From contig NZ_JARXVG010000001.1 of assembly GCF_029892485.1 (NCBI RefSeq), positions 496,001 to 560,000 of the forward strand: a stretch of DNA of 64,000 nucleotides, in the 5' to 3' direction. Below are positions 1-64,000 of this stretch, piece by piece. The translations under genes and the position numbers were made by a program. The DNA comes from Variovorax boronicumulans (GTDB lineage Bacteria > Pseudomonadota > Gammaproteobacteria > Burkholderiales > Burkholderiaceae_C). Positions within the stretch are counted from its first letter, which is position 1; each line of letters opens with the position of its first letter. The notes below the pieces were generated by a model that saw only the letters and a program-made list of their open reading frames with translations, was not told the origin of the DNA and searched no databases.

Positions 1-114
1 GACACCGCACTCGACCAGCGTATCGAGCAGGGCCTCCGCACCGTTGCGCACACGGGGTGCGGCCTCGGGGTGAAGGGACAAGGAAGACGTGAGGGGAAGG
101 TCGAGCAATCGCAT
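1..114 (-). CDS. Thiamine-diphosphate enzyme, acetolactate synthase-like (5' end only)
   Basis: Only the first 38 codons are inside the window; the gene runs off the left edge. It begins with ATG at 114 on the minus strand. Residues 23 onward read VRNGAEALLDTLVECGV, which is the typical start of the N-terminal pyrimidine-binding domain of acetolactate synthase-like thiamine-diphosphate enzymes. It is divergent from the Lrp-type gene that starts at 180, so the 65 bp between them probably hold both promoters and the Lrp protein may control it. The exact reaction cannot be told from 38 residues; benzoylformate decarboxylase-like enzymes start similarly. Confidence 0.6.
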   Translation of the reverse strand, partial: MRLLDLPLTSSLSLHPEAAPRVRNGAEALLDTLVECGV

Positions 115-179
115 GCCGTCAATTCTTCCGCTCCTGAGGCAGAATTTGCTTCTTTCTTTTGGCTCTTTGGCTTCCATTT

Positions 180-674
180 ATGAAAACCAATCGGAAAACA
201 GCATCTTCTGAAGAAGGATCTTTCGACAAGATCGATATGGCCATTCTCCGCGTGCTGCTGCTCGACTCGCGCAAGACCCTGCAGGAAATCGGCAACGAGG
301 TCGGCCTGTCGCCCACCAGTTGCTGGACGCGCATCAAGAAGCTGGAGGCGCAAGGCGTCATCAAGCGCTACACGGTCGACGTCGATCCGGCCAAGCTCGG
401 CTATCACGACTCGGTGATCGTGCAGGTCACGCTCGAGAGCCACACCGACGAGACGCTCTACGACTTCGGCCGCGTGCTCGCGACCATTCCGGAGATCCAG
501 GAGGCGTACCTGGTGTCGGGCGACTACGACTACTACATCCGCATTGCCGTGCGCGACACGCGCGACTACGAGCGGCTGCTGCGCGAAAAGCTCTACAAGA
601 TCCCCGGCATCCGCCACAGCAAATCGCACTTTGTGCTGCGGGTGCTGAAGGAGACGAGCGTGCCGATCATCTGA
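180..674 (+). CDS. Lrp/AsnC family transcriptional regulator
   Basis: A 164-aa protein of normal Lrp length. An N-terminal winged helix-turn-helix (TLQEIGNEVGLSPTSCWTRI, about residues 30-50) is followed by the alpha-beta RAM ligand domain with the usual G-D-Y-D-Y-Y stretch near residue 115. These regulators form octamers or tetramers, bind amino acids and often control a divergent gene. The neighbour at 1-114 is therefore the likely target, and an amino-acid or keto-acid role is an inference. A TTG at 159 would add seven residues in the same frame. ATG at 180 is preferred because it is a standard codon and the upstream residues fit no family start. Confidence 0.9.
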   Translation: MKTNRKTASSEEGSFDKIDMAILRVLLLDSRKTLQEIGNEVGLSPTSCWTRIKKLEAQGVIKRYTVDVDPAKLGYHDSVIVQVTLESHTDETLYDFGRVLATIPEIQEAYLVSGDYDYYIRIAVRDTRDYERLLREKLYKIPGIRHSKSHFVLRVLKETSVPII

Positions 675-696
675 CGGCGCCGCCCTCCCCTCGGGC

Positions 697-1689
697 TCAG
701 AGCCGAATCAATTCCACCCGCCGGTTTCTCGCACGCCCCGCCTCGTTGTCGTTCGGCGCCACCGGCTCGGCCGCACCCGCGCCGCGCGTGGTGAAGCGGC
801 GCGGGTCCACACCCGCCTTCACCAGCACGCCGATCACCGCGACCGCGCGGCGCTTGGACAAGTCGTCGTTGTGCTTCGCCTCCCCTTGCGCATCGGTGTG
901 GCCCACCACCGAGAGCTTGAGCGGCGGGTTGTTGCGCATGAGCTTGGTCATCTCATCCAGCGTGGGCTGCGACTCGGGGCGGATCACGTCCTTGTCCAGG
1001 TCGAACAGGATGCCGTAGAGGTTGATGCGCCCCGTCTCGGCCAGGCTCTTCTGCATGGCCGAGGCATCGACGAACACGATCTTGTCGCCCTCCATCGCCT
1101 TGGCTTCCACCACGCGCACGAAGGCATGGTTGCCGACGTCGGCGTTGTGCTCGGCCAGCGCGATGCTGGCGTACACGGTGCCGGTGGGGCCGGTCTTCTT
1201 CGCGAGCAGATAACGGCCGCTCACCGAAAAGTAGTTGCGCACGTAATCGGCGCGGCTGCCTAGCCTCGGCCATTCCGGGTCGTCGAGCGCTAGCGCGAAG
1301 TCGTAGGGCGTGTTGGTGTCCACGCTGTTGGGGCGCTTCTGGTAGCAAGAGGCATTGGCGGTGCCGCAGGTGAAAAGCACGTCGAAGCCCTTGGCCTTGA
1401 GGCTGGCTTCGTAGTTGCGCTGCACTTCGAGCAGCGAACGGCCGGCGGGCAGCTTGTAGTGATAGATCGAGACCTTGCCCTCGAGCTTCAGCAGGTCGGG
1501 TTTGCCGCCACCCCAGTTCTGGAACGGCTCCTTGATGAGGCCGACCTCGTCGTAGGCCGTGACCTTGGTGCCGTCGAGCACCGCGCCTTCGTAGCGGCCG
1601 ACGAGGGGGTGGTCTTTCTCGGGTGCGGCGGCGGCAAAAGCGGCAACGCAAAGTGCGGCCGTTGCAGCGAGGAAGGCGAGCTGTTTCAT
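697..1689 (-). CDS. OmpA C-terminal domain envelope protein
   Basis: A 330-aa protein. The frame stays open to 1830, but ATG at 1689 starts a clear signal peptide (MKQLAFLAATAALCVAAFAA), so that start is used. The last 110 residues are an OmpA-type peptidoglycan-binding domain with NLYGILFDLDKDVIRPES, then VVGHTDAQG, then the NRRVEL ending. The middle 200 residues are an uncharacterised periplasmic part. This architecture is common in Burkholderiales as a cell-wall anchor of the outer membrane. It ends 22 bp from the convergent Lrp gene and appears to be a single-gene unit. Confidence 0.88.
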   Translation of the reverse strand: MKQLAFLAATAALCVAAFAAAAPEKDHPLVGRYEGAVLDGTKVTAYDEVGLIKEPFQNWGGGKPDLLKLEGKVSIYHYKLPAGRSLLEVQRNYEASLKAKGFDVLFTCGTANASCYQKRPNSVDTNTPYDFALALDDPEWPRLGSRADYVRNYFSVSGRYLLAKKTGPTGTVYASIALAEHNADVGNHAFVRVVEAKAMEGDKIVFVDASAMQKSLAETGRINLYGILFDLDKDVIRPESQPTLDEMTKLMRNNPPLKLSVVGHTDAQGEAKHNDDLSKRRAVAVIGVLVKAGVDPRRFTTRGAGAAEPVAPNDNEAGRARNRRVELIRL

Positions 1690-1934
1690 CGGAGGTGTCG
1701 AAAGGAGCGGCGACGCCCGGGATGCTAGGACGAGCACGGACCGTTGTGCATTCGACGGACGGTCTATGCCGTGGGCAGTTGGTTGGTCGAGGCACCGACG
1801 CTGCGGGCAGGACGCGGCGGCGGCTGACAAAGGCGTGAGGCCGGAGGACGTTTACTCGTTTGCGAGGCGCCGGTGCATCGCGTGCTGAATCACGCGATCA
1901 CCTGCACGAGCCAGTCCATACAGGAGATTTCCGC
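1690..1934. other. Divergent intergenic region
   Basis: This 245-bp gap separates the OmpA-domain gene (minus) from the SnoaL-like gene (plus). Reading frames continue through it on both strands, but they carry no signal peptide or recognisable domain upstream of the chosen starts. It should hold both promoters. I could not pick a convincing -35/-10 pair by eye. Confidence 0.5.
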
Positions 1935-2315
1935 ATGTCAGCAACAACAAACAAAGCGATTCTGGAGAAAGCCAACGCGGCCATCGAGAAAGGTGACTAC
2001 GAAGGGTTCCTCGCGCTCTGCACCGAGGACACGGAATGGACCTTCGTCGGCGACCGAACGCTCAGCGGCAAGCAAGCCGTTCGCGAGTGGATGGCGACTG
2101 CCTACACCGAGCCGCCCAGGTTCGAAGTCCATCACCTGATCGCCGAGGGAGACATCGTCACGGCACTAGGCGAGATCACGCTGAAAGACGAAGCGGGCAA
2201 GGACACGCGTCATGCGTACTGCGATGTCTGGCGCTTCCGCGAGGGCAGGATGGCCGGGCTGCACGCCTTCGTGATCGAGGGGCCTCTGCAAGGCGGTGCC
2301 GCTCCGGGACGCTGA
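1935..2315 (+). CDS. SnoaL-like / NTF2-fold protein
   Basis: A 126-aa protein. An AGGAG site at 1922-1926 lies 8 bases before ATG 1935 and decides the start, although the frame is open upstream to 1860. The pattern fits the SnoaL/NTF2-like cone fold: an N-terminal helix (ILEKANAAIEKGDYEGFLAL), then D-T-E-W-T-F-V-G-D, a central V-R-E-W-M helix, and a C-terminal sheet ending CDVWRFREGRMAGLHAFV. Members include small isomerases, hydrolases and proteins of unknown job, and no substrate can be named here. It appears to be a single gene. Confidence 0.8.
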   Translation: MSATTNKAILEKANAAIEKGDYEGFLALCTEDTEWTFVGDRTLSGKQAVREWMATAYTEPPRFEVHHLIAEGDIVTALGEITLKDEAGKDTRHAYCDVWRFREGRMAGLHAFVIEGPLQGGAAPGR

Positions 2316-2316
2316 G

Positions 2317-2368
2317 AGAGGCATGCAGACGCGACCGGCCGGGCCGCCATTTATCTGGGGGAGAAAAG
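2317..2368 (+). repeat. Copy 1 of a ~53-bp leader-like repeat
   Basis: This stretch aligns with 53072-53124, with 45 of 54 aligned positions identical by my hand alignment, including CCGGGCCGCCA-like and ATCTGG(G/A)GGAGAAAAG blocks. Copy 2 is the ribosome-binding leader directly before a real start codon. Copy 1 leads into a TTG at 2369 that opens only six codons before a stop. It may be the leftover leader of a lost gene, or a small dispersed element. Confidence 0.55.
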
Positions 2369-2372
2369 TTGG

Positions 2373-2918
2373 TCATTTTGGATCGATGACATCAAACTCG
2401 AACTGCACCGGATCGGAGTCCGCGACGTAGGCGCTGATGAGGTAGTGGCCGGCAGGATCGCCATCGGCCACGTCCCAAGACTTCGATATGGTGCCGTCAT
2501 GGATGGTCAGGGTCACGTCCAGCGAAATAGTCTTGCGATCCGCTGACGTACCGTAAGGCTGGCCACCGCTGCCCCACGTCTTCGGTGTTTCCGGCAATGT
2601 CACACGTTCGAGAACGCGGACCTTGCCAGACTTCTGGTTGAGCTTCAGGATCCAACCGTAGTTTTGGTTGATCGCCCGTGGCACGGTCTTCGAAACCTTG
2701 AAGCCCAGCACGTCGTTGTTGGGCGCGAGCTTGAAGAGCCCAAAGACCGCATCGAGCGGGCACGCGCCATTCGCTGTAGCAGCGACGGCGCAAGCTTTGA
2801 ACACGGCGGCATTGGATTCAGAAATGGATCCATGCGATGCGACACCCGTTGTTTGAGCGCCAATGTGGGTGCACGCGACCGCGGCGAAAAGAACAAAAAA
2901 GTGGCGTAAATATTTCAT
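2373..2918 (-). CDS. Secreted hypothetical protein
   Basis: A 181-aa protein not recognised as a known family. It begins with a good Sec signal peptide (MKYLRHFFVLFAAVACTHIGAQ), with likely cleavage after residue 21. Two cysteines (at about residues 43 and 53) could form a disulfide in the periplasm. The C-terminal half is rich in beta-strand patterns (VTLTIHDGTISKSWDV, YLISAYVADSDPVQFEFDV) and looks like a beta-sandwich. Nothing in the neighbourhood suggests a job. It stands alone, with 147 bp to the next minus-strand gene upstream. Confidence 0.75.
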   Translation of the reverse strand: MKYLRHFFVLFAAVACTHIGAQTTGVASHGSISESNAAVFKACAVAATANGACPLDAVFGLFKLAPNNDVLGFKVSKTVPRAINQNYGWILKLNQKSGKVRVLERVTLPETPKTWGSGGQPYGTSADRKTISLDVTLTIHDGTISKSWDVADGDPAGHYLISAYVADSDPVQFEFDVIDPK

Positions 2919-3065
2919 GGCAGCTGAGGCTCAGCAAGCGACTGTCAAACGGTCAAGCCTTCGATGCCAATTGGCGCATCTGAACGTTGGGCATTTGATT
3001 GGAAGTCTTCCTCGCAGCATGAACGGCCGGCCGTGGCCGCCCCTGGCCACGGGGCTTCGCCAACG

Positions 3066-3746
3066 TCAGTTCGCCGCAAAACAGTACATCAACCCCGCGC
3101 TCCCGCTCATCTTCAGCTGATCGACGCTGCAACCCCGCGTCCCATGCGAGGAGTTCCAAGAAGCATTGGCGACCGGATCGGGATTGGTGCCCTTGTGGTC
3201 GTGGTGGCCCACGATGGCGGAGCCGCCGTCGCCCTTGGTCCAGTTGCCGCACGTCGTGTCCTTGCCGGCGTCGGGCACGGCCAGGGTGCCGTCGGGGCGC
3301 GAGCCGGTGAGGATGTCGTGGCGATTGACCGGATCGCCGAAGCCGGAGACGACCTCGCCCTTCTCGGTCAGCGAGGTGTCCTTGCCGACCTTGGCGTTGG
3401 CGCTGTGCAGGTCGGCCACGCTGGTGGCGACGACCACGCCCTTGGCGTTGGTCCACGGGCCGCTGCCGATGCGGTCACGCGCGTTGACGGCCGGCTGTCC
3501 GTTCGCGGCCGTGGTGCTCAGGTAAGCGCGCCATGTCTTGTTGCCCGCCCCCGCGCTCGTGGCCAGCGACTGGCAGAAGCGGTCGGCGCCGGCCAGGCTG
3601 CCGAGGTCACCGCCCTTGCCGGGGTTGGCGCTGGTGATGAAGAAGCTCATCGGGTTGCCGCCCGATGAACCCATCGCACCGCAACCGATGATCAGTGCGG
3701 CGGCTGCGACGGCGGCGCCAGTGGAAAGAAGCAAGCGACTGGACAT
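3066..3746 (-). CDS. Lectin-like lipoprotein
   Basis: A 226-aa protein. It has an N-terminal lipoprotein signal with lipobox I-I-G-C (Cys 22), so it should be a lipid-anchored envelope protein. The mature part resembles the collagen XV/XVIII trimerisation-endostatin or C-type-lectin-like fold of bacterial proteins: FFITSANPGKGGDLGSLAGA, then a Cys, RAYLSTTA, a middle W-T-N-A-K-G, and a C-terminal cysteine-rich end (GCSVDQLKMSGSAGLMYCFA). Function is unknown; a ligand-binding surface role is a guess. ATG at 3746 directly starts the signal peptide. Confidence 0.78.
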   Translation of the reverse strand: MSSRLLLSTGAAVAAAALIIGCGAMGSSGGNPMSFFITSANPGKGGDLGSLAGADRFCQSLATSAGAGNKTWRAYLSTTAANGQPAVNARDRIGSGPWTNAKGVVVATSVADLHSANAKVGKDTSLTEKGEVVSGFGDPVNRHDILTGSRPDGTLAVPDAGKDTTCGNWTKGDGGSAIVGHHDHKGTNPDPVANASWNSSHGTRGCSVDQLKMSGSAGLMYCFAAN

Positions 3747-3838
3747 CGGGACACTCCTGGCAGTATTGGAGCGGGGAGGCTACCGCACCGTGGTGCAAGC
3801 GGCAATCCGGACCGGCCACCATGCAGCGACCGCAATGC

Positions 3839-4855
3839 CTACGCCCAGTTCTGCGCCACCCAGCTGCGCACCGCCGCCCACTCGGGCGAGTTCGCGATGT
3901 AGCCCTGCGTTGCGGTCACCAACTCACCCACGTTCCCGTAGTCGTCCAAGGCGAACGGCTGGCTCAGCGGCACGTTGCCGCGCATGTAGTTGTTGCCGAG
4001 CAGCTGCCGGGCCTGGATCGCCGCCAGCTCCGCGGTGGCGTCCATGGTGAGGTTGAGCAGCGCCGTCGCCGGCACCGCGCCATTGCTGAACGGCCACAGC
4101 CAATGCGTGACGCCCCAAGACAGCGGATTGGGCACGGCGCTCGGCGGCACGCCCACCGGATTGGCGCCGGTGCCCAGCGACAGCATCACGATGTCCGATG
4201 TGGCGGGGGCATAGCCCTGGTAGATCGCTTCGACGATCGCCGTCATCGAAGGGTTGTTGGCGAAGGTGCCGCCGTCGGCGAAGTAGCCGAAGTCGCCCAC
4301 CTGGTACGGCGGAAAGTAAGTCGGCGCGGCCGAGGTGGCGAGCGCCGCGTCCACCATGCCGATGTCGCGATAGGTGTTGGTCGGGCCGTTGGAGATGGTG
4401 CACGGCGCCCAGCTGTTGTCGCCCGCATCCCAGAGCCGCGCGGAGTTGACGGCCACGAAGCGGCTCGCCGAGGACATCGCACCGTTTCCCACCAGCTGCT
4501 GCGCGACGGCCTTCAAGCCCGTGTTGACGTACTGGCAGCTGAACATGCCAGGACCGCTGCCCACCAGCTCTGCCGCCGACTGCGCCGGTGCCCGGTCTTG
4601 TTGCCTGGCCTGTGCGTCGAGCAGCCAGCCGTTGGGCTCGAAGATCTTGTCCCCCTCGTTCTCGTAGAGATCGACGATGGCGTCGATGCCCACGTTGCTC
4701 ACCAGGCCCAGCGAGATCAGGCCACCGGTGGACGTGCCGGCGAAACCGTCTGCGTTCTTGACGATGCCGAAGCTTCGGTCCAGGTCCTGGATCAGCAGCG
4801 CAGTGATGACGCCGCGAATGCCGCCGCCGTCGCAGCAGAGAATCTTGAAAGACAT
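3839..4855 (-). CDS. Patatin-like phospholipase
   Basis: A 338-aa protein with all patatin landmarks. The oxyanion loop DGGGIRG is at residues 9-15. The nucleophile elbow GTSTG is at 40-44 (Ser42), and the catalytic Asp lies in DGG at 194-196 within FADGGTFANNPS. These enzymes use a Ser-Asp dyad to cleave acyl esters of phospholipids. No signal peptide is present, so it may act in the cytosol or be exported another way. ATG at 4855 is preferred to the upstream in-frame codon at 4903 because AAGGAGC lies just before it and the domain starts at once. Confidence 0.9.
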   Translation of the reverse strand: MSFKILCCDGGGIRGVITALLIQDLDRSFGIVKNADGFAGTSTGGLISLGLVSNVGIDAIVDLYENEGDKIFEPNGWLLDAQARQQDRAPAQSAAELVGSGPGMFSCQYVNTGLKAVAQQLVGNGAMSSASRFVAVNSARLWDAGDNSWAPCTISNGPTNTYRDIGMVDAALATSAAPTYFPPYQVGDFGYFADGGTFANNPSMTAIVEAIYQGYAPATSDIVMLSLGTGANPVGVPPSAVPNPLSWGVTHWLWPFSNGAVPATALLNLTMDATAELAAIQARQLLGNNYMRGNVPLSQPFALDDYGNVGELVTATQGYIANSPEWAAVRSWVAQNWA

Positions 4856-4961
4856 GGCACTGCTCCTTGCTTGAGTGAAGGGAGGGATGGATGGATACGC
4901 CATCCCATTTCACGTCATTGCAAGGCACATTGCCGACGCCATCTTTCAAGCAACGCAGCAG

Positions 4962-5954
4962 CTACGCAGCGCGCTCCCGCTCGACAAGCGCCCTCGCCCG
5001 CTGCTTCATGCCGTCGTACAGCTGCGACTTCTGCAGGCACTTGGCTTCCGCAGCGGGGCTGCTGCACTTCACTCTTCCGGCGGCCCGCCCCGTGAACTCG
5101 AACCATTGCGAAGCGGGGTCGCCAATGAAGCGCTGCCCGTTGTAGTGCAAGGAAACCTCCGGATGATTCGCGCGGATCACGTCATCTGAAAGACCGGCGC
5201 GCGCATCGTCGGCCGGGAGCGGAATCTGCGAACGCGCCACCGTTTCGAATGGCCCCCAAGCCGCGCCTTCGACGCCGCTCAGCGCCTCCTCCAGCAACGC
5301 GAACTCGTCCGTGGCGAGATAGCTCCGGTGGATGCGCAGCTTCTTGAGCCGACGCAGGTGAATCGCAGGGAGCATGGCCGGATACGGCGCCCGGCATTTG
5401 GCCTGCCACAGCGCAAACACCTCCAGCTGCGGCAGCCCGCAAAGAAACTCGAAGTCGTCGATCGGCTGCTCCCAATCCGTCGTGCCATAGATCGCCAGGT
5501 ACTTGAGGCTTGCCGCGCCTGCGAGGCCGCTGAAGCTCGACACCCGGCGCAGGTTTTCCATGTGCAGGGCCCGAAGGTTTGGCAGCGCGCCCAACGGCGA
5601 CAAGTCGCTGAATCCGGAGACGTACTCCAGCACGAGCTCTTCCACCCCACGCATCGGGCGGATGAAGTCGAGCGTCTGCGGCCTCGCATGGGTGATGCGC
5701 AAGCGCTTGATCGATTGCATCGCGCCGATGGCGGTCAGCTGCTCCGTCGTGGGCTCGTGCAGCGTCAGCTCGACCAGGTTCGGGAACGCAAGAACGCGGG
5801 CCCAGTTCTCGTCTTCCTTTCCTATCGTCGTGATGATGATGTCCGCGCTTGCCTCGGGCACGTCGTCGATGCGATGGGCGTAGCGCTCCCTGTTGGGAAC
5901 GATGGTCCAGTAGCTTCCATCGCGATCGAGAAAGTCGCCGAAGTGGTGTCGCAT
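4962..5954 (-). CDS. Leucine-rich-repeat-like hypothetical protein
   Basis: A 330-aa protein starting at ATG 5954 (an in-frame ATG at 5999 would add 15 residues). Residues about 50-230 contain repeats of LRR type, for example FPNLVELTLHEP, SIKRLRITHA, GVEELVLEYV, LPNLRALHMENL and LKKLRIHRS, spaced 21-25 residues apart. This suggests a curved solenoid used for protein binding. There is no signal peptide or membrane segment. The last 80 residues are of a different type and contain two cysteines. Bacterial LRR proteins are sometimes immunity or effector proteins, but nothing adjacent supports that here. Confidence 0.7.
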   Translation of the reverse strand: MRHHFGDFLDRDGSYWTIVPNRERYAHRIDDVPEASADIIITTIGKEDENWARVLAFPNLVELTLHEPTTEQLTAIGAMQSIKRLRITHARPQTLDFIRPMRGVEELVLEYVSGFSDLSPLGALPNLRALHMENLRRVSSFSGLAGAASLKYLAIYGTTDWEQPIDDFEFLCGLPQLEVFALWQAKCRAPYPAMLPAIHLRRLKKLRIHRSYLATDEFALLEEALSGVEGAAWGPFETVARSQIPLPADDARAGLSDDVIRANHPEVSLHYNGQRFIGDPASQWFEFTGRAAGRVKCSSPAAEAKCLQKSQLYDGMKQRARALVERERAA

Positions 5955-6396
5955 GTTGCTGGCTCCCGGGTTGTGTCTGCATTCGATTCGGCCGCTCAAG
6001 CTTGAAGCTGAGCGACGAAAAAACCGGGTGATTCTGCCTGCGGCACGTGATGCAGAAATCTGTGCGCCCTCACCTCACAAGCATCGGCAATTTGCAGCGG
6101 TGGAGCGAAACACGAGCGATCCGAGACTTACTAGCGCATTCAGCTTCCCTGCCCGCGCTGCCTCTCTCTAAAGTGGATGCCCCTGTCGCTCGACGACCCA
6201 CTGTAGTGGGCAAGGAAGGCATCACACACAACCAACACGCTTTGATGAATGGATGAACCGCTTCGCCTCGCGGCGGCTATCGGTGCCATGTGCATTCGGT
6301 GGAAAACGCGAGGCACAAAAGGCGACGGCCGGGGTGCTGACACACCCCGACCGTCTGACCACATGACGTGCACTACTTTGAAGGAAAGCACAACAA
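5955..6396. other. Intergenic region with two hairpins
   Basis: 442 bp without a supportable gene. It holds a small palindrome, CCCACTGTAGTGGG at 6197-6210, and a strong hairpin at 6324-6355. It is less GC-rich than the flanks and marks the left edge of the compositionally different segment carrying the nuclease-NTPase gene. I see no tRNA or attachment-site-like sequence. Confidence 0.5.
6324..6355. promoter_or_regulatory. Strong hairpin upstream of the 6397 gene
   Basis: Arms GACGGCCGGGGTG (6324-6336) and CACCCCGACCGTC (6343-6355) pair over 12 of 13 positions with a 6-base loop. It lies 41 bp before the start codon at 6397 and has no following T run on the plus strand, so it is not a classic terminator there. 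It could be an mRNA leader structure or a protein-binding site. Confidence 0.45.
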
Positions 6397-6669
6397 ATGG
6401 CTGAACGAATTATGGCCGGGCGTCCCACGCCCGCATCCCGCGGCAACTCGACCACGAACACGGACGAGCCCAGCGCGGCGGACCTTCTTGAGAACAAGCT
6501 GGCGCAGTTGAAGTCGCTGCTGTGGTGCTGCTATGGCGATGGCATCGACTGGTTCGATGGCGCGGGGCCGAAGCATTTGGATAACGTCATCTGGCTGATT
6601 GCGGATCTGGTGGATGAGGTGGGGGAGTTGCATCAGCGGTGTTTGAAAGAGCGGGCTCGGCAGACCTGA
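6397..6669 (+). CDS. Small hypothetical protein (90 aa)
   Basis: A 90-aa soluble protein not recognised as a known family. AAGGAAAG lies about 8 bases before the ATG. The first 25 residues are polar and probably disordered. Residues 29-85 look like two helices (LLENKLAQLKSLLWCCYG and LDNVIWLIADLVDEVGELHQ) joined by a G-D-G-I-D-W-F-D-G-A-G-P loop. It is convergent with the large nuclease-NTPase gene, with 113 bp between their stops. It could be an ordinary chromosomal gene at the insertion edge; no partner role can be shown. Confidence 0.6.
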   Translation: MAERIMAGRPTPASRGNSTTNTDEPSAADLLENKLAQLKSLLWCCYGDGIDWFDGAGPKHLDNVIWLIADLVDEVGELHQRCLKERARQT

Positions 6670-6782
6670 TTGATGTGGGCATGCTTTGCCTGCCGGAGCA
6701 CCAACGAACGGGCCGCTGCGAACAAGACGATGTGCTCGCATAGCCAGTGGCCCAACCAACAGCGCAACGCCATAACAGATAG

Positions 6783-9704
6783 CTATGCGCAAAACGCCGC
6801 TTCAACCGCCGGCAATTCATCCCAAATCTTCGAATACACAAGCCCCCTCAAGCTCATTCCTCGAAAACTAGAGCTGGACGCTCGAGGCGCGGAATGAAAA
6901 ACATGCCACACACTTGTCCTATTCCAATGAAAACCTTCATGCTCTACGCCATCAACTACAAAGTTCACCCCATTTTTAGCGTTGCTCTGCACGACTTTCT
7001 CTACGATCCTGACCGAATCAGATCCAGTTTTTGAGCGCGAAAAATAAACATTGAGCCCCATTGAGCCATAGTCCTGCTCAAAACCAAACCTCCCTTCAAC
7101 TACCAAAAATAAAGCTACAGGACCTTCAGAATAAAGTTTGAAATTCGACCTCAACGTGGGGAAATTTTTCTCTACGAGCGCCCGGTAGTTGTAAAGAAAG
7201 GAAGTATACATACCCACTAAAACCTCTTTCCACTCACTTAAAACAATCGGGGCCCGCTTTTCAACAAGTTGATTGGCCGCTATTGTAGGTGGATCGGCTT
7301 CAATACGAGAGCACGTTTTGCGGAGCGCAACTGTAGATTCTAAAATGATAGCTTTTAGTTGCTCCAACTCAATGTAGCGAGATCGTATCGGCGGCATTTC
7401 ATTTTTTTGCAGCGCCTCATCGACTCTTCTAGCAATGGCTTCAATATCCGACGCGCTTAATATGTAGGAAAAAGTTACCACATCTGCATCTATAAATTCC
7501 CGAATTTCACCCACTTTACGCTTCTGCTTCACAAGATCATCTTTAAATGACCGAGTAAGCTCTTCTCTCGCGATACACGCCAGCACAGAATCAAATTGAA
7601 GCGGGTAGTTTATCGATCTTCCATCCGTGCCGAACAATGGTTTAAATAGTTTTTTATTTTCATAAATCGCCTGGACAATCTTTTCACAATTCAACTCAAA
7701 ATTCTCAGTTTCATTGAGTCGCCCATCTTTTATGAGTTCACGAATCGGACTTATTAGCTCGTCCTTTTTAATCGCACCCTCCATATCAAAATTATCCAAA
7801 ACATTCAAACCATAACCAACGGAATGCATAATCCCTGCACCGGCCAGCGATTTAATATTTGATTTCTCTGCAACCTCTTCTACTGGCATGAAATAAATTT
7901 CCTCATCGCCCCTTCCTAAAAGGCGAAACCCATACAACCCACTTTGCAAATTAGCAAGCATCAATTCACCAATAAACCCGATGCGCCCGTTTTCATAAGG
8001 CGGCAATTTCTCCTCAAGAGCAGGAAAATTCTCATCTTTTAAAGAGACATAGTGCTCAAGATACTTCAAGGCTTTAGCTCGCAGTTTTGAGTCAAATATC
8101 CGCTTGCGATCCGTTGTGGCCAAGCGGTAATAAAGAGTGAGGGACGCCCCCCTGGTGCCGGGAAAAGAGGTCGCCCTCAATTCAGCCATCAAAGATGTTT
8201 CATCCATCTTGTCAAACTGAATCGCTTTGAAGCCAACAATGTAATCTCTGAATTGTTGAAAATAGAAACTTATTGCCGATTCCCCTGAATCCTCGAAGCT
8301 TCTCAAAAGTACGCCATACTCAAACAGTTCATCCATTAATCTCTCATTCACCCGCAAATTTAAAGCAGAACGAACTTCATCTTCAAAAATCCATTCTTTA
8401 TCGCCTTCATACAAAAGACGAGCCAAATTTTTTAACGTATTTTCTGCCTGCTGTGCGTCAACTGTTTTTTCGATAGAGCGTTTGTAATATGCCGAAAAAA
8501 ACTCTGCGGAATCGAATGACAGATATTCGACTCCGGAGTCTTGCGCAACATCGAACAGCACTCTGAGCAAAAACGGATTGTTTCTAGCCTGATCGAGCAC
8601 CGCATCTTCAAAGCCGCCAAAAAATTTGTAAGTCTCTCTATAATTTTCAAGAGCATTAAAAAATTCGGGCGGAGAAAATGCAATGATATTCAGAGGCTTT
8701 GTGAGAAAACTAATTGCCGTTCGGTTCCCCCGTTGAAAAAGAAAAGCATTCGCTGCGGAAGTTTTGCAGCTAACGATCAACTTTATTTTTCGATGCTGGA
8801 TAGCCTTTAATACTGCAGCAAGATGATTTACCTTGGATTCAAGCCGCCATTCATCGATTGCATCGATAACTATGGTTAGCGGAACCTCTGCGAGACATGC
8901 CTCAATTCGCTTTATCACTTGAATAGGAGAATCGCCTCCATTGAAAGTCCATGAAAACTCTCGTGCAACCGCCCCTAGAACATCGCCATCCAGCGAAAAT
9001 CCATTAAAAAATAAAACAGGCCTCTCATTTGCAAGCAAGGAATCAACAATTGAACAGAGTTCGCACGTCTTCCCAAGGCCAGACTCACCAAGCAGCATCA
9101 ATCCGGGAAGCGTGCTTTTGTAGAAATTTTCGACCTCCTCTAAAATATTTGCCCTGGATACATGCAATTCCGGGACATATTTTTTCCCGCTGGCAACATT
9201 ACCCTTAATCAACAGAGTTTCACTGGCCACTTGACCCTGACAAAACATGGTAAGGTTGGCCGAATTTAGTTTTAAAAAAACCCTCTGTGCTTCCTCGATA
9301 TCTTCATTAGGTAAAACGGCCTCAAACCCTCGAATCTTAATAGTCGACGGCTCTATTTCCTTCTTTGTCAAAGAGTCATAGAGTTTGAAATCACTCCCAT
9401 TTGTTACGAGCGCGTATGGAGCAAGAGGCTGGACCAGCCGCGCATACGAGATGGCCTGATCCCTATCGTCATCCGTTAAAGCAAGGTGGCCGGCCTTCGT
9501 TTCGACAATGAACAGGTTTTTCTCGTTGCGACGTACGAGGATGTCGAGTCGCCCAGTGACCGTCTCTTTTGACCTCGGTGTTTGGAACACCTGCTTCCCA
9601 ACCCGAACGGAGAACGTTCGTTCGAACTGAAGTTCGTCTACACCAACGCCCGCATCCTCGAGCCACGGCAGGATGTACTTAATCTTGATTTCTTCTTCGT
9701 TCAC
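6783..9704 (-). CDS. HsdR-type nuclease fused to P-loop NTPase; candidate defence protein
   Basis: A 973-aa protein. Residues about 1-135 look like the N-terminal nuclease domain of type I restriction HsdR: Asp54 in GRLDILV, Glu68-x-Lys70 in FIVETKAG, then Gln83-xxx-Tyr87. A P-loop NTPase follows, with Walker A GESGLGKT (206-213) and Walker B IVIDAIDEW (278-286), which fits a STAND/NACHT-like ATPase rather than an SF2 helicase. The remaining 600 residues match nothing I know and may sense a trigger. The start is GTG 9704, with GGAG seven bases upstream. The gene is clearly richer in A and T than all its neighbours, a sign of transfer. A single-gene anti-phage role is inferred, not shown. Confidence 0.85.
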   Translation of the reverse strand: MNEEEIKIKYILPWLEDAGVGVDELQFERTFSVRVGKQVFQTPRSKETVTGRLDILVRRNEKNLFIVETKAGHLALTDDDRDQAISYARLVQPLAPYALVTNGSDFKLYDSLTKKEIEPSTIKIRGFEAVLPNEDIEEAQRVFLKLNSANLTMFCQGQVASETLLIKGNVASGKKYVPELHVSRANILEEVENFYKSTLPGLMLLGESGLGKTCELCSIVDSLLANERPVLFFNGFSLDGDVLGAVAREFSWTFNGGDSPIQVIKRIEACLAEVPLTIVIDAIDEWRLESKVNHLAAVLKAIQHRKIKLIVSCKTSAANAFLFQRGNRTAISFLTKPLNIIAFSPPEFFNALENYRETYKFFGGFEDAVLDQARNNPFLLRVLFDVAQDSGVEYLSFDSAEFFSAYYKRSIEKTVDAQQAENTLKNLARLLYEGDKEWIFEDEVRSALNLRVNERLMDELFEYGVLLRSFEDSGESAISFYFQQFRDYIVGFKAIQFDKMDETSLMAELRATSFPGTRGASLTLYYRLATTDRKRIFDSKLRAKALKYLEHYVSLKDENFPALEEKLPPYENGRIGFIGELMLANLQSGLYGFRLLGRGDEEIYFMPVEEVAEKSNIKSLAGAGIMHSVGYGLNVLDNFDMEGAIKKDELISPIRELIKDGRLNETENFELNCEKIVQAIYENKKLFKPLFGTDGRSINYPLQFDSVLACIAREELTRSFKDDLVKQKRKVGEIREFIDADVVTFSYILSASDIEAIARRVDEALQKNEMPPIRSRYIELEQLKAIILESTVALRKTCSRIEADPPTIAANQLVEKRAPIVLSEWKEVLVGMYTSFLYNYRALVEKNFPTLRSNFKLYSEGPVALFLVVEGRFGFEQDYGSMGLNVYFSRSKTGSDSVRIVEKVVQSNAKNGVNFVVDGVEHEGFHWNRTSVWHVFHSAPRASSSSFRGMSLRGLVYSKIWDELPAVEAAFCA

Positions 9705-9857
9705 GATGCGACTCCGTCTCTCCAGACCACCGCAAAAAACGCGGCAAAGGACATTGTCCCGGGCGAACGCATGTGGAGCGCGTGTTCCTCAAGCTCGATT
9801 GCTCGACCCGCGCGGCCGCGACGTTGAAAGCGTCCGCCCGAGGGTTCATCTGAAAAT

Positions 9858-10538
9858 TCAGCTTTCCTCCACCGACAGCAGTCCCCCAAAGTCCGTCGAC
9901 GCGAAATTGGGATGCACATGAATCCCATGGTCGTCCCGCCAGACGAGGCCGCGGTTTTCCATGTCGCGCATCGTCTTGTTGACCACCTCCCGCGAGAGCC
10001 CCGAATACGAAGCGATCACCGCCTGGGTGATGCGCTTGTCGTAGCCACCCGATCCCGCGGGCGCCAGCTGGGTCAGTTCATAGAGCACGCGGCTGACCAG
10101 CCCTTCCGCCGACAGCGAAGAAATGCGCCGCAGCTGGACGCGCAACATTTCCATGCGCTTCATCGCGAGTTCGAGCAACCCCAGCGCCACCTCCGGGTTC
10201 TTTGCGAAGAGCTCGCGCACGGCCGACACCGGCACCAGGTACACCGACGAGGGCAGTGCCGCAATGAGCGTGGGCACGGCCTGGTAGCGGTCCTGGTTGA
10301 GCGAAGGGCCGTGAAAGAAATCGCCTCGCCGGATGAAGTCTGTCGTGACGTGGTCGCTCTGGGTGCTGCCGCGCACCACGACCCGCAGCAAGCCGCTGGT
10401 CACGCAGTAGATGCGGTCGGTCCACTCGTCCGCCTGGAGCACCAGCTCGTTGCGCCGATAGGAGCGAAGCTCGCTGCACTGAATCAGGGTCTTTCGCTCC
10501 GCCGTGCTGACCTTCTGAAAAAGGGGATGCAGATACAT
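9858..10538 (-). CDS. Crp/Fnr family transcriptional regulator
   Basis: A 226-aa protein of normal family length. Residues about 1-120 form a cyclic-nucleotide-binding-type beta-roll (LVLQADEWTDRIYCVTSGLLRVVV, RRGDFFHGPSL). Residues about 150-215 are a winged HTH (ITQAVIASYSGLSREVVNKTM). There is no N-terminal cysteine cluster, so it is not a true Fnr oxygen sensor, and the cNMP phosphate-binding Arg signature is not obvious. Its gene lies 80 bp downstream of the 75-aa gene and the degenerate GGDEF-EAL gene on the same strand, so the three may form one transcript. A nucleotide signal is possible but unproven. Confidence 0.88.
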   Translation of the reverse strand: MYLHPLFQKVSTAERKTLIQCSELRSYRRNELVLQADEWTDRIYCVTSGLLRVVVRGSTQSDHVTTDFIRRGDFFHGPSLNQDRYQAVPTLIAALPSSVYLVPVSAVRELFAKNPEVALGLLELAMKRMEMLRVQLRRISSLSAEGLVSRVLYELTQLAPAGSGGYDKRITQAVIASYSGLSREVVNKTMRDMENRGLVWRDDHGIHVHPNFASTDFGGLLSVEES

Positions 10539-10618
10539 GGCTGAAGATGGATCCGAGTCATTTGCCGGATTCGCGGCATGCCCGAATCCCGCGCCGACGG
10601 TCGAACTTCATCGACCTG

Positions 10619-10846
10619 TCATCCTGCCTCGGCGTGCTGCCTGGACCTCGGTACGCCCGCCGCTGCAACGGGACGGATCGCAGCCTCGAGCATGAGGTAC
10701 TGCGCCTTGGTCACGCGGTCGTTGGGGTCGACATGAACCGCGAACGATTCGCCGCAGCTCAGCACCTCCTGAACGGCCCGCTGCAGACTGTCGAGCTCGG
10801 CACTCAGCCGGACCAGGCTCAGGTGCAATTCCAGCGGCATGTTCAT
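10619..10846 (-). CDS. Small hypothetical protein coupled to the GGDEF-EAL gene
   Basis: A 75-aa protein beginning MNMPLELHLSLVRLSAELDS. Its ATG overlaps the stop of the upstream GGDEF-EAL gene in an ATGA arrangement, and GAGGAG lies about 8 bases before it, so translational coupling is likely. The first 45 residues look like one amphipathic helix followed by FAVHVDPNDRVTKAQYLM. The tail is Ala/Arg-rich and low complexity. No family is recognised. The coupling suggests it acts with the upstream protein, perhaps as a small partner. Confidence 0.65.
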   Translation of the reverse strand: MNMPLELHLSLVRLSAELDSLQRAVQEVLSCGESFAVHVDPNDRVTKAQYLMLEAAIRPVAAAGVPRSRQHAEAG

Positions 10847-12153
10847 GCGAGGCTCCTCTGCAGGGGTTGGGTCCGCGAAGCCGGCAGAAAGGCTTCTTCG
10901 GCATCGCGCAGGTAGTAGCCCTGCAGCCATTGGGCGCCGGCCTCCGATGCGACATGCATGTCTTCTTCCCTCTCGACACCGTCGACCACGACGTGCGATG
11001 CCAGGTGCGCACAGAGCGCGAGCATGCCGCGCAGGCATTCGCGGCCGAAATCGCTCTCACGCGCCCGGCGCAGAAACGCTGCTTCGAGCTTGACGATGTC
11101 GGGGCGGCAGGCTTGCATGGCGGTCAGGTTGCCGGTTCCGGCGCCGAAGCCCTTGATGGCGATGCGGCAGCCCAGCGACCGGAGCCGGATGCAGAAGTCG
11201 CGAACCGACTCCAGGTTCGAGAATTCCATGCCATCGGAGATTTCGACGATCAGGCGGGCTGCAAGCGACGGCTCGGACTGCAGGGCCGACAGCAGGGACG
11301 CCCACCAGTGGTCGATTCGCGCGCTCTGCGCAAAGACGCTCACCGCCATGCGCGCCGAAGGCTGGCGCCGCAACGCGTCGAGCACCAAGCGCACCGCAAG
11401 CCGGTCGAACACGCGGACGAGGCCGAGGCGCTGCAGGCAGGGCATGAACACCTCCGGCGCGAGCGACGCTGGTTGTCCGGGGCGCGGCGCGAAGCGCGGA
11501 TGAGCCTGGCGATAGAAGGTCGTCTCCAGGGCGTAGGCATCGACCACGGGTCGCCATGCGAGATCGAGGCGCTCGGCTTGCAAGGCTTCGCTGACGCGCA
11601 CCGCCACGTCCATGTCGGCGCGGTAGAACTGTCGCCATCCGTCGGTGTAGTTCTCTTGCGAATCGGGAAAAGGCTGGGCGGTCCACAGCGTGAGCTCGAT
11701 CTCCGAGGCGCCCAACTGCTCCGGTGGGCGCATCTCGATCCAGTCTGCATGCAGTTGCGCCATGGCCGTCATTCCCAGCGCATGGATCGGCTCGCCGCCG
11801 ACGATGGCGAGCAGCATCTCCAGTTCTGCGCTGGCCGGCTGCTGTGGACGCGGCTCGCTGTTCGCAAAGGCATCGTTGCTCCACAGCAGAAAGCAGTCGT
11901 CGCGCAGGCACGCGAGATCGGCCTGGACCGAGGTCAGGAAGCTCGCGCAAAGCCGGCGCTTGACCTCGCAACTCACGCTTATCGCGAAGTCCAGCCCATA
12001 GGCTTCGACCAAGTGCGGCAGATTGGCGATGAAGACGAACGCACAGGCCCTGCGCGCAGGCACCGCAGGCCGCGCCTTCGGCGCTTTGAACACCGGCGCA
12101 GCCGACCCGCTCGACAGGAAGGGCATGCCAGTAATTTGCAAGACAGCGGACAT
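10843..12153 (-). CDS. GGDEF-EAL protein with both active sites degenerate
   Basis: A 436-aa protein from ATG 12153, which has GAGGA four bases upstream; the frame is open to 12264. Residues about 36-120 look like a GGDEF remnant: the signature position reads R84-D-D-C-F. Residues about 185-425 are an EAL fold. The EAL position reads E210-T-T-F-Y-R, and the metal-binding DDFG is K334-G-F-G. Lys355, Glu394 and the QGYYL end are kept. Without the DD pair a c-di-GMP phosphodiesterase should be inactive, so a sensor or adaptor role like E. coli CsrD or YdiV is inferred. It is followed by the coupled 75-aa gene and then the Crp/Fnr gene. Confidence 0.85.
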   Translation of the reverse strand: MSAVLQITGMPFLSSGSAAPVFKAPKARPAVPARRACAFVFIANLPHLVEAYGLDFAISVSCEVKRRLCASFLTSVQADLACLRDDCFLLWSNDAFANSEPRPQQPASAELEMLLAIVGGEPIHALGMTAMAQLHADWIEMRPPEQLGASEIELTLWTAQPFPDSQENYTDGWRQFYRADMDVAVRVSEALQAERLDLAWRPVVDAYALETTFYRQAHPRFAPRPGQPASLAPEVFMPCLQRLGLVRVFDRLAVRLVLDALRRQPSARMAVSVFAQSARIDHWWASLLSALQSEPSLAARLIVEISDGMEFSNLESVRDFCIRLRSLGCRIAIKGFGAGTGNLTAMQACRPDIVKLEAAFLRRARESDFGRECLRGMLALCAHLASHVVVDGVEREEDMHVASEAGAQWLQGYYLRDAEEAFLPASRTQPLQRSLA

Positions 12154-12379
12154 CGCATCCTCGGTGAAAGAATTTTTGCCGACTCGGAGACAGCGCCGGT
12201 TCGTCGCGGCAACAGATCTCCATCCCGCGCTGAAACGCGGGTTTGACGGGTCTTTGAAATTCATGGGTGTTCAGCGCCGCCCCTCGCCGCTGCTTCTCGG
12301 GAGCAGTTGGCGACTCGGCTTGTGAACAAATTGATACTACGGATAACGGTAGGTCCCTGCATTCACTTTCGATTCGCGA
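12154..12379. other. Divergent intergenic region
   Basis: 226 bp between the GGDEF-EAL gene (minus) and the AraC gene (plus). It must contain both promoters. The sequence around 12310-12400 is notably less GC-rich (for example ATTGATACTACGGATAACG), as expected of promoter DNA. I cannot fix exact promoter boxes. Confidence 0.45.
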
Positions 12380-13441
12380 ATGTGTCCCAGTTCACAATTG
12401 AACACAGTCAGCGGAACGCCCATGCTGCCTTGGGACCCGGCGCCGCCAGTGGCCCGGATCGAGGCTGATACCCTGCCCGTTTCGCTTTCTTCCGAAGCAA
12501 AGCCGATGCCAGCGTCACCCGTTGCCGACACCCACCCCGAAGTCATCCCCGCCCCCTGGGCTCGCCTGCGCGACCTGGTCGCGGCGCGCACCCCTGTGGA
12601 CGGCCGTACCGATTCGCTGTATCCGGGCTTGCGCTGCTACCGGTTCTCGTGCCCCGTGCGCTATGAAAAAACACAGCGCCTCACGCCGGGCGTGGTGGTG
12701 GTGTTGCAGGGCCGCAAGACGGCGCTGCTCGCGGGCGAGCGTCGATCGCTCGACTACGGCGCCACCCAATGCCTGGTGCTCGGGGCCGAGGTCGCGTGCC
12801 TTGGCACGGTGGTCGGGGCGAGCGCCGAAGCGCCCTACCTCGCCATTCATCTCGACCTGCCGCCCGAGGTGCTGGTCAAGTCTTTCGTCGCGCTGGCGGA
12901 AAGCGGCACGCTGGCCGAGCCCACCCGCGTGACCGAGAACTTCACGGCCGCGGTGGGGCCGGAAGTGGTCGAAGCCTTCGCCCGCCTGCTGCTGGCGGCC
13001 GATGACCCGGTGGACCGCCGCACGCTGGCGCCGCTCGCGGTCGAAGAGATCGTGCTGCGGCTGCTGCGCTCGGAGGCCGCGGCCGCCATCCGCAGCGCGG
13101 GCGCCGTCACCAAGTCCGGCGCGCGCATACAGGCGGCCATCGCCTTCATGCGCCGCCATCTGGGCCGGCCGCTGTCGGTGGCCGAGATTGCCGGCCACGT
13201 CCACATGAGCCCATCGCACTTCGCGCACAGTTTTCGCGAAGTGGCCGGGGTCACGCCGATGCGCTGCATTCGCGACCTGCGCCTGGAAGAGGCGCGCGTG
13301 CTGATGCTGGGAGCGGGGCTGCGCCCCGGCGATGCGGCGGCACGGGTGGGGTTCGAGAGCGCGGCGCATTTCAACCGCGCGTTCCGCAGGCGCTTCGAGA
13401 CAACGCCCGCTGAGTACGTGCGGCGCGTGCAGTCGAGTTGA
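12380..13441 (+). CDS. AraC family transcriptional regulator
   Basis: A 353-aa protein as annotated from ATG 12380; ATG 12422 is an equally possible start. The N-terminal part (about residues 75-210) matches the AraC_N type: LRCYRFSCPVRYEKTQRLTPG, then VVVLQGRKTALLAGERRSLDY. The C-terminal 100 residues hold the two HTH motifs of AraC/XylS (RRHLGRPLSVAEIAGHVHMS and GDAAARVGFESAAHFNRAF). Family members of this subtype often sit next to oxidoreductases. The small monooxygenase-like gene 130 bp downstream is a possible target. Confidence 0.92.
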   Translation: MCPSSQLNTVSGTPMLPWDPAPPVARIEADTLPVSLSSEAKPMPASPVADTHPEVIPAPWARLRDLVAARTPVDGRTDSLYPGLRCYRFSCPVRYEKTQRLTPGVVVVLQGRKTALLAGERRSLDYGATQCLVLGAEVACLGTVVGASAEAPYLAIHLDLPPEVLVKSFVALAESGTLAEPTRVTENFTAAVGPEVVEAFARLLLAADDPVDRRTLAPLAVEEIVLRLLRSEAAAAIRSAGAVTKSGARIQAAIAFMRRHLGRPLSVAEIAGHVHMSPSHFAHSFREVAGVTPMRCIRDLRLEEARVLMLGAGLRPGDAAARVGFESAAHFNRAFRRRFETTPAEYVRRVQSS

Positions 13442-13572
13442 TTGCGGCGCGGCTGCTTCTTTGTTCTTTCGCAGCCATGGTCAATTTCTTCGCAGCTTCG
13501 CGCCTTGGCGCGGGAAAGGCCGCTGGCTAAGCTGCCTGCTTCCTTTTTCCTTTCAAGCAACTGCGAATTTCC

Positions 13573-13863
13573 ATGGACCCCATCAACGTCATCATCACTT
13601 TCGAAGCCAAGCCCGAGGGCGCCGCGGCGTTCGCCGAACTCATGAACCAGGTCAGGCAGTCGCTGCCGTCGGCGGACGGCTGCCGGGGCGTGCAGCTGTT
13701 CGGGCGCAGCGACAACGCTTGCGTGTTCACGCTGGTCGAGTCGTGGGAATCGAAGAGCCACCATCAGGCCCATATCGCGGGTGCGGTGGCCTCGGGGGCC
13801 TGGGATGCGCTGGCGGCGCAACTGGCTTGCGCGCCGGTCAGTTGCTATTGCAGGGAGCTTTGA
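13573..13863 (+). CDS. Antibiotic-biosynthesis-monooxygenase-fold protein
   Basis: A 96-aa protein with the dimeric ferredoxin-like ABM fold. It has an N-terminal strand INVIITFEAKPEG, a helix AAFAELMNQVRQSLPSADGC, the central RGVQLFGRSDNACVFTLVESWESKS with its typical W-x-S, and a helix HHQAHIAGAVA. Members include YgiN-like quinol monooxygenases and many proteins of unknown substrate. There is no strong Shine-Dalgarno site, but the ATG lies exactly at the domain start. It ends 5 bp before the convergent argC stop and may be controlled by the upstream AraC protein. Confidence 0.82.
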   Translation: MDPINVIITFEAKPEGAAAFAELMNQVRQSLPSADGCRGVQLFGRSDNACVFTLVESWESKSHHQAHIAGAVASGAWDALAAQLACAPVSCYCREL

Positions 13864-13868
13864 GGCGG

Positions 13869-14789
13869 TCAAGCCCCCGTCATCAGGCGCAGGTTCTGCA
13901 CCGCTGCGCCCGCGGCGCCCTTGCCCAGGTTGTCGAGCACCGCGCTCAAGACGATCTGGCCCGTGCGTTCATTCCATGCGACGGCCAGGCTCATGTCGTT
14001 GGAGCCGTTGTGGATCTGCGGGTCCAGTTCGGTCACCGGCGCATCGGAGGACATGGGCATCACCCGCACATGCGCCGCATCGCGGTATCGCTCGCTGAGG
14101 CATTCGTGGATGCGCACGCCGGAGGCATCGGCGGCAAGCATCCGCGCATGCAGTCCGATGGTGAGCACGATGCCCTGCCGGTAGCTGCCATAGGCCGGCA
14201 CGAAGATCGGCCGCTGCGTCAGGCCGGCATAGGCCTCGATTTCCGGCACGTGCTTGTGCTCGAGTGCAAGGCCATAGACCTTCAGCGAATGCGCGCCAGC
14301 CCCTGCCCCGGCCTCGTGCGCTTCCGCCCCCGCCCTCCCCTGGCCCGAATAACCCGAGACGGCATGGATGACCAGCGGACAGTCGGCAGGCAACAGGCCC
14401 GCATCCGTCAACGGCCGCAGCAGGGCCACCGCACCCGTGGGATAGCAACCCGGGTTCGTGACCCGCTGCGCCGAGGCGATGCGTTCGCCCTGCCCCGCGT
14501 CGAGCTCCGGCAGGCCGTAGACCCAGCCCGGGCTGGTGCGGTGCGCCGAGCTGGCATCGATGACACGCACGGCAGGGTTCTCGATCATCGCCACCGCATC
14601 GCGCGCCGCGGCATCGGGCAGGCAAAGGATGGCGATGTCGCTTTCGTTGAGAGCCGCCCTGCGGGCAGCCGCATCCTTGCGAAGGTTTGCCGGCAAGGTG
14701 CGGATGCGAAATTCACCGCCCCGGAGGCGGTTCTGCAGGTCAAGGCCGGTGGTGCCCTGGTCGCCGTCGATGAAGATGTTGAGGTCCAT
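13869..14789 (-). CDS. argC: N-acetyl-gamma-glutamyl-phosphate reductase, type 2
   Basis: A 306-aa protein of the short type 2 class. It reduces N-acetylglutamyl-5-phosphate to the semialdehyde in arginine biosynthesis using NADPH. An N-terminal Rossmann motif [10 protein letters not shown] (6-15) is followed by the catalytic cysteine in NPGCYPTG (Cys115), then [10 protein letters not shown] and the HKHVPEI stretch that shapes the substrate site. It is alone on the minus strand and divergent from a LysR gene 82 bp away, not in an arg cluster. Regulation by that LysR protein is an inference. Confidence 0.92.
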
Positions 14790-14871
14790 GGAGCGCGATC
14801 GTAGGGACGCAGCCTCGATGGCTCCAGCTAAATATATGGAACCCCAGATTAAGAAAAGTTAAATTAGCGGA

Positions 14872-15765
14872 ATGCGTGAACTGAGCCTCGACCATCTGCG
14901 CACCCTCGTCGCCATCGCCGACCTCGGGTCGCTGGCCAATGCCGCGCGCGCCCTTCACCTGGCGGCCCCCACCGTCACCGTGCAGATCGCGGAACTGGAG
15001 TCGCGCCTGGGTGGCCAGTTGCTCGTTCGCGGGCGCGGGCCCGCGCAAGCGACCGCCCTGGGCGAGCGCTTCATCGCGCGTGCCCGCAGGCTGCTCGCAG
15101 ACGCGGACGACGCGGTGGAAGACGTACGGCGCCAGCTCGCCGGCCAGACCGGCCGCGTGCGGGTGGGTGCCTCGACGGGCGCCATCGCGCACCTGCTGCC
15201 GCCCGCGCTCGAACGCCTTGCCCGCGACCATCCCGGCATCGACGTGAACGTGCAGGTGCTGACCTCCAACGACAGCATGGCCCGGCTCGCCGCAGGCAGC
15301 CTCGACCTGGCGGTCGTGGCGCTGCCGCAGGCGCCTGCGCGCGGCGTTCATGTCACGCCCCTCAGGCGCGAGGCTGTCGTCGCCTTCTTGCCGGCCACCT
15401 GGAAAGCTCCCAGGCGGCTGACTCCGCAGTGGCTGGCCGAGCGGCCGCTGATCATGAACGACGCCTCCACAGGCCTTTACCGGCTGACCGCGGAATGGTT
15501 CTCTGCCGCTGGCGTGCATTGCCGGCCGCGCATCGAACTCAACTACAACGATGCGATCAGGACGCTGGTGGCAGCCGGCTACGGCGCGGCCTTGCTGCCG
15601 GAGGAATCGCACGAGCAGCACGCGCGCGATCCCCGCATCGCCGTGCGCCCGCTCAGCCCGGCGCTGTGGCGGCAGCTGGGTCTCGCGGTCAGCGACCGGA
15701 GCGCCAGCGGCCCCGCGCGCTTCGTGCTGGAGGCGTTGCTGCCCGAGAAGGATTCGGCGGCCTGA
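14872..15765 (+). CDS. LysR family transcriptional regulator
   Basis: A 297-aa protein. The N-terminal HTH (DHLRTLVAIADLGSLANAAR) is followed by a linker helix and a periplasmic-binding-type effector domain from about residue 92 (GRVRVGASTGAIAHLLPPAL). The gene is divergent from argC, the usual arrangement for a LysR regulator and its target. The 82-bp spacer is AT-rich (CTAAATATATGG, TTAAGAAAAGTTAA). The effector cannot be told; an amino acid would fit argC. The start at 14872 coincides with the HTH domain start. Confidence 0.92.
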   Translation: MRELSLDHLRTLVAIADLGSLANAARALHLAAPTVTVQIAELESRLGGQLLVRGRGPAQATALGERFIARARRLLADADDAVEDVRRQLAGQTGRVRVGASTGAIAHLLPPALERLARDHPGIDVNVQVLTSNDSMARLAAGSLDLAVVALPQAPARGVHVTPLRREAVVAFLPATWKAPRRLTPQWLAERPLIMNDASTGLYRLTAEWFSAAGVHCRPRIELNYNDAIRTLVAAGYGAALLPEESHEQHARDPRIAVRPLSPALWRQLGLAVSDRSASGPARFVLEALLPEKDSAA

Positions 15766-15795
15766 GCCGTTGCGCCTCACCCGGGCGCCAAAGAC

Positions 15796-16920
15796 TCACG
15801 CCTTCGCCAGTCGCCGCCGCACCTTCACCGCCGAGGCCAGCCCCTCCAGCACCGGCACCGTCTGCGCAAAGCCGATGCAGGCGTCGGTGATCGACACGCC
15901 GTGCTTCAGCGCGATGCCAGGCTTGAGGTCCTGCCGGCCTTCCTCGAGATGGCTCTCGATCATCAGGCCCGTGATGCGCCGCTCGCCGGCCGCGATCTGC
16001 GCCGCCACGTCTTCGGCGACCACGATCTGCCGCTGGTGCTGCTTGCTGCTGTTGCCGTGCGAGACATCGATCATCACCTGCGGCCGCAGGCCGTTCGCCA
16101 GCAGCGCCTGGCAGCTGGACTCCACATCCGCGGCCGAATAGTTGGGCGCCTTGCCGCCGCGCAGGATCACGTGGCAGTCGTCGTTGCCGCGGGTCTCGAA
16201 GATCGCCGCCATGCCCATCTTGGTCATGCCCATGAAGGCATGCGGCGCGCGGGCCGCGAGGATGGCGTCGGCCGCCACCTTCACGCTGCCGTCCGTGCCG
16301 TTCTTGAAGCCGACCGGGCAGCTCAGGCCCGATGCCAGCTGCCGATGGCTCTGGCTCTCGGTGGTGCGCGCGCCAATGGCGCCCCAGGCGATCAGGTCGG
16401 CGATGAACTGCGGGCTCAGCAGGTCGAGAAACTCGGTGCCGGTCGGCAGGCCCAGCGTGGTCAGCTCCAGAAGCAGGCGCCGCGCGCGCTCCAGCCCTTC
16501 GTTGATCGCGAAGCTGCCGTCCAGGTGCGGGTCGTTGATGTAGCCCTTCCAGCCCACTGTCGTGCGCGGCTTCTCGAAGTACGCGCGCATCACGATCACC
16601 AGGTCGTCCTGCAGCGAATCGGCGACCTTCTTCAGGCGCTGTGCGTATTCGATGGCCTGGTCGTGGTCATGGATGGAGCATGGGCCGACCACGACCACCA
16701 GCCGGTCGTCGCGGCCATGCAGCACGTTGGCAATGGCCGCGCGGCTGCCTTCGACCAGCGCCAGCGTGTTGTCGCGCACGGGCACGCGCTCCTGCAGCAG
16801 CGCGGGGGTGATGAGCGGGCGAACGGCGCCGATGCGCACGTCGTCGATGCGGGTGGTGTCGAGCGTGCTGTCGCGGGAGCCGATTTCGGCGTCGTGGAGG
16901 GGGTCGTCGAGGCGGGGCAT
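15796..16920 (-). CDS. aroG: 3-deoxy-7-phosphoheptulonate (DAHP) synthase, class I
   Basis: A 374-aa protein that condenses phosphoenolpyruvate and erythrose 4-phosphate in the first step of aromatic amino-acid synthesis. Hallmarks are VVVGPCSIHD, MRAYFEKPRTTVGWKGYIND, GARTTESQSHRQ, PVGFKNGTDG, and the metal ligand regions MIDVSHGNSSK and IESHLEEGRQ. The frame is open to 17127, but ATG 16920 gives a family-length protein. Feedback specificity (Phe, Tyr or Trp) cannot be decided by eye. No leader peptide or attenuator is visible in the 160 bp upstream. It is convergent with the LysR gene, 30 bp apart. Confidence 0.95.
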   Translation of the reverse strand: MPRLDDPLHDAEIGSRDSTLDTTRIDDVRIGAVRPLITPALLQERVPVRDNTLALVEGSRAAIANVLHGRDDRLVVVVGPCSIHDHDQAIEYAQRLKKVADSLQDDLVIVMRAYFEKPRTTVGWKGYINDPHLDGSFAINEGLERARRLLLELTTLGLPTGTEFLDLLSPQFIADLIAWGAIGARTTESQSHRQLASGLSCPVGFKNGTDGSVKVAADAILAARAPHAFMGMTKMGMAAIFETRGNDDCHVILRGGKAPNYSAADVESSCQALLANGLRPQVMIDVSHGNSSKQHQRQIVVAEDVAAQIAAGERRITGLMIESHLEEGRQDLKPGIALKHGVSITDACIGFAQTVPVLEGLASAVKVRRRLAKA

Positions 16921-17080
16921 GGTGGTGGCGGTGTTTCGGGATGGAACTTCGTCGATTGTCCTCTGGCATCGCGGCAGTCGTCGGCGTAAGCTGGTTGTCG
17001 GTCGGCCAGCCAAGGTGATGCTGGCCAGGCGGCAACCGCTGGGCCGAACCGCTGTGCAGACTTCTGCGAAAGGACTTCCC

Positions 17081-17467
17081 ATGCTGTCCGACTCGTCAGT
17101 CACCACCATGCTTCCGGTCAAGGGCATGGACCGTGCGCGGGCTTTCTACGAGGGCTGCCTGGGCTTGAAACCCGGCGGCCTGCGGCCCGACGGAAAGTTC
17201 GTCTATTCGGTGGGGGGCAGCACGCTGTCGCTGTTTCCCAAACCCGAGGGCACCAAGGCCGACCACACGGCGATCAGCTTCCAGGTCGATGACATCGCTG
17301 CCAGCGTCCAGGACCTGAAGCGCGCCGGCGTGGTGTTCGAGAACTACGACTACCCCGAGCTGAAAACCGTCGACCACGTCTGCGTGCTCGGCTCGGAGAA
17401 GGCGGCCTGGTTCAAGGACACCGAAGGCAACTACCTCTGCATCCACGAGGACATTGCAGAGGCGTAG
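17081..17467 (+). CDS. Glyoxalase/bleomycin-resistance (VOC) family protein
   Basis: A 128-aa vicinal-oxygen-chelate protein. It has the beta-alpha-beta-beta-beta start TMLPVKGMDRARAFYEGCLGL, the strand pair FVYSVGGSTLSLFPK, the second module ISFQVDDIAASVQDLKRAGV, and the end KTVDHVCVLGSEKAAWFKDTEGNYLCIHE. Substrate is unknown; VOC members range from metal enzymes to binding proteins. GAAAGGA lies 8 bases before ATG 17081, which fixes the start; the longer open frame upstream is the antisense of aroG. Confidence 0.88.
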   Translation: MLSDSSVTTMLPVKGMDRARAFYEGCLGLKPGGLRPDGKFVYSVGGSTLSLFPKPEGTKADHTAISFQVDDIAASVQDLKRAGVVFENYDYPELKTVDHVCVLGSEKAAWFKDTEGNYLCIHEDIAEA

Positions 17468-17496
17468 GCGCCCCCGGCCTCACCAAGCCGCGCCTC

Positions 17497-18906
17497 TTAT
17501 TCCGCCTCGGGCGGGCCATCTTTCTTGAGTTCCGCGAACTTGGCCGCCATCGTCGGGTTGCCCCGCGTCAACTTCTTGATCGTCACGTCCTGCGCCTTGT
17601 CGTTCGCAAGGCGCAGGTTCCGGTCCGTGCCGAGCAGCGCCTCCTTGGTCTTCTGCAGATGGTCGATCGACTTGTCGATTTCATCGATGGCCGTCTGGAA
17701 GCGCCTGGAGGCCAGGTCGTAGTTCTTCGCGAAGGCGTTCTTGAACGTCTCGAGCTCGTTCTCGAAGTTCGTGACGTCGATGTTCTGCGCCTTGAAGAGT
17801 GCAAGCTCCGACTTGTACTTGAGCGAGTTCATTGCCGCATTGCGCAGCAGCGTGATGATCGGAAGAAAGAACTGCGGCCGCACGACGTACATCTTTGGAT
17901 AGCGATGGAACACATCGACGATGCCGGTGTTGTAGAGCTCGCTGTCGGGCTCCAGCAGGGAGACCAGCACCGCGTATTCGCAGCCCTTCTCGATGCGGTC
18001 CTTGTCGAGCTCTCTCAGGAAGTCTTCGTTCCTGTTCTTCGTGGCGGTGCGATCGCTCTCGTTCTTCATCTCGAACATGATCGAGACGATCTCGGTGCCC
18101 GCCTCGTCCGCGTCGCGAAAGACGTAGTCGCCCTTGCTGCCGCTGCGCGCGTCGTTGTCCTTCTCGAAATACGCCCTCGGAAACGCCATCGCGCGGATGC
18201 GGTTGAACTCGGTCTCGCAGTGCTGCTCGAGCGTCTCGCCCACCATCTTGGTGGACAGGCGAGCCTTCATGTCGCGAAGGCGCTCGATGGCGTCGTCGCG
18301 GTCCTTGATCTGCGTCTCGTACTTGTCCTTGAGCGACTTCTCGGCGAGTTGCTTTTCGAGCTCGGCCCGGCCGAGGCCGCTCCTGAGTTCGTCGCGCTCC
18401 TTCTCGACCGCACTCACCGCCTCGGTGACCGCGAGGCGCTGCGCCACCTCGATGGCGTCGAGCTTGGCTTTCAGGGCCTGGATCTCCGCGTCCTTGGCGG
18501 CGGCGCCCCGCTCCAGTTCGCTGGCGTGCTTCGCTTGGGCCAGCTCGGCGGCGGCCCACTTGTCGTGCCTGGCCTGCTCGAGTTCGCTGGCGAGCGCGTC
18601 ACGTTCCTTTTCGACCGCGCTCAGGGCCTCGCTCACCGCGAGCCTTCGCGCAACTTCGCCGGCATCGAGGCTGGCCTTCAGCTGCTGGATCTCGGCGTCC
18701 TTTGCTGCGGCGGCCGTCTGCAACTCGGCGGCCGCCCTGGCCTGGGCGAGTTCGACGGCATTGCGCTTGTCCCGCTCGGCCAGCTCGAGCCGCTCATGCA
18801 GCTGCTTGTCGAAATCGCTGTCGCGGACCTGCTTGAGGATGTCCGCGTACCCGGCCTCGTCGATCTTGAATGCCTTGCCGCAGTGCGGGCAGATGATTTC
18901 GTGCAT
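17497..18906 (-). CDS. DUF2130 nuclease-like coiled-coil protein with internal duplication
   Basis: A 469-aa protein. It begins with a zinc-ribbon-like CPHCGKAF (residues 6-13). A long coiled coil from about 30 to 215 follows, then the DUF2130 domain (about 220-400). That domain has a possible PD-(D/E)xK core: Asp260 in GSKGDYVF, and Glu279-x-Lys281 in FEMKNE. Within the coil, residues 52-112 and 121-181 are near-identical repeats (ELAQA...AAAKDAEIQ...AVEKERD), a 69-residue-period duplication. The family is found across bacteria without a settled role. A DNA-processing role is inferred from the nuclease-like core. The gene stands alone. Confidence 0.88.
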
Positions 18907-19098
18907 GACTGGTTTCTCGTTGGTGTTGGCTGCAACCGGCCCGCGCCGCGATTGCTTCGGGGCCGAATCCTGCCACGAGGGTCAATGCCGGGTCCGGACC
19001 GGGCGTCGTCCTGCTGCGGATATAGGCCGTTCGGACGACTTCAACCGCGAAAGGAACGCGATAAGAATCCCCACTTTCGGCTTCATTGGAGCGCCGCG

Positions 19099-19572
19099 AT
19101 GACCGTGTCTTTTCACAACGGGACGAACCCGCTGTACCGCAAGTACACCAATCACAAGGCCTGGAACGACACGGCCCTGCTGGGGCTGAACCCCGGTGAC
19201 AGCTACGACAGGTTGTTGATCGACGTCTACAACAACGAAGCCAAGATGAAGGAGCTGCTCGCGCGCCCCGGCGCGCAGAACTGCTACCCCGGGACCAGCA
19301 GGCTGGGCGACTATGTGAGTTCGAGCGTGCGCGACGTGATCATCGTCAAGGGCCTGCATCAGTGGATCGAGAAAACGGGCACAGCCACCAGGCGTTCGGT
19401 CTCCAACTACCAGCTGCACGTGACCTTCGGCCTGGACGGCCAGCTGTGGCACCTGTACGCCACCTACTACGGCGATTCGCAGAAGGTCACGTTCAGCAGC
19501 GAGTGCTCGGCCGGCGAAAGGGTCACGGATGTCGATCACGAGGGGTTCGTCAAGCAGGGGCGCAAGAAGTAG
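19099..19572 (+). CDS. Hypothetical protein (157 aa)
   Basis: Starts at ATG 19099 with GGAG seven bases upstream. No family is recognised. There is no signal peptide or membrane segment. The C-terminal half has a strand pattern SVSNYQLHVTFGLDGQLWHLYATYYGDSQ that resembles proteins binding or measuring a ligand, and two cysteines. It stands between the DUF2130 gene (divergent, 192 bp away) and a decayed LysR fragment. I propose no function. Confidence 0.68.
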   Translation: MTVSFHNGTNPLYRKYTNHKAWNDTALLGLNPGDSYDRLLIDVYNNEAKMKELLARPGAQNCYPGTSRLGDYVSSSVRDVIIVKGLHQWIEKTGTATRRSVSNYQLHVTFGLDGQLWHLYATYYGDSQKVTFSSECSAGERVTDVDHEGFVKQGRKK

Positions 19573-20114
19573 GCGATAGATGGCCGTGTGTTGACGTGGG
19601 GACTTGATCCGGAAGGTTGGCGTTGCCAACCGAATTGAAGCGCGGGCGTACAGCCGGTATGGGCCCGGGTAGAACGGCCAAGCTTCGTGACCGAAGGACC
19701 GCAGCCAGTCCGAAATCGACGTTGAACGCTGCGCCAGCGCCTCATATGCCGGCCCCGTGAAGCTGCCACTGCTCGTCGACAACACCACATGCTCCAGTGC
19801 GCAGAACCGCGCAAAGCATCGGCCAGCGCTTGAGCCGTGGACGCCCTGCCCCGTCCAGCAGGCACAAAGCCCTCACAGCACCCGCCGATGCGCATCGGCA
19901 CGATCTGCTGTAGCAACCCGCATAACCGCAGCCTGCTTCGTACAAGACCCTCATTGCAGCACCGGCGAGAGAGGCACGCGGCCTAGACTTTTGGACATCG
20001 AAAGGCCCGACCTCCATCCGTCATGACGCACCCTTCCGCATTACCAGCATCCGTGGCCACGCCTTCAAGAACGGCAAAGTACAACCCGGCCGCCGCCCCC
20101 GAAAGGCCGGCGCC
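19573..20114. other. Gene-poor region containing a LysR remnant
   Basis: 542 bp lacking an intact gene. About 19640-19930 is a decayed LysR gene on the minus strand (listed separately). The last 180 bp before the aldehyde dehydrogenase gene should hold the promoter of the large catabolic operon. I see no convincing operator there. Confidence 0.6.
19640..19930 (-). pseudogene. Remnant of a LysR-type regulator gene
   Basis: On the minus strand, the frame read HRRVL then a stop, and later FARFCALEHVVLSTSSGSFT and GPAYEALAQ, matches the effector domain of the intact LysR gene at 31153-32052 (HRRVLFNERYVLAG, LAQFCALEHVVVS, GFTGPTDEALAQ). A 17-base run around HRRVL is identical in both. Between them the PRLKR part sits in another frame (GRPRLKRWPML), so there is at least one frameshift as well as an in-frame stop. 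No HTH part remains. Boundaries are approximate. Confidence 0.75.
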
Positions 20115-21596
20115 ATGAACACCTCGATCGTCGAGCACCTCAGGCGCGCTGGCCGCCTGGACCGCATGTTTGTCGACGGCGAGTGGGTCGTGTCCGACAC
20201 GCAAGCCCGCAGCGCCGTCGTCGACCCATCGACCGAAGAGCCCGTCGCCGAGATCGCGCTGGGCAGTGCAGGAGACGTCGACAAAGCCGTGGCTGCCGCG
20301 CGGCGAGCCTTCGCAGCCTGGTCCGCGAGTTCCGCCGAGAACAGGGCCCTGCTTCTGGATCGCATCCACGCCCTGATCCTGGAGCGTGCCGAACTGTTCG
20401 CGCAGGCGATCTCGCTGGAGATGGGCGCTGCCATCGGCTTTGCGCGCAGCACGCAGGTGCCGTCCGCGGCGGCGCACATCCGCGTGGCCCGGGACAACGC
20501 GCGCGGTTATGCGTTCGTCACCCACCGGGGCGACATGGCCCTGATGCGCGAGGCCATCGGCGTGTGCGGCCTCATCACGCCGTGGAACTGGCCGCTCTAC
20601 CAGATCACCGCCAAGGTCGGTCCCGCCCTCGCCGCGGGATGCACGGTCGTCCTGAAGCCCAGCGAGCTGTCGCCCCTGAGCGCCCTGCTCTTTGCCGAGG
20701 TGATGCACGACGCCGGCACGCCGCCGGGTGTGTTCAACCTGGTGAACGGCAGTGGGCCGGAGGTCGGCGCCGCGTTGGCGGAGCATCCCGACGTGGACAT
20801 GATCTCGATCACCGGATCGACCCGGGCCGGCGTGCTGGTTGCCCAGGCGGCGGCCCCGACGGTCAAGCGCGTGGCCCAGGAGCTTGGAGGGAAGTCGCCG
20901 AACGTGATCCTGCCGGACGCGGACCTGCTGCGCGCCGTGCCGCCCGGCGTGGCGGCCGGCTTCCGCAACGTCGGCCAATCCTGCAGCGCGCCGACGCGCA
21001 TGATCGTGCCGCGCGCGCGCCTCCAAGAGGTCGAACGGATTGCGCTCGAAGCGGCATCCGGCATCGCCGTGGGCGATCCGCGTTCGCAGCAGACGACGCA
21101 CGGCCCGGTGGCGAACCGTGCGCAGTTCAACCGGGTGCAGGAAATGATCGGCATCGGCATCGCCGAAGGCGCACGGCTCATTTGCGGCGGGCCCGGGCGG
21201 CCGGAAGCCTTGGACCGCGGTTTCTATTGCCGTCCGACCATCTTCACCGAGGTGCACTCCCGAATGCAGATCGCGCAGGAAGAGATCTTCGGCCCGGTGC
21301 TCGCGATCATTCCGTACGACAGCGTGGACGAGGCCGTGGAGATCGCCAATGACACCGTCTACGGCCTGGGCGCCCATGTGCAGGGGACCGACCTTGGCGC
21401 GGCGCGTGCGGTCGCTGCGCGCATCCGCTCCGGGCAGGTGCACATCAACTATCCGGCCTGGAATCCGCACGCCCCCTTCGGCGGCTACAAGCGTTCGGGA
21501 AACGGCCGCGAATACGGAACGGAAGGTCTGGAGGAGTACCTGGAAACCAAGGCCATTCTTGGCTTCCAGGACGCCCCGTCCCCCGGTACCGAGTGA
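20115..21596 (+). CDS. NAD(P)-dependent aldehyde dehydrogenase
   Basis: A 493-aa protein of the ALDH superfamily. PWNWP is at 156-160 with the oxyanion Asn158. The general base Glu256 lies in QELGGKSP and the catalytic Cys290 in NVGQSC. EEIFGPV and the C-terminal PFGGYKRSGNGRE are also present. It oxidises an aldehyde to the acid. As first gene of a block with two amine oxidases and a phospholyase-like PLP enzyme, it probably oxidises their aldehyde products. 2-Aminoadipate semialdehyde is my preferred candidate, on pathway grounds only. Its stop overlaps an in-frame GTG of the next gene, but the next gene's better start is 51 bp downstream. Confidence 0.93.
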   Translation: MNTSIVEHLRRAGRLDRMFVDGEWVVSDTQARSAVVDPSTEEPVAEIALGSAGDVDKAVAAARRAFAAWSASSAENRALLLDRIHALILERAELFAQAISLEMGAAIGFARSTQVPSAAAHIRVARDNARGYAFVTHRGDMALMREAIGVCGLITPWNWPLYQITAKVGPALAAGCTVVLKPSELSPLSALLFAEVMHDAGTPPGVFNLVNGSGPEVGAALAEHPDVDMISITGSTRAGVLVAQAAAPTVKRVAQELGGKSPNVILPDADLLRAVPPGVAAGFRNVGQSCSAPTRMIVPRARLQEVERIALEAASGIAVGDPRSQQTTHGPVANRAQFNRVQEMIGIGIAEGARLICGGPGRPEALDRGFYCRPTIFTEVHSRMQIAQEEIFGPVLAIIPYDSVDEAVEIANDTVYGLGAHVQGTDLGAARAVAARIRSGQVHINYPAWNPHAPFGGYKRSGNGREYGTEGLEEYLETKAILGFQDAPSPGTE

Positions 21597-21646
21597 CTGA
21601 CCGACAGCTTTCAGTGAAGACATTGCGCATCGCGCAGGAGCAATCA

Positions 21647-22366
21647 ATGACCATGGCCCTGGTACTGCATCGCGCCGACGGCGCATCCGTTTCAACCGCC
21701 TTCCGCAGGGCGCCGTTCGGCAAGGACGATCCTTTTGCACGGCATCGCGAGATCGCGTGGGAAGGACCGGGCGCGATGAGCGCGGGCCGGACCAGCTTCA
21801 TCGGCGAGCTCGACGTCGCGAGCTATCCCCACATCGAAACCATCGTCGTGGTCGAAGGAGAGCTGACGCTGACGGCGGCCGGGGCGGCCCCGCTGGTGGT
21901 CGGCCCCCAGGCGGGCGTCGTCATCGGATGCGGTACCTCGCTTCATATCGAGGCCGCATCCCGCGTGCGTTTCGTGTTCTGCGCGGCCGCCTGCGAAAAA
22001 CCGACGCGGCTCGGCCTCTTTCCCCTGCACGCCGACGCCAACTTCAAGCCCTCCGCCACGTTGCCCGCGGACGTGCTGCTGGGCCCCTCGCCGGAATGCC
22101 GCAGCGACAACGTCTTCGTCGACGACGGCGCGCAGTACAGTGCCGGCGCGTGGGACTCGACGCCCTACCACCGCATCGTTCGCCCGCATCGCGTGAACGA
22201 GTTCATGCATCTGCTGGCCGGCAGCGTGCGGTTCGCCGCCCCGGACGGCAGCGTGCTGTCGGCGGGCACGGGCGATGCGCTCTTCGTGCCGCAGGGTGCA
22301 CCGATCGGTTGGGAAAGCAACGATCGCGTGGCGAAGTTCTACGTGGTCCAGAGCGTCCAGGCCTGA
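21647..22366 (+). CDS. Double-cupin protein
   Basis: A 239-aa protein. CAGGAGCA lies 6 bases before ATG 21647, which is preferred to the GTG at 21593 that overlaps the aldehyde dehydrogenase stop. Two cupin barrels are visible: residues about 45-110 (YPHIETIVVVEGELTLT) and about 155-235 (HRVNEFMHLLAGSVRFAAPDGS, DALFVPQGAPIGWES). The metal-binding histidines of classic cupins are only partly present. Related DUF861-type proteins occur in amine and amino-acid catabolic operons with unclear roles. Co-direction and short spacing place it in the operon starting at 20115. Confidence 0.82.
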   Translation: MTMALVLHRADGASVSTAFRRAPFGKDDPFARHREIAWEGPGAMSAGRTSFIGELDVASYPHIETIVVVEGELTLTAAGAAPLVVGPQAGVVIGCGTSLHIEAASRVRFVFCAAACEKPTRLGLFPLHADANFKPSATLPADVLLGPSPECRSDNVFVDDGAQYSAGAWDSTPYHRIVRPHRVNEFMHLLAGSVRFAAPDGSVLSAGTGDALFVPQGAPIGWESNDRVAKFYVVQSVQA

Positions 22367-22386
22367 GCTGTCGAGCGAGCTGCGTC

Positions 22387-23712
22387 ATGTCCCCACCGCT
22401 GAACCACATCCACACTTCCTCCGAGCTGCCGGCCTCCGCCGATGTCGTCGTGATCGGCGGCGGCATCATCGGTGTCTTTACCGCCTACTACCTGGCCAGG
22501 CGCGGCGTCTCGGTCGCCTTGGTCGAGAAGGGAAGGATCGGCGCCGAGCAATCGAGCCGCAACTGGGGCTGGTGCCGGCAGCAGAACCGCGATGCGCGCG
22601 AACTGCCGCTGGCGAGCAAGAGCCTCGATCTCTGGGAACGCTTTGCCGCCGAGAGCGGCGAAGACACCGGATTCCATCGCTGCGGGCTGCTGTACCTCAG
22701 CAACGACGAGGCCGAAATCTCCCGCTGGGCGAGCTGGCGCGAGTTTGCGAAAAGCGCAGGCGTGACGACCCACATGCTGAGTGGCCGCGAGGCCGCCGAG
22801 CGCGGGCAGGCCACCGGCCGCGCCTGGAAAGGCGGGGTCTTCTCGCCCAGCGACGGCACCGCCGATCCCGGCAAGGCGGCACCGGCCGTGGCGGCGGCGC
22901 TCATCAAGCTGGGTGGCAGCGTCCACCAGAATTGCGCGGCGCGCGGCATCGAGACGGAAGGCGGACGGGTCAGCGGCGTGATCACGGAAGCCGGGGTCAT
23001 CAAGACCCGGACGGCCGTGATGGCCGGCGGCGCCTGGGCCTCCTCGTTCTGCCGCCAGCTGGGCATCCGTTTTCCGCAGGCTTCGGTGCGGCAATCCATC
23101 CTGAGCGTGTCCGCTGTGGAACAGCGCTTGCCGGACGCTGTGGTCAGCGCGGGCGTCTCCGTAACGCGCCGCAGCGACGGACGCTACGCGCTGGCCATCA
23201 GCGGCCGCGCACGCGTGGACCTGACAGGCCAGTTCATGCGCTTCGCTCCGCAGTTCGTGCCGATGTTCGCCAAGCGCTGGCGCAACCTTCGCCCGGGTGG
23301 CCTGGAAGGCATCCGGGGCGGCCATGAAACGCTGTCGAGATGGCGGCTCGATGCGCCCACGCCGATGGAGCGGGTGCGCATCCTCGATCCCAAGCCCGAC
23401 ATGACCGCGATCAGGGACACCCAACGCCGCGCCATCGAACTGCTGCCCCAACTTCGCGATGCAAGGATCACGCACGCCTGGGCTGGCTACATCGACAGCA
23501 CGCCGGACGGGGTTCCCGGCATCGGCGAGGTGCCGGGTGTGCCTGGCTTCATTCTGGCCGCGGGGTTTTCGGGGCACGGCTTCGGCATCGGCCCTGGCGC
23601 CGGCCACCTGATCGCGGACATTGCCAGCGGTGCCGAACCGATCGTGGACCCGGCACCTTATCGGCCGGAGCGGTTCAGCGGTACAGCCTGGGGCAAGGTC
23701 GCGGATTTCTAG
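22387..23712 (+). CDS. FAD-dependent amine/amino-acid oxidoreductase (DAO family)
   Basis: A 441-aa protein. The FAD-binding dinucleotide motif is VVVIGGGIIGVFTAYYLARRG (about residues 19-39). SSRNWGWCRQQNRD follows at the position where related enzymes hold FAD. A DAO-type substrate region and the C-terminal GFSGHGFGIGPGAG close the FAD site. Such enzymes oxidise secondary or primary amines of amino acids. It starts 20 bp after the cupin gene, inside the catabolic block. Substrate is not determined. A second member of the family lies 985 bp further on. Confidence 0.88.
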   Translation: MSPPLNHIHTSSELPASADVVVIGGGIIGVFTAYYLARRGVSVALVEKGRIGAEQSSRNWGWCRQQNRDARELPLASKSLDLWERFAAESGEDTGFHRCGLLYLSNDEAEISRWASWREFAKSAGVTTHMLSGREAAERGQATGRAWKGGVFSPSDGTADPGKAAPAVAAALIKLGGSVHQNCAARGIETEGGRVSGVITEAGVIKTRTAVMAGGAWASSFCRQLGIRFPQASVRQSILSVSAVEQRLPDAVVSAGVSVTRRSDGRYALAISGRARVDLTGQFMRFAPQFVPMFAKRWRNLRPGGLEGIRGGHETLSRWRLDAPTPMERVRILDPKPDMTAIRDTQRRAIELLPQLRDARITHAWAGYIDSTPDGVPGIGEVPGVPGFILAAGFSGHGFGIGPGAGHLIADIASGAEPIVDPAPYRPERFSGTAWGKVADF

Positions 23713-23780
23713 GACCGAATCGACACCGAGCGAATGGAGCGGAACATCACGCCCTTGAACGCCATCATGGCGCGCGAATC

Positions 23781-24653
23781 ATGACCGCCATGACAACCCG
23801 GCCCGGCGACAACGACGATGAGGTGGCGCTGGTCCCGTTTGCCGTGGAACACCTGGAAGGCGCCCTCCAGCTTTCGCAGGAGATGTCCTGGCCCTACCGG
23901 CTCGGGGACTGGGCCTTCGCGCTCGAGCTCGGCCAGGGTTTCGTGCTCCGCAACGGCGCCGGCACAGTGATCGCGACCGCAGCCTGGTGGGCATATGGCG
24001 AGGCCCATGCTTCAGCCGGGATGATCATCGTGGCCAAGGCTGCCCAAGGCCGTGGTCACGGGGCCCGGCTGATGGATGCGCTGTTGGCAGCGGCGCACCC
24101 GCGGACCATCACGCTGAACTCGACGGCCGAAGGCCTGGCGCTCTATGAGAGGCGCGGCTTTGTCCGCATCGGTGCCGTCCATCAGCATCAAGGCGTTCCC
24201 TGCGGGCACCACCAGGCGCCGCCGGCCAGCCTTGTCAGGGCGATGGCGCCATTGGATATCGAGGAGGTCTCGCGTCTCGACCGGCAGGCCACTGGCTGGG
24301 CCAGGCGACAGATGCTGGATCGCCTCATCCAGGCAGGTGACGGTCACGTGCTCGTGCGCGACGGCGAGACGCGCGGCTATGCCATTTCACGCCCCTTCGG
24401 CCGCGGGCACGTCATCGGTCCCGTGGTCGCCGAAAGTGCGGCCGATGCGCGCGCCTTGATCGAAGCCGCGCTCGCACGGCTCGGCCAGGTTTTCGTCCGC
24501 GTCGACACCGCCGCCACCTCGCAGCTCGGGGACTGGCTGGAAAGCATCGGCCTGCGCCAGGCTGGTGACGCCACCACCATGGTCAAGGGGCCGCACATTC
24601 CTCCGGCGGGGCCGGCACGCATGTTCGCGCTGGCCAACCAATCGTTCAACTAG
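23781..24653 (+). CDS. Tandem GNAT acetyltransferase-like protein
   Basis: A 290-aa protein with two GNAT-type halves. The first (residues about 15-140) has the acetyl-CoA loop VAKAAQGRGHGARLMDALL and ends LNSTAEGLALYERRGF. The second (about 165-285) matches the C-terminal Acetyltransf_18 type (ISRPFGRGHVIGPVVAESAADA). This architecture is frequent beside amine oxidases and may acetylate a pathway amine or a toxic intermediate. It lies between the two FAD oxidoreductases on the same strand, with gaps of 68 and 43 bp. Substrate unknown. Confidence 0.85.
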   Translation: MTAMTTRPGDNDDEVALVPFAVEHLEGALQLSQEMSWPYRLGDWAFALELGQGFVLRNGAGTVIATAAWWAYGEAHASAGMIIVAKAAQGRGHGARLMDALLAAAHPRTITLNSTAEGLALYERRGFVRIGAVHQHQGVPCGHHQAPPASLVRAMAPLDIEEVSRLDRQATGWARRQMLDRLIQAGDGHVLVRDGETRGYAISRPFGRGHVIGPVVAESAADARALIEAALARLGQVFVRVDTAATSQLGDWLESIGLRQAGDATTMVKGPHIPPAGPARMFALANQSFN

Positions 24654-24696
24654 GAGACATCGCGATGCTGCGCTCGAAGACGTGGGATACCCCGCC

Positions 24697-25974
24697 ATGA
24701 AGCTGACTTCGTACTGGCTAGACACCTCCGAACCCTTCCGCAGTGCCGCTGCAGGACCCGTGCAGGGCAACTGCGACGTGGCGGTGATCGGCGGCGGCCT
24801 GACCGGCTGTTCGGCTGCGCTGGCGCTTGCCAAGAAGGGAGCACGCGTGCTGCTCCTGGAAGCCGAGACCGTCGGGCACGCCGCCTCCGGTCGCAACGGC
24901 GGCATGTGCAACAACGGCTTTGCCCAGGACTACGGCACGATGTCGGCCAAGCTCGGCAAGGAAGCCGCCGACCGGCTCTATCGAGCCTTCGATACCGGCG
25001 TCGATACGGTCGAGCGCCTGGTCGCGGAAGAGAAGATCGACTGCAGCTTCGCGCGCGTTGGCAAGATCAAGCTCGCGGCCAAGCCCGAGCACTACGACAA
25101 GCTCGCGCGCAGCCAGGAACTGCTGGCAGCCAATGTCGACCCCGACACCGAGATGGTGAGCCGTGCAGACCTCGCCCGCGAGGTCGGATCGGACCGCTTC
25201 TACGGCGGGCTGATCTACCGCAAGGGCGCCGGCATGCATGTCGGGCGCTTCGTGCGCGGCCTGGCGGAAGCGGCGGCGCGGCGTGGCGTGGAGATTCACG
25301 AACATGCGCCGATGACAGCCCTGCGACCCGTCCCCGGCGGAGGGCACCAGATCGAAACGCCGAAGGGTCGGCTCAACGCCTCGCAGGTTCTGCTGGCGAG
25401 TGGAACCTCGCAGACGGGGCCGCTGGGCTGGATTCGACGCCGCATCGTGCCGGTCGGCGCTTTCCTGATCGTTACCGAGCCACTGCCGACAGAGACGCTC
25501 GACCGGCTGTTGCCGCGGCGCCGGATGGCCGTCGATACGAAGAACCTGGTCAACTACTTCCGCACGACGCCGGACAACCGGCTGCTCTTCGGCGGACGCG
25601 CCCGCTTCGCCGTTTCCAACCCGAACTCCGACGAGAAGAGCGGCGCGATCTTGCGCGCGGCATTGCACGACGTCTTTCCCGAGCTTCGCCAAGCGCGCAT
25701 CGACTATTGCTGGGGCGGCATGGTCGACATGACCCGCGACCGCCTGCCGCGCGCCGGCGAGCGCAATGGCATCTACTACTCGATGGGCTACAGCGGCCAC
25801 GGCACCCAGATGTCGACCCTGATGGGGACGATCATGGCGGAAGTCATGGACGGGCGCGCCGAACTCAATCCATGGAAAGACTTCGATTGGCCCGCGATCC
25901 CGGGGCATGTGGGACCGCCGTGGTTCCTGCCCCTGGTAGGAGCCTATTACCGGCTCAAGGACAAGCTGGCCTGA
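24697..25974 (+). CDS. FAD-dependent oxidoreductase, PuuB/AmaA-like
   Basis: A 425-aa DAO-fold protein. It opens SYWLDTSEPF, the start typical of gamma-glutamylputrescine or pipecolate oxidases. The FAD motif VAVIGGGLTGCSAALALAKKG follows, then GRNGGMCNNG, where FAD is bound, and the ending YYSMGYSGHGTQMSTLMG. In this family PuuB oxidises gamma-glutamylputrescine and AmaA oxidises L-pipecolate to a product that opens to 2-aminoadipate semialdehyde. The second activity would fit the hydroxylysine-type genes downstream, but that is inference. ATG 24697 gives the family start. Confidence 0.88.
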   Translation: MKLTSYWLDTSEPFRSAAAGPVQGNCDVAVIGGGLTGCSAALALAKKGARVLLLEAETVGHAASGRNGGMCNNGFAQDYGTMSAKLGKEAADRLYRAFDTGVDTVERLVAEEKIDCSFARVGKIKLAAKPEHYDKLARSQELLAANVDPDTEMVSRADLAREVGSDRFYGGLIYRKGAGMHVGRFVRGLAEAAARRGVEIHEHAPMTALRPVPGGGHQIETPKGRLNASQVLLASGTSQTGPLGWIRRRIVPVGAFLIVTEPLPTETLDRLLPRRRMAVDTKNLVNYFRTTPDNRLLFGGRARFAVSNPNSDEKSGAILRAALHDVFPELRQARIDYCWGGMVDMTRDRLPRAGERNGIYYSMGYSGHGTQMSTLMGTIMAEVMDGRAELNPWKDFDWPAIPGHVGPPWFLPLVGAYYRLKDKLA

Positions 25975-26155
25975 AACCGGTGGGTGGACGACGCGACTGC
26001 GCGCCAGGCGCGATCCACTCCCCGAACTGCGCCGCCAAAAATGTCGCGCGCCCTTCGGATTGACCAAGAAACTGCTCGGTATCCACAGCGATATGGCATC
26101 TCCTGCAGAGGGGGCAAACCTAGACTTGTTTCCTCTCAACGCAGCAGGTCTACCG

Positions 26156-26821
26156 ATGATCTTCAAACCCAAATTCATCAGCTTCGATTGCTATGGCACG
26201 CTCATCAACTTCGAGATGGGCCCGACGGCAAAGGTCTTGTTCAAGGACCGCGTTCCAGCCGACCGGATGCCGGCGTTCCTGGACAGTTTCAAGGCCTACC
26301 GCCTCGATGAGGTGCTGGGCGACTGGAAGCCTTTTTTCGACGTGGTGGAAAACGCCATCCAGCGCACCTGCAAGGCCCACGGCATCGAATGCCTGGCATC
26401 GGATGCAGTCTCCCTGTACGACGCCGTGCCGAACTGGCAGCCGCATCCGAATGTGGTCGAAGTGCTCGAAGCGATTGCGCCGCACGTGCCGCTGGTGATC
26501 CTGTCTAACTCGATGGTCGACCTCATTCCCCACAGCGTCGCGCACCTCAAGGCGCCTTTCCACGCGGTCTACACCGCCGAGGAAGCGCGCGCCTACAAGC
26601 CGCGCATGCAGGCCTTCGAGCACATGTTCGACCGGCTGGGGTGCGGGCCCGACCGGATGATGCACGTCTCCTCGAGCTTCCGGTACGACCTGATGACGGC
26701 GTCCGATCTCGGCTTCATGGCCAAGGCCTTCATCGACCGGGGCCACGAACCCACGTCGACCGAATACGGCGTGAACCGCCTGACAGACGTTCGCCAGCTC
26801 CCCGCCCTGCTCGGACTCTGA
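26156..26821 (+). CDS. HAD superfamily hydrolase, haloacid-dehalogenase type II-like
   Basis: A 221-aa protein. HAD motif I is FDCYGTLINF (nucleophile Asp near residue 10), motif II is VILSNS, motif III Lys lies in YKPRMQ, and the acidic end is HVSSSFRYDLMTA. Length and motif I (DCYGTL) match L-2-haloacid dehalogenases, but many relatives are phosphatases. Since the next gene is a kinase-like protein, a small-molecule phosphatase is equally possible. Its stop overlaps the next start (TGATG), so the genes are translationally coupled. The frame is open upstream to 26060, but the domain starts at ATG 26156. Confidence 0.85.
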   Translation: MIFKPKFISFDCYGTLINFEMGPTAKVLFKDRVPADRMPAFLDSFKAYRLDEVLGDWKPFFDVVENAIQRTCKAHGIECLASDAVSLYDAVPNWQPHPNVVEVLEAIAPHVPLVILSNSMVDLIPHSVAHLKAPFHAVYTAEEARAYKPRMQAFEHMFDRLGCGPDRMMHVSSSFRYDLMTASDLGFMAKAFIDRGHEPTSTEYGVNRLTDVRQLPALLGL

Positions 26822-27924
26822 TGGCCAGCCTCGACTCCTCCCCTGGCCGCCAGGGAGCGATGCCCGAAGGACGCCCGGACGAGGCCGCCGAACTGGGCAC
26901 CGCCGTGCCCGACCTGGCGCCGGCCGAGGTGCAGGCGCTGGTGGCGCGCCTCTACGGCATGGAGGTCGGCGTGAAGGCGCTGGCCGGCGAGCGCGACCAG
27001 AACTGCGCGCTGGAATCCGCCGACGGCACGCGCTACGTGTTCAAGATCAGCAACCCGTCGGAGCCGGTGTCCCTGGTCGATTTCCAGATCGCCGCCATCG
27101 AGCACATTGCCCGCACCTCGCCCGGCCAGCCGGTCCCCCGCGTCGTGCGAATGCTCGACGGGCGTGCGCGCGGCACCGTGGCGCTCGCCGACGGCACCCC
27201 CACCACCGTGCGCATGCTCACCTACCTGGAGGGCATCCAGATCCGGGAGACACCACGCACCGCCGCCCAGCGCATCTCGATGGGCAGAAGCCTGGCCGAA
27301 CTGAACCTTGCCCTGCGGGACTTCACGCATCCCGCGGCCACGCACGACCTGCTGTGGAACGTGTCGGCAGCGCACCGGCTGACCACGCAACTCGACAGCC
27401 TGGCCGAAGGACCGCGGCGTGCGCTGGCCCGGTCGTTCATGGCGCGCTTCACCGAGCATGTGCTGCCTCGCCTCGCGTCGGTGAGGGCGCAGGTGATCCA
27501 CAACGACTACCACCTCTACAACGTGCTGGTCGCGCCCAATGACCCGGTGCGCATCACCGGCATCATCGATTTCGGCGACATGCTCCATGCGCCACTGGTC
27601 GGCGAGGTGGCGACGGCCGCAGCCTTCCACATGACCGGCAGCGCGGACCCGTTCGAAGGGCCGGCGCAGTTCGTCGGCGCCTACCAGTCCGCTCTGCCGC
27701 TGACCGCGCCGGAGCAGGACGTCGTGGCCGACCTCATGGCGACGCGCCATCTCATCACCGCGTTGATTTCGGAGTGGCGCGCCCTGCGCTATCCCGACAA
27801 CCGCGCCTACATCCTGCGGCACAACCCCGCGGCCTGGGAGGGGCTGTCGCAGATGGCAGACCTCTCCCGCCACGAAGCGCGCGACCGCCTGCTGACCCCC
27901 ACACGAACCGGAGCCTCTTCATGA
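26821..27924 (+). CDS. Hydroxylysine-kinase-like APH phosphotransferase
   Basis: A 367-aa aminoglycoside-phosphotransferase-fold kinase. The Lys75 region RYVFKISNPSE, the LVARLYGMEV opening, the RMLTYLEG hinge, the catalytic loop HNDYHLYN (227-234, Asp229) and the metal motif IIDFGDM (Asp250) resemble animal hydroxylysine kinase (HYKK/AGPHD1: YVLKISN, LLTYLPG, ILDFGDM). That enzyme phosphorylates 5-hydroxylysine with GTP. The very next gene, overlapping by ATGA, is a class-III PLP enzyme, the partner expected for phospholyase action. Homoserine-kinase-like or other amino-alcohol kinase activity is the main alternative. Confidence 0.85.
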   Translation: MASLDSSPGRQGAMPEGRPDEAAELGTAVPDLAPAEVQALVARLYGMEVGVKALAGERDQNCALESADGTRYVFKISNPSEPVSLVDFQIAAIEHIARTSPGQPVPRVVRMLDGRARGTVALADGTPTTVRMLTYLEGIQIRETPRTAAQRISMGRSLAELNLALRDFTHPAATHDLLWNVSAAHRLTTQLDSLAEGPRRALARSFMARFTEHVLPRLASVRAQVIHNDYHLYNVLVAPNDPVRITGIIDFGDMLHAPLVGEVATAAAFHMTGSADPFEGPAQFVGAYQSALPLTAPEQDVVADLMATRHLITALISEWRALRYPDNRAYILRHNPAAWEGLSQMADLSRHEARDRLLTPTRTGASS

Positions 27925-29279
27925 AAACCACCGCCGACTTCAACATGGTCAACGCCTACATTCCCGGCCGCGCCAACGTCGGGCCCGCCACCGAGGCGAT
28001 GATCGAGCGGCGCAATGCGCTGCTCGGCCCGGCCTACCGGCTGATGTACGAACACCCGCTGCACATCGTGCGCGGCGACGGCGTCTGGCTGATGGACCCG
28101 GAAGGCCGCCGCTATCTCGATGTCTACAACAACGTCACCTCGCTCGGCCACTGCCATCCCGCGGTGACCGAGGCGATCTGCCGCCAGGTGCAGACGCTCG
28201 CGACCAACACGCGCTACCTGCACGACACCATCCTCGAACTGGCCGAGCGCCTGATCGCGAGCGTGCCCGGAACGGACCTCGCCCACCTGATGCTCACCTG
28301 CACCGGCAGCGAGGCCAACGACCTGGCCTACCGCATCGCCAAGGTGCGCACGGGCGGCACGGGGGTGATCGTCACCGACACGGCCTACCACGGCATCACC
28401 GATGCGGTGTCGCAGTTCTCGCCATCGCTCGGAGTGACGGTCGCCCTCGGTCCGCACGTTCGCCTGGTGCCGGCGCCGCGCCAGTACCACGCGGAAGGCG
28501 CCGACCTTGGAGATCGCTTCACGCGCGACGTGGAGGCGGCGATCGCCGACCTGCAGCGGCACGGCATCAAGCCGGCAGCCCTGATCGTCGATTCGCTTTT
28601 CACCAGCGACGGCATCCTGCCCGAGCCAGCAGGTTTCCTGAAGGGAGCGGTCGAGGCGATCAAGCGCGCTGGCGGCCTCTTCATCGCCGACGAGGTGCAG
28701 CCCGGATTCGGCCGCACGGGTGAGCACATGTGGGGCTTTCAGCGCCATGGCCTGGTCCCCGACATCGTCACCCTCGGCAAGCCGATGGGCAACGGCCAGC
28801 CGATCGCGGGCCTTCTTGCGACCGCCGACGCGCTGGCGGAATTCGGCAAGCACTCGCGCTACTTCAACACCTTCGCCGGCAACACGGTCTCGTGCGCAGC
28901 CGCACTGGCAGTGTTGGAGACCGTCGAGCGGGAGCGGCTTCTGCCGCACGCCGCCCAGGTCGGCAAGTTGCTGCGCGACGGCATCGCCGGGCTCGCTGCA
29001 AGGCATGAGGCCATCGGCGACGTGCGGGGGGCGGGTCTCTTCGTCGGGGTCGAGCTCGTATCGAACCGCGCGACACGCGCGCCGGACCGCGGCCTGACCA
29101 GCCGGGTGGTCAACCTGATGCGCGACAAGGGCGTGCTCCTCAGCGCCTGCGCCCAGGGGCACAACGTGCTCAAGATCCGTCCGCCGCTGGTGCTGTCGGC
29201 GGAGCAGGCCGGCATGGTGATCGAGGCGTTAGACGCATCGCTCTCCGAGGCGCAGCACACCCCGCAGGAATCCACTTGA
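27921..29279 (+). CDS. Class-III PLP enzyme, aminotransferase or phospholyase
   Basis: A 452-aa fold-type I PLP enzyme. The PLP Asp257 lies in IADEVQPGFGRTG and the Schiff-base Lys287 in VTLGKPMGNG. CTGSEAND and the C-terminal LKIRPPLVLS are also present. Family members include omega-aminotransferases and the phospholyases AGXT2L1/AGXT2L2, which remove ammonia and phosphate from phosphoethanolamine or phosphohydroxylysine. The 4-bp overlap with a hydroxylysine-kinase-like gene favours the lyase reading, giving 2-aminoadipate semialdehyde. It starts at ATG 27921; the longer upstream frame belongs to the kinase's antisense or alternate frame. Confidence 0.9.
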   Translation: MKTTADFNMVNAYIPGRANVGPATEAMIERRNALLGPAYRLMYEHPLHIVRGDGVWLMDPEGRRYLDVYNNVTSLGHCHPAVTEAICRQVQTLATNTRYLHDTILELAERLIASVPGTDLAHLMLTCTGSEANDLAYRIAKVRTGGTGVIVTDTAYHGITDAVSQFSPSLGVTVALGPHVRLVPAPRQYHAEGADLGDRFTRDVEAAIADLQRHGIKPAALIVDSLFTSDGILPEPAGFLKGAVEAIKRAGGLFIADEVQPGFGRTGEHMWGFQRHGLVPDIVTLGKPMGNGQPIAGLLATADALAEFGKHSRYFNTFAGNTVSCAAALAVLETVERERLLPHAAQVGKLLRDGIAGLAARHEAIGDVRGAGLFVGVELVSNRATRAPDRGLTSRVVNLMRDKGVLLSACAQGHNVLKIRPPLVLSAEQAGMVIEALDASLSEAQHTPQEST

Positions 29280-29294
29280 ACGGACGATGGCGCG

Positions 29295-29795
29295 ATGAGA
29301 TCAGCAGTTTCGTTCGACCGGTTCGACCTCAAGATCCTTGTGCATCTCCAGCGCGAGGGACGTTGCTCGAACGTCGACCTGGCCGAATCGGTGGGCCTGA
29401 GCCCCAGCCCGTGCCTGCTGCGCACCAAGCGCCTGCAGGAGACCGGGCTGATCCGCGGCTACGGCGCCGACGTCGCGCTGGAAAAGCTGGGGGACCACGT
29501 CATCGTTTTCTCGGAGGTCACCATCAGCAGCCACCGCCCACATGATTTCCGCAGGTTCGAGGAAGCCGCCGCGAAGTACGAGGAGATCGTCGAGTGCTAC
29601 AACGTCAGCGGCGGCTACGACTACTTGCTGAAGATCGTGGCGCCGGGCGTTGGCTACTTTCAGGCGCTGATGGAAAAGATGCTCGAAAACGAGATTGGCA
29701 TCGAGCGCTTCGCCAGCCGGATCGTCTTGCGCCAATCGCCGGGGCGCCGCGGATATCCGCTGGGCATCATCGCGACGCAGAAGCGTTGGGAGTGA
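29295..29795 (+). CDS. Lrp/AsnC family regulator of the catabolic block
   Basis: A 166-aa protein with the Lrp HTH (CSNVDLAESVGLSPSPCLLRT) and a RAM ligand domain (YNVSGGYDYLLKIVAPGVGY). It lies 15 bp after the PLP-enzyme gene, at the end of the nine-gene block from 20115. An amino-acid-sensing regulator placed here supports an amino-acid substrate for the block. Paralogue of the gene at 180-674, with only moderate similarity. Start ATG 29295 is at the domain start. Confidence 0.92.
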   Translation: MRSAVSFDRFDLKILVHLQREGRCSNVDLAESVGLSPSPCLLRTKRLQETGLIRGYGADVALEKLGDHVIVFSEVTISSHRPHDFRRFEEAAAKYEEIVECYNVSGGYDYLLKIVAPGVGYFQALMEKMLENEIGIERFASRIVLRQSPGRRGYPLGIIATQKRWE

Positions 29796-29984
29796 GGGTT
29801 GTGCGTCTCGTGATCTCAAATTCGCGAGGAAGCAGAAGGCATCGGATCATTCCGAAGACTCCGTATCGACGTGTCCGGAGAACATGATCTGGATTGCGGC
29901 GGAGATGGTGAAAGCGCTTCGGCGATGGCTTGTGCGCCCTTCGTGCGGCGCGCAAAATCGCACTCCCGACCTGGAGGATGGAAC

Positions 29985-30428
29985 ATGACGATTCCGTACT
30001 TTGTCCTCACGCGCGATCAGCGCGAAGTTCCTCTGAATGTGCTTGGCACGCAAGTCACCGTCCTGGCGTCGAATGCGGCAACCCAGAGCTATGGGATCAC
30101 CTTTCAACAAGGTGACGAGGGAACCGGTCCGCCGCCGCACAGCCACGATTGGGACGAATCCTTCTACGTCCTCGACGGCGAGATCGACTTTCACTGCGAC
30201 GGGCGCGTCCACGCTTGTCATCCTGGAACGCTTGTGCACGTGCCGCGCGGAACGGTGCACGGATTTCAATACGGCAAAGGTGGTGGGCGGATGCTGGAGA
30301 TCACCGGGGAAGGCGCGTTGGCTGCCCAGATGTTCACGGCTGTCGATCATGAGGTTCCAGCGGGGCCGCCTGATGTGCCGGCACTGCTGGCTGTTCTTGA
30401 GCGCCATGGGGTCACTGTGGCCGCCTGA
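29985..30428 (+). CDS. Single-domain cupin protein
   Basis: A 147-aa protein. CTGGAGG lies about 8 bases before ATG 29985 and fixes the start. Classic cupin motif 1 is PPPHSHDWDESFYVLDGEI with metal ligands His-x-His and Glu, and motif 2 is GTLVHVPRGTVHGF. A single metal-binding barrel is therefore expected. Function (dioxygenase, isomerase or binding) is not predictable. It is separated by 189 bp from the Lrp gene, so it is probably not part of that operon. Confidence 0.85.
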   Translation: MTIPYFVLTRDQREVPLNVLGTQVTVLASNAATQSYGITFQQGDEGTGPPPHSHDWDESFYVLDGEIDFHCDGRVHACHPGTLVHVPRGTVHGFQYGKGGGRMLEITGEGALAAQMFTAVDHEVPAGPPDVPALLAVLERHGVTVAA

Positions 30429-30454
30429 GCGGCCCGCCGGGTTCGTCCACGCCT

Positions 30455-31000
30455 CTATCTTGCGGCTGCCTTGGGCCAACCGATGTGTGCGGCGCGACGA
30501 AGACTGGCTTTCACAACCTGGCGATGAAAAGGAGCGATGACCGATATGTAGGCTCGGCCCAGGAGGTTGTGGCAGTGGACGACGGTTGAGACAGTCAGTT
30601 GTCCACCGAGTGTTGGAGACAAGTCGGGCGTGTGGAGTACCGACAGTCTGAAATCAAGATGCTTGTCGTCCTCGCCCAGGACGATCTCGGTTGCGCTTCT
30701 GGCGTAGACCTTGAAGATACCAATGCGGTCGGCGTCGGCTTCGCTGGAGAGCGTCGCGAGGTGCTTGGCGGTCTTCAGACCAAAGGATGCAACGATTGCA
30801 TCCCGGATGTTGGTGAGCCATCCGATCCAGGATGGCTGCTGCGCAATGAGAAACCGCCACAGGACATCCGGATCGCTTGAGGTGCCAAAGGGAAGCTGAA
30901 CCGCAAATGCGTCTGCGAGGTTCATTGATTCATAAATGGTAGCGACGGCAGACTGCGTGGGGAGAGCAACCGGCTTTACTGGCGTGAGTTCGCTTGGCAT
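30455..31000 (-). CDS. DUF2867-like protein
   Basis: A 181-aa protein from ATG 31000; an upstream ATG at 31078 lacks support. The pattern WRFLIAQQPSWIGWLTNIRDAI, FKVYARSATEIVLGEDDKHLDFRLSVL and TVSTVVHCHNLLGRAYISVIAPFHRQVVKASLRRA fits the DUF2867 group, which looks like a START/SRPBCC-like sheet protein. Many members end in such a VVxxxLRRA helix. Role unknown. It converges with the cupin gene, 26 bp between stops. Confidence 0.75.
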   Translation of the reverse strand: MPSELTPVKPVALPTQSAVATIYESMNLADAFAVQLPFGTSSDPDVLWRFLIAQQPSWIGWLTNIRDAIVASFGLKTAKHLATLSSEADADRIGIFKVYARSATEIVLGEDDKHLDFRLSVLHTPDLSPTLGGQLTVSTVVHCHNLLGRAYISVIAPFHRQVVKASLRRAAHIGWPKAAAR

Positions 31001-31152
31001 GAATGACACTCCGAGGCTTGGCCCCCGATCCTCGCATCTTATGCGTGGAAGTCCGCACTGGATCCCATAGGGGCACACCAGTGAAAAAGCTCAGCCTCCT
31101 GTTCGTTGCGGTATTCGCTCAAGAGCTGTCTCCACAGCGGATCGAAATCACC

Positions 31153-32052
31153 TCAACCCTCCACACTCCCCGCAATCCACTCCCTCACCCACCGATGCCC
31201 CGCATCCCGATGCCGCCGCTCATGCCACAGCATCGCCATCTCATACCCCGGCACTTCCAGCGGCGCCTCCACCACGCGTAGCCCCGGTGCGCCACGCGCG
31301 AGCCGCTCGGGCAGCATCGCCACCATGTCGGTCTCGGCCAGCACCGACATCATGAAAAGAAAGTGCGGCACCGACAGCGCCACGCGCCGCGACAAGCCCA
31401 TCTGCGCCAGCGCCTCGTCCGTCGGCCCGGTGAACCCGCCACCGGCTGGCGACACCACCACATGCTCCAGCGCACAGAACTGCGCGAGCGTCGGCCGCCG
31501 CTTCAGCCGCGGATGCCCCGCCCTCCCCGCCAGCACATAGCGCTCGTTGAACAGCACCCGCCGATGCAATCCAGGCGGAGCCCCCACGCTCGTGTGAAAG
31601 AACAGATCGATCTCGCCATGCTCCAGCTGCCGCGCCATGCGCGACGGCACCGCCTCCACCACGGCCAGCCGCGTGTTCGGCGCCGCCATGCGCAAGCCGG
31701 CCAGCCCAGGCAGCAGGATGGCCGACTCGGCATAGTCGGCTGCGGCCACGCGCCAGGTGGTGGTGGCCTCTGCGGGATCGAAGGGCTTGGTCGGCGCCAC
31801 CGCGCGGCCCAATGACTCCAGCGCTTCGCGCAGCGGCTCACGCAGTTCCTCGGCGCGCGCGGTCGGCCGCATGCCGCGTTGCGCGGGCACCAGCAGCGGG
31901 TCGGCGAAGGCCTCGCGCAGCTTGGCGAGCTGCACGCTCACCGAGGGCTGCGAAAGGTTCAGCCGCTCGGCGGCCCGGGTGACGTTGCGCTCCGTGAGCA
32001 GCACGTCGAGCGTGACGAGCAGGTTGAGATCGAGACGGCTGAAATTGTTCAT
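31153..32052 (-). CDS. LysR family transcriptional regulator (NodD-like group)
   Basis: A 299-aa protein. The HTH is NLLVTLDVLLTERNVTRAAERLNLSQPSVSVQLAKLR, the NodD/NahR-type start. The effector domain runs from about residue 90. It is divergent from the quinone-reductase gene at 32145, its probable target. A decayed paralogue fragment lies at 19640-19930. Start ATG 32052 is at the domain start. Confidence 0.92.
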   Translation of the reverse strand: MNNFSRLDLNLLVTLDVLLTERNVTRAAERLNLSQPSVSVQLAKLREAFADPLLVPAQRGMRPTARAEELREPLREALESLGRAVAPTKPFDPAEATTTWRVAAADYAESAILLPGLAGLRMAAPNTRLAVVEAVPSRMARQLEHGEIDLFFHTSVGAPPGLHRRVLFNERYVLAGRAGHPRLKRRPTLAQFCALEHVVVSPAGGGFTGPTDEALAQMGLSRRVALSVPHFLFMMSVLAETDMVAMLPERLARGAPGLRVVEAPLEVPGYEMAMLWHERRHRDAGHRWVREWIAGSVEG

Positions 32053-32061
32053 GGCAATGGC

Positions 32062-32085
32062 TGGAATTCGAACTATTCATTTCCA
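32062..32085. promoter_or_regulatory. Candidate LysR-type binding site
   Basis: TGGAA at 32062-32066 and TTCCA at 32081-32085 form an inverted repeat with 14 bases between arms, in the AT-rich 92-bp spacer between the LysR gene and the quinone-reductase gene. Spacing and place suit a LysR recognition site. It overlaps neither coding region. Confidence 0.4.
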
Positions 32086-32144
32086 ATATATCGCCACCGC
32101 TCCTAACCTGCGTGCATGTTCTTCATTCCACAGGTTGATTCCAA

Positions 32145-32924
32145 GTGAAAGTCCTCCTCGTCCACGCCCATCCCGAAGCCCGCTCGCTCAACGGCTCGCT
32201 GAAAAACTTCATGGTGGAGCGCCTCACGCAATCGGGGCACGAAGTGCGCGTGTCCGATCTCTACGCGATGCAATGGAAGGCGCCGCTCGATGCGGCCGAC
32301 TTCAGCCACCTCGAGCCCGGCGCGCACTTCGATCCGGTGCTCGATTCGCAGCGCGCCTTCGAGGCCGGCACGCAGCCCGACGACATCGCGGGCGAGCAGG
32401 CCAAGCTGTTGTGGGCCGATGCGGTGATCTTCCAGTTTCCGCTCTGGTGGTATTCGATGCCCGCCATCCTCAAGGGCTGGGTCGAGCGGGTGTATGCCTA
32501 CGGATTTGCCTACGGCGTGGGCGAGCACTCCGACACGCACTGGGGCGACCGCTTCGGCCAGGGCGTGATGGCAGGCAAGCGCGCAATGCTGGTGCTCACC
32601 ACCGGCGGCTGGGCGCCGCACTACAGCCCGCGCGGCATCAACGGGCCGATGGACGAGCTGCTGTTCCCCATTCACCACGGCATCCTCTACTACCCGGGCT
32701 TCGATGTGCTGCCGCCCTTCGTGGTCTACCGCACGGGCAAGGTCGACGATGCCGCCTACGCGCGCATCACCGTGGAACTCGGCGACCGGCTCGATGCGCT
32801 GTGGACGACAGCGCCGATCGCGTTCCGGCCGCAGAACGCGGGCGACTACGAGATCCCCGCCCTCACCCTGCGGCCCGACGTGGCGCCGGGCCGCACCGGG
32901 TTCGCGGCGCACGTGGCCGATTGA
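32145..32924 (+). CDS. NAD(P)H quinone reductase, flavodoxin-fold (NQO1/MdaB-like)
   Basis: A 259-aa protein starting with GTG 32145. The flavodoxin_2 pattern is clear: KVLLVHAHPEARSLNGSL binds the FMN/FAD phosphate, FQFPLWWYSMPAILKGWVERV forms the flavin pocket, and VLTTGGWAPHYSPRGINGPM follows. These enzymes reduce quinones or nitro compounds by two electrons. A divergent LysR gene probably controls it, a common arrangement for electrophile-induced reductases. It is convergent with the hydrolase gene, 3 bp between stops. Confidence 0.92.
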   Translation: MKVLLVHAHPEARSLNGSLKNFMVERLTQSGHEVRVSDLYAMQWKAPLDAADFSHLEPGAHFDPVLDSQRAFEAGTQPDDIAGEQAKLLWADAVIFQFPLWWYSMPAILKGWVERVYAYGFAYGVGEHSDTHWGDRFGQGVMAGKRAMLVLTTGGWAPHYSPRGINGPMDELLFPIHHGILYYPGFDVLPPFVVYRTGKVDDAAYARITVELGDRLDALWTTAPIAFRPQNAGDYEIPALTLRPDVAPGRTGFAAHVAD

Positions 32925-32927
32925 CGA

Positions 32928-35024
32928 TCAGGGCAGCACGGGGTTGGCCGATGCGTTCGCAATGGCCGCATCGGCATCGACGCGCAGCATGAAGCGCTTG
33001 GCCACCAGGTCGTTGGCCGCGCTGGTCACGGCTGCGACGTAGCCGGCCTGGTCGGTGTAGCGCTCCTGCAGAGAGAGCCTTGGGTCGGTCGTGCCGGCGC
33101 GCAGCGCGACCGTCTTCACGAACGGGAAATACGAACCGAAGAGCCCCGCCTGGTCGATGGTGGCCGGCTTGTTCGTGTAGTTCCAGCCGGTGTTGGTGCC
33201 CACGGGCACGGCCACGTCGAGGCTGCGGATGCCGGCGATGTCGTTGCCGTCCGCATCCACCTGCGGCACGAGGATCGCGTAGTCGCGGCCCAGGTACGCA
33301 GGCGGCACCTGGGTGGCGATGCCGGTCTCGTCCTGCGGGCGGTAGCCGGGGCCCCAGTCGAGCAGCGAGTAGGTGTTGACCAGGCCCGTGTAGTTCGCAC
33401 CCGGAATGGCCGGGAACTTGACCTGCGGCGGGCGCACCAGCGTGGCGTCGGCGAGCCTGGGCACCTGGCTGTCGGGTGGCGTCGTTCCCTTCACGACCCA
33501 GTCCTCGAGGTTCTGGTACAGGGCGCGCACGACGGGTATGACGCTGGTGTTCGCATTGGTCGTGTAGAGCGCGCCGGCGCTCGCGCCCGGCAACGATGCA
33601 AGGCCCAACAAGTGGTGCGTGCTCGCGTAGTAGTAGATGCGCGCATTGGCCGGCTGCACGAGGTCGGTGGTGCCCCATGCATCGGTGAGCAGCGGCGAGC
33701 CCTGCAGCACATAGAACTCCGTGCCGCTGAAGCCGATGAAGAGCTTGGGGCAGGTGCCGCTCGCCTCGCAGCGCGAGAGGATGCCGCCGCGGCGCTGGGC
33801 CACGTCGTCCACATAGTCCTTCGAGAGGCCGCGCGTGCCGGCCTGGCCGAAGGCCGTGTGGTCAGTGCGCACGCCGCCGCCGCCACCGGGAATGGAGAAG
33901 CGCATGTTGATGTTGGTCTGCCGCGCGGCGATCTGCGCGAACACGCCGTCGAACACCTTCTGGCCCGCCCGGTCCTCGTTGAAGCCCAGGTGCACGAAGG
34001 TCTTCATGAAGTTGCCGCATTGCGAGACGCCCGATGCGATGGTGTTCCTGATGGCCGCGGCTACGGGGTTGGCCGTGCCTGCCGCATCGCTCGCGTCACG
34101 ATGGAAGAAAGTGATCATGTCGCGCAGCGCGGCAAGGCCGAGGCCCATGACCTTCGGGTCCTTCGCGATGTAGACCAGCTCGTACATGTAGGCCGGGTCC
34201 CATTTGTCCTTGAGGCACACGTTGGTCTCGTCGGGTGTGCCGGGGAACGGCGTACCTGCGCCGCATTTTGCGAACTTCCACTCGCTCGCGGGAATGAGCT
34301 GGCGCGCATCGCCTTCGTTGATGCGGCGCGTGAGCACGTAGCCGGGCCTTGTGTTGTCCAGGCTCGCGGTCGCGTAGGCCTGCATCGCGGCGTTGAACGG
34401 GCCGCCGGGCAGCGGCAGCGAATCGTTCGTCGCGGTGGTGGGCAGCAGTTCGGCGCGGTAGGTGCCGGTGATGCTGCTGCCATCGGCATTCTTCGCGACC
34501 GGCACATTCAGCGTGAGCTTGCCGGCGGCCGCGGGCACGTCGCCCTGCCATGCGGCCGTGAGGAACACGTAGCCGCGCGAGGCGAAGTACGGATCGAGGT
34601 TCACGATGTTGCCGCGGTTCGGCGCGTCGTAGCGCAGCACGCCGCTGGCCTTGCTCATGTCCTTGGGCTTGAAGAGCACGAAGTCCGAGCTGTACTCGAC
34701 CTTGCCGTTGGCGTTGAGCGGTGCGAGCTGCAGGTCTTGAATGATCGCGTTGCGCGCGTCCTTCGGGTCGACCTCGCCGGTGAAGGTGCCGCTGATCTTC
34801 TCGTAGGTGCCCGCGGTGCCGAAGGTGCCGGGCACGTCCTCGGTCTTGGCGATGGCGAGCTTGAATTTCGGCGCGGTGGCGGCCGGGGGTTGCGTGGTTG
34901 GTGGCGGCGTGCCGGCGACGGGCGGCAGCACGAAGCCCCCACCTCCACCGCCGCTACCGCTGCAGGCACTCAGAAAAAGGGCGGCCGAAGCCACCGTGGC
35001 AGCCGCAAGGCTCCAGCGTTTCAT
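32928..35024 (-). CDS. Alpha/beta hydrolase lipoprotein (Abhydrolase_10-like)
   Basis: A 698-aa protein. The signal ends in lipobox L-S-A-C (Cys21), followed by a Ser/Gly linker, so it is probably lipid-anchored outside the cytoplasm. The nucleophile elbow GVSQCG (Ser334) precedes NFMKTFVHLGFNED and KVFDGVFAQIAARQTNINMRF, typical of the large bacterial 'alpha/beta hydrolase domain' family. Substrate is unknown; an ester or lactone is likely. It lies 63 bp after the Bug-type gene and is the last member of the minus-strand cluster beginning at 37997. Confidence 0.85.
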   Translation of the reverse strand: MKRWSLAAATVASAALFLSACSGSGGGGGGFVLPPVAGTPPPTTQPPAATAPKFKLAIAKTEDVPGTFGTAGTYEKISGTFTGEVDPKDARNAIIQDLQLAPLNANGKVEYSSDFVLFKPKDMSKASGVLRYDAPNRGNIVNLDPYFASRGYVFLTAAWQGDVPAAAGKLTLNVPVAKNADGSSITGTYRAELLPTTATNDSLPLPGGPFNAAMQAYATASLDNTRPGYVLTRRINEGDARQLIPASEWKFAKCGAGTPFPGTPDETNVCLKDKWDPAYMYELVYIAKDPKVMGLGLAALRDMITFFHRDASDAAGTANPVAAAIRNTIASGVSQCGNFMKTFVHLGFNEDRAGQKVFDGVFAQIAARQTNINMRFSIPGGGGGVRTDHTAFGQAGTRGLSKDYVDDVAQRRGGILSRCEASGTCPKLFIGFSGTEFYVLQGSPLLTDAWGTTDLVQPANARIYYYASTHHLLGLASLPGASAGALYTTNANTSVIPVVRALYQNLEDWVVKGTTPPDSQVPRLADATLVRPPQVKFPAIPGANYTGLVNTYSLLDWGPGYRPQDETGIATQVPPAYLGRDYAILVPQVDADGNDIAGIRSLDVAVPVGTNTGWNYTNKPATIDQAGLFGSYFPFVKTVALRAGTTDPRLSLQERYTDQAGYVAAVTSAANDLVAKRFMLRVDADAAIANASANPVLP

Positions 35025-35086
35025 GGTTTGTCTCCTTTGTGGTGTCCTGTATTCGCGCGGCGCCGATCTCCGCTACGGCGCGCAGG

Positions 35087-36052
35087 TCACTCGGCTTCGA
35101 TGCCGGCCGCCTTCACGATGCGGCCCCACTTCTGCGATTCGCCGGCTTGGAACCTGGCCAGTTCCTCGGGCGAGGTGGTGAACACCTCGGTGCCGGTGGG
35201 TTCGTAGAAGCCGGTCTTCGCCGACTCGCTCTTCGCGGCCTTCACGAGCAGCTCGTTCAGGCGCTTGACGACGGCGGGCGGCGTCTTCGCGGGGGCATAA
35301 GCGGCGAACCAGTAGCCCATCTCGTAGCCCTTCACGCCGGCCTCGGAAATGGTGGGCACGTCGGGTGCGAGCGGCGAGCGGCTGGCGCTGGACATGCCCA
35401 GCGCGCGCAGCTTGCCGCCCTTCACTTGCGGCAAGCCCGTGGCGGTGTCGGTGATCATCATGTGGATCTGCCCGCCGAGCAGGTCGGTCACGGCCAGCGT
35501 GTTGCTCTTGTAGGGCACATGCAGCAGCTTGATGTCGGCCATCTGCTGCAGCAGCTCACCCGCCATGCGGCTCGACGAGCTGCCGCTTCCGAAGCTGTAC
35601 TTGCCCGGCTCCTTCTTCGCAAGCGCAACGAACTCGGCCACGGTCTTCGCAGGGAACGACGGGTTCACCACCATGATCTGCCCGCCCTTGCCGAGCGCGG
35701 CGATGGGCGCGAAGTCTTTCACCGGGTCGTAGGGCAGCTTCTTGAACAGGTGCTCGTTGGCCGCGTGCGTGGTGTTGGTGGTGATGAGCACGGTGTAGCC
35801 ATCGGCCGGTGCCTTGGCCACGTTCTGCGAGGCGATGAAGCCGCTCGCGCCGGCCTTGTTGTCGATGATGACGGCCTGCTTTGTTTCCGCCGTGATGCTG
35901 TTGCCGAGCGCGCGCGCGATCTGGTCGGTGGCGGTGCCGGCCGCGAAGGGCACGACGAAGGTGATCGACTTTTCGGGGAAGGCCTGCGCGTGGCCCAGCA
36001 GCGGGGCCAGCGCGAGTGCCGCGGTCGCTGCGACTAGAGGAAATCGTTTCAT
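35087..36052 (-). CDS. Bug/TctC-type periplasmic solute-binding protein
   Basis: A 321-aa protein. The signal peptide MKRFPLVAATAALALAPLLGHAQA is followed by the Bug fold: PEKSITFVVPFAAGTATDQIAR, the ligand loop around VIIDNKAGASGFIA, and KLPYDPVKDFAPIAALG. Bug proteins of Burkholderiales bind small carboxylates. No TctA/TctB membrane genes are nearby, as is usual for this expanded family. Being between an AtuA-type operon and a hydrolase suggests it binds their substrate acid. Spacing to neighbours is 46 and 63 bp. Confidence 0.93.
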   Translation of the reverse strand: MKRFPLVAATAALALAPLLGHAQAFPEKSITFVVPFAAGTATDQIARALGNSITAETKQAVIIDNKAGASGFIASQNVAKAPADGYTVLITTNTTHAANEHLFKKLPYDPVKDFAPIAALGKGGQIMVVNPSFPAKTVAEFVALAKKEPGKYSFGSGSSSSRMAGELLQQMADIKLLHVPYKSNTLAVTDLLGGQIHMMITDTATGLPQVKGGKLRALGMSSASRSPLAPDVPTISEAGVKGYEMGYWFAAYAPAKTPPAVVKRLNELLVKAAKSESAKTGFYEPTGTEVFTTSPEELARFQAGESQKWGRIVKAAGIEAE

Positions 36053-36097
36053 TGTTTTGTCTCCGGATGGATGAGTAGGAAAAGTGGAGCGGCGCCG

Positions 36098-36475
36098 CTA
36101 TGGCCCTGCAAGCAACGGTTCAAGCGCGCGCGGTATCTGGATCGGCATGTCGAGCAGCAGGAACGAGAGCGCCTTGCCATGCGCATCGAGGTTCAGCGCA
36201 TCGTTCACGCCACCGTCGAGCACCGCATCGAGCACGAAATTCATCGCATGCAGTTTGGGCAGCACGAAGCGCTGCACGTTCGATGGCGCGCGGTGGCGGA
36301 ACTGCGCGGCCACGCGCTCGGGCGTGAGCTGCTCGAGCAGCAGCGGATAGAACTCGGCGCGCCAGGCGATGACGCTGATGTTGGAACGGTCGCCCTTGTC
36401 GCCGGTGCGGCCGTGGGCGGCGCGGTAAAGAGGGACTTCGATGAGCGGATCGAGCCCTGGCGTCAGGTCGTTCAT
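36098..36475 (-). CDS. AtuA-associated small protein
   Basis: A 125-aa protein from ATG 36475. The motif VPLYRAAHGRTGDKGDRSNISVIA is diagnostic of the small ferredoxin-like-fold domain that accompanies or is fused to AtuA/DUF1446 proteins. ALNLDAHGKALSFLLLDMPIQIP follows at the C-terminus. Here it is a separate gene just downstream of the AtuA gene. Together they probably form one complex in degradation of a branched or terpenoid acid. A REP-type repeat doublet sits in the 130 bp between the two genes. Confidence 0.85.
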   Translation of the reverse strand: MNDLTPGLDPLIEVPLYRAAHGRTGDKGDRSNISVIAWRAEFYPLLLEQLTPERVAAQFRHRAPSNVQRFVLPKLHAMNFVLDAVLDGGVNDALNLDAHGKALSFLLLDMPIQIPRALEPLLAGP

Positions 36476-36486
36476 ACGCGGCCTTG

Positions 36487-36590
36487 CTCCCTCTCCCGCT
36501 TGCGGGAGAGGGTTGGGGTGAGGGTGACTGCCGGGGCCTGTGCATGCTCTCTCATCCCCCGCCTTCTCCCGCAAGCGGGAGAAGGAGCCA
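36487..36590. repeat. REP-like palindrome doublet
   Basis: Two perfect 11-bp-arm hairpins lie 49 bp apart. CCCTCTCCCGC/GCGGGAGAGGG is at 36489-36499/36502-36512, followed by TTGGGGTGAGGG. CCTTCTCCCGC/GCGGGAGAAGG is at 36562-36572/36575-36585. The flanking tails are in opposite orientation, as in REP doublets (BIME-like). It lies inside the AtuA operon between two genes and could modulate mRNA processing or attenuation. Confidence 0.8.
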
Positions 36591-36605
36591 ATACCAACAC
36601 GCCGC

Positions 36606-37997
36606 TCATACCAGGTCCTCCGCATTCATCAATTCGAAGCGCACAGGCACCGATTCGCGCGGCAGCAGGCATGAGAGCGTGTTGAGGCGAGGCGTGAGCG
36701 CCGTGCGCACCCCGCCGCCGCCCGCGGGGCCGCAGGTGTAGAGCGCCATCACTTCGCGTGCCAGGCGTTCGGCCTGTGCGCGGTCTTCGTGCGTGGCCGC
36801 GACGCGCAGGCGCACGTCGCGCAGGCCCGTATCGGGCGTGTCTGCCAATGCGCGGCCGGCGTCGTCGCCGAGGATGCTCAGCGCGCCGATCAGGTCGACG
36901 CGCAATGCGAGGCCGTCGAGCCGCTTGCGCAGCACGTCCGCCGCAAGCCGGGCGCGGGCTTCGGCGCGTGGCCCTGCGTAGGAGATTTCGCCCTCGGCCA
37001 GCCAGCCGCCTTCGTGGCAGACGTTGACCTTGTAGTGGCTCGGCCGTGCGTGGCCGCGCACACCGGAGAGTTCGACGCGGTCCTTGCCGGGCAGCGCGTG
37101 CACCTCGGCATCCGCGATGTCGGCGACCACGTCGGGCGTGAGGTAGGCGCTCGGGTCGTGCACTTCGTACAGCAGTTGTTCCTTCACCGTGGCTTCGCTC
37201 ACGAGGCCGCCGGTGTTGTCGGCCTTGCCGATGGTGCAGTGGCCATCGGCGTCGATCTCGGCAATCGGAAAGCCGACTGCTTCGAGGCCGGGCACGTCCT
37301 TGTAGCCGGGGTCGGCGAAGTAGCCGCCGCAGACCTGCGCGCCGCATTCGAGCAGGTGGCCCGCCATGGTGGCACGGCCGAGGCGGTGCCAATCGTCGGC
37401 GCGCCAGCCGAAATCCGACATGGCCGGACCGACCGTGAGCGACGGGTCGGCCACGCGGCCGCACACGACGATCTGCGCGCCCGCATCAAGCGCGGCGGCG
37501 ATGGGCTCCGCGCCGATGTACGCATTGGCGCTGACAACGCGCAAGCCTTCGACCTGCGCGCCGAGGGCGTCTTTCAACAGCGCGCGGTGCTCTTCGCCCG
37601 AGAGGTCATCGCCCTCCACCACCGCGATGCGTGGCGCATCCGCACCCAGCTCGCGCGCCATGCGGGCGATATGGCGCGCCGCGGCACGCGGGTTGGCTGC
37701 GCCGAAGTTGCTCACGATGCGTATGCCATGTGCAAGGCAACGCGCGAGCACCGGTCGCAGCATGGCATCGAGCAGCGGCTCGTAGCCAGCCTCGGGGTTG
37801 TCACGGCGACGAAGCTGGGCGAGTGCCAGCGTGCGCTCGGCCAGCGTCTCGAAGATCAGAAAGGCGCGCTGCCCGGCGGGCCCATCGGCAAGCCGCGCGA
37901 TCAGCGTCTCGATCACCGGCCCCGCCGCATCGGTGCGGTCGCCGGAGAAACCAGCCGCGCAGCCGATCAGCAAAGGGGGCAGTGATTGGGCATTCAT
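36606..37997 (-). CDS. AtuA (DUF1446) family protein
   Basis: A 463-aa protein. It shows LLIGCAAGFSGDRTDAAG at the start, IVSNFGAANPRAAARH, VVCGRVADPSLTVGPAM, GHLLECGAQVCGGYF, GKADNTGGLVSEATVKEQLLYEVHDP and a GGGG near the end, all typical of AtuA. In Pseudomonas AtuA belongs to the acyclic terpene utilisation cluster, but family members occur widely in other acid-degradation operons and their reaction is unsettled. It is the first gene of an operon with the AtuA partner, a Bug protein and a hydrolase. A divergent LysR gene lies 92 bp away. Confidence 0.9.
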   Translation of the reverse strand: MNAQSLPPLLIGCAAGFSGDRTDAAGPVIETLIARLADGPAGQRAFLIFETLAERTLALAQLRRRDNPEAGYEPLLDAMLRPVLARCLAHGIRIVSNFGAANPRAAARHIARMARELGADAPRIAVVEGDDLSGEEHRALLKDALGAQVEGLRVVSANAYIGAEPIAAALDAGAQIVVCGRVADPSLTVGPAMSDFGWRADDWHRLGRATMAGHLLECGAQVCGGYFADPGYKDVPGLEAVGFPIAEIDADGHCTIGKADNTGGLVSEATVKEQLLYEVHDPSAYLTPDVVADIADAEVHALPGKDRVELSGVRGHARPSHYKVNVCHEGGWLAEGEISYAGPRAEARARLAADVLRKRLDGLALRVDLIGALSILGDDAGRALADTPDTGLRDVRLRVAATHEDRAQAERLAREVMALYTCGPAGGGGVRTALTPRLNTLSCLLPRESVPVRFELMNAEDLV

Positions 37998-38025
37998 CGA
38001 AGGCCAATGTAGGCAAATGGCTGCG

Positions 38026-38058
38026 ATCCGTAAAATCGAAAATCCGGATCAATTGATC
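38026..38058. promoter_or_regulatory. Candidate LysR operator with palindromes
   Basis: ATCCG at 38026 and CGGAT at 38045 form an inverted repeat with 14 bases between. They overlap an ATCCGGAT palindrome and a perfect 12-base GATCAATTGATC (38047-38058). All lie in the 92-bp divergent spacer between the AtuA operon and the LysR gene. The cluster fits recognition and activation sites of a LysR regulator. Confidence 0.5.
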
Positions 38059-38089
38059 TGCATTTCAAATAACAAGGATGCGCGGAGAC

Positions 38090-39001
38090 ATGAAGAAGAC
38101 GCCCGACCTCTCCACGCGGCAGCTGCGCGCCTTTCTCGCACTGGCCGAGCACCGCAACTTCACGCGGGCGGCGCAGACCAGCCATCTCTCGCAGCCCGCG
38201 TTCAGCGCGCTGATCCGCACGCTCGAAGACGCCATCGGCACGCGCCTGTTCGACCGCGACACGCGCAGCGTGCAGCTCACGCCCGAGGGCCGGCTCTTCG
38301 AAGGCTCGGCGCGGCGCCTGCTCGACGACATGGGCAGCGCGATGGGCGACCTGGCCGACCATGTGGAGCGCCGCAAGGGCCGGGTGCGCATCGCCGCCCT
38401 GCCCTCACTCGCCGCGGGCTGGCTGCCCGCGGTGTTCGCGGAGTTCATGCAGGCATGGCCCGGCATCCGCATCGACCTGGACGATGCGCTGTCGGACGCC
38501 TGCGTGGCGCTGGTGCGCAGCGGCCAGGCCGACTTCGCGCTCGCGGCTTCGGGCGCGGCGGCCGACAGCGACCTGCGCGCGCGCGAGCTCTGCACCGACC
38601 GCTTTCACCTGGTGTGCCGCGCCGACCATCCGCTCGCGCACGAGGCGCGGCTCACCGTCAAGAAGATCGCGCCCTGGCCCTTCATCCAGATGGCGCGCAA
38701 CAGCAGCGTGCGGCAGGCGCTCGACGTGGCGCTGCATCCGCTGCGGCTGAATGCGGTGTTCGAGGTGGAGCACCTGGCCACGGTGATGGGCCTCGTGGAG
38801 GCGGGGCTCGGCATCAGCGTGGTGCCGGCGCTCACGCTCTTTCACTTCCGTCGCGAGACGCTGGTGACGCGGCCGCTGCCCCTGCCGGCGCTCACGCGCA
38901 CGCTGTACCTGGTGCAGCGGCGCGAGGGCAGCCTGTCGGTGGCGGCGCAGACGCTGCACGACCTGGTGGTCGCGCGGCTGGGGTCGCTGCAGCTGGACTG
39001 A
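38090..39001 (+). CDS. LysR family transcriptional regulator
   Basis: A 303-aa protein from ATG 38090, which has GGAG five bases upstream; an in-frame ATG at 38078 adds four residues. The HTH is LRAFLALAEHRNFTRAAQTSHLSQPAF. The effector domain starts at GRVRIAALPSLAAGW. It resembles the CynR/Cbl-like group next to Bug genes. It is divergent from the AtuA operon and followed at 39136 by a Bug gene, so it may control both sides. Confidence 0.92.
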   Translation: MKKTPDLSTRQLRAFLALAEHRNFTRAAQTSHLSQPAFSALIRTLEDAIGTRLFDRDTRSVQLTPEGRLFEGSARRLLDDMGSAMGDLADHVERRKGRVRIAALPSLAAGWLPAVFAEFMQAWPGIRIDLDDALSDACVALVRSGQADFALAASGAAADSDLRARELCTDRFHLVCRADHPLAHEARLTVKKIAPWPFIQMARNSSVRQALDVALHPLRLNAVFEVEHLATVMGLVEAGLGISVVPALTLFHFRRETLVTRPLPLPALTRTLYLVQRREGSLSVAAQTLHDLVVARLGSLQLD

Positions 39002-39135
39002 ATCTGCGGCGGGCGCGGCGTGCCATGCCGGCGCGCTATATCTCCCAGTGCGAACACGATATTGCTGCGCGGCGGCGCAGCGGGAATAGTGCGGGCATCG
39101 CGGCACCAGACCGCACACCACCTCCCAGGAGACAC

Positions 39136-40113
39136 ATGAGACATTCCCGCCGCAGCTTCGTCGGCCTGATGCTGACCCTTGCTGCCAGCCGCAGCGCCTT
39201 TGCCGCACCGCCCCGCCCGCTGTCTTCCCGCCCCATCCGCCTGGTCGTGCCTTTCGGCGCGGGCGGCGTGGCCGACCTGGTCGCGCGCAGCGTGGCGCAG
39301 AAGATGTCGGAGTCGATGGGCCAGAGCATCGTGGTCGACAACAAGCCCGGCGCGGGCGGCGTGGTGGCATCGGACACCGTGGCCAAGGCGCCGGCCGATG
39401 GGCACACGCTGCTCCTGATGTCCAACGCCAACGCGGTGAGCGTGGGCCTGTTCAAGTCGCTGCCCTACGACACGGTGAAGGACTTTGCGCCGATCTCGAT
39501 GCTCGGCTACTTCGACATGGCGATCCTCGCGCCGGGCAACGGCAACTTCAAGACGCTGGCGGAGCTGGTGGCCCACGCCAAGGCGAACCCGGGCAAGCTG
39601 AACATCGGCACCATCAACGTCGGCAGCACGCAGCACCTGGCGGGTGAACTCCTCAAGACATCGCTCGGCATCGATGCACAGGTCGTGCCCTTCAACGGCA
39701 CACCGGCAGTGGTGACCGCGCTGCGCGGCAACCAGGTCGATGTGGCGGTGGAAATTCTTCCGCCCGTGCTCTCGCAGATCGAAGGCAAGGCGCTGCGCGC
39801 GCTGGCCGTGATGGGCGAAAAGCGCGCGATCGGGCTGCCCGATGTGCCGACCGTCGCGGAGAGCGGCACGCCCGGTTTCCAGGTCGCCTCGTGGAACGCG
39901 CTGGCCGCGCCTGCGGGCACGCCCGCCGAGGTGATTGCGCGGCTGAACACCGAAGCGCTGGCCGCACTGGCCTCGCCCGAAGTGAAGAAGCGGCTGCAGA
40001 ACCTGGGCGTGGAGCCACGCGGCAGCACGCCGCAGGAACAGGGGCGGCTGCTCGAGAGCGAAATCAAGCGCTGGTCGGCCGTGATCCAGCGCGCAGGCAT
40101 CCCCAAGCAGTGA
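39136..40113 (+). CDS. Bug/TctC-type periplasmic solute-binding protein
   Basis: A 325-aa protein. AGGAGA precedes ATG 39136. The N-terminal RHSRRSFVGLM carries twin arginines, so Tat export is possible, with a cleavage site near AFAA. The fold markers IRLVVPFGAGGVADLVARSVA, VVDNKPGAGGVVASD, SLPYDTVKDFAPISMLG and LPDVPTVAESG are typical. It likely binds the substrate of the hydrolase encoded 8 bp downstream. No transport partners are nearby. Confidence 0.93.
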   Translation: MRHSRRSFVGLMLTLAASRSAFAAPPRPLSSRPIRLVVPFGAGGVADLVARSVAQKMSESMGQSIVVDNKPGAGGVVASDTVAKAPADGHTLLLMSNANAVSVGLFKSLPYDTVKDFAPISMLGYFDMAILAPGNGNFKTLAELVAHAKANPGKLNIGTINVGSTQHLAGELLKTSLGIDAQVVPFNGTPAVVTALRGNQVDVAVEILPPVLSQIEGKALRALAVMGEKRAIGLPDVPTVAESGTPGFQVASWNALAAPAGTPAEVIARLNTEALAALASPEVKKRLQNLGVEPRGSTPQEQGRLLESEIKRWSAVIQRAGIPKQ

Positions 40114-40121
40114 ACCTCGCC

Positions 40122-40997
40122 ATGAAAACCATCGCCCCTCCCCACCCCCGCCCGAGCGCGCCTGTGTTCCGCCTGCCCGCCGGCGCATGCGACGCGCATT
40201 GCCATGTGTTCGGCCCCGGCGACGTGTTTCCGTATTCGGACAACCGCCGCTACACGCCGCCCGATGCGCCCGCCGCCAGGCTGCGCGCGCTGCATGAACT
40301 GCTGGGCATCGAGCGCGTCGTGCTGGTGCAGGCCAGCGTGCACGGCCACGACAACCGCGCGATGCTCGACGCCATCGCGCAATCGCCCGACGCTTACCGC
40401 GGCGTCGCGATGGTGGGCGCGGGCGTGAGCGATGCCGAACTGGCCGCGCTGCACAAGGCCGGCGTGCGCTCGGTGCGCTTCAACTTCGTGCAGCACCTGG
40501 GCGGCGCGCCCGACCTGCCGACGGTGCTGCGCATGGCCGAACGCATCGAGCCGCTGGGCTGGCACCTGGTGCTGCACCTGGATGCGGAAGACCTCGTCAC
40601 CTACCGCGCGTTCCTGGACACGCTGCCCGTGCCCTTCGTCATCGACCACATGGGCCGCACGATGGTCGAGCACGGTCTCGGCCAGCAGGCCTGCGCCATG
40701 ATGCTGGACCTGATGCGCGACGAGCGCGCATGGGTCAAGGTGAGCGGTGCGGAGCGCATTTCGCACACGCTCTCCACGCAAGGCCAGCCATATGCGGATG
40801 CCGTGCCCTTCGCGCGCCAGCTGATCGCCGCCGCCCCCGACCGCGTGCTGTGGGGCACCGACTGGCCGCATCCCAACGTGCGCGAGATGCCCGACGACGG
40901 AAAACTGGTCGACCTGCTGCCGCTGTTCGCCGACGACGCAGTGCAGTTGCAGAAGCTGCTGGTCGACAACCCGACGCGCCTCTACTGGTACGACTGA
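40122..40997 (+). CDS. Amidohydrolase, 2-pyrone-4,6-dicarboxylate lactonase-like
   Basis: A 291-aa TIM-barrel metal-dependent hydrolase. GACDAHCHVFGPGDVFPY carries the first His-x-His, FVIDHMGR the middle ligand, and VLWGTDWPHPNV the catalytic Asp. This set matches the LigI (PDC lactonase)/amidohydrolase_2 family, which hydrolyses lactones or decarboxylates aromatic acids. It is linked to a Bug protein (8-bp gap) and a porin, suggesting uptake and opening of a cyclic carboxylate. The exact substrate is open. Confidence 0.88.
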   Translation: MKTIAPPHPRPSAPVFRLPAGACDAHCHVFGPGDVFPYSDNRRYTPPDAPAARLRALHELLGIERVVLVQASVHGHDNRAMLDAIAQSPDAYRGVAMVGAGVSDAELAALHKAGVRSVRFNFVQHLGGAPDLPTVLRMAERIEPLGWHLVLHLDAEDLVTYRAFLDTLPVPFVIDHMGRTMVEHGLGQQACAMMLDLMRDERAWVKVSGAERISHTLSTQGQPYADAVPFARQLIAAAPDRVLWGTDWPHPNVREMPDDGKLVDLLPLFADDAVQLQKLLVDNPTRLYWYD

Positions 40998-41110
40998 GCG
41001 CCGCCGCGCTCCTCCACCGATACAGCCCCCCGCCGTGGCAGCGCCATGGCGTGCGGCGCGGTGCGCCCGCGCCCTTTGCTTTCAAAGAACAACCGACGAG
41101 GAGACAACCC

Positions 41111-42133
41111 ATGAAACGACTGCTACCCACCCTCGCCCTCTGCAGCGCGGCACACGCCGCGTGGGCGCAAGCCGATGCGCCCGCAGCGAGCGCGCAGGTC
41201 TACGGCCTGATCGACGCCTTCGCCGGCTCGATGAAACGCAGCGACGACCCCGGCCGCACCAAGGTGCTCAACAGCGGCGGCATGACCACGTCGTTCTGGG
41301 GCATCCGTGGCGCCGAGAGCCTGGGCGACGGGCTGCAGGCGCAGTTCGCGCTGGAGAGCTTCTTCCAGGTCGACAGCGGCACCTTCGGGCGCAACAGCAC
41401 CGATCCGTACTTCTCGCGCAATGCATGGGTCGGGCTCGCGGGCGGCTTCGGCCAGGTGGCGCTGGGGCGGCAGACCAATCCGATGTTCGTGGCCAGCGGC
41501 GCGTTCAACCCGTTCGGCACCTCGCTGCAGTTCTCGCCCGTCATGCTGCACACATGGCAGCCGACGTACAACCGCGCGGTGCTCGGCGACAGCGTATGGA
41601 GCAACGCGCTGCAGTACACCTCGCCGACCTTCGCCGGCCTGCGCGCCAGCGTGCTCTACAGCATGGGCGAGGTGACGAACCGCAGCGGCGTGCACAACCT
41701 GAACCTCACGCTCAACTACGCGGCGGGCCCGTTTGCCGCGGTCGTTTCAGTGCAGCAGGCGCAGACGGGGCCGGGCTTCACCACGACCATCCAGCGGCAG
41801 GAGGCTGCGCTCGTCGGCGCCTCCTACGACTTCAAGGTGGTGCAGCTCTACGGCCAGTTGCAGCGCACCCGCACGCCCGACATCCGCACCACGGCCGACA
41901 CGGCGCAACTGGGCGCGGCCGTTCCGGTGGGTGCGGGCCGCTTTCTCGCATCGGTCGCGCGCACAGACCGCAAGGTGCAGCCCGCCACCGAAACGCATCG
42001 CACGACGTGGTCGGTGGGCTATGACCACTTTCTCTCGAAGCGCACCGACCTCTACGCCGTCTACATGCGCGACAAGCTGACGGGCTTCGACGGCCGGGGC
42101 AGTCTGGGCGTCGGCATGCGTCACCGCTTCTGA
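41111..42133 (+). CDS. Outer-membrane porin (Gram-negative type)
   Basis: A 340-aa protein. The signal peptide MKRLLPTLALCSAAHAAWAQA is followed by a 16-stranded-barrel pattern typical of betaproteobacterial trimeric porins: VYGLIDAFAG, FWGIRGAESLGDGLQAQFALES, RNAWVGLAGGFGQVALGRQTNPMF, and the C-terminal LGVGMRHRF ending in Phe, required for barrel assembly. It follows the hydrolase by 113 bp and probably admits the same substrate. Its last 13 bp overlap the end of the convergent LysR gene. Confidence 0.94.
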   Translation: MKRLLPTLALCSAAHAAWAQADAPAASAQVYGLIDAFAGSMKRSDDPGRTKVLNSGGMTTSFWGIRGAESLGDGLQAQFALESFFQVDSGTFGRNSTDPYFSRNAWVGLAGGFGQVALGRQTNPMFVASGAFNPFGTSLQFSPVMLHTWQPTYNRAVLGDSVWSNALQYTSPTFAGLRASVLYSMGEVTNRSGVHNLNLTLNYAAGPFAAVVSVQQAQTGPGFTTTIQRQEAALVGASYDFKVVQLYGQLQRTRTPDIRTTADTAQLGAAVPVGAGRFLASVARTDRKVQPATETHRTTWSVGYDHFLSKRTDLYAVYMRDKLTGFDGRGSLGVGMRHRF

Positions 42134-43047
42134 GCTTCGGCGCGCCCGGCCAGGTGCTGCTGCACGAGCTCCCGCAGCAACTCGCCCATGGCGCGCTGCG
42201 TGCGCGTGACCGGGCGCTGCGAACTCGCGGCCAGCGCCAGCCGCGTACGCAGGCTGGGCTCCACGATGGGGCGGATGGCATAGCGCTGCAGCCGGCCCGC
42301 GTTGGCGACCGCGTTGCGCGACAGCACGGCATGGCCCGCGCCGTCGGCCACCAGCGCCAGGATGGCGGGCACGCCGTCGATCTCCAGCGCGATCTGCGGG
42401 CGCCGGCCGATGGCGGCCAGTTCGGCCTCCACCAGCATGCGGATCGCGTTGGGCCGGGTGGGAATCACCAGCGGCTGGTCTGCCAGCTGGCGCAGCGGCA
42501 ACGGCGCACCGCGGCGCGTGGGGCCGGTGCCCTTGGCGGCGCTGACCAGGAACAGGTCTTCCTCCAGCACCGTTTCGCTGTCCACGTCGGACGACGGCTG
42601 CGGGTTGTAGAGCAGCGCCACATCGAGCCGGCCGGTGACGATCGACTCCTGCATCGCGGTTGAAAGGTTCTCGGTAATGGAGAGCGCCGCCTCCGGCAGG
42701 CGCTCGCGCGCGGCACGCACCAGCGGCACGGTGAGCACGCCGGCCACACTGGGCGGCAGGCCCACGGCGACACGGCCGGCCAGCGCCTCGCGCGAACGGT
42801 TCATGTCTTCCGTTGCGCGTTCGACCTGGTGCAGGATGCCGCGGCCGTGCTCCAGCAGGCGCTTGCCCGCATCGGTGACCACCACGCCGCGCCCGTTGCG
42901 CACCAGCAGGTTCTGCCGCAATTCGACCTCCAGCCGGCGCACCTGGCGGCTCAGTGCCGGCTGGGCAATGTCGATCACGATCGATGCACGGGTGAAGCTG
43001 CCGAGCTCGGCCACGCGAATGAAGTACTCCAGTTGCTTCAGGTCCAT
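42121..43047 (-). CDS. LysR family transcriptional regulator
   Basis: A 308-aa protein starting MDLKQLEYFIRVAELGSFTRA, the classic LysR start, with a linker and an effector domain from about residue 92 (GRVAVGLPPSVAGVL). It is of the CbbR/NAC-like type with VVIPTRPNAIRMLVEAEL. Its 3' end overlaps the porin gene's 3' end tail-to-tail by 13 bp. Possible targets are the porin cluster or the gene at 43763; neither is divergent from it. Confidence 0.92.
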   Translation of the reverse strand: MDLKQLEYFIRVAELGSFTRASIVIDIAQPALSRQVRRLEVELRQNLLVRNGRGVVVTDAGKRLLEHGRGILHQVERATEDMNRSREALAGRVAVGLPPSVAGVLTVPLVRAARERLPEAALSITENLSTAMQESIVTGRLDVALLYNPQPSSDVDSETVLEEDLFLVSAAKGTGPTRRGAPLPLRQLADQPLVIPTRPNAIRMLVEAELAAIGRRPQIALEIDGVPAILALVADGAGHAVLSRNAVANAGRLQRYAIRPIVEPSLRTRLALAASSQRPVTRTQRAMGELLRELVQQHLAGRAEAQKR

Positions 43048-43097
43048 GCCCGGAGGTTATTGGAATTCGGCGCCACCGGGCGGCGCCCGGCGAAGTT

Positions 43098-43763
43098 TCA
43101 TGCGGCCGTGGATGCGGCCAGTGCCTGGGCCAGCGCGGCGCGCGCGGTCGGGTTGGGAGTGGGCTCGCCGATCTTGTGCAGCGTGTTGCGGTCGGTGTGT
43201 CGGAACGGCTCGGGCTTGCCGAGCACATCGAGCAGCGTGACCTGCTCGTACGACCAGCTGGCGTTGTCGTGAATCGTCACGGAGATGTCGTAGCGCAGCG
43301 TCTTGAACGCATGCTCCAGGAACGGGTTCGACAGGATGCCGTTGGTCGCCGCGCCGCGCACCGCCTCGAGCTTGAACGATTTCGCATCGGGTGCCGCGTG
43401 CCCCATGGCCATCACGGCCTGCCCGCGGGGAATCGTCAGCGTCTGGATCACCGTGCCGGTGGCGGGCTCCCAGAGCCAGTAGCCGACCTGGTCGTGAAAG
43501 CTCTCGACGTCGTCGGGCTTGACGATGCGCACGTGGTAACGCAGCCCGTACAGGATCTGCGGCCCGTTGGTCTGCGCGTCGATGGGCTGGAACTCCGCGT
43601 GCTCGACATAAGCCTCCAACTCGTCGCCCTCCGCCCCCGGCGCCACGTCGTGGCCTGACGAACTGGCCCAGATGCCGGCGAGGCCGGTGAGCGGGCCGAG
43701 GTTGGCCAGCGTGTACGGATCGGGTTCGGGTTCCGTGTAGATGTCGTGGGGATAATCGGCCAT
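43098..43763 (-). CDS. FABP-like / nitrobindin-type beta-barrel protein
   Basis: A 221-aa protein from ATG 43763; the frame is open much further but without support. The motif LGPLTGLAGIWASSSGHDV resembles the G-x-W opening of the DUF1794/nitrobindin barrel, and the later part WEPATGTVIQTLTIPRGQAVMA, then SVTIHDNASWSYEQVTLLDV, fits a ten-stranded barrel. Nitrobindins bind haem; whether this larger member does is unknown. It stands alone, divergent from the LacI-type gene. Confidence 0.8.
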   Translation of the reverse strand: MADYPHDIYTEPEPDPYTLANLGPLTGLAGIWASSSGHDVAPGAEGDELEAYVEHAEFQPIDAQTNGPQILYGLRYHVRIVKPDDVESFHDQVGYWLWEPATGTVIQTLTIPRGQAVMAMGHAAPDAKSFKLEAVRGAATNGILSNPFLEHAFKTLRYDISVTIHDNASWSYEQVTLLDVLGKPEPFRHTDRNTLHKIGEPTPNPTARAALAQALAASTAA

Positions 43764-43896
43764 GGTTTTTTTCCTGGATCTGGGTGTGACGACCGAAGTA
43801 TCGTCAAAAAAGGCTTCCCGCCCTGCACCTCCCCTGCCGGGAAAAGGAGCCAGGCACACGCCGAAATCCCCTGCCGGGTTTCCCCCCACGTCAAAA

Positions 43897-43912
43897 TGAG
43901 GTACGTACCTCA
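43897..43912. promoter_or_regulatory. Perfect 16-bp palindrome, likely LacI-family operator
   Basis: TGAGGTACGTACCTCA is fully self-complementary with a central C-G step, the usual form of a LacI/GalR operator. It ends 11 bp before the ATG of the LacI-type gene at 43924. Binding there would block the gene's own transcription, and that of the isomerase and binding-protein genes downstream if they share the promoter. AT-rich bases flank it on both sides. Confidence 0.8.
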
Positions 43913-43923
43913 AAATCCGCACC

Positions 43924-44982
43924 ATGCCCTCCAGCCGCCAGCGAAATCCCCTGCAAAACGGACGGGCCACCCTCAGCGACGTGGCACGGGAAGCCGACGT
44001 CAGCCTGGCCACCGTGGACCGGGTGCTCAACAAGCGCGCCGGCGTGCATGCGCGCTCCATCGCGCAGGTGAACGAAGCCGTCGCGCGGCTGAACTACCGG
44101 CCTGACCCCGCGGCTGCCCGGCTCGCGCGGCCGCATCCGCACCGCGTGAGCTTCCTGCTGCCCTCGGGCACCAACATCTTCGTGGAGATGCTGCGCGAGC
44201 AGATCGCCGGCAGCGACGGCTGGATGGAAGACCACCGCGTGACTGCGCAGACGCACCAGGTCGACGTCTTCGAGCCGCAGCGCCTGGCGCGCCGCATCCT
44301 CTCGCTGCGCGGCAAATGCGATACGGCAGTGGTGATGGCGCTCGACCATCCGCTGGTGCAGTCGGCCATCGACAAGCTGGTGGGCGATGGCATCGGGGTC
44401 ATCACGCTGGTGTCGGATGTGCCCAAGTCGCGACGCCAGCATTTCGTGGGCATCGACAACATGGCGGCCGGCCGCACCGCGGGCACGCTGGTGGGCCGCT
44501 TCTGCGGCGGGGCGAAGGGCGAGGTCGGCGTGATCGTGGGCAGCCTCTCGCTGCGCGACCATGCCGAGCGCAGCCTGGGCTTCAGCCAGGTGATGGCGGC
44601 GGAATACCCGGGCCTGAAGGTACTGCCGCCGATGGAGGGCAAGGACGACCCCAAGCTGACACGGCAGCTCTCGGCGCGCCTCCTGGCCGCGCACCCGAAG
44701 CTGGTGGCGATCTACAGCGTGGGCGCGGGAAACCCGGGCATCTCGGCCACGCTCAAGGCGCGCGGCCGCGCGGGAAAGACCGTCTTCGTGGGCCATGAGC
44801 TCACGCCGGCCTCCCGCGCCGACCTGCTCGACGGCACGATGGCCGCGGTCATCAACCAGGACGCGGGCCACGAGGTTCGCTCCGCGCTGCGCCTGGCCCT
44901 TTCCCGGCTCACGCGCGAGCCGGTGCACCCGGACCAGGAGCGCATCCGCATCGACATCTACCTGAAGGACAACCTGCCGTGA
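43924..44982 (+). CDS. LacI family transcriptional regulator
   Basis: A 352-aa protein. The HTH ATLSDVAREADVSLATVDRVLNKRAGV (residues 15-41) and hinge helix precede a sugar-binding-type effector domain of the DUF/PBP class (VSFLLPSGTNIFVEMLREQ, FVGIDNMAAGRTAGTLV). It is the first gene of a run with a sugar isomerase (52 bp later) and a sugar-binding protein, so it should respond to that sugar or a derivative. A perfect palindrome immediately upstream suggests autorepression. Confidence 0.93.
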   Translation: MPSSRQRNPLQNGRATLSDVAREADVSLATVDRVLNKRAGVHARSIAQVNEAVARLNYRPDPAAARLARPHPHRVSFLLPSGTNIFVEMLREQIAGSDGWMEDHRVTAQTHQVDVFEPQRLARRILSLRGKCDTAVVMALDHPLVQSAIDKLVGDGIGVITLVSDVPKSRRQHFVGIDNMAAGRTAGTLVGRFCGGAKGEVGVIVGSLSLRDHAERSLGFSQVMAAEYPGLKVLPPMEGKDDPKLTRQLSARLLAAHPKLVAIYSVGAGNPGISATLKARGRAGKTVFVGHELTPASRADLLDGTMAAVINQDAGHEVRSALRLALSRLTREPVHPDQERIRIDIYLKDNLP

Positions 44983-45034
44983 ATGCGGCGGTGCTGCCCT
45001 TCTTTCCCTGAACTTTTTGCAGGAGCGTCGGCAC

Positions 45035-46108
45035 ATGGCAAGCAACATCAAGGGCCCGGGCATCTATCTCGCGCAGTTCGCCAGCGACACCGCGCCCTTC
45101 GACTCATGGGACGCGATCACCCGCTGGGCCGGCGGGCTCGGCTTCAAGGGAGTGCAGATCCCCTCGTGGGACGCGCGCATCTTCGACCTGAAGAAGGCCG
45201 CCGAATCCAAGACCTACTGCGACGAAGTGGCCGGCGTGGCGCGGGAGAACGGCGTGGAGATCACCGAGCTCGGCACGCACCTGCAGGGCCAGCTCGTGGC
45301 GGTGCATCCGGCCTACGACGAGGCCTTCGACGGCTTCGCGCCCGAGGCCTTGCGGCGCAACCCGGTGGCGCGGCAGGCGTGGGCGGTGGAGCAGATGCTG
45401 TTCTCGGCCAAGGCCTCGCGCCACCTGGGCCTCAAGAGCAACGTGAGTTTTCCGGGGGCGCTGGCGTGGCCGTACCTCTATCCGTGGCCGCCACGTCCCG
45501 CTGGATTGATCGAAGCCGCGTTCGACGAACTCGCCAAGCGCTGGCGCCCGATCTTCGATGCCTTCGAAGACGCCGACTGCAACGTCTGCTTCGAGCTGCA
45601 TCCGGGCGAGGACCTGTTCGACGGCGTGACCTTCGAGATGCTGCTCGAGCGCGTGAACAACCATCCGCGCTGCTGCATCAACTACGACCCGTCGCACTTC
45701 CTGCTGCAGCAGCTCGACTACCTCGAGTTCATCGACATCTACCACTCGCGCATCAAGGCGCTGCACATCAAGGATGCGGAGTTCCGCCCCACGGGCCGCC
45801 AGGGCGTGTACTCGGGCTTCCAGCCGTGGGTGAATCGCGCGGGGCGCTTCCGGTCGCTGGGCGACGGGCAGATCGACTTCGGCGCCATCTTCTCGAAGAT
45901 GGCGCAATACAACTACGACAGTTGGGCCGTGCTCGAGTGGGAGTGCTGCCTGAAGCATCCCGAGGACGGCGCGGCCGAGGGCGCGGAATTCATCCGCCGC
46001 CACATCATCCGCACGACCGAGAAAGCCTTCGACGACTTCGCGGGCGCCGAGACCGATACCCAGCAGCTTCGCCGGATGCTGGGCCTTGAGACGACCACGG
46101 CGAAATAA
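45035..46108 (+). CDS. Sugar phosphate isomerase/epimerase, xylose-isomerase-like TIM barrel
   Basis: A 357-aa protein; AGGAG lies 9 bases before ATG 45035. The AP_endonuc_2 barrel shows [54 protein letters not shown] and [16 protein letters not shown], with conserved Glu, Asp/His, His and Glu metal ligands at strand ends. It probably isomerises or epimerises a sugar or inositol derivative taken up by the partner binding protein. The true substrate is unknown. It forms an operon with LacI and the binding protein (34 bp). Confidence 0.9.
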
Positions 46109-46142
46109 CCCAACGAGCTTTACAACGAAGGAGACAGAGACC

Positions 46143-47102
46143 ATGACAAGCAGAAGAATCTTTACCGGCATCGCACTGGCCGCATGTGCGCTTGCGAGCA
46201 TGCCCGCACTGGCCCAGAACAAGGCCACGGTGATGGGCGTCTCGGTACCCGCCGCCACGCACGGCTGGACCGGCGGCGTCGTCTACTGGGCCAACCGCAC
46301 CAAGGCCGAACTGGAGAAGCAGTACCCCGGCATCAAGGTCTTCGTGAAGACCGCGGGCTCGGCCACCGAGCAGGCCAACCAGGTGCAGGACCTGCAGACG
46401 GTCAACAAGATCGACACGCTGGTCATCCTGCCCTTCGAGTCGGCGCCGCTGACCAAGCCGGTGGCGCAGGTCAAGGCCAAGGGCGTGTTCGTCACCGTGG
46501 TCGACCGGGGCCTCACCGACCCGAGCGCACAGAGCGCCTACGTGGCCGGCGACAACCCGGGCTTCGGCAAGGTGGCGGGCGAGTACATGGCCAAGACGAT
46601 GGGCGGCAAGGGCAACGTCGTCATCCTGCGCGGCATTCCGACCGTCATCGACAACCAGCGCGTCGATGCCTTCAACGAAGTGATGAAGGCCAACCCCGGC
46701 ATCAAGGTGCTCGATGCCAAGCACGGCAACTGGAACCGCGACGACGCGTTCAAGGTCATGCAGGACTACCTCACGCGCTTCAAGCAGATCGATGCGGTGT
46801 GGGCCTCGGACGACGACATGGCCGTGGGCGTGCAGAAGGCCATCGAGCAGGCCAAGCGCGACGATGTGAAGCTGGTGGTGGGCGGCGCCGGCGCCAAGGG
46901 CTACATCAAGAAGGTGATGGACGGCGACAAGATCGTCTCGGCCGACGTGACCTACGCGCCGAGCATGATCGCCGACGCAATGAACCTCACGGCGAAGGCG
47001 CGCGTGGAAGGCGGCGCGATGCCGGCGACGACGATCATTCCTTCGGTGCTGGTGACCAAGGAGAACGCGGCGAAGTACTACTTCCCCGATTCGCCGTTCT
47101 GA
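46143..47102 (+). CDS. Sugar ABC transporter periplasmic binding protein
   Basis: A 319-aa protein. The signal peptide ends near MPALAQ. The Peripla_BP_4 fold resembles ribose/xylose-binding proteins: [66 protein letters not shown]. It sits 34 bp after the isomerase gene. No ATPase or permease gene follows; the next gene is a minus-strand HxlR regulator. The transporter core must be elsewhere, or the protein may serve another system. Confidence 0.92.
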
Positions 47103-47118
47103 GGCCGGACAGCATCAG

Positions 47119-47532
47119 CTAGAGGCGCGCCCTCGCCTCCCGCTGCGCCCTGTCGATCTCCGCATGGTTCGACTCGGCCCAGCGGTCCACCGCGAGCAGC
47201 GTCTTGCTCAGCGACAGGCCGAGCGCGCTGAGCCGGTACTCCACGTGCGGCGGCACCGTCTGGCGGTCGTCGCGCAGCACGAGCCCGTTGAGCTCCAGGT
47301 CGCGCAGGGTCTGCGTGAGCATCTTCTGCGAGATGCCGCCGACCTGGCGCAGCAGTTCGTTGTTGCGCCGCGGCCTGCCGCGCAGCAATGGAATGACCAG
47401 CAGCGCCCACTTGTTGGCGACGAGTTCGAGCACGCGGCGCGAAGGGCAGCCGGCGTTCCACACGTCGGCCGGTGCCTCGGCCTCGCGTGCCACAGGCACG
47501 GGGGTTGTCGACGGCGGCTTTTCGATTCCCAT
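47119..47532 (-). CDS. HxlR family transcriptional regulator
   Basis: A 137-aa protein from ATG 47532 (the frame is open to 47604). The winged HTH shows CPSRRVLELVANKWALLVIPLL, the usual N-terminal Cys-Pro, then FNELLRQVGG-like NNELLRQVGGISQKMLTQTLRDLE and the wing VEYRLSALG. HxlR proteins often sense reactive aldehydes or quinones through the cysteine. It is divergent from a small-multidrug-resistance gene 89 bp away, its probable target. Confidence 0.92.
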   Translation of the reverse strand: MGIEKPPSTTPVPVAREAEAPADVWNAGCPSRRVLELVANKWALLVIPLLRGRPRRNNELLRQVGGISQKMLTQTLRDLELNGLVLRDDRQTVPPHVEYRLSALGLSLSKTLLAVDRWAESNHAEIDRAQREARARL

Positions 47533-47621
47533 GGTTACCGGAAGGTGCGTACTTGTTGATCGGCGGGCAGGCGGGAAGTATCGGGTCTCGCCCTTTCCCT
47601 CCACACAACAAGGAGTCTTTC

Positions 47622-47939
47622 ATGGGATGGATTTTTCTTCTGGCCGCGGGCCTCGTCGAGATCGCGATGGCCGCGGCGCTCAAGCAATCGAACGACTGGA
47701 CGCGGCTCGTGCCCTCGATGCTCGGCGTGCTGACGGCGCTCGTCAGCATCTTCCTGCTGGCCAAGGCGCTTCGCTTCCTGCCGCTGGGCCCGGCCTACGC
47801 GATCTGGACCGGCATCGGCTCGGTCGGCGTGGTGCTGATGGGCGTGCTGTGCTTCGGCGAGGCGCTCTCGGCGGCGCGGCTGGGTTGCATCGTGCTGGTC
47901 ATTGCGGGTTCGTTGGGCCTCCGGCTCACCGAAGCCTGA
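47622..47939 (+). CDS. Small multidrug resistance (SMR) transporter, SugE/Gdx-like
   Basis: A 105-aa protein with four membrane helices. The essential Glu13 lies in AAGLVEIAMAAALKQS. The signature LPLGPAYAIWTGIGSVGVVLMG is of SMR type. The shape around Glu13 and the W-T-G-I-G-S-V-G stretch is closer to SugE/Gdx exporters, which export guanidinium-type cations, than to EmrE. AAGGAG precedes the ATG. I see no guanidine riboswitch in the 89-bp leader, so control by the divergent HxlR gene is more likely. Confidence 0.9.
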   Translation: MGWIFLLAAGLVEIAMAAALKQSNDWTRLVPSMLGVLTALVSIFLLAKALRFLPLGPAYAIWTGIGSVGVVLMGVLCFGEALSAARLGCIVLVIAGSLGLRLTEA

Positions 47940-48126
47940 TGCTGAAAGACCAGCCAAGGCCGCGAATTTGGAACTTCGGTATTCGTTCCGACGGCAAGGC
48001 AGGGGCCTTTAACCACTCCGGGAATGGGCAGATTTTCAGGGGGCTTCAAACCGTCACGACATGAGAGCAAGATGCCCGTCCGCCGATTTCTTGCAGTCAC
48101 CCCGACCTGACCGAAGGAGCATGCCC

Positions 48127-48516
48127 ATGTTCGCCACGCAAGAACGCACCATCAAGATCCCGGGCCCTGACCATGCAATCAACATCGCACGCAACCCGCT
48201 CCGCGTGGTGGTGTCGGTCGATGGCTGCGTGATCGCCGACACGCGCGAAGCACTGACGCTGCGCGAGTCGCACTTCGGAACGGTGCACTACATCCCGCGC
48301 AAGGATGTGAAGATGTCGCTGCTGGAGCGCACGCAGCATGCGACCTACTGCCCCTACAAGGGTGAAGCCAACTACTACAGCATTCCCGCGGGCGGCGAGC
48401 GCTCGGTGAATGCGGTGTGGACCTACGAGGCGCCCTACGATTCGGTCTCGCAGATCAAGGACCACGTGGCCTTCTATCCGGACCGCGTGGGACCGATCGA
48501 AGAGCGCGCCGTCTAG
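48127..48516 (+). CDS. DUF427 protein
   Basis: A 129-aa protein. AAGGAG at 48114-48119 is 7 bases before ATG 48127, so that start is preferred to ATG 48121 one base from the site. The fold markers RVVVSVDGCVIADTREALTL, VHYIPRKDVKMSLLERTQHATYCPYKGEANYYSI and HVAFYPDRV are diagnostic of DUF427, a compact beta protein with a conserved Cys-Pro-Tyr-Lys-Gly. Function unknown; sometimes linked to nucleotide metabolism. It ends just before a bidirectional terminator. Confidence 0.9.
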   Translation: MFATQERTIKIPGPDHAINIARNPLRVVVSVDGCVIADTREALTLRESHFGTVHYIPRKDVKMSLLERTQHATYCPYKGEANYYSIPAGGERSVNAVWTYEAPYDSVSQIKDHVAFYPDRVGPIEERAV

Positions 48517-48570
48517 GGCCTGTTCACACTATGCAAGGGGTCGCGAAGCTCGCCATAGCCCGCACCCAGC

Positions 48571-48608
48571 AAAAAGCCGGGCCCCGCTTTCGCAGGGCCC
48601 GGCTTTTT
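48571..48608. terminator. Bidirectional rho-independent terminator
   Basis: AAAAAGCCGGGCCC (48571-48584) and GGGCCCGGCTTTTT (48595-48608) are perfectly complementary with a 10-base loop. T runs lie on both strands, so it serves the DUF427 gene (plus) and the DUF4148 gene (minus), which converge on it. Confidence 0.93.
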
Positions 48609-48647
48609 GACGTCTGCCCGCCGGTCAGGGCGAGGCGCAAGCCTTGC

Positions 48648-49028
48648 TTACAGCGGCAGTGCGTCGCCGCGAGCGGCAGCGCGGGCTGCGGCACGCACCG
48701 TGGCGCGGTCCACACCGCTGGCCAGGACCGGGGCGACACGCGACGAGGCGCCTTCGGCATACGGGTTCTCGCTGCGTGCAGCGACAGCGGCTTCGGCACG
48801 GACGGCAGCGCGGCTCGTCGACGAAACGAACACTTGTGCGGGGCCTGCATTGGCACCGGTGGCGTACGGGTTGGCGCTGTGCGCGGCAACCACGGCCTGG
48901 CTGGCGACGTCGGCGCGGCTGGCGGCTGAGGTCAGTTGATGCACGCCTTCATAGGTTTCGGCGTGGGCGGCGCCGGCAACGGCCATCAGGGCAACAGCAA
49001 CGGCGGAGAGGATCTTCGAGGCGTTCAT
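48648..49028 (-). CDS. DUF4148-like secreted protein with internal repeats
   Basis: A 126-aa protein. The signal peptide MNASKILSAVAVALMAVAGAAHA is cleaved before ETYEG. The mature part repeats a unit of about 35 residues: SRADVASQAVVAAHSANPYATGA, SRAAVRAEAAVAARSENPYAEGA, then a truncated DRATVRAAARAAARGDA. Such short Ala-rich periplasmic proteins are widespread in Burkholderiales, of unknown role. GAAGGAAA lies upstream of the ATG. It is terminated by the bidirectional hairpin at 48571. Confidence 0.85.
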   Translation of the reverse strand: MNASKILSAVAVALMAVAGAAHAETYEGVHQLTSAASRADVASQAVVAAHSANPYATGANAGPAQVFVSSTSRAAVRAEAAVAARSENPYAEGASSRVAPVLASGVDRATVRAAARAAARGDALPL

Positions 49029-49326
49029 TTGGATTTCCTTCAGTTCAGTTCAAGTTCTTGCTTGGTTGATTTCGAACCGGTCTTGGGTGGGTCACCGTCC
49101 CTCCGGGGGGCGGCCACCTCGCTCGGGGCCTGTTCACCTGGATCAGCTGTTCGTGTTGTCCGGCCGGTCCATGGGATGAATTGTGCGCCGCCATCTAGGT
49201 AAAAACCCTTGGCAAAAGGAACCACGGTGTTCACCATTGGGAAACAATCCATGCCCTCTGGGGGGCGCTCAGCCCCCAGGTCAGAGTGCCAGCGATGCGA
49301 TCGCGGCATGGGCCTTGAGCCAAAGC
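49029..49326. other. Intergenic region between DUF4148 and cupin genes
   Basis: 298 bp. A small hairpin CTGGGGG/CCCCCAG lies at 49258-49264/49273-49279, downstream of the minus-strand cupin gene, without a T run. A 70-codon frame (49040-49252, minus) has atypically mixed third-position bases and no recognisable features, so I do not call it a gene. The promoter of the DUF4148 gene must lie here. Confidence 0.45.
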
Positions 49327-49857
49327 TCACGGCGGCAGCAGCAGCGGCCCGCAGTTCTCGTCCGCCACGAACACCGCCACCAGCTTCGCCGGCCGCACCG
49401 GGTCGGGGTTCTCCGCAAAGACATGCAGCGTGCCCGGCGGCTCGAAGAAGGTCTCGCCGGTCTTGTAGGTGCCGACCGGCCCGCCGCCCAACTGCGAGCG
49501 GATCGTGCCTTCGAGAATGATCGCGGTCACCGAGCCCGGGTGCCGGTGCGCCGGCGAATAGGCGAGCGGCGGGAAGTCGACGATGACCGTGGTCACCGAG
49601 TTGCCGGGCACATGCGGCAGCGCTTCGCACGAGATCACCTTGGACGAAGTTGCGGGCCGTGCCGCCTCGTTCGATGCTGCGGGCGTCGGCGCGGACGAGA
49701 ACATCGGCCGGCTCACACTGCTGCACACGTCGTCGAGCCACTGCACGGCCTCCCGCTTGCTGCCGTGCGGTATCAGCGCCCAGCCGGCCGCCAGCACCAG
49801 GGACAGCGCTGCAACACCGGCGCCCACCTGATGGCGATGAGGTCGCGCCGCCCTCAT
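49327..49857 (-). CDS. Membrane-anchored cupin protein
   Basis: A 176-aa protein. A single N-terminal membrane segment (VGAGVAALSLVLAAGWALI) is followed by a linker and a cupin barrel. Motif 1 is YSPAHRHPGSVTAIILEGTI (His-x-His) and motif 2 is FFEPPGTLHVFAENPDP. A metal-binding periplasmic barrel is likely. Its ATG overlaps the stop of the upstream epimerase gene (ATGA), so the two are co-translated. The pair is divergent from the MocR regulator at 50690. Confidence 0.85.
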   Translation of the reverse strand: MRAARPHRHQVGAGVAALSLVLAAGWALIPHGSKREAVQWLDDVCSSVSRPMFSSAPTPAASNEAARPATSSKVISCEALPHVPGNSVTTVIVDFPPLAYSPAHRHPGSVTAIILEGTIRSQLGGGPVGTYKTGETFFEPPGTLHVFAENPDPVRPAKLVAVFVADENCGPLLLPP

Positions 49858-50597
49858 GACACCAGGCCCTTGGGCAGCCGCAGCGATGCATGCCAGCCCA
49901 GCTCGCGCTTGGCCTTCTCGCTGCTGACTTCGGGGTTGTCTTCGGCGATGTTGAAGACGCCGCCCTGCGCATGCCGCAGCGCCATCACCGCCGCCCAGGC
50001 CGCGGCCTCCACGTGGACCGGACTCGCCCCCTTGGGTACGGCCGTCGACGTGCCCGGCCCGTAGATCTGCCCGTAGCGCAGCACCGTGCCCTGGATGCCC
50101 GCAGCGCCGAGCACACTGCGCTCCAGCGCCGCCACGCCATCGACGCTGACGCGGCGAATGCCTTCGGCTTCCAGGTCGAGCGGATGGTCTTCCACATGGG
50201 GCGTGGGCCTCGGCGCATAGGCCCAGGCAATGCTCTGTGCCACCAACCGGCGGCTGCCGGCGGCCAGCGCCGCGGCCACGAGGTTGCGCGTGCCTTCGGT
50301 GCGCACGCGGGCGTTGCGATGCGAGGCCTCGGGCATCCGCTTCGGATCGAGGTCGAGCGGCAAGTCGGTGAGCTGGTGAACCACGATGCCGGGCGCTATG
50401 CGGACCAGCGCCGCGCGAAGCGCCGCCGCGTCGAACACATCGACGACGACCGGCGTCACGCCCTGGGCCTCGAGCGCTCGCGCACGGTCGGTGCGGCGGG
50501 TGCTGCCGTACACCTCGTAGCCTGCCTCGGTCAACAGCGGAACCAGCGCGGTGCCGATGGCACCGGCCGCACCCGCCACGAATATCTTCTCGCTCAT
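49854..50597 (-). CDS. NAD(P)-dependent epimerase/dehydratase (extended SDR)
   Basis: A 247-aa protein from ATG 50597 with AAGGAC upstream. The Rossmann motif FVAGAAGAIGTALVPLL binds NAD(P). GTRNLVAAALAAGSRRLVAQS follows. The usual YxxxK catalytic pair is not clear; the equivalent stretch reads YAPRPTPHVEDHP, so it may act as an atypical SDR or a sensor like NmrA-type proteins. It is first gene of a two-gene operon with the membrane cupin, divergent from a MocR gene. Confidence 0.85.
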   Translation of the reverse strand: MSEKIFVAGAAGAIGTALVPLLTEAGYEVYGSTRRTDRARALEAQGVTPVVVDVFDAAALRAALVRIAPGIVVHQLTDLPLDLDPKRMPEASHRNARVRTEGTRNLVAAALAAGSRRLVAQSIAWAYAPRPTPHVEDHPLDLEAEGIRRVSVDGVAALERSVLGAAGIQGTVLRYGQIYGPGTSTAVPKGASPVHVEAAAWAAVMALRHAQGGVFNIAEDNPEVSSEKAKRELGWHASLRLPKGLVS

Positions 50598-50619
50598 CGC
50601 ATGTCCTTCTTGCTGGCTG

Positions 50620-50658
50620 TTCGATGGGGCCATGCTAGGTTTCCGATGTCCCATCGAA
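50620..50658. promoter_or_regulatory. Inverted repeat in the MocR/epimerase spacer
   Basis: TTCGATGGG (50620-50628) and CCCATCGAA (50650-50658) are perfect 9-base arms separated by 21 bases, inside the 92-bp divergent spacer. The arm-to-arm distance is three helical turns, suitable for a dimeric regulator such as the divergently encoded MocR protein. Confidence 0.55.
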
Positions 50659-50689
50659 AAGAGGCAAGATTCGCCAAAACGACAAGACC

Positions 50690-52132
50690 ATGACAAAAGA
50701 GAAGAATTCCTCCGCGGCCCTGCTGCAGATCGACCGCGCCACGCCGATGCCGCTGTACCGGCAGATCTACGCGCGCTTCAGGACGGCCATCGAGCAAGGC
50801 GTGCTCCACCCGGGCGACCGCGTCGCGTCGGCGCGCGACCTCGCGAGCGAACTGGGCGTCTCGCGCGGCACCATCGAGACGGCCTACAACCTGCTCGTCG
50901 GCGAAGGCTATTTTTCGTCGCAGGGACAGGCGGGCACCGTGGTCTCGCCTTCCCTGCCGGCACACCGGTCGGCGCGGCGCGAGCGCCGTCGGGCCGAACC
51001 GCACGCCGACCGCGAAGCCCTCGCCGATGCCGAGCCCCCGCCACCGCTGCAACTGGGCATTCCCGCGCTCGACGCCTTTCCGCGCAAGCTCTGGGCGCGC
51101 CTGACCGCACGCCGCGCCCGGGCGACCACCGCGGCGGACATGTTCTACGGCAACCCCTCGGGCTACGCACCGTTGCGCGCGGCCATCGCGGCGTACCTGC
51201 TGGTGTCGCGCGGGGTGTCGTGCCACCCGTCGCAGGTCTTCGTGACGGGCGGGTATCGCGCATCGCTCGCGCTCATCGCGCACACGCTGCTCGACAAGGG
51301 CGACGCCGTGTGGGTGGAAGACCCCGGCTATCAGCCCACGCAGGACGTGCTGCGCAGCACAGGCCAGCGCACGGTGCCCGTGCCGGTGGACGAGGAAGGC
51401 ATGGTCGTGGCCCGCGGCATGCGCAAGGCGGCGCATGCGCGCATGGCCGTCGTCACGCCGTCGCACCAGGCGCCGCTCGGCGTCTCGATGTCGCTCGCGC
51501 GCAGGCTTCAATTGCTCGAATGGGCCTCGCAGTCCAAGGCGTGGATCGTCGAGGACGACTACGACGGCGAATACCGTTATGCCGGCCCGCCGCTGCCCGC
51601 GCTCAAGAGCCTGGACGGACACGACCGCGTGCTGTACGCGGGCAGCTTCTCGAAGGTGCTGTATCCGGGGCTGGCGCTGGGCTACGTGGTGGCGCCCGAG
51701 TCGGTGTGCGCCGCCTTCGGCGAGGCGGCGCTGACGCGCTCCAACGGCAGCCCGCAGATCACGCAGGCGGTGGTCGCCGACTTCATGCGGGGCGGCCACT
51801 TCTCGCGCCACTTGAAGAAGATGCGGCTGCTCTATGCGCGGCGGCGCGGCATGCTCGCGGCCGCGCTGCTGAAGGCCTTTGGCGACGAAGTGCGCATCGA
51901 CCTCAAGAGCGGCGGCATGCACCTGATCGCGCGCTTCGACAAATGCCGCGAGAGCGACACCGAACTGGCCCGCCGCGCGCAACTCGCCGGCCTGAACTGC
52001 CAGCCGCTTTCGGCGCGCGGCACGGCGGGCTTCGGCGACGAAGGGCTGCTGATGGGGTTCACCAACATCGGGTCGGCTGCGCAGGCGCAGCAGCTTGCGG
52101 TGAAGCTGCGTGGGGCGATGGGCGTGCGCTGA
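50690..52132 (+). CDS. MocR/PdxR family regulator
   Basis: A 480-aa protein. The GntR-type HTH (LYRQIYARFRTAIEQGVLHPGDRV, LASELGVSRGTIETAYNLL) is fused to a fold-type I aminotransferase-like domain. The PLP Lys lies in YAGSFSKVLYPGLALGY and the Asp in VEDDYDGEYRY. These proteins use PLP or an amine-PLP adduct as signal. The divergent epimerase-cupin operon with an inverted repeat in the spacer is the probable target. ATG 50690 begins a family-length protein. Confidence 0.93.
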   Translation: MTKEKNSSAALLQIDRATPMPLYRQIYARFRTAIEQGVLHPGDRVASARDLASELGVSRGTIETAYNLLVGEGYFSSQGQAGTVVSPSLPAHRSARRERRRAEPHADREALADAEPPPPLQLGIPALDAFPRKLWARLTARRARATTAADMFYGNPSGYAPLRAAIAAYLLVSRGVSCHPSQVFVTGGYRASLALIAHTLLDKGDAVWVEDPGYQPTQDVLRSTGQRTVPVPVDEEGMVVARGMRKAAHARMAVVTPSHQAPLGVSMSLARRLQLLEWASQSKAWIVEDDYDGEYRYAGPPLPALKSLDGHDRVLYAGSFSKVLYPGLALGYVVAPESVCAAFGEAALTRSNGSPQITQAVVADFMRGGHFSRHLKKMRLLYARRRGMLAAALLKAFGDEVRIDLKSGGMHLIARFDKCRESDTELARRAQLAGLNCQPLSARGTAGFGDEGLLMGFTNIGSAAQAQQLAVKLRGAMGVR

Positions 52133-52254
52133 AGTGCGGGGATGCCGAACCAGGCAAGCACCATGACCCTTTTCGCCTTGCGACAGCTCGCCAAAAGTTG
52201 GCTGTCGGCCGGCCTCGATTCCGGCGAAGTGCCGGTCTCAACAGCCTGTCCACT

Positions 52255-52965
52255 TCAGCGTTGCTGGAGGGCGGCAACCAGTTCAGCGCGCACGGCCGCG
52301 AACACGGCTGCGGGATCCAAGGCACGCGATACAGGGCGGCCGATGACCACGTGCGTTGCGCCGGCCCCGATTGCCTGCGTGGGAGTCGCAACTCGCGCGT
52401 GGTCATTCTGTTCATCGCCTGAGAACTGTATGCCTGGCGTCACGACAAGGGCACCGGGCGGCAGGACCTCGCGAAGCAGCCTCGCTTCCAATGGCGACGC
52501 TACAACGCCATGGCAACCGGCCGCGGTCGCAAGGCGGCCCAGTCGCGCGACCTGCTCTGGAACCGTCGAGGCGACGCCTACTTCTTCCAGATCCTGGTCA
52601 CTCATGCTGGTGATCACGGTGAGCGTAAGAACCTTCAGTTGAGGGAACCGGCTCGCGGCCTGAACTGCCGAGCAAAGCACGGCGGAACCGCCCGAGGCGT
52701 GCACAGTCACCATCGAAGCACCCAGATGTCCGGCTGCGGTGACCGCGCCCGCCACCGAGCTTGGGATTTCCAGCAGCTTGAGGTCCAGGAAAACACTTTT
52801 CCCTGCATCCACGAGCTCGCGGACGACCGAAGGTCCTGCCGCCGTCAGCAGCTGCAGGCCTACCTTGTAGAACGTAGTAGCTGCGCCCAGCTGCTTCACG
52901 AGGTCCGCCGCCAATGCGGCGTTAGGGAAGTCGAGCGAAACGATGATGCGGCTGTCCTTACTCAT
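52255..52965 (-). CDS. pyrF: Orotidine-5'-phosphate decarboxylase, subfamily 1, altered catalytic motif
   Basis: A 236-aa protein; AAGGACAGGT precedes ATG 52965. The TIM-barrel shows IIVSLDFPN, the Lys34 region FYKVGLQLL, then the core FLDLKLLEIPSSV. The invariant D-x-K-x-x-D is here D61-L-K63-L-L-E66, so the last Asp is Glu. VTVHASGG and the phosphate loop TPGIQFSGDEQNDHARVATP, VVIGRPVSRA are intact. OMP decarboxylase makes UMP. Most Burkholderiales carry a longer subfamily 2 pyrF, so this may be an extra copy of changed activity. It is not next to other pyrimidine genes. Confidence 0.85.
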   Translation of the reverse strand: MSKDSRIIVSLDFPNAALAADLVKQLGAATTFYKVGLQLLTAAGPSVVRELVDAGKSVFLDLKLLEIPSSVAGAVTAAGHLGASMVTVHASGGSAVLCSAVQAASRFPQLKVLTLTVITSMSDQDLEEVGVASTVPEQVARLGRLATAAGCHGVVASPLEARLLREVLPPGALVVTPGIQFSGDEQNDHARVATPTQAIGAGATHVVIGRPVSRALDPAAVFAAVRAELVAALQQR

Positions 52966-53071
52966 TGACCTGTCCTTGATGCGTACGCCCCGCGCTGCCA
53001 GTAAACGCGAACTGGGCGAACGTATGCAGCCTATCATTTGACAGACAGAATGCGACCAACTCCGGACGGTC

Positions 53072-53124
53072 AGAGGCAATGCCGAACACGACCGGTCGGG
53101 CCGCCAATATCTGGAGGAGAAAAG
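53072..53124 (+). repeat. Copy 2 of a ~53-bp leader-like repeat
   Basis: Matches 2317-2368 in 45 of 54 aligned positions. Here it forms the 5' leader of the gene at 53125. It contains the strong ribosome-binding site GGAGGAG at 53113-53119 and ends directly at the ATG. See copy 1 for comparison. Confidence 0.55.
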
Positions 53125-53466
53125 ATGTCGAGCGCCTTGAGCAGAACCATCGTGGCAATGATGAGCACCGTCGTCATGAGCGGCGCCGCTGCGCAAGCCA
53201 GCGAGCCGACCCCGGTATTCACTCGCGCTCGTCTGACGTCCTCGTACGAAGAACCCGGCGGCAAGCTCTATGTGCGCTTGAAGCTGCTCCCCAGGTCCAA
53301 GATTCCCTTCGCAACGCAGACATTCAGGCTGCCCGACCGCTCGCTGCTGGCCGATATCCCTGATGGTTCGTTGGTGAAGTTCACCTCCAAACACATCGAT
53401 GGCGAGAACACCTTGACGTCGATCCACACCGTCGCGGAGTGCAAGCGCTTTCAACCCTGCGAATGA
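53125..53466 (+). CDS. CusF-like periplasmic protein lacking copper ligands
   Basis: A 113-aa protein. The strong site GGAGGAG fixes ATG 53125. A signal peptide (SALSRTIVAMMSTVVMSGAAAQA) leads into a small beta protein. The part KIPFATQTFRLPDRSLLADI, then GSLVKFTSKHIDGENTLTSI, aligns with the CusF OB fold (WPAMTMTF..., KVRFT..., ...TVT.I). The Trp and Met copper ligands of CusF are replaced by Phe, Ala and Thr/Gln, so copper binding in that mode is unlikely. Two C-terminal cysteines (AECKRFQPCE) may form a disulfide. The family match is by eye only. Confidence 0.7.
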   Translation: MSSALSRTIVAMMSTVVMSGAAAQASEPTPVFTRARLTSSYEEPGGKLYVRLKLLPRSKIPFATQTFRLPDRSLLADIPDGSLVKFTSKHIDGENTLTSIHTVAECKRFQPCE

Positions 53467-53543
53467 AGCCGGCGAGAAGCAAACGGTCGAGACAGCGCCC
53501 CATCCGTGATGCGCCCTGTTGAAGAGCGACGCGCTCGGAGTGC

Positions 53544-54437
53544 TTAGCCAGTGATGATCGGTTTGAGCGCCTCGATCTCCGTTGCAATGAAGTCGAAGAA
53601 TGCGCTGACGCGGGCCGTCTTCCGAATCTCGGGCATCGCGAGGAGCCGCCAGTCCCGCGACAGCGCCGGGATCGGACCGAGAACCCGGACCAGCTCCGCC
53701 TCCGAATCCCCAAGCGCTGTCGGCAGCGGCCCGATGCCCACACCGGCCTTCACCGACAGCAGGAGACCGAGCACGCTGCCGCTGCGGGCCACGATGTTCG
53801 CGTCCGGCGCCACCTCGCGCAGCCACTGGCTTGCGCGATGGCCCGCCATGCTCTCCTCAAACCCCGCCAGCGGGTGTGCCTGGATCTCCTCGATGGATGA
53901 AGGCTTGCCGTGGCGCGCCACATAGTCGCGGCTCGCATAGACGGCCCACAGCGAGTCGCCGACCTTGCGACCGACCAGCACGGCATCGTCGGTGTCGCCT
54001 GAACGCAGCGCGACGTCGGCCTCGCCAGTGCGCAGGTCGACGTACTTGTCGCTCATCACGAATTCCACATGCAGCGCGGGGTGCAGCGCATGGAAGCGAT
54101 CCAGCAGCCCGGAACGCGTCAACCGACTCACGAGCGGCTCCGGGCAGGTGAGCCGGATCACACCGGCCGCATTGCGCTTCGAGGCGGCCAGCACCTGTTC
54201 GAATTCGCCCACGGCCCGCTCGACCTCACGCGCGGCTTCCAGTACCTCGGTGCCGAAGTCGGTGAGCCTGTATCCGGTGGTATGGCGCTGGACCAGCGCG
54301 CGGCCGATGTGCCGCTCCAGCGCGGTCAGCCGTCGCTGCACCGTCGACTGATCGACCTCCAGGGCCCGGCCCGCGGCCAGGGTGCTGCCGTGCCGCGCCA
54401 CAGCCACGAAGTACTTCAGGTCGTTCCAGTCGAGCAT
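53544..54437 (-). CDS. LysR family transcriptional regulator
   Basis: A 297-aa protein. It starts MLDWNDLKYFVAVARHGSTL with HTH AGRALEVDQSTVQRRLTALE, the variant typical of the LysR group with W-x-D-L at the start. The effector domain runs from about residue 90 (AGVIRLTCPEPLVSRL). It is divergent from the Bug-type gene at 54540, the probable target, with 102 bp between. Confidence 0.92.
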   Translation of the reverse strand: MLDWNDLKYFVAVARHGSTLAAGRALEVDQSTVQRRLTALERHIGRALVQRHTTGYRLTDFGTEVLEAAREVERAVGEFEQVLAASKRNAAGVIRLTCPEPLVSRLTRSGLLDRFHALHPALHVEFVMSDKYVDLRTGEADVALRSGDTDDAVLVGRKVGDSLWAVYASRDYVARHGKPSSIEEIQAHPLAGFEESMAGHRASQWLREVAPDANIVARSGSVLGLLLSVKAGVGIGPLPTALGDSEAELVRVLGPIPALSRDWRLLAMPEIRKTARVSAFFDFIATEIEALKPIITG

Positions 54438-54539
54438 CGCCCGTTATGCACTATTGCGGCCCCGTTCTGCAAGTCCGCGCCTTGTGGCCCATGGAACGCC
54501 GGCCTACGCTGGCGTTGCCACATCATTCCGAGGCCGCCC

Positions 54540-55565
54540 ATGACGACAAGCTCATTCACGAATGGCCGCATGCCGCGGCGCCGCGTGCTGATTGCCGGTG
54601 CCGCCGCAGCGGCTGCGGCCGTCTGCAACTCCGGCTCCTTCGGGCAAACGGCGTCCTCGGCGAAGCAGGAACGCCTTCGCATCCTGTGTACCGGTCCGGC
54701 AGGCAGCGTGCCGGACATCGTTGCGCGCACCTTCGGCGAGGCACTTGCCGGTGTCTTCGCACAGGAGGTCGTCGTCGACAACCGGCCCGGTGCGGCAGGC
54801 CAGATCGCGGTCCAGGCGCTGAAGTCGGCGCCGGCCGATGGCTCGACCTGGCTGCTGGGCCAGGGCGCGATCGCCAGCCTCTACCCTGCGTTGTACGGAA
54901 AGCTGGGCTACGACCCTGCGCGGGACCTCGTGCCCGTGTCGCTCGCGGCGGAGATGAATCTGGGCGTGGCCGTGGGCAAGGCTGTGCCCGCGGAGGTCGC
55001 CGACACCCGGATGCTGGTCGAGTGGATGCGGCGCCATCCCGCCGAAGCCAACGCAGCCTCGCCGGGCACGGGCACCCTGCCGCACATTCTCGAGGTCATG
55101 CTGTTCGGCCAGGCCGGGCTGGACTGGCGCCATGTTCCCTATCCGGGCGGCCCGCCCGCCATGGCGGCGCTCCTTGGCGGGCAGGTTGCCGTGCTCGTGC
55201 TCCCGGAAGGCCTGCTGCTGCCGCAAGTCGCCAGCGGTCGCCTGCGGTTGCTCGGCACCTCGGGACGTGAGCGCAGCCGGTTCTCACCGGCAGTGCCCAC
55301 GCTCGCCGAACAGGGCCACGCGCGATCGGTGATGCGCGAGTGGTTCGCCTTTTTCGCACCGGCTGGCACGCCGGCACGTATCGCGGAGCAGGCGTCGGAG
55401 GCGCTGGGCAACGCCGTGGCGCGCGCCGGACTGGCACGCCGGTTCGAGGATGCGGCCATGATGGCGGCGCAAAGCTCGCCCGCACAACTGGCCGCGAAGA
55501 TAGAGGACGACCGCCGGGTCTGGGCGCCCCTGCTGGTCGACGCGGGCATCCGGGGGGACGCATGA
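54540..55565 (+). CDS. Bug/TctC-type periplasmic solute-binding protein
   Basis: A 341-aa protein from ATG 54540. The signal region has MPRRRVLIAGAAAAAAAV, possibly a Tat signal. The Bug fold shows LRILCTGPAGSVPDIVARTFGE, VVDNRPGAAGQIAVQA, YPALYGKLGYDPARDLVPVS and VPTLAEQGHA. It is the most diverged of the three Bug proteins here. Its stop overlaps the methyltransferase start (ATGA). A divergent LysR gene probably regulates the pair. Confidence 0.9.
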   Translation: MTTSSFTNGRMPRRRVLIAGAAAAAAAVCNSGSFGQTASSAKQERLRILCTGPAGSVPDIVARTFGEALAGVFAQEVVVDNRPGAAGQIAVQALKSAPADGSTWLLGQGAIASLYPALYGKLGYDPARDLVPVSLAAEMNLGVAVGKAVPAEVADTRMLVEWMRRHPAEANAASPGTGTLPHILEVMLFGQAGLDWRHVPYPGGPPAMAALLGGQVAVLVLPEGLLLPQVASGRLRLLGTSGRERSRFSPAVPTLAEQGHARSVMREWFAFFAPAGTPARIAEQASEALGNAVARAGLARRFEDAAMMAAQSSPAQLAAKIEDDRRVWAPLLVDAGIRGDA

Positions 55566-56401
55566 CGGACGCGGTTGCGAGGGCCTGGGACCGGGCCGCC
55601 GAGGGCTGGGCCACGAGCACGCCGATCGTCCGTGCGTGGTTGCGGCGCGCAACCGCAGCGATGCTGTCCGAGGCGCGGCTGAAGCCGGGTGCACGCGTAC
55701 TCGATCTGGCTGCGGGTGCGGGCGACCAGACGAAGGACATCGCGCTGGCCGTCGGGCCGACGGGCGAGGTGTTGGCAACCGACATCTCACCGAAGATCCT
55801 GGACTTCGCGCGTGGGCGCATCGAAGCGGCTGGCCTCGCCAATGTGCGCTTCGCCGTCGCAGACGCGGAGCAGCCGGTTCATGCCGAGGCGCCTTTCGAT
55901 GCGGTGACGTGCAGGCTCGGCCTCATGTTCTGCATGAACCCGGCCAATGCGCTGGCCGCGGCATTCAAGGTCCTGCGGCCGGGCGGCCGCTTCGTGGCGC
56001 TGGTGTTCGGCGACCCCGCGAACAACCCTTGCATCACGACCATGATGAAGGTGGCACGCAAGCACCGGGGGTTGACTGGTAGCGTCTCGCCCTATGCCGA
56101 GGGCGGTCTGTTCAGCCTTGCGGCACCGGGCAGGCTTGCGAGTCTTTTGATGGCGGCCGGCTATGTCGAGGTCACAGCGGAAACGCTTGCGGCGCCTTTC
56201 GAACTCCCCGATGCCGCGGCCTACGTCGCCTTCGTTCGAAGTTCGGGTTCACCGATCATGGAAGTCCTCGCGCCCTTGGATGCAAAGGCCAGGGAGTCGG
56301 CCTGGCGAGAAATGGAGGAGGCGTTGGAGCCATTTCGCGGCGACCAGGGCTGGCTGGGGCCCAACGAACTCCTGCTCGCCTCGGCAACGCGGCCGGGCTG
56401 A
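55562..56401 (+). CDS. SAM-dependent methyltransferase, UbiE-like class I
   Basis: A 279-aa protein. Motif I VLDLAAGAGDQTKDIALAVG binds SAM, followed by the acidic VLATDISPKILDFARGRIE, then FDAVTCRLGLMFCMNPANAL and LRPGGRFVALVFG. The C-terminal helical part (PDAAAYVAFVRSSGSPI) may bind the acceptor. Substrate unknown. It overlaps the Bug gene by 4 bp, an unusual pairing that suggests one transcript. Confidence 0.88.
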   Translation: MTDAVARAWDRAAEGWATSTPIVRAWLRRATAAMLSEARLKPGARVLDLAAGAGDQTKDIALAVGPTGEVLATDISPKILDFARGRIEAAGLANVRFAVADAEQPVHAEAPFDAVTCRLGLMFCMNPANALAAAFKVLRPGGRFVALVFGDPANNPCITTMMKVARKHRGLTGSVSPYAEGGLFSLAAPGRLASLLMAAGYVEVTAETLAAPFELPDAAAYVAFVRSSGSPIMEVLAPLDAKARESAWREMEEALEPFRGDQGWLGPNELLLASATRPG

Positions 56402-56454
56402 GGCCAAGGCGGAAAGCCTGATCTCCACAATCCCGAGTTGCGTCCAAGGTATCC

Positions 56455-56524
56455 GCAGCTTGCAGCTTGCAGCTTGCAGCTTGCAGCTTGCAGCTTGCAG
56501 CTTGCAGCTTGCGGCATGCGGCAT
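56455..56524. repeat. Heptanucleotide tandem repeat (GCAGCTT)8
   Basis: Eight perfect copies of GCAGCTT run from 56455 to 56510, followed by two variant GCGGCAT units (56511-56524). The array ends 9 bp before the ATG at 56534. A unit length of seven is not a multiple of three, so slippage would shift frames or change promoter-start spacing. This is the structure of a possible phase-variable control element for the DUF1232 gene. Confidence 0.9.
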
Positions 56525-56533
56525 GCTGCACCC

Positions 56534-56938
56534 ATGAGAATCAGCGACAACTTGAAGACCTGGGCAAAGCGGGTCAAACGCGACGGCGTGACGCTCTGGT
56601 TTGCAGGAAAAAATCCTCGGACGCCCTGGTACGCGAAGGCGTTGGGTATTTTCGTGGTGGCCTATGCGCTCAGCCCCATTGACCTGATCCCCGACTTCAT
56701 TCCGGTGCTGGGCTACGTCGATGATGTTCTGCTGCTTCCCGCCCTGATCTGGTTGACCCTCAGGCTGCTGCCGCCCGACGTCCTCGCGGAATGCCGCAGC
56801 CAGGCAGAAGAGTGGATGCAGACCAACGGCTCGAAGCCAAGCAGTCGCGCCGGGGCATTCCTGATCGTGGTGCTGTGGCTGGCCGCGGGCGTGGCGGTCT
56901 GGCTCTGGCTCAAGCCGCATCCATACGTTTCGGAATGA
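56534..56938 (+). CDS. DUF1232 membrane protein
   Basis: A 134-aa protein. The DUF1232 core shows TPWYAKALGIFVVAYALSPIDLIPDFIPVLGYVDDVLL, the diagnostic Y-x-L-S-P-I-D-L-I-P-D-F. A second membrane segment (AFLIVVLWLAAGVAVWLWL) ends the protein. Function unknown; the family is small inner-membrane proteins. The heptamer array lies immediately upstream, and the reading frame continues open through it to 56438. No clear ribosome-binding site precedes ATG 56534, which makes the array more interesting. Confidence 0.88.
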   Translation: MRISDNLKTWAKRVKRDGVTLWFAGKNPRTPWYAKALGIFVVAYALSPIDLIPDFIPVLGYVDDVLLLPALIWLTLRLLPPDVLAECRSQAEEWMQTNGSKPSSRAGAFLIVVLWLAAGVAVWLWLKPHPYVSE

Positions 56939-57064
56939 CGGCTTTGGAGAAAAACGTACAGCCAATGCGGGCCGGCGCCTTCCGGGCGGACCTCCGGCAG
57001 CACAATGTGAGCCAGGCTTTCATGCCCACCACCCCGTCAACTCGCAACAACTTTTTCAGGACTG

Positions 57065-57397
57065 ATGTCAATGATCTACGAACTACGCGTCTATACCGCA
57101 ATGCCTGGCCGGCTGCCCGACGTTCTTGCCAGATTTCGGGATCACACGGTGGGCATCTGGAACCGGCTGGAAATTCGTCAGCTCGGATATTGGACGACCG
57201 CAATCGGACCTGACAGCAACGCGCTTACCTACATGCTGGTCTGGGAGAGCCTGGCCGACCGTGAGGCCAAGTGGGGCAAGTTTGTCGTCGATCCCGAATG
57301 GGTCGAGGTCAGAAAGGCGAGCGAGGCAGCCGGACCGATCGTTGCGAAGATGGACAACTCGTTCCTGGCGCCCACCTCTTTCTCGCCTGCGAAATAG
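57065..57397 (+). CDS. NIPSNAP family protein
   Basis: A 110-aa protein of the dimeric ferredoxin-like NIPSNAP family. It shows MIYELRVYTAMPGRLPDVLARF, then GYWTTAIGPDSNALTYMLVWESLADREAKW and SFLAPTSFS at the end. Family proteins bind small hydrophobic ligands or act in catabolic clusters, with unknown reactions. It stands between the DUF1232 gene and the convergent ankyrin-ligase gene; 34 bp separate the stops. Confidence 0.9.
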   Translation: MSMIYELRVYTAMPGRLPDVLARFRDHTVGIWNRLEIRQLGYWTTAIGPDSNALTYMLVWESLADREAKWGKFVVDPEWVEVRKASEAAGPIVAKMDNSFLAPTSFSPAK

Positions 57398-57431
57398 TCT
57401 CTTCCGCGGCCATCGCCGCATAGCGAAGGCT

Positions 57432-59390
57432 TCAGGGAGCTTCGCCATCCATCGGCGCACCACGCTCCTTGATCCGCGTGACCTGCGAAAGCACGGCATC
57501 GTCGGATGTCATGTCCATCCGCTGGCCCTTGTAGACCGGCTGCTCGAACTTGCCGCCCGCATAGCGGTAGAGATAGCGCACCTCGACCAGCGCGCCCACT
57601 GGCGGCAGCGCCTCGTTGGGCGGCACCGTCACGTTGCCCATGTCGACCATCGCGCCCGTCTCGTCGCGCAGGCCCACGGCCACCGAGCGCTGCGCGTTGA
57701 CGCGGATCACCTCGCAGGTCGCGCTCTGGTTGAACTTGAACTTCAGGCTCGTGGTGCTGCGCCCCGCCGCGAACGGTGCGGCGAGCGCCTTGAGCACATA
57801 GCCTTCGCCGTGCGCGGCCAGCAGTTGCGCGGCGCGGCGGCGCTTGCCCTCGGCGGTGGTTTCGAGATCGAGCACCACCATCCAGGGAAGGCGCCCGGCC
57901 ATCTTCTGCAGGTGGCCGAAGCGATCGATGAAGGCGGCACTGCGCAGATCCTGGCCATCGAGCGCCAGCAGGTCGAAGGCCTTGAAGACATCGCCGACAT
58001 GCTCGCCCGCGATGACGGTGCGCCCCGCGGTCGCTCCCGCCTCGCCGACCCAGGCTTGCGGAATGTCGACAAAAAGTCCGCGGCGATTGGTACCGCGCAC
58101 GGTCTCGCCCTCGATCAGCAGGATGCGGTTCTCGCCATCGGCTTTTTCCTGCAGGCCCCAGCCCGCGTCGTCGAAGTAGCGCGCCACCTGCTCTTCGAGG
58201 ATCAGCGTGGGTAGCTGCGGCAACTCGCCGCTGATGCGGCCCGCGAGATCGCTCGAGGTGTAGAGCGCGCCCGACTGGTCCGGCGTGTAGCCCTTGGAGG
58301 TCTTCTCCTTCACGACCTTTTCGTAGATCTTCAGCGCCGCTTCGAACGCGACAGGGCTGCTGGTCTTGGTGCCGGTGGCGAGCGTGCCGCCGCGACGTCC
58401 ATTGCCGTAGTCGACCACCCAGCCGTCGTCCTTCGGGCGCAGGTGGACCTGGTAGACCTTGTCGGAGCCCTGGCCCGTGAAATAGAGAAAGCTCGATTGC
58501 GATGCCTGTCCGCCAGCGGCTTGTTCAACGGGGGCGGCGGAAGGCGCCGGCTGGCCGGGTGGCGCCGCCTGCGAACTCGGCTGCCGCAGATTGACCTCCG
58601 GCCGCATCGATGCCGCGCCGTTCCATCGCACCTCGAAGCCCGCCTTGCGGAAGTGATCGACGACGAGTTCGCCGACACGCAGCATGTCGGCATCCGCACC
58701 TGCCGGCGCGCCCCAGAACGCGAGCGACAGCTGGCTGCTGCGCTTCGCGCGGTTCAGGTCCTGCCGCGTGTAGAAGCAGAAGCCGTGCACGCCGGCTGCT
58801 TCGCCGCCGCGCTCGTGGAAGGCCTCGGAGCAGTCGGAGAAACCGTCGGACTGCGTCTGCCCCGCATCCTGCAGCGTGACGAGCCCGGCCTTCGTCAACG
58901 CATCGAAGACCTCGTCGATCCTGGCCTTGACGGTGCGCCATTGCGCGGTCGTCATCTTCACGGGATCGGGTTCGGGTGGAGGCGGCGCGGGTATCGGCTT
59001 GCCGGTGACGCCCGCGAGCAGCGCGATCACCTCTTCCATCATCGCGTTCACCGTGATGTGGTTGCCATGCCCGTCGCTGATGTCGGCGTTGGCGCCGGCA
59101 TCCAGGAGCAGTTGCACCGCATCCGTCGTGGGCGCGAATTCGGCGGCGAGGTAGAGCGCGGTGCGGCCATCGGTGCGGGTGTATTCGAGCGGGCTGCCGG
59201 CTTCGAGCAACAGGCGCAGCACGGCGAGGTTCGGCGCAACCTCGGTCTGGTTCGATCCCATCGCGGCGCACTGCAGCGCGGTGAAGCCCTGCTTGTTCAC
59301 AGCAGCCATGTCGGCCCCGGCCGCGATGCACGCGCGTACCGTCTGGACATCGGCTTCGCGCGCCGCCTCGAAAATCTTCTTCGGATCCAT
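57432..59390 (-). CDS. Ankyrin / DUF6891-like / WGR / ATP-dependent ligase fusion
   Basis: A 652-aa protein from ATG 59390 with GGGAG upstream. Residues 1-125 are ankyrin repeats (GFTALQCAAMGSNQ, GRTALYLAAEFAP). About 148-265 resemble DUF6891 (HGFCFYTRQDLNRA). About 300-368 are a WGR domain (DDGWVVDYGNGRRGGTL). From about 390 there is a nucleotidyltransferase core: motif I K416-A-D-G, Glu463 in AGEHVGDVFKAFDLL, motif IV EGYVLK (529-534), and motif V LKFKF. An OB-like end with KFEQPVYKGQ closes it. Motif I has Asn at the usual Arg place. It should ligate or adenylate nucleic acid, or modify another target. Regulation by ankyrin-bound partners is a guess. No Ku, PARP or repair genes are adjacent. 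Confidence 0.85.
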   Translation of the reverse strand: MDPKKIFEAAREADVQTVRACIAAGADMAAVNKQGFTALQCAAMGSNQTEVAPNLAVLRLLLEAGSPLEYTRTDGRTALYLAAEFAPTTDAVQLLLDAGANADISDGHGNHITVNAMMEEVIALLAGVTGKPIPAPPPPEPDPVKMTTAQWRTVKARIDEVFDALTKAGLVTLQDAGQTQSDGFSDCSEAFHERGGEAAGVHGFCFYTRQDLNRAKRSSQLSLAFWGAPAGADADMLRVGELVVDHFRKAGFEVRWNGAASMRPEVNLRQPSSQAAPPGQPAPSAAPVEQAAGGQASQSSFLYFTGQGSDKVYQVHLRPKDDGWVVDYGNGRRGGTLATGTKTSSPVAFEAALKIYEKVVKEKTSKGYTPDQSGALYTSSDLAGRISGELPQLPTLILEEQVARYFDDAGWGLQEKADGENRILLIEGETVRGTNRRGLFVDIPQAWVGEAGATAGRTVIAGEHVGDVFKAFDLLALDGQDLRSAAFIDRFGHLQKMAGRLPWMVVLDLETTAEGKRRRAAQLLAAHGEGYVLKALAAPFAAGRSTTSLKFKFNQSATCEVIRVNAQRSVAVGLRDETGAMVDMGNVTVPPNEALPPVGALVEVRYLYRYAGGKFEQPVYKGQRMDMTSDDAVLSQVTRIKERGAPMDGEAP

Positions 59391-59734
59391 GGCACTCCCT
59401 GTCTGTTGGTTTTTGGATTCTGCCGCAGGCACATGGCGCGACATTGCACTTCCCAGGCCGCGCGAACATCGCTACATTCGACGCCTCGATCCACAACACA
59501 GACCGGAGGTGCGCGATGAAAGAGCCTGCTATTCATTCCCCCTCCCCCGTACGGTTTGTTGTCGGGTCGCCCAAGAACTGCTGCTGACGCATCCCTTGCG
59601 CAGCACCTGCCCCTGAGGGCATCGCCAGTTCGATCATCGCGGCCTTCCGCCGCGACAAATCGCCCGATTCAAACGCCACCGCCGGCACGCATGTGCCGGG
59701 CGCGATCCGTTCATTTTTCGAATCAAGGCCAACC
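59391..59734. other. Intergenic region between ligase fusion and GNAT gene
   Basis: 344 bp. It holds the promoter of the ligase-fusion gene and an orphan translation start at 59516 (listed separately). I see no hairpins or repeats. The sequence at 59590-59720 should hold the promoter of the GNAT-RIO operon. Confidence 0.5.
59516..59587 (+). CDS. Possible 23-residue micro-ORF or truncated gene start
   Basis: A strong ribosome-binding site GGAGG lies 6 bases before ATG 59516. The frame reads 23 residues (MKEPAIHSPSPVRFVVGSPK, then N-C-C) and stops. It could be a real leader peptide, or the surviving start of a gene whose body has been lost. No family match is expected at this length. Base use at third positions is mixed, which argues against a conserved coding role. 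Confidence 0.25.
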   Translation: MKEPAIHSPSPVRFVVGSPKNCC

Positions 59735-60832
59735 ATGCTTGAAACCCGTGCCGCCGATGCGCGGCAGTTCGTGATTTCCTATTTCGATCCCGAGCGGGCG
59801 TCCGCTGAAGAATGGGCGCAGGCCCTCGCCTATTGGCGCCTGCGCAACGAGGAGGATCTTCCGGGCGAACCGCTTCCGGACGACGCCCACACCGAGCACA
59901 ACGTGCGCCAGCACACACCGCTGCATGTCGTGCACCGCGTCTTCGTCCGGGACACGCAGGGCACGCTCGCGGGTTCGCTCAACATGAGCGTTCGCCGCGA
60001 AGGAACGCCCGACTACGACGCCTTCGCGCCATTCGCCAATGTCTGGGGCGGTGTACGGCAGTCCCACAGGCGGCAGGGCGTCGGCAGCCTTCTGTTGCGC
60101 GAACTGCTGGCGTGGATGGACGCGCAAGGCAAGACCACCGCCACCTTCAACGTTCACCTCCCCGAGAGCCACGCATTCCTTGCCGCCATCGGTGCGACCG
60201 AAAAGCACCGCAGCATCGAGAACCGCATGCCCTTCGCCGGCCTCGACGACGACGCGCTCGCCCGCTGGCGCGCCGAAGCCCTCGCGCCCGGCCACGGGCT
60301 GCGCCTGGAAATCCACGCGGGCCGCGTGCCCTTCGAGCGCCTCGCCACGCTGATGTCACCGCTCTCGGAACTGCTCGAAGACGCGCCCACCTCCGGCCTC
60401 GCACGCGCGCCGATGCGCTTCGAGCTCGAGGACTTCCGCGCCTGGTACGCCGAGATCGACCGCCGCGGCGGCGAGCACTTCCTGGTGCTGCTGCTCGACG
60501 GCGACGAGGTGGCCGCGGTGTGCGATGCGAGCTGGAACCAGCTCTACCCCGACCGCATGTTCCAGCGGCTCACGGGCGTGGCCCGCCGCTGGCGTGGCAG
60601 GGGCCTGGCCAAGGGCGTGAAGGCGGTGATGCTGCAGCTGGTGCGCGAGCGCCACCCCGAGGTGGTGATGGCCGTCACGCAGAACGCCGAGGTCAATGCG
60701 CCCATGCTCGCCATCAACCGCCGGCTGGGCTTTGCCCCGCACAGGCATGATGGGGCCTACCAGATCGGCACGGAAAGCCTGAGGGCCTTCCTCTCGACCC
60801 GCCGGCTGGCTTCGCGGGAGGCGCACACATGA
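59735..60832 (+). CDS. Tandem GNAT acetyltransferase
   Basis: A 365-aa protein from ATG 59735. Two GNAT domains follow each other. The first (about 15-165) has NVWGGVRQSHRRQGVGSLLLRELLAWM. The second (about 200-350) has RLTGVARRWRGRGLAKGVKAVMLQL and ends with TQNAEVNAPMLAINRRLGF. Both have the R/Q-x-x-G-x-G/A acetyl-CoA loop. Such MshD-like tandem enzymes acetylate small amines or peptides; the substrate here is unknown. Its stop overlaps the RIO-kinase start by ATGA. Confidence 0.88.
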   Translation: MLETRAADARQFVISYFDPERASAEEWAQALAYWRLRNEEDLPGEPLPDDAHTEHNVRQHTPLHVVHRVFVRDTQGTLAGSLNMSVRREGTPDYDAFAPFANVWGGVRQSHRRQGVGSLLLRELLAWMDAQGKTTATFNVHLPESHAFLAAIGATEKHRSIENRMPFAGLDDDALARWRAEALAPGHGLRLEIHAGRVPFERLATLMSPLSELLEDAPTSGLARAPMRFELEDFRAWYAEIDRRGGEHFLVLLLDGDEVAAVCDASWNQLYPDRMFQRLTGVARRWRGRGLAKGVKAVMLQLVRERHPEVVMAVTQNAEVNAPMLAINRRLGFAPHRHDGAYQIGTESLRAFLSTRRLASREAHT

Positions 60833-61680
60833 AGACACCCCAGAGACTGCAAACCCTCGTGGACGAAGGCCTGATCGACACCGTCGTGCGCCAGCTGATG
60901 AGCGGCAAGGAAGCCATGGTCTACGTCGTGCGCTGCGGCGAGGAAACGCGCTGCGCCAAGGTCTACAAGGAGGCCGACAAGCGCAGCTTCCGCCAGGCCG
61001 TCGACTACACCGAGAATCGCCGCGTCAAGAACACCCGCGAGGCCCGTGCCATGGCCAAGGGCACGAAGTTCGGCCGCCAGGTGACCGAGGCCATCTGGCA
61101 GAGCGCCGAGGTCGATGCGCTCTACCGCCTGGCCGCGGCCGGCGTGCGGGTGCCCACGCCGCACAACTTCCTCGAAGGCGTGCTGCTGATGGACCTGGTG
61201 ACCGACGCCAACGGCGATGCCGCCCCGCGCCTGAACGATGTGGCCTTCTCGCCCGAGGACGCGCTGCGCCACCACGCGAGCCTGCTGCGCGAAGTGATGC
61301 GCATGCTGTGCGCGGGCGTGGTGCACGGCGACCTCTCGGAGTTCAACGTGCTGCTGGCCGAAGACGGCCCGGTCATCATCGACCTGCCGCAGGCCGTGGA
61401 TGCCGCGGGCAACAACCACGCCAAGCGCATGCTGCTGCGCGACGTGGAGAACCTGCGCAACTTCTTCGGCCAGTTCGCACCCGCACTGCTCAAGACGCAC
61501 TACGGCGATGAGATCTGGCAGCTCTACGAGCGCGGCCTGCTGCGGCCAGAGACGGAACTCAGCGGCACCTTCGTGCGCGAGACCGGCCCGGTCGACCTGA
61601 GCAATGTGCTGCGCGAGGTGGACGACGCACGCGCCGAAGAAGCGGCGCGGCTGGTGCGCATGCAGACGCCGCGACAATAG
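60829..61680 (+). CDS. RIO1-type serine protein kinase-like protein
   Basis: A 283-aa protein. The RIO kinase layout shows LMSGKEAMVYVVRCGEE (flexible P-loop), Lys44 in RCAKVYKE, the catalytic loop HGDLSEFN (166-173, Asp168, Asn173), and metal Asp185 in IIDLPQAVD. RIO proteins act in ribosome assembly in archaea and eukaryotes; bacterial members such as PA4780-type are less well known. The start overlaps the GNAT stop, so a two-gene operon is likely, joining protein phosphorylation and acetylation. The C-terminus is helical and acidic. Confidence 0.9.
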   Translation: MKTPQRLQTLVDEGLIDTVVRQLMSGKEAMVYVVRCGEETRCAKVYKEADKRSFRQAVDYTENRRVKNTREARAMAKGTKFGRQVTEAIWQSAEVDALYRLAAAGVRVPTPHNFLEGVLLMDLVTDANGDAAPRLNDVAFSPEDALRHHASLLREVMRMLCAGVVHGDLSEFNVLLAEDGPVIIDLPQAVDAAGNNHAKRMLLRDVENLRNFFGQFAPALLKTHYGDEIWQLYERGLLRPETELSGTFVRETGPVDLSNVLREVDDARAEEAARLVRMQTPRQ

Positions 61681-61703
61681 CGGGGCCTGCAACGCCCCGC
61701 CCG

Positions 61704-62639
61704 ATGACGTCCACCACCCTGCCCCGGCGCCAGCCGCTTTTCAACGCCGCCGCCACCGTCCGCCAGATCGCCAGGGCTGCGGCCTTCGTGGCTCTGGGTG
61801 TCGGCTCTGCGGCGCATGCCGCCAGCATCCGCCTCGAAGACGACCGCGGCACCACGCTCGAACTGCAGGCGCCGGCCAGGCGCATCGTCTCGCTGATGCC
61901 CTCGCTCACCGAAACCGTCTGCGCGCTCGACGCCTGCGACCGGCTGGTGGGCATCGACCGCCATGCCAACTGGCCCGCGCGGGTAAAGGGCCTGCCGCAG
62001 GTCGGCGGCATCGACGACGCGAACATCGAGCGCATCGTCGCGCTCAGGCCCGACCTGGTGCTGCTGCGCCCGCGCAGCCGAGCGGCCGAACCGCTGGAGC
62101 GCCTGGGCATCAAGGTGCTGGCGCTCGATGCCAAGACCCATGGCGACATGCGGCGGGTGATGGAAACCGTGGCGCGCGCCACCGGCAAACCCGGCGCGGG
62201 CGAGGCGGTCTGGCGCACGCTGGACGCCCGGCTCAATGCGGCCCGCGCCCGCGTGCCGCTGGGCTGGCAGGGGCGGCGCGTCTATTTCGAGGTGCATGGC
62301 GGCATGGCCGCGGCCACCGAAAGCTCCTTCATCGGCGAGACGCTCGCGCGCCTAGGGCTGGCCAATGCGGTGCCGGGCACGCTCGGTCCCTTTCCCAAGA
62401 TGAGCCCCGAGTTCGTGGTGCGCGCCGATCCGGACGTGCTGATGGTCTCGGCGCTCGGCGAAATCTCCGCCATGGCCGCGCGGCCCGGCTGGTCGGCCAT
62501 GAGCGCCATCCAGCGCGGCCGCGTCTGCAGCTTCGCCTCGGCGCGCTTCGACCTGATGATGCGTCCGGGCCCGCGGCTGGACGAGGCGGCCGATGCCATC
62601 GTGAGTTGCCTCGTCTCGCTGGGGAATCCGCCGCGCTGA
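61704..62639 (+). CDS. Metal-complex ABC binding protein, BtuF-like
   Basis: A 311-aa protein. The signal region includes AAAFVALGVGSAAHAASI. The helical-backbone metal receptor fold shows RIVSLMPSLTETVCALDAC, then VGIDRHANWP, GIDDANIERIVALRPDLVLL and LGLANAVPG. Members bind vitamin B12, haem or siderophores. No permease or ATPase gene is adjacent, so it is an orphan component; it is close to the RIO kinase gene (24 bp). Cobalamin is the most likely ligand by length and motif, but this is uncertain. Confidence 0.88.
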   Translation: MTSTTLPRRQPLFNAAATVRQIARAAAFVALGVGSAAHAASIRLEDDRGTTLELQAPARRIVSLMPSLTETVCALDACDRLVGIDRHANWPARVKGLPQVGGIDDANIERIVALRPDLVLLRPRSRAAEPLERLGIKVLALDAKTHGDMRRVMETVARATGKPGAGEAVWRTLDARLNAARARVPLGWQGRRVYFEVHGGMAAATESSFIGETLARLGLANAVPGTLGPFPKMSPEFVVRADPDVLMVSALGEISAMAARPGWSAMSAIQRGRVCSFASARFDLMMRPGPRLDEAADAIVSCLVSLGNPPR

Positions 62640-62697
62640 GGCGGCCTGCCTTCGCCCCGTTCCCGCCCCCGATGCCACCCGCCTCTACCGTCGCTCC

Positions 62698-63228
62698 ATG
62701 AAATCCCGCCCCAAGCAGTTCACCTCCTCCACCCCGTTCATCCGCGTCGGCCCGAGCGGCGTGCACGGGCTCGGCGCCTTCGCGACCCGCGACCTGCCCG
62801 CGCAGGCTTTTCTCGGCCTCTACGAAGGCCGCCGCTACACGAAGCAGGAGATCGCCACCAAGGTCTGGGACGACCAGCTCACCTACCTGTTCACGCTGTC
62901 GAACCACGAGACCATCGACGGCGCCAAGGGCGGCAACGGCACCCGGCACCTGAACCACGCCTGCGAGCCGAATTGCGAGGCGGTCGAGGAATACGACGAG
63001 GCCGGCGAGCTGGTGCTGAAATTCCAGACGCTCGTGGCCGTGGACGCGGGCGACGAGCTGTTCATCGACTATTCGCTGACCGCCGACGACGGCTCGCCGC
63101 CGTCGAAGTACCCCTGCCATTGCGGCTCGCCGAACTGCCGGGGGACCATGCTCGCGCCGGTGGACAGCACGGCGGAAAAAGACGTTTCGCCCGCCCCTGC
63201 GTCGCCGTTCGGCGACCTACCGTGGTGA
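62698..63228 (+). CDS. SET-domain protein lysine methyltransferase
   Basis: A 176-aa protein. The SET fold shows GVHGLGAFATRDLPAQAFLG, the pseudoknot motif RHLNHACEPNCE, then DELFIDYSL with the catalytic Tyr, and a post-SET zinc cluster CHCGSPNCRGTM. It should transfer methyl groups from SAM to protein lysine. Bacterial copies often resemble eukaryotic histone methyltransferases and are scattered in Burkholderiales. The target protein is unknown. The start is ATG 62698, 59 bp after the BtuF-like gene. Confidence 0.92.
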   Translation: MKSRPKQFTSSTPFIRVGPSGVHGLGAFATRDLPAQAFLGLYEGRRYTKQEIATKVWDDQLTYLFTLSNHETIDGAKGGNGTRHLNHACEPNCEAVEEYDEAGELVLKFQTLVAVDAGDELFIDYSLTADDGSPPSKYPCHCGSPNCRGTMLAPVDSTAEKDVSPAPASPFGDLPW

Positions 63229-63250
63229 GCTGAAGCTTCCTGGAGCCCTC

Positions 63251-63589
63251 TCAGGGCGACCCGCTCTTCAGGCTGCGCAACTGCTCCTCGGCCCGTTCGA
63301 GTTCGGCGCGGAGCGTGCGGATTTCCTGCTGCAGCTTCTCGATGCGCGCTTCGCGGCCCTGCGCGGGGGTGAGCGACTTGCAGCGTGCCAGGAGCGCATC
63401 CAGTTCCTCGCCGAGCTGCCGGCGGCGCAGCATCTGGCCGCGGGAACGGGCGAGCGCCATGTCGCGTTCGAGCACCGCCTCCTGCGCCTTGCAATCGGCG
63501 GCACCCGTCGGCTGCGGTTCCGCCGTCTGTGCGAAGGCGGGCATGGCCAGGGCCCATGCAAGAGCGAGGAAAGAGGGGTTGAGGCGCAT
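63251..63589 (-). CDS. DUF1090-like periplasmic coiled-coil protein
   Basis: A 112-aa protein. The signal peptide MRLNPSFLALAWALAMPAFA is followed by a mature helical protein with two cysteines (ADCKAQEAVL, LARCKSLTPAQ) and a long coiled coil (REARIEKLQQEIRTLRAELE). This suits the DUF1090 group of small periplasmic proteins of unknown role. It converges with the SET gene, 23 bp between stops. Confidence 0.75.
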   Translation of the reverse strand: MRLNPSFLALAWALAMPAFAQTAEPQPTGAADCKAQEAVLERDMALARSRGQMLRRRQLGEELDALLARCKSLTPAQGREARIEKLQQEIRTLRAELERAEEQLRSLKSGSP

Positions 63590-63681
63590 GCCGCGAAGTT
63601 ACCCGAACTTGCCCCAGGGAATGCGCTTGGCCCTATGCCGTCCTGATGATGGGCCGGGTCCCGACCGTCGATCCCTGTGAT

Positions 63682-64000
63682 TCACGCAGTTCGCTCGGCG
63701 GCAAGGTAGCGCGCCTGCCAGCGTTGGGCCAGTTGCTGCGCGCGATGCAGCGGCACACGCGCCGCCTCGAAATCGACCACGCAGGCGATGTCGGCGGCCT
63801 CTGGCCGTGCGGGGCTTTCGCTGCTGCGGCCATCGGTGAGCAGCCACAGCCAGCGCCGATGCGCCGCGCTGCGGGCCAGCAGCTGGTCGGCGCGCTGCAC
63901 CCCGAGCGAGAGCGGCGTGCCGCCACCGGCCGCGATGGGTGCGATCCAGTCGTCGTTCCACGCGCTGGCACGGCGCGGCGGCAGGCGCAGCTCGACCACC
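63682..64000 (-). CDS. VWA-domain protein, magnesium-chelatase-D-like (3' end only)
   Basis: The C-terminal 105 residues of a gene that runs off the right edge. VELRLPPRRASAWN, then GGGTPLSLGVQRADQLL and WLWLLTDGR, are the last strands and metal-site region of a von Willebrand A domain as found in magnesium/cobalt chelatase subunit D. In bacteria such VWA parts often follow a ChlI-type AAA+ domain in one polypeptide; that part would lie outside. The exact role, cobalamin synthesis or another chelatase-type complex, cannot be told. Confidence 0.75.
   Translation of the reverse strand, partial: VVELRLPPRRASAWNDDWIAPIAAGGGTPLSLGVQRADQLLARSAAHRRWLWLLTDGRSSESPARPEAADIACVVDFEAARVPLHRAQQLAQRWQARYLAAERTA

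Follow-up and report, generated by a model that had tools for sequence, protein, structure and literature searches.

A single open reading frame in the 64,000-nucleotide window (the whole stretch of DNA that was analysed) stands apart from its surroundings in base composition, which raises the questions of what kind of protein it encodes and how the gene came to be there. It had been put forward in a first-pass annotation as a candidate single-gene anti-phage system, with an HsdR-like nuclease, a P-loop NTPase and a long C-terminal part of unknown type. The coordinates given there, 6783 to 9704, proved exact, and we found that the frame lies on the minus strand, which had not been stated. The 973-residue product, here called P0001, starts at a GTG codon with GGAG seven bases 5' of it, and three Flavobacterium ORFs start at the same residue. 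The gene has a GC content of 0.439 compared with 0.668 across the remaining window (z = -13.4 against 2.9-kb stretches rightward of it, mean 0.672, sd 0.017), which bears out the remark that it is richer in A+T than its neighbours. The features that we discuss are as follows.

6783..9704, minus strand: P0001 gene, 973 aa, predicted HsdR-type nuclease, STAND-like NTPase and putative C-terminal sensor (ORF, translation, Methylomonas homologue)
9330..9704, minus strand: predicted nuclease domain (residues 1-125) with D54, E68, K70, Q83 and Y87 as catalytic residues (HSDR_N_2, invariance, Foldseek)
8205..9197, minus strand: STAND-like NTPase module, residues about 170-500 (predicted structure)
9066..9089, minus strand: Walker A, GESGLGKT, residues 206-213 (sequence, invariance)
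8847..8873, minus strand: Walker B, IVIDAIDEW, residues 278-286 (region about 277-286, TIVIDAIDE; sequence, invariance)
6786..8204, minus strand: putative C-terminal sensor, residues 501-973 (no profile match; common to group A relatives only; pLDDT 48.2)
6718..9762, no strand: acquired segment, some 3.05 kb long, made up of the gene and roughly 60 bp to either side of it (congener alignments end at 6641-6717 and restart at 9763)
9763..9853, plus strand: remnant of an HD/LuxR-type gene, its final ~30 codons, the gene being complete in congeners (matches to the 3' ends of copies from six congener regions, DNA identity 85-89%)

Nuclease and NTPase parts of P0001

The N-terminus of P0001 is, as predicted from its sequence, an HsdR-type PD-(D/E)XK nuclease. 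The Pfam profile HSDR_N_2 matched residues 48-115 with 28.5 bits (gathering score 25; E 1.7e-6), and four further matches, to NPHP3_N, HSDR_N, AAA and MmeI_N, fell below Pfam gathering. The nuclease motifs (D54, E68-x-K70 and Q83-xxx-Y87) and both Walker motifs were all found at the residues that had been assigned to them. D54, E68, K70, Q83 and Y87 are identical in all 21 aligned family members, an alignment from which the partial relatives L033, L034 and L048-L050 and the Avs2-type proteins L028 and L029 were left out. The profile score and the invariance of these residues rule out that the motifs are chance matches. In a Foldseek comparison the predicted nuclease resembled the HsdR subunit of EcoR124I (4xjx, E 4.4e-5). 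An N-terminal effector of the sort carried by AVAST/STAND receptors is present, in the form of an HSDR_N_2 nuclease with invariant catalytic residues.

The Walker residues are similarly conserved: G206, G211 and K212 of Walker A and D281 of Walker B do not vary across the 21 aligned members, and E285 is found in 16 of 16 core members and in none of the five distant ones. The fold comparison was restricted to residues 146-491, and the predicted structure of this part matched Avs4, Avs3, NLRC4, NLRP3, CED-4 and Avs5, although these matches are not exclusive, similar Z being reached by other AAA+ ATPases. With Walker A, Walker B and a STAND-like predicted fold (other AAA+ being similar in Z), P0001 has what is expected of a central STAND NTPase. 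The earlier description of a stretch of unknown type, about 600 residues long and following Walker B, holds in part: by predicted structure some 200 of these residues, as far as position 500 or so, form part of the NTPase module, whereas about 470 match no profile.

This domain order had been thought unlike that of the known Avs-type and type I restriction proteins, a view that the literature does not bear out. In the accessible text of PMC12931631, STAND receptors are described as having an N-terminal effector, a central NTPase and a C-terminal sensor, and Avs1-4 as nuclease-armed proteins for which a phage protein (terminase, portal or another) is the cue. The accessible text of PMC12169576 reports an N-terminal PD-(D/E)XK nuclease in bNACHT25 and bNACHT32, and that D48A abolishes defence and DNA degradation. 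The order seen in P0001 is, on these accounts, the standard one for STAND, Avs and bNACHT proteins.

Among the known systems, Avs1-Avs4 share with P0001 the order nuclease, STAND NTPase, C-terminal sensor. Avs2 is the closest defence profile, over the NTPase module only (PADLOC Avs2 at residues 197-492, E 1.2e-9), and Avs4 and Avs3 are the best solved folds among bacterial immune proteins for the predicted structure of that module. However, P0001 is shorter (973 residues compared with 1317-1576 positions in Avs2 models), its nuclease is of the HsdR type, and its C-terminus has no match to that of Avs2. Membership of Avs2 was rejected, as NCBIfam NF041813 gave 16.2 bits over residues 166-490 only, against a cut-off of 1000; on the PADLOC Avs2 model the Avs2-type protein L028 scored 606 bits and P0001 34.5. 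Like P0001, bNACHT25 and bNACHT32 (clade 6) are described in the accessible text as single proteins with an N-terminal PD-(D/E)XK nuclease, and they have a central NACHT (PMC12169576). Neither NACHT nor NCH1 was matched in P0001 by Pfam up to E 10, and the relatives L042, L035 and L039 reached 18.5-20.3 bits against a NACHT gathering score of 26.7; bNACHT membership was likewise rejected. The likeness to HsdR (EcoAI, EcoR124I) is seen in the NCBIfam EcoAI profile, which matched residues 2-118 (E 2.8e-8), and in the EcoR124I fold match, but P0001 has a STAND-like NTPase in place of the helicase, for which there was no Pfam match. Membership of the EcoAI/FtnUII family was rejected at 32.7 bits, over residues 2-118 only and without a helicase, against 550. 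The accessible part of PMC7159879 describes NTPase-centred conflict systems that carry effectors of the restriction-endonuclease fold (NaeI-like, Mrr-like and one more clade); these NTP-dependent systems are likened to P0001 by description only, and HsdR is nowhere mentioned in the main text of the paper. No description of an HsdR-nuclease STAND receptor family was found in the titles and abstract openings returned by searches of the open PMC literature.

The best reading of these comparisons, by analogy, is that P0001 works like the nuclease-STAND kind, Avs and bNACHT, despite failing the Avs2, HsdR and NACHT models. We propose, with a probability of roughly 0.8, that it is a one-gene, nuclease-armed receptor of the STAND kind directed against invaders. 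Because its domain order is that of STAND and bNACHT proteins, infection-triggered oligomerisation that activates the nuclease would be the best account. The NTPase module would keep P0001 inactive until the C-terminal region is bound by a foreign molecule, for which a protein of the phage is the likeliest candidate; the NTPase module would then bind or exchange nucleotide and oligomerise. The HsdR-type nuclease domains at the N-termini would thereby meet, and the assembled nucleases would cut DNA in the infected cell, be it that of the phage, the host or both, so that phage spread is stopped, probably with death of the cell. P0001 would in this way add a compact nuclease-STAND receptor family that is unnamed in the defence libraries used.

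The C-terminal region and the relatives of P0001

Residues 501-973 gave no matches in Pfam, PADLOC or NCBIfam, which upholds the suggestion of a C-terminal region of novel type and answers the call for a comparison with defence profiles. STAND sensors are commonly built from helical repeats, TPR among them; Pfam matched no repeat domain in the C-terminus. A structure prediction of the proposed sensor had also been advised, and it was of use for one part of the protein only: a STAND-like fold was predicted for residues 146-491, whereas the second model, that of the C-terminus, had a pLDDT of 48.2. Two weak matches were set aside, one of phrog_9897 to residues 883-927 (E 0.11) and one of an antibody chain in the PDB (E 1).

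Matches to P0001 at E<=0.001 were found in 4 of 100 genus, 5 of 299 family, 6 of 399 order and 6 of 398 phylum genomes, counts that include its own genome each time and come from overlapping samples. Besides the gene itself, only the protein of G816 (L038) aligned across most of P0001. A search for C-termini of this type joined to other effectors, made with a C-terminal profile in 299 phylum genomes, matched the own genome and G816 only. When the GTDB species collection was scanned with alignment A2, 18 loci were confirmed from 179 candidate stretches. The closest full-length relative is from Methylomonas (L042; 45% identity end to end), and one from a Methylophaga MAG has 55% identity and is truncated at a contig end. 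Other GTDB relatives come from Flavobacterium, Zetaproteobacteria, Cloacimonadota, Aquibacillus, Candidatus Methanoperedens, Pirellulales, Gemmatimonadetes, cyanobacteria, Azonexus, Massilia and Nitrospinota.

By all-against-all blastp the longer members fall into four groups, of which A, B and C are alike over the first ~500 residues. Group A, with the P0001-type C-terminus, comprises P0001, L042, L038, L035, L039, L040 and L044, while L034 ends before the C-terminus. Five of its seven uncut members are 973-981 aa long (L038 has 1048 aa and L035 1184 aa), and the short length of most of them would make a genetic screen for triggers convenient. Group B consists of L036, L037 and L041, with HEAT_2 above gathering in L037 (2e-12), and group C of L020, L043, L045, L046, L047 and L051, with sub-gathering HEAT matches in L020, L045, L046 and L047. 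Group D is more distant, about 800 aa long, and has the nuclease and P-loop part common to A-C. The viral family phrog_26510 (786 positions) matched the nuclease part of P0001 (5.8e-13) and residues 27-295 of L042 (1.8e-13); it is near group D in length, however, and has no match to the P0001 C-terminus.

When the C-terminus profiles of the four groups were aligned with hhalign, probabilities of 0.1-0.5 were obtained in six of six cross-comparisons, compared with a probability of 100 (E 2.2e-39) for the positive control, an alignment of the group A and group C NTPase cores. We count three or four types of C-terminus, since B and C are both HEAT-like and the profiles are small. In an N-terminal FastTree both L038 and the proteins from Flavobacterium branched on the group C side (local support 0.97), and group B fell with P0001, L042 and L035. 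This suggests that group A is not clearly one clade and that C-termini have been exchanged, a result on which we do not rely as the tree is unrooted and has 408 columns.

The C-terminal half is also the fastest-evolving section. Identity of P0001 to the Methylomonas relative, per 60 residues, is 42-72% before residue 600 and 25-43% after it, and in three Flavobacterium pairs dN/dS was 0.05-0.07 for the nuclease, 0.11-0.14 for the NTPase and 0.145-0.18 for the C-terminal part. A constant core with varied, faster-changing C-termini is the pattern expected of a receptor with exchangeable sensors, and the C-terminus of P0001 would then be such a sensor. The differing C-termini on a constant effector-switch core may be regarded as a natural experiment on the changing targets of NLR-like receptors.

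A quite different explanation would be that the gene is a broken or neutral passenger with no function. The full-length match was indeed confined to the own genome among the 100 genus and the 299 family genomes, but the 973-aa frame is intact with all catalytic residues kept, and the dN/dS values of the three Flavobacterium relatives (0.05-0.18 by region) indicate purifying selection in every region. We therefore consider this explanation very improbable.

Probable replacement between shared flanks

We searched 61 genus genomes for matches to 2.7 kb of the right flank and then retrieved seven congener regions. Up to 91 bp, at 9763-9853 of the window, were matched in 12 congeners at 79-89%. In five of the six regions that carry this stretch (L062-L065 and L068) it is the 3' end of a whole frame of 505-591 aa; L066 carries it also and is uncounted, the ORF selection having picked an overlapping frame. 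The one congener copy of this gene that was scanned, from L063, matched HD_5 (1.5e-28) and GerE (LuxR-type, 9.6e-18). The left flank is colinear in L062, L063, L064 and L068 at 81-94% identity, ending between 6641 and 6717; neither L065 nor L066 aligns with it. For L067, the seventh region, colinearity covers 9865-12054 of the right flank only.

Between these landmarks the four colinear congeners have different cargo or nearly none. In the window this interval has the P0001 gene only, and most of the HD/LuxR gene is missing. The ORF list shows no second ORF of at least 100 aa, and so no candidate for an HsdM or HsdS partner, inside the acquired segment. The small cargo at the same site differs between L062 (3543-6173), L063 and L064, that of L064 including a gene for 368 aa that is AT-rich (GC3 0.38) and unmatched in Pfam.

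A mobile element with defined ends was considered and rejected. No flanking direct repeats were found within 6600-9900 and no tRNA in the window, and for this reason we prefer replacement between shared flanks. The horizontal acquisition proposed earlier is supported, as the replacement of a single, AT-rich gene at a site syntenic with four congeners. The insertion site looks like a minor hotspot.

Neighbourhoods of the relatives

We scanned 30 neighbours from 16 loci with PADLOC (thresholds 1e-3 or 1e-5), picked by eye and without a random control, and 14 of these proteins gave matches. On this hand-picked, uncontrolled set, named defence systems lie near eight of the 16 family loci. Gabija was found near the Flavobacterium group A locus L039 (GajA 1.9e-107, GajB 2.2e-49), where genes for a KAP NTPase and for a tyrosine integrase also lie. 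The others were SspB/SspC/SspD at L045, SspD at L043, TmtA at L046, DndD/PbeC at L051, a partial DpdB match (7.7e-14) at L020, Tmn and HamB at L030 (group D) and LmuB at L049 (a partial relative). Two loci had PADLOC candidate families only, L040 (PDC-S54) and L048 (PDC-S03). At six loci, with few neighbours scanned each, there was no defence neighbour (L037, L038, L041, L042, L044 and L047); for L042, the closest full-length relative, one neighbour was scanned. A neighbour of L036, a locus from which none entered the PADLOC scan, was FliD by Pfam. Annotation of the group D records from Rhizobium and Agrobacterium places AbiEii and ABC-three-component genes near the homologue. The homologues are thus not consistently outside defence contexts, as would speak against the defence role first suggested, although six of the 16 loci had none among the few neighbours scanned. 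That role is probably right, the eight loci with named systems speaking for it.

The group C neighbourhoods bear on another explanation, that P0001 is a modification- or sequence-dependent restriction enzyme, in which, as in SspE/GmrSD, the NTPase would gate the nuclease and the C-terminus would read DNA, be it a base modification, missing phosphorothioate marks or DNA structure. Restriction enzymes are the usual users of HSDR_N nucleases, and DNA phosphorothioation genes lie near group C relatives at four of six loci (L045, L043, L051 and L020). However, the group C C-terminus gave no sign of relation to that of P0001 in hhalign, DndC was unmatched in the own genome and DndD matched there only in part, at 21 bits, and no DNA-reading Pfam domain was matched in the P0001 C-terminus. 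We consider restriction unlikely for P0001 and keep to a STAND-kind receptor. The group C relatives, for their part, may be a restriction or sensing arm of phosphorothioation systems, a testable link of STAND-like switches to this DNA modification. In the congener G389 (L020; C1:4950000-4968000 and beyond), DndD (1.4e-178) and DndC (7.3e-198) lie 11-15 kb away; among 14 control genomes, 12 likewise had weaker matches to the DndD model and 5 to the DndC model.

More tentatively, and with somewhat less than even confidence, we suggest that these proteins form an unnamed, phylum-crossing receptor family outside Avs1-5 and bNACHT, in which a single core, an HsdR-type nuclease with a STAND module, has come to carry three or four different C-terminal sensors. 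The sensor of P0001, which belongs to no recognised family, would read an invader molecule and group C would work with phosphorothioation, the same core reading protein patterns or self/non-self DNA marks according to lineage.

The same machine might instead be triggered by mobile elements, as a plasmid or conjugation exclusion protein. Relatives do occur on mobile DNA, one on a Massilia plasmid and one, L039, near the tyrosine integrase. Gabija, Ssp, Hachiman and Lamassu are known chiefly as anti-phage systems, however, and it is these that lie near relatives, so that we regard exclusion as a good deal less likely than restriction and retain invader sensing, most likely of phage, as the role of P0001. 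Phages gave no match to P0001, no viral contig was confirmed, and plasmids gave partial matches only, both for P0001 and for its relatives. The plasmid of Massilia sp. H6 (NZ_CP103373.1, L006 9965-11002) carries a 345-aa fragment that is nearest to group C (46-48% identity); a gene for an IS3 transposase follows immediately downstream.

Two further group A neighbourhoods may be mentioned. In Flavobacterium L044 (11467-17416), three consecutive ORFs of 944, 340 and 677 aa lie downstream of the homologue, those of 944 and 677 aa having no Pfam match and those of 944 and 340 aa no PADLOC match. In L040, the PDC-S54 gene (6412-7620; 4.8e-95) lies about 380 bp upstream of the group A homologue.
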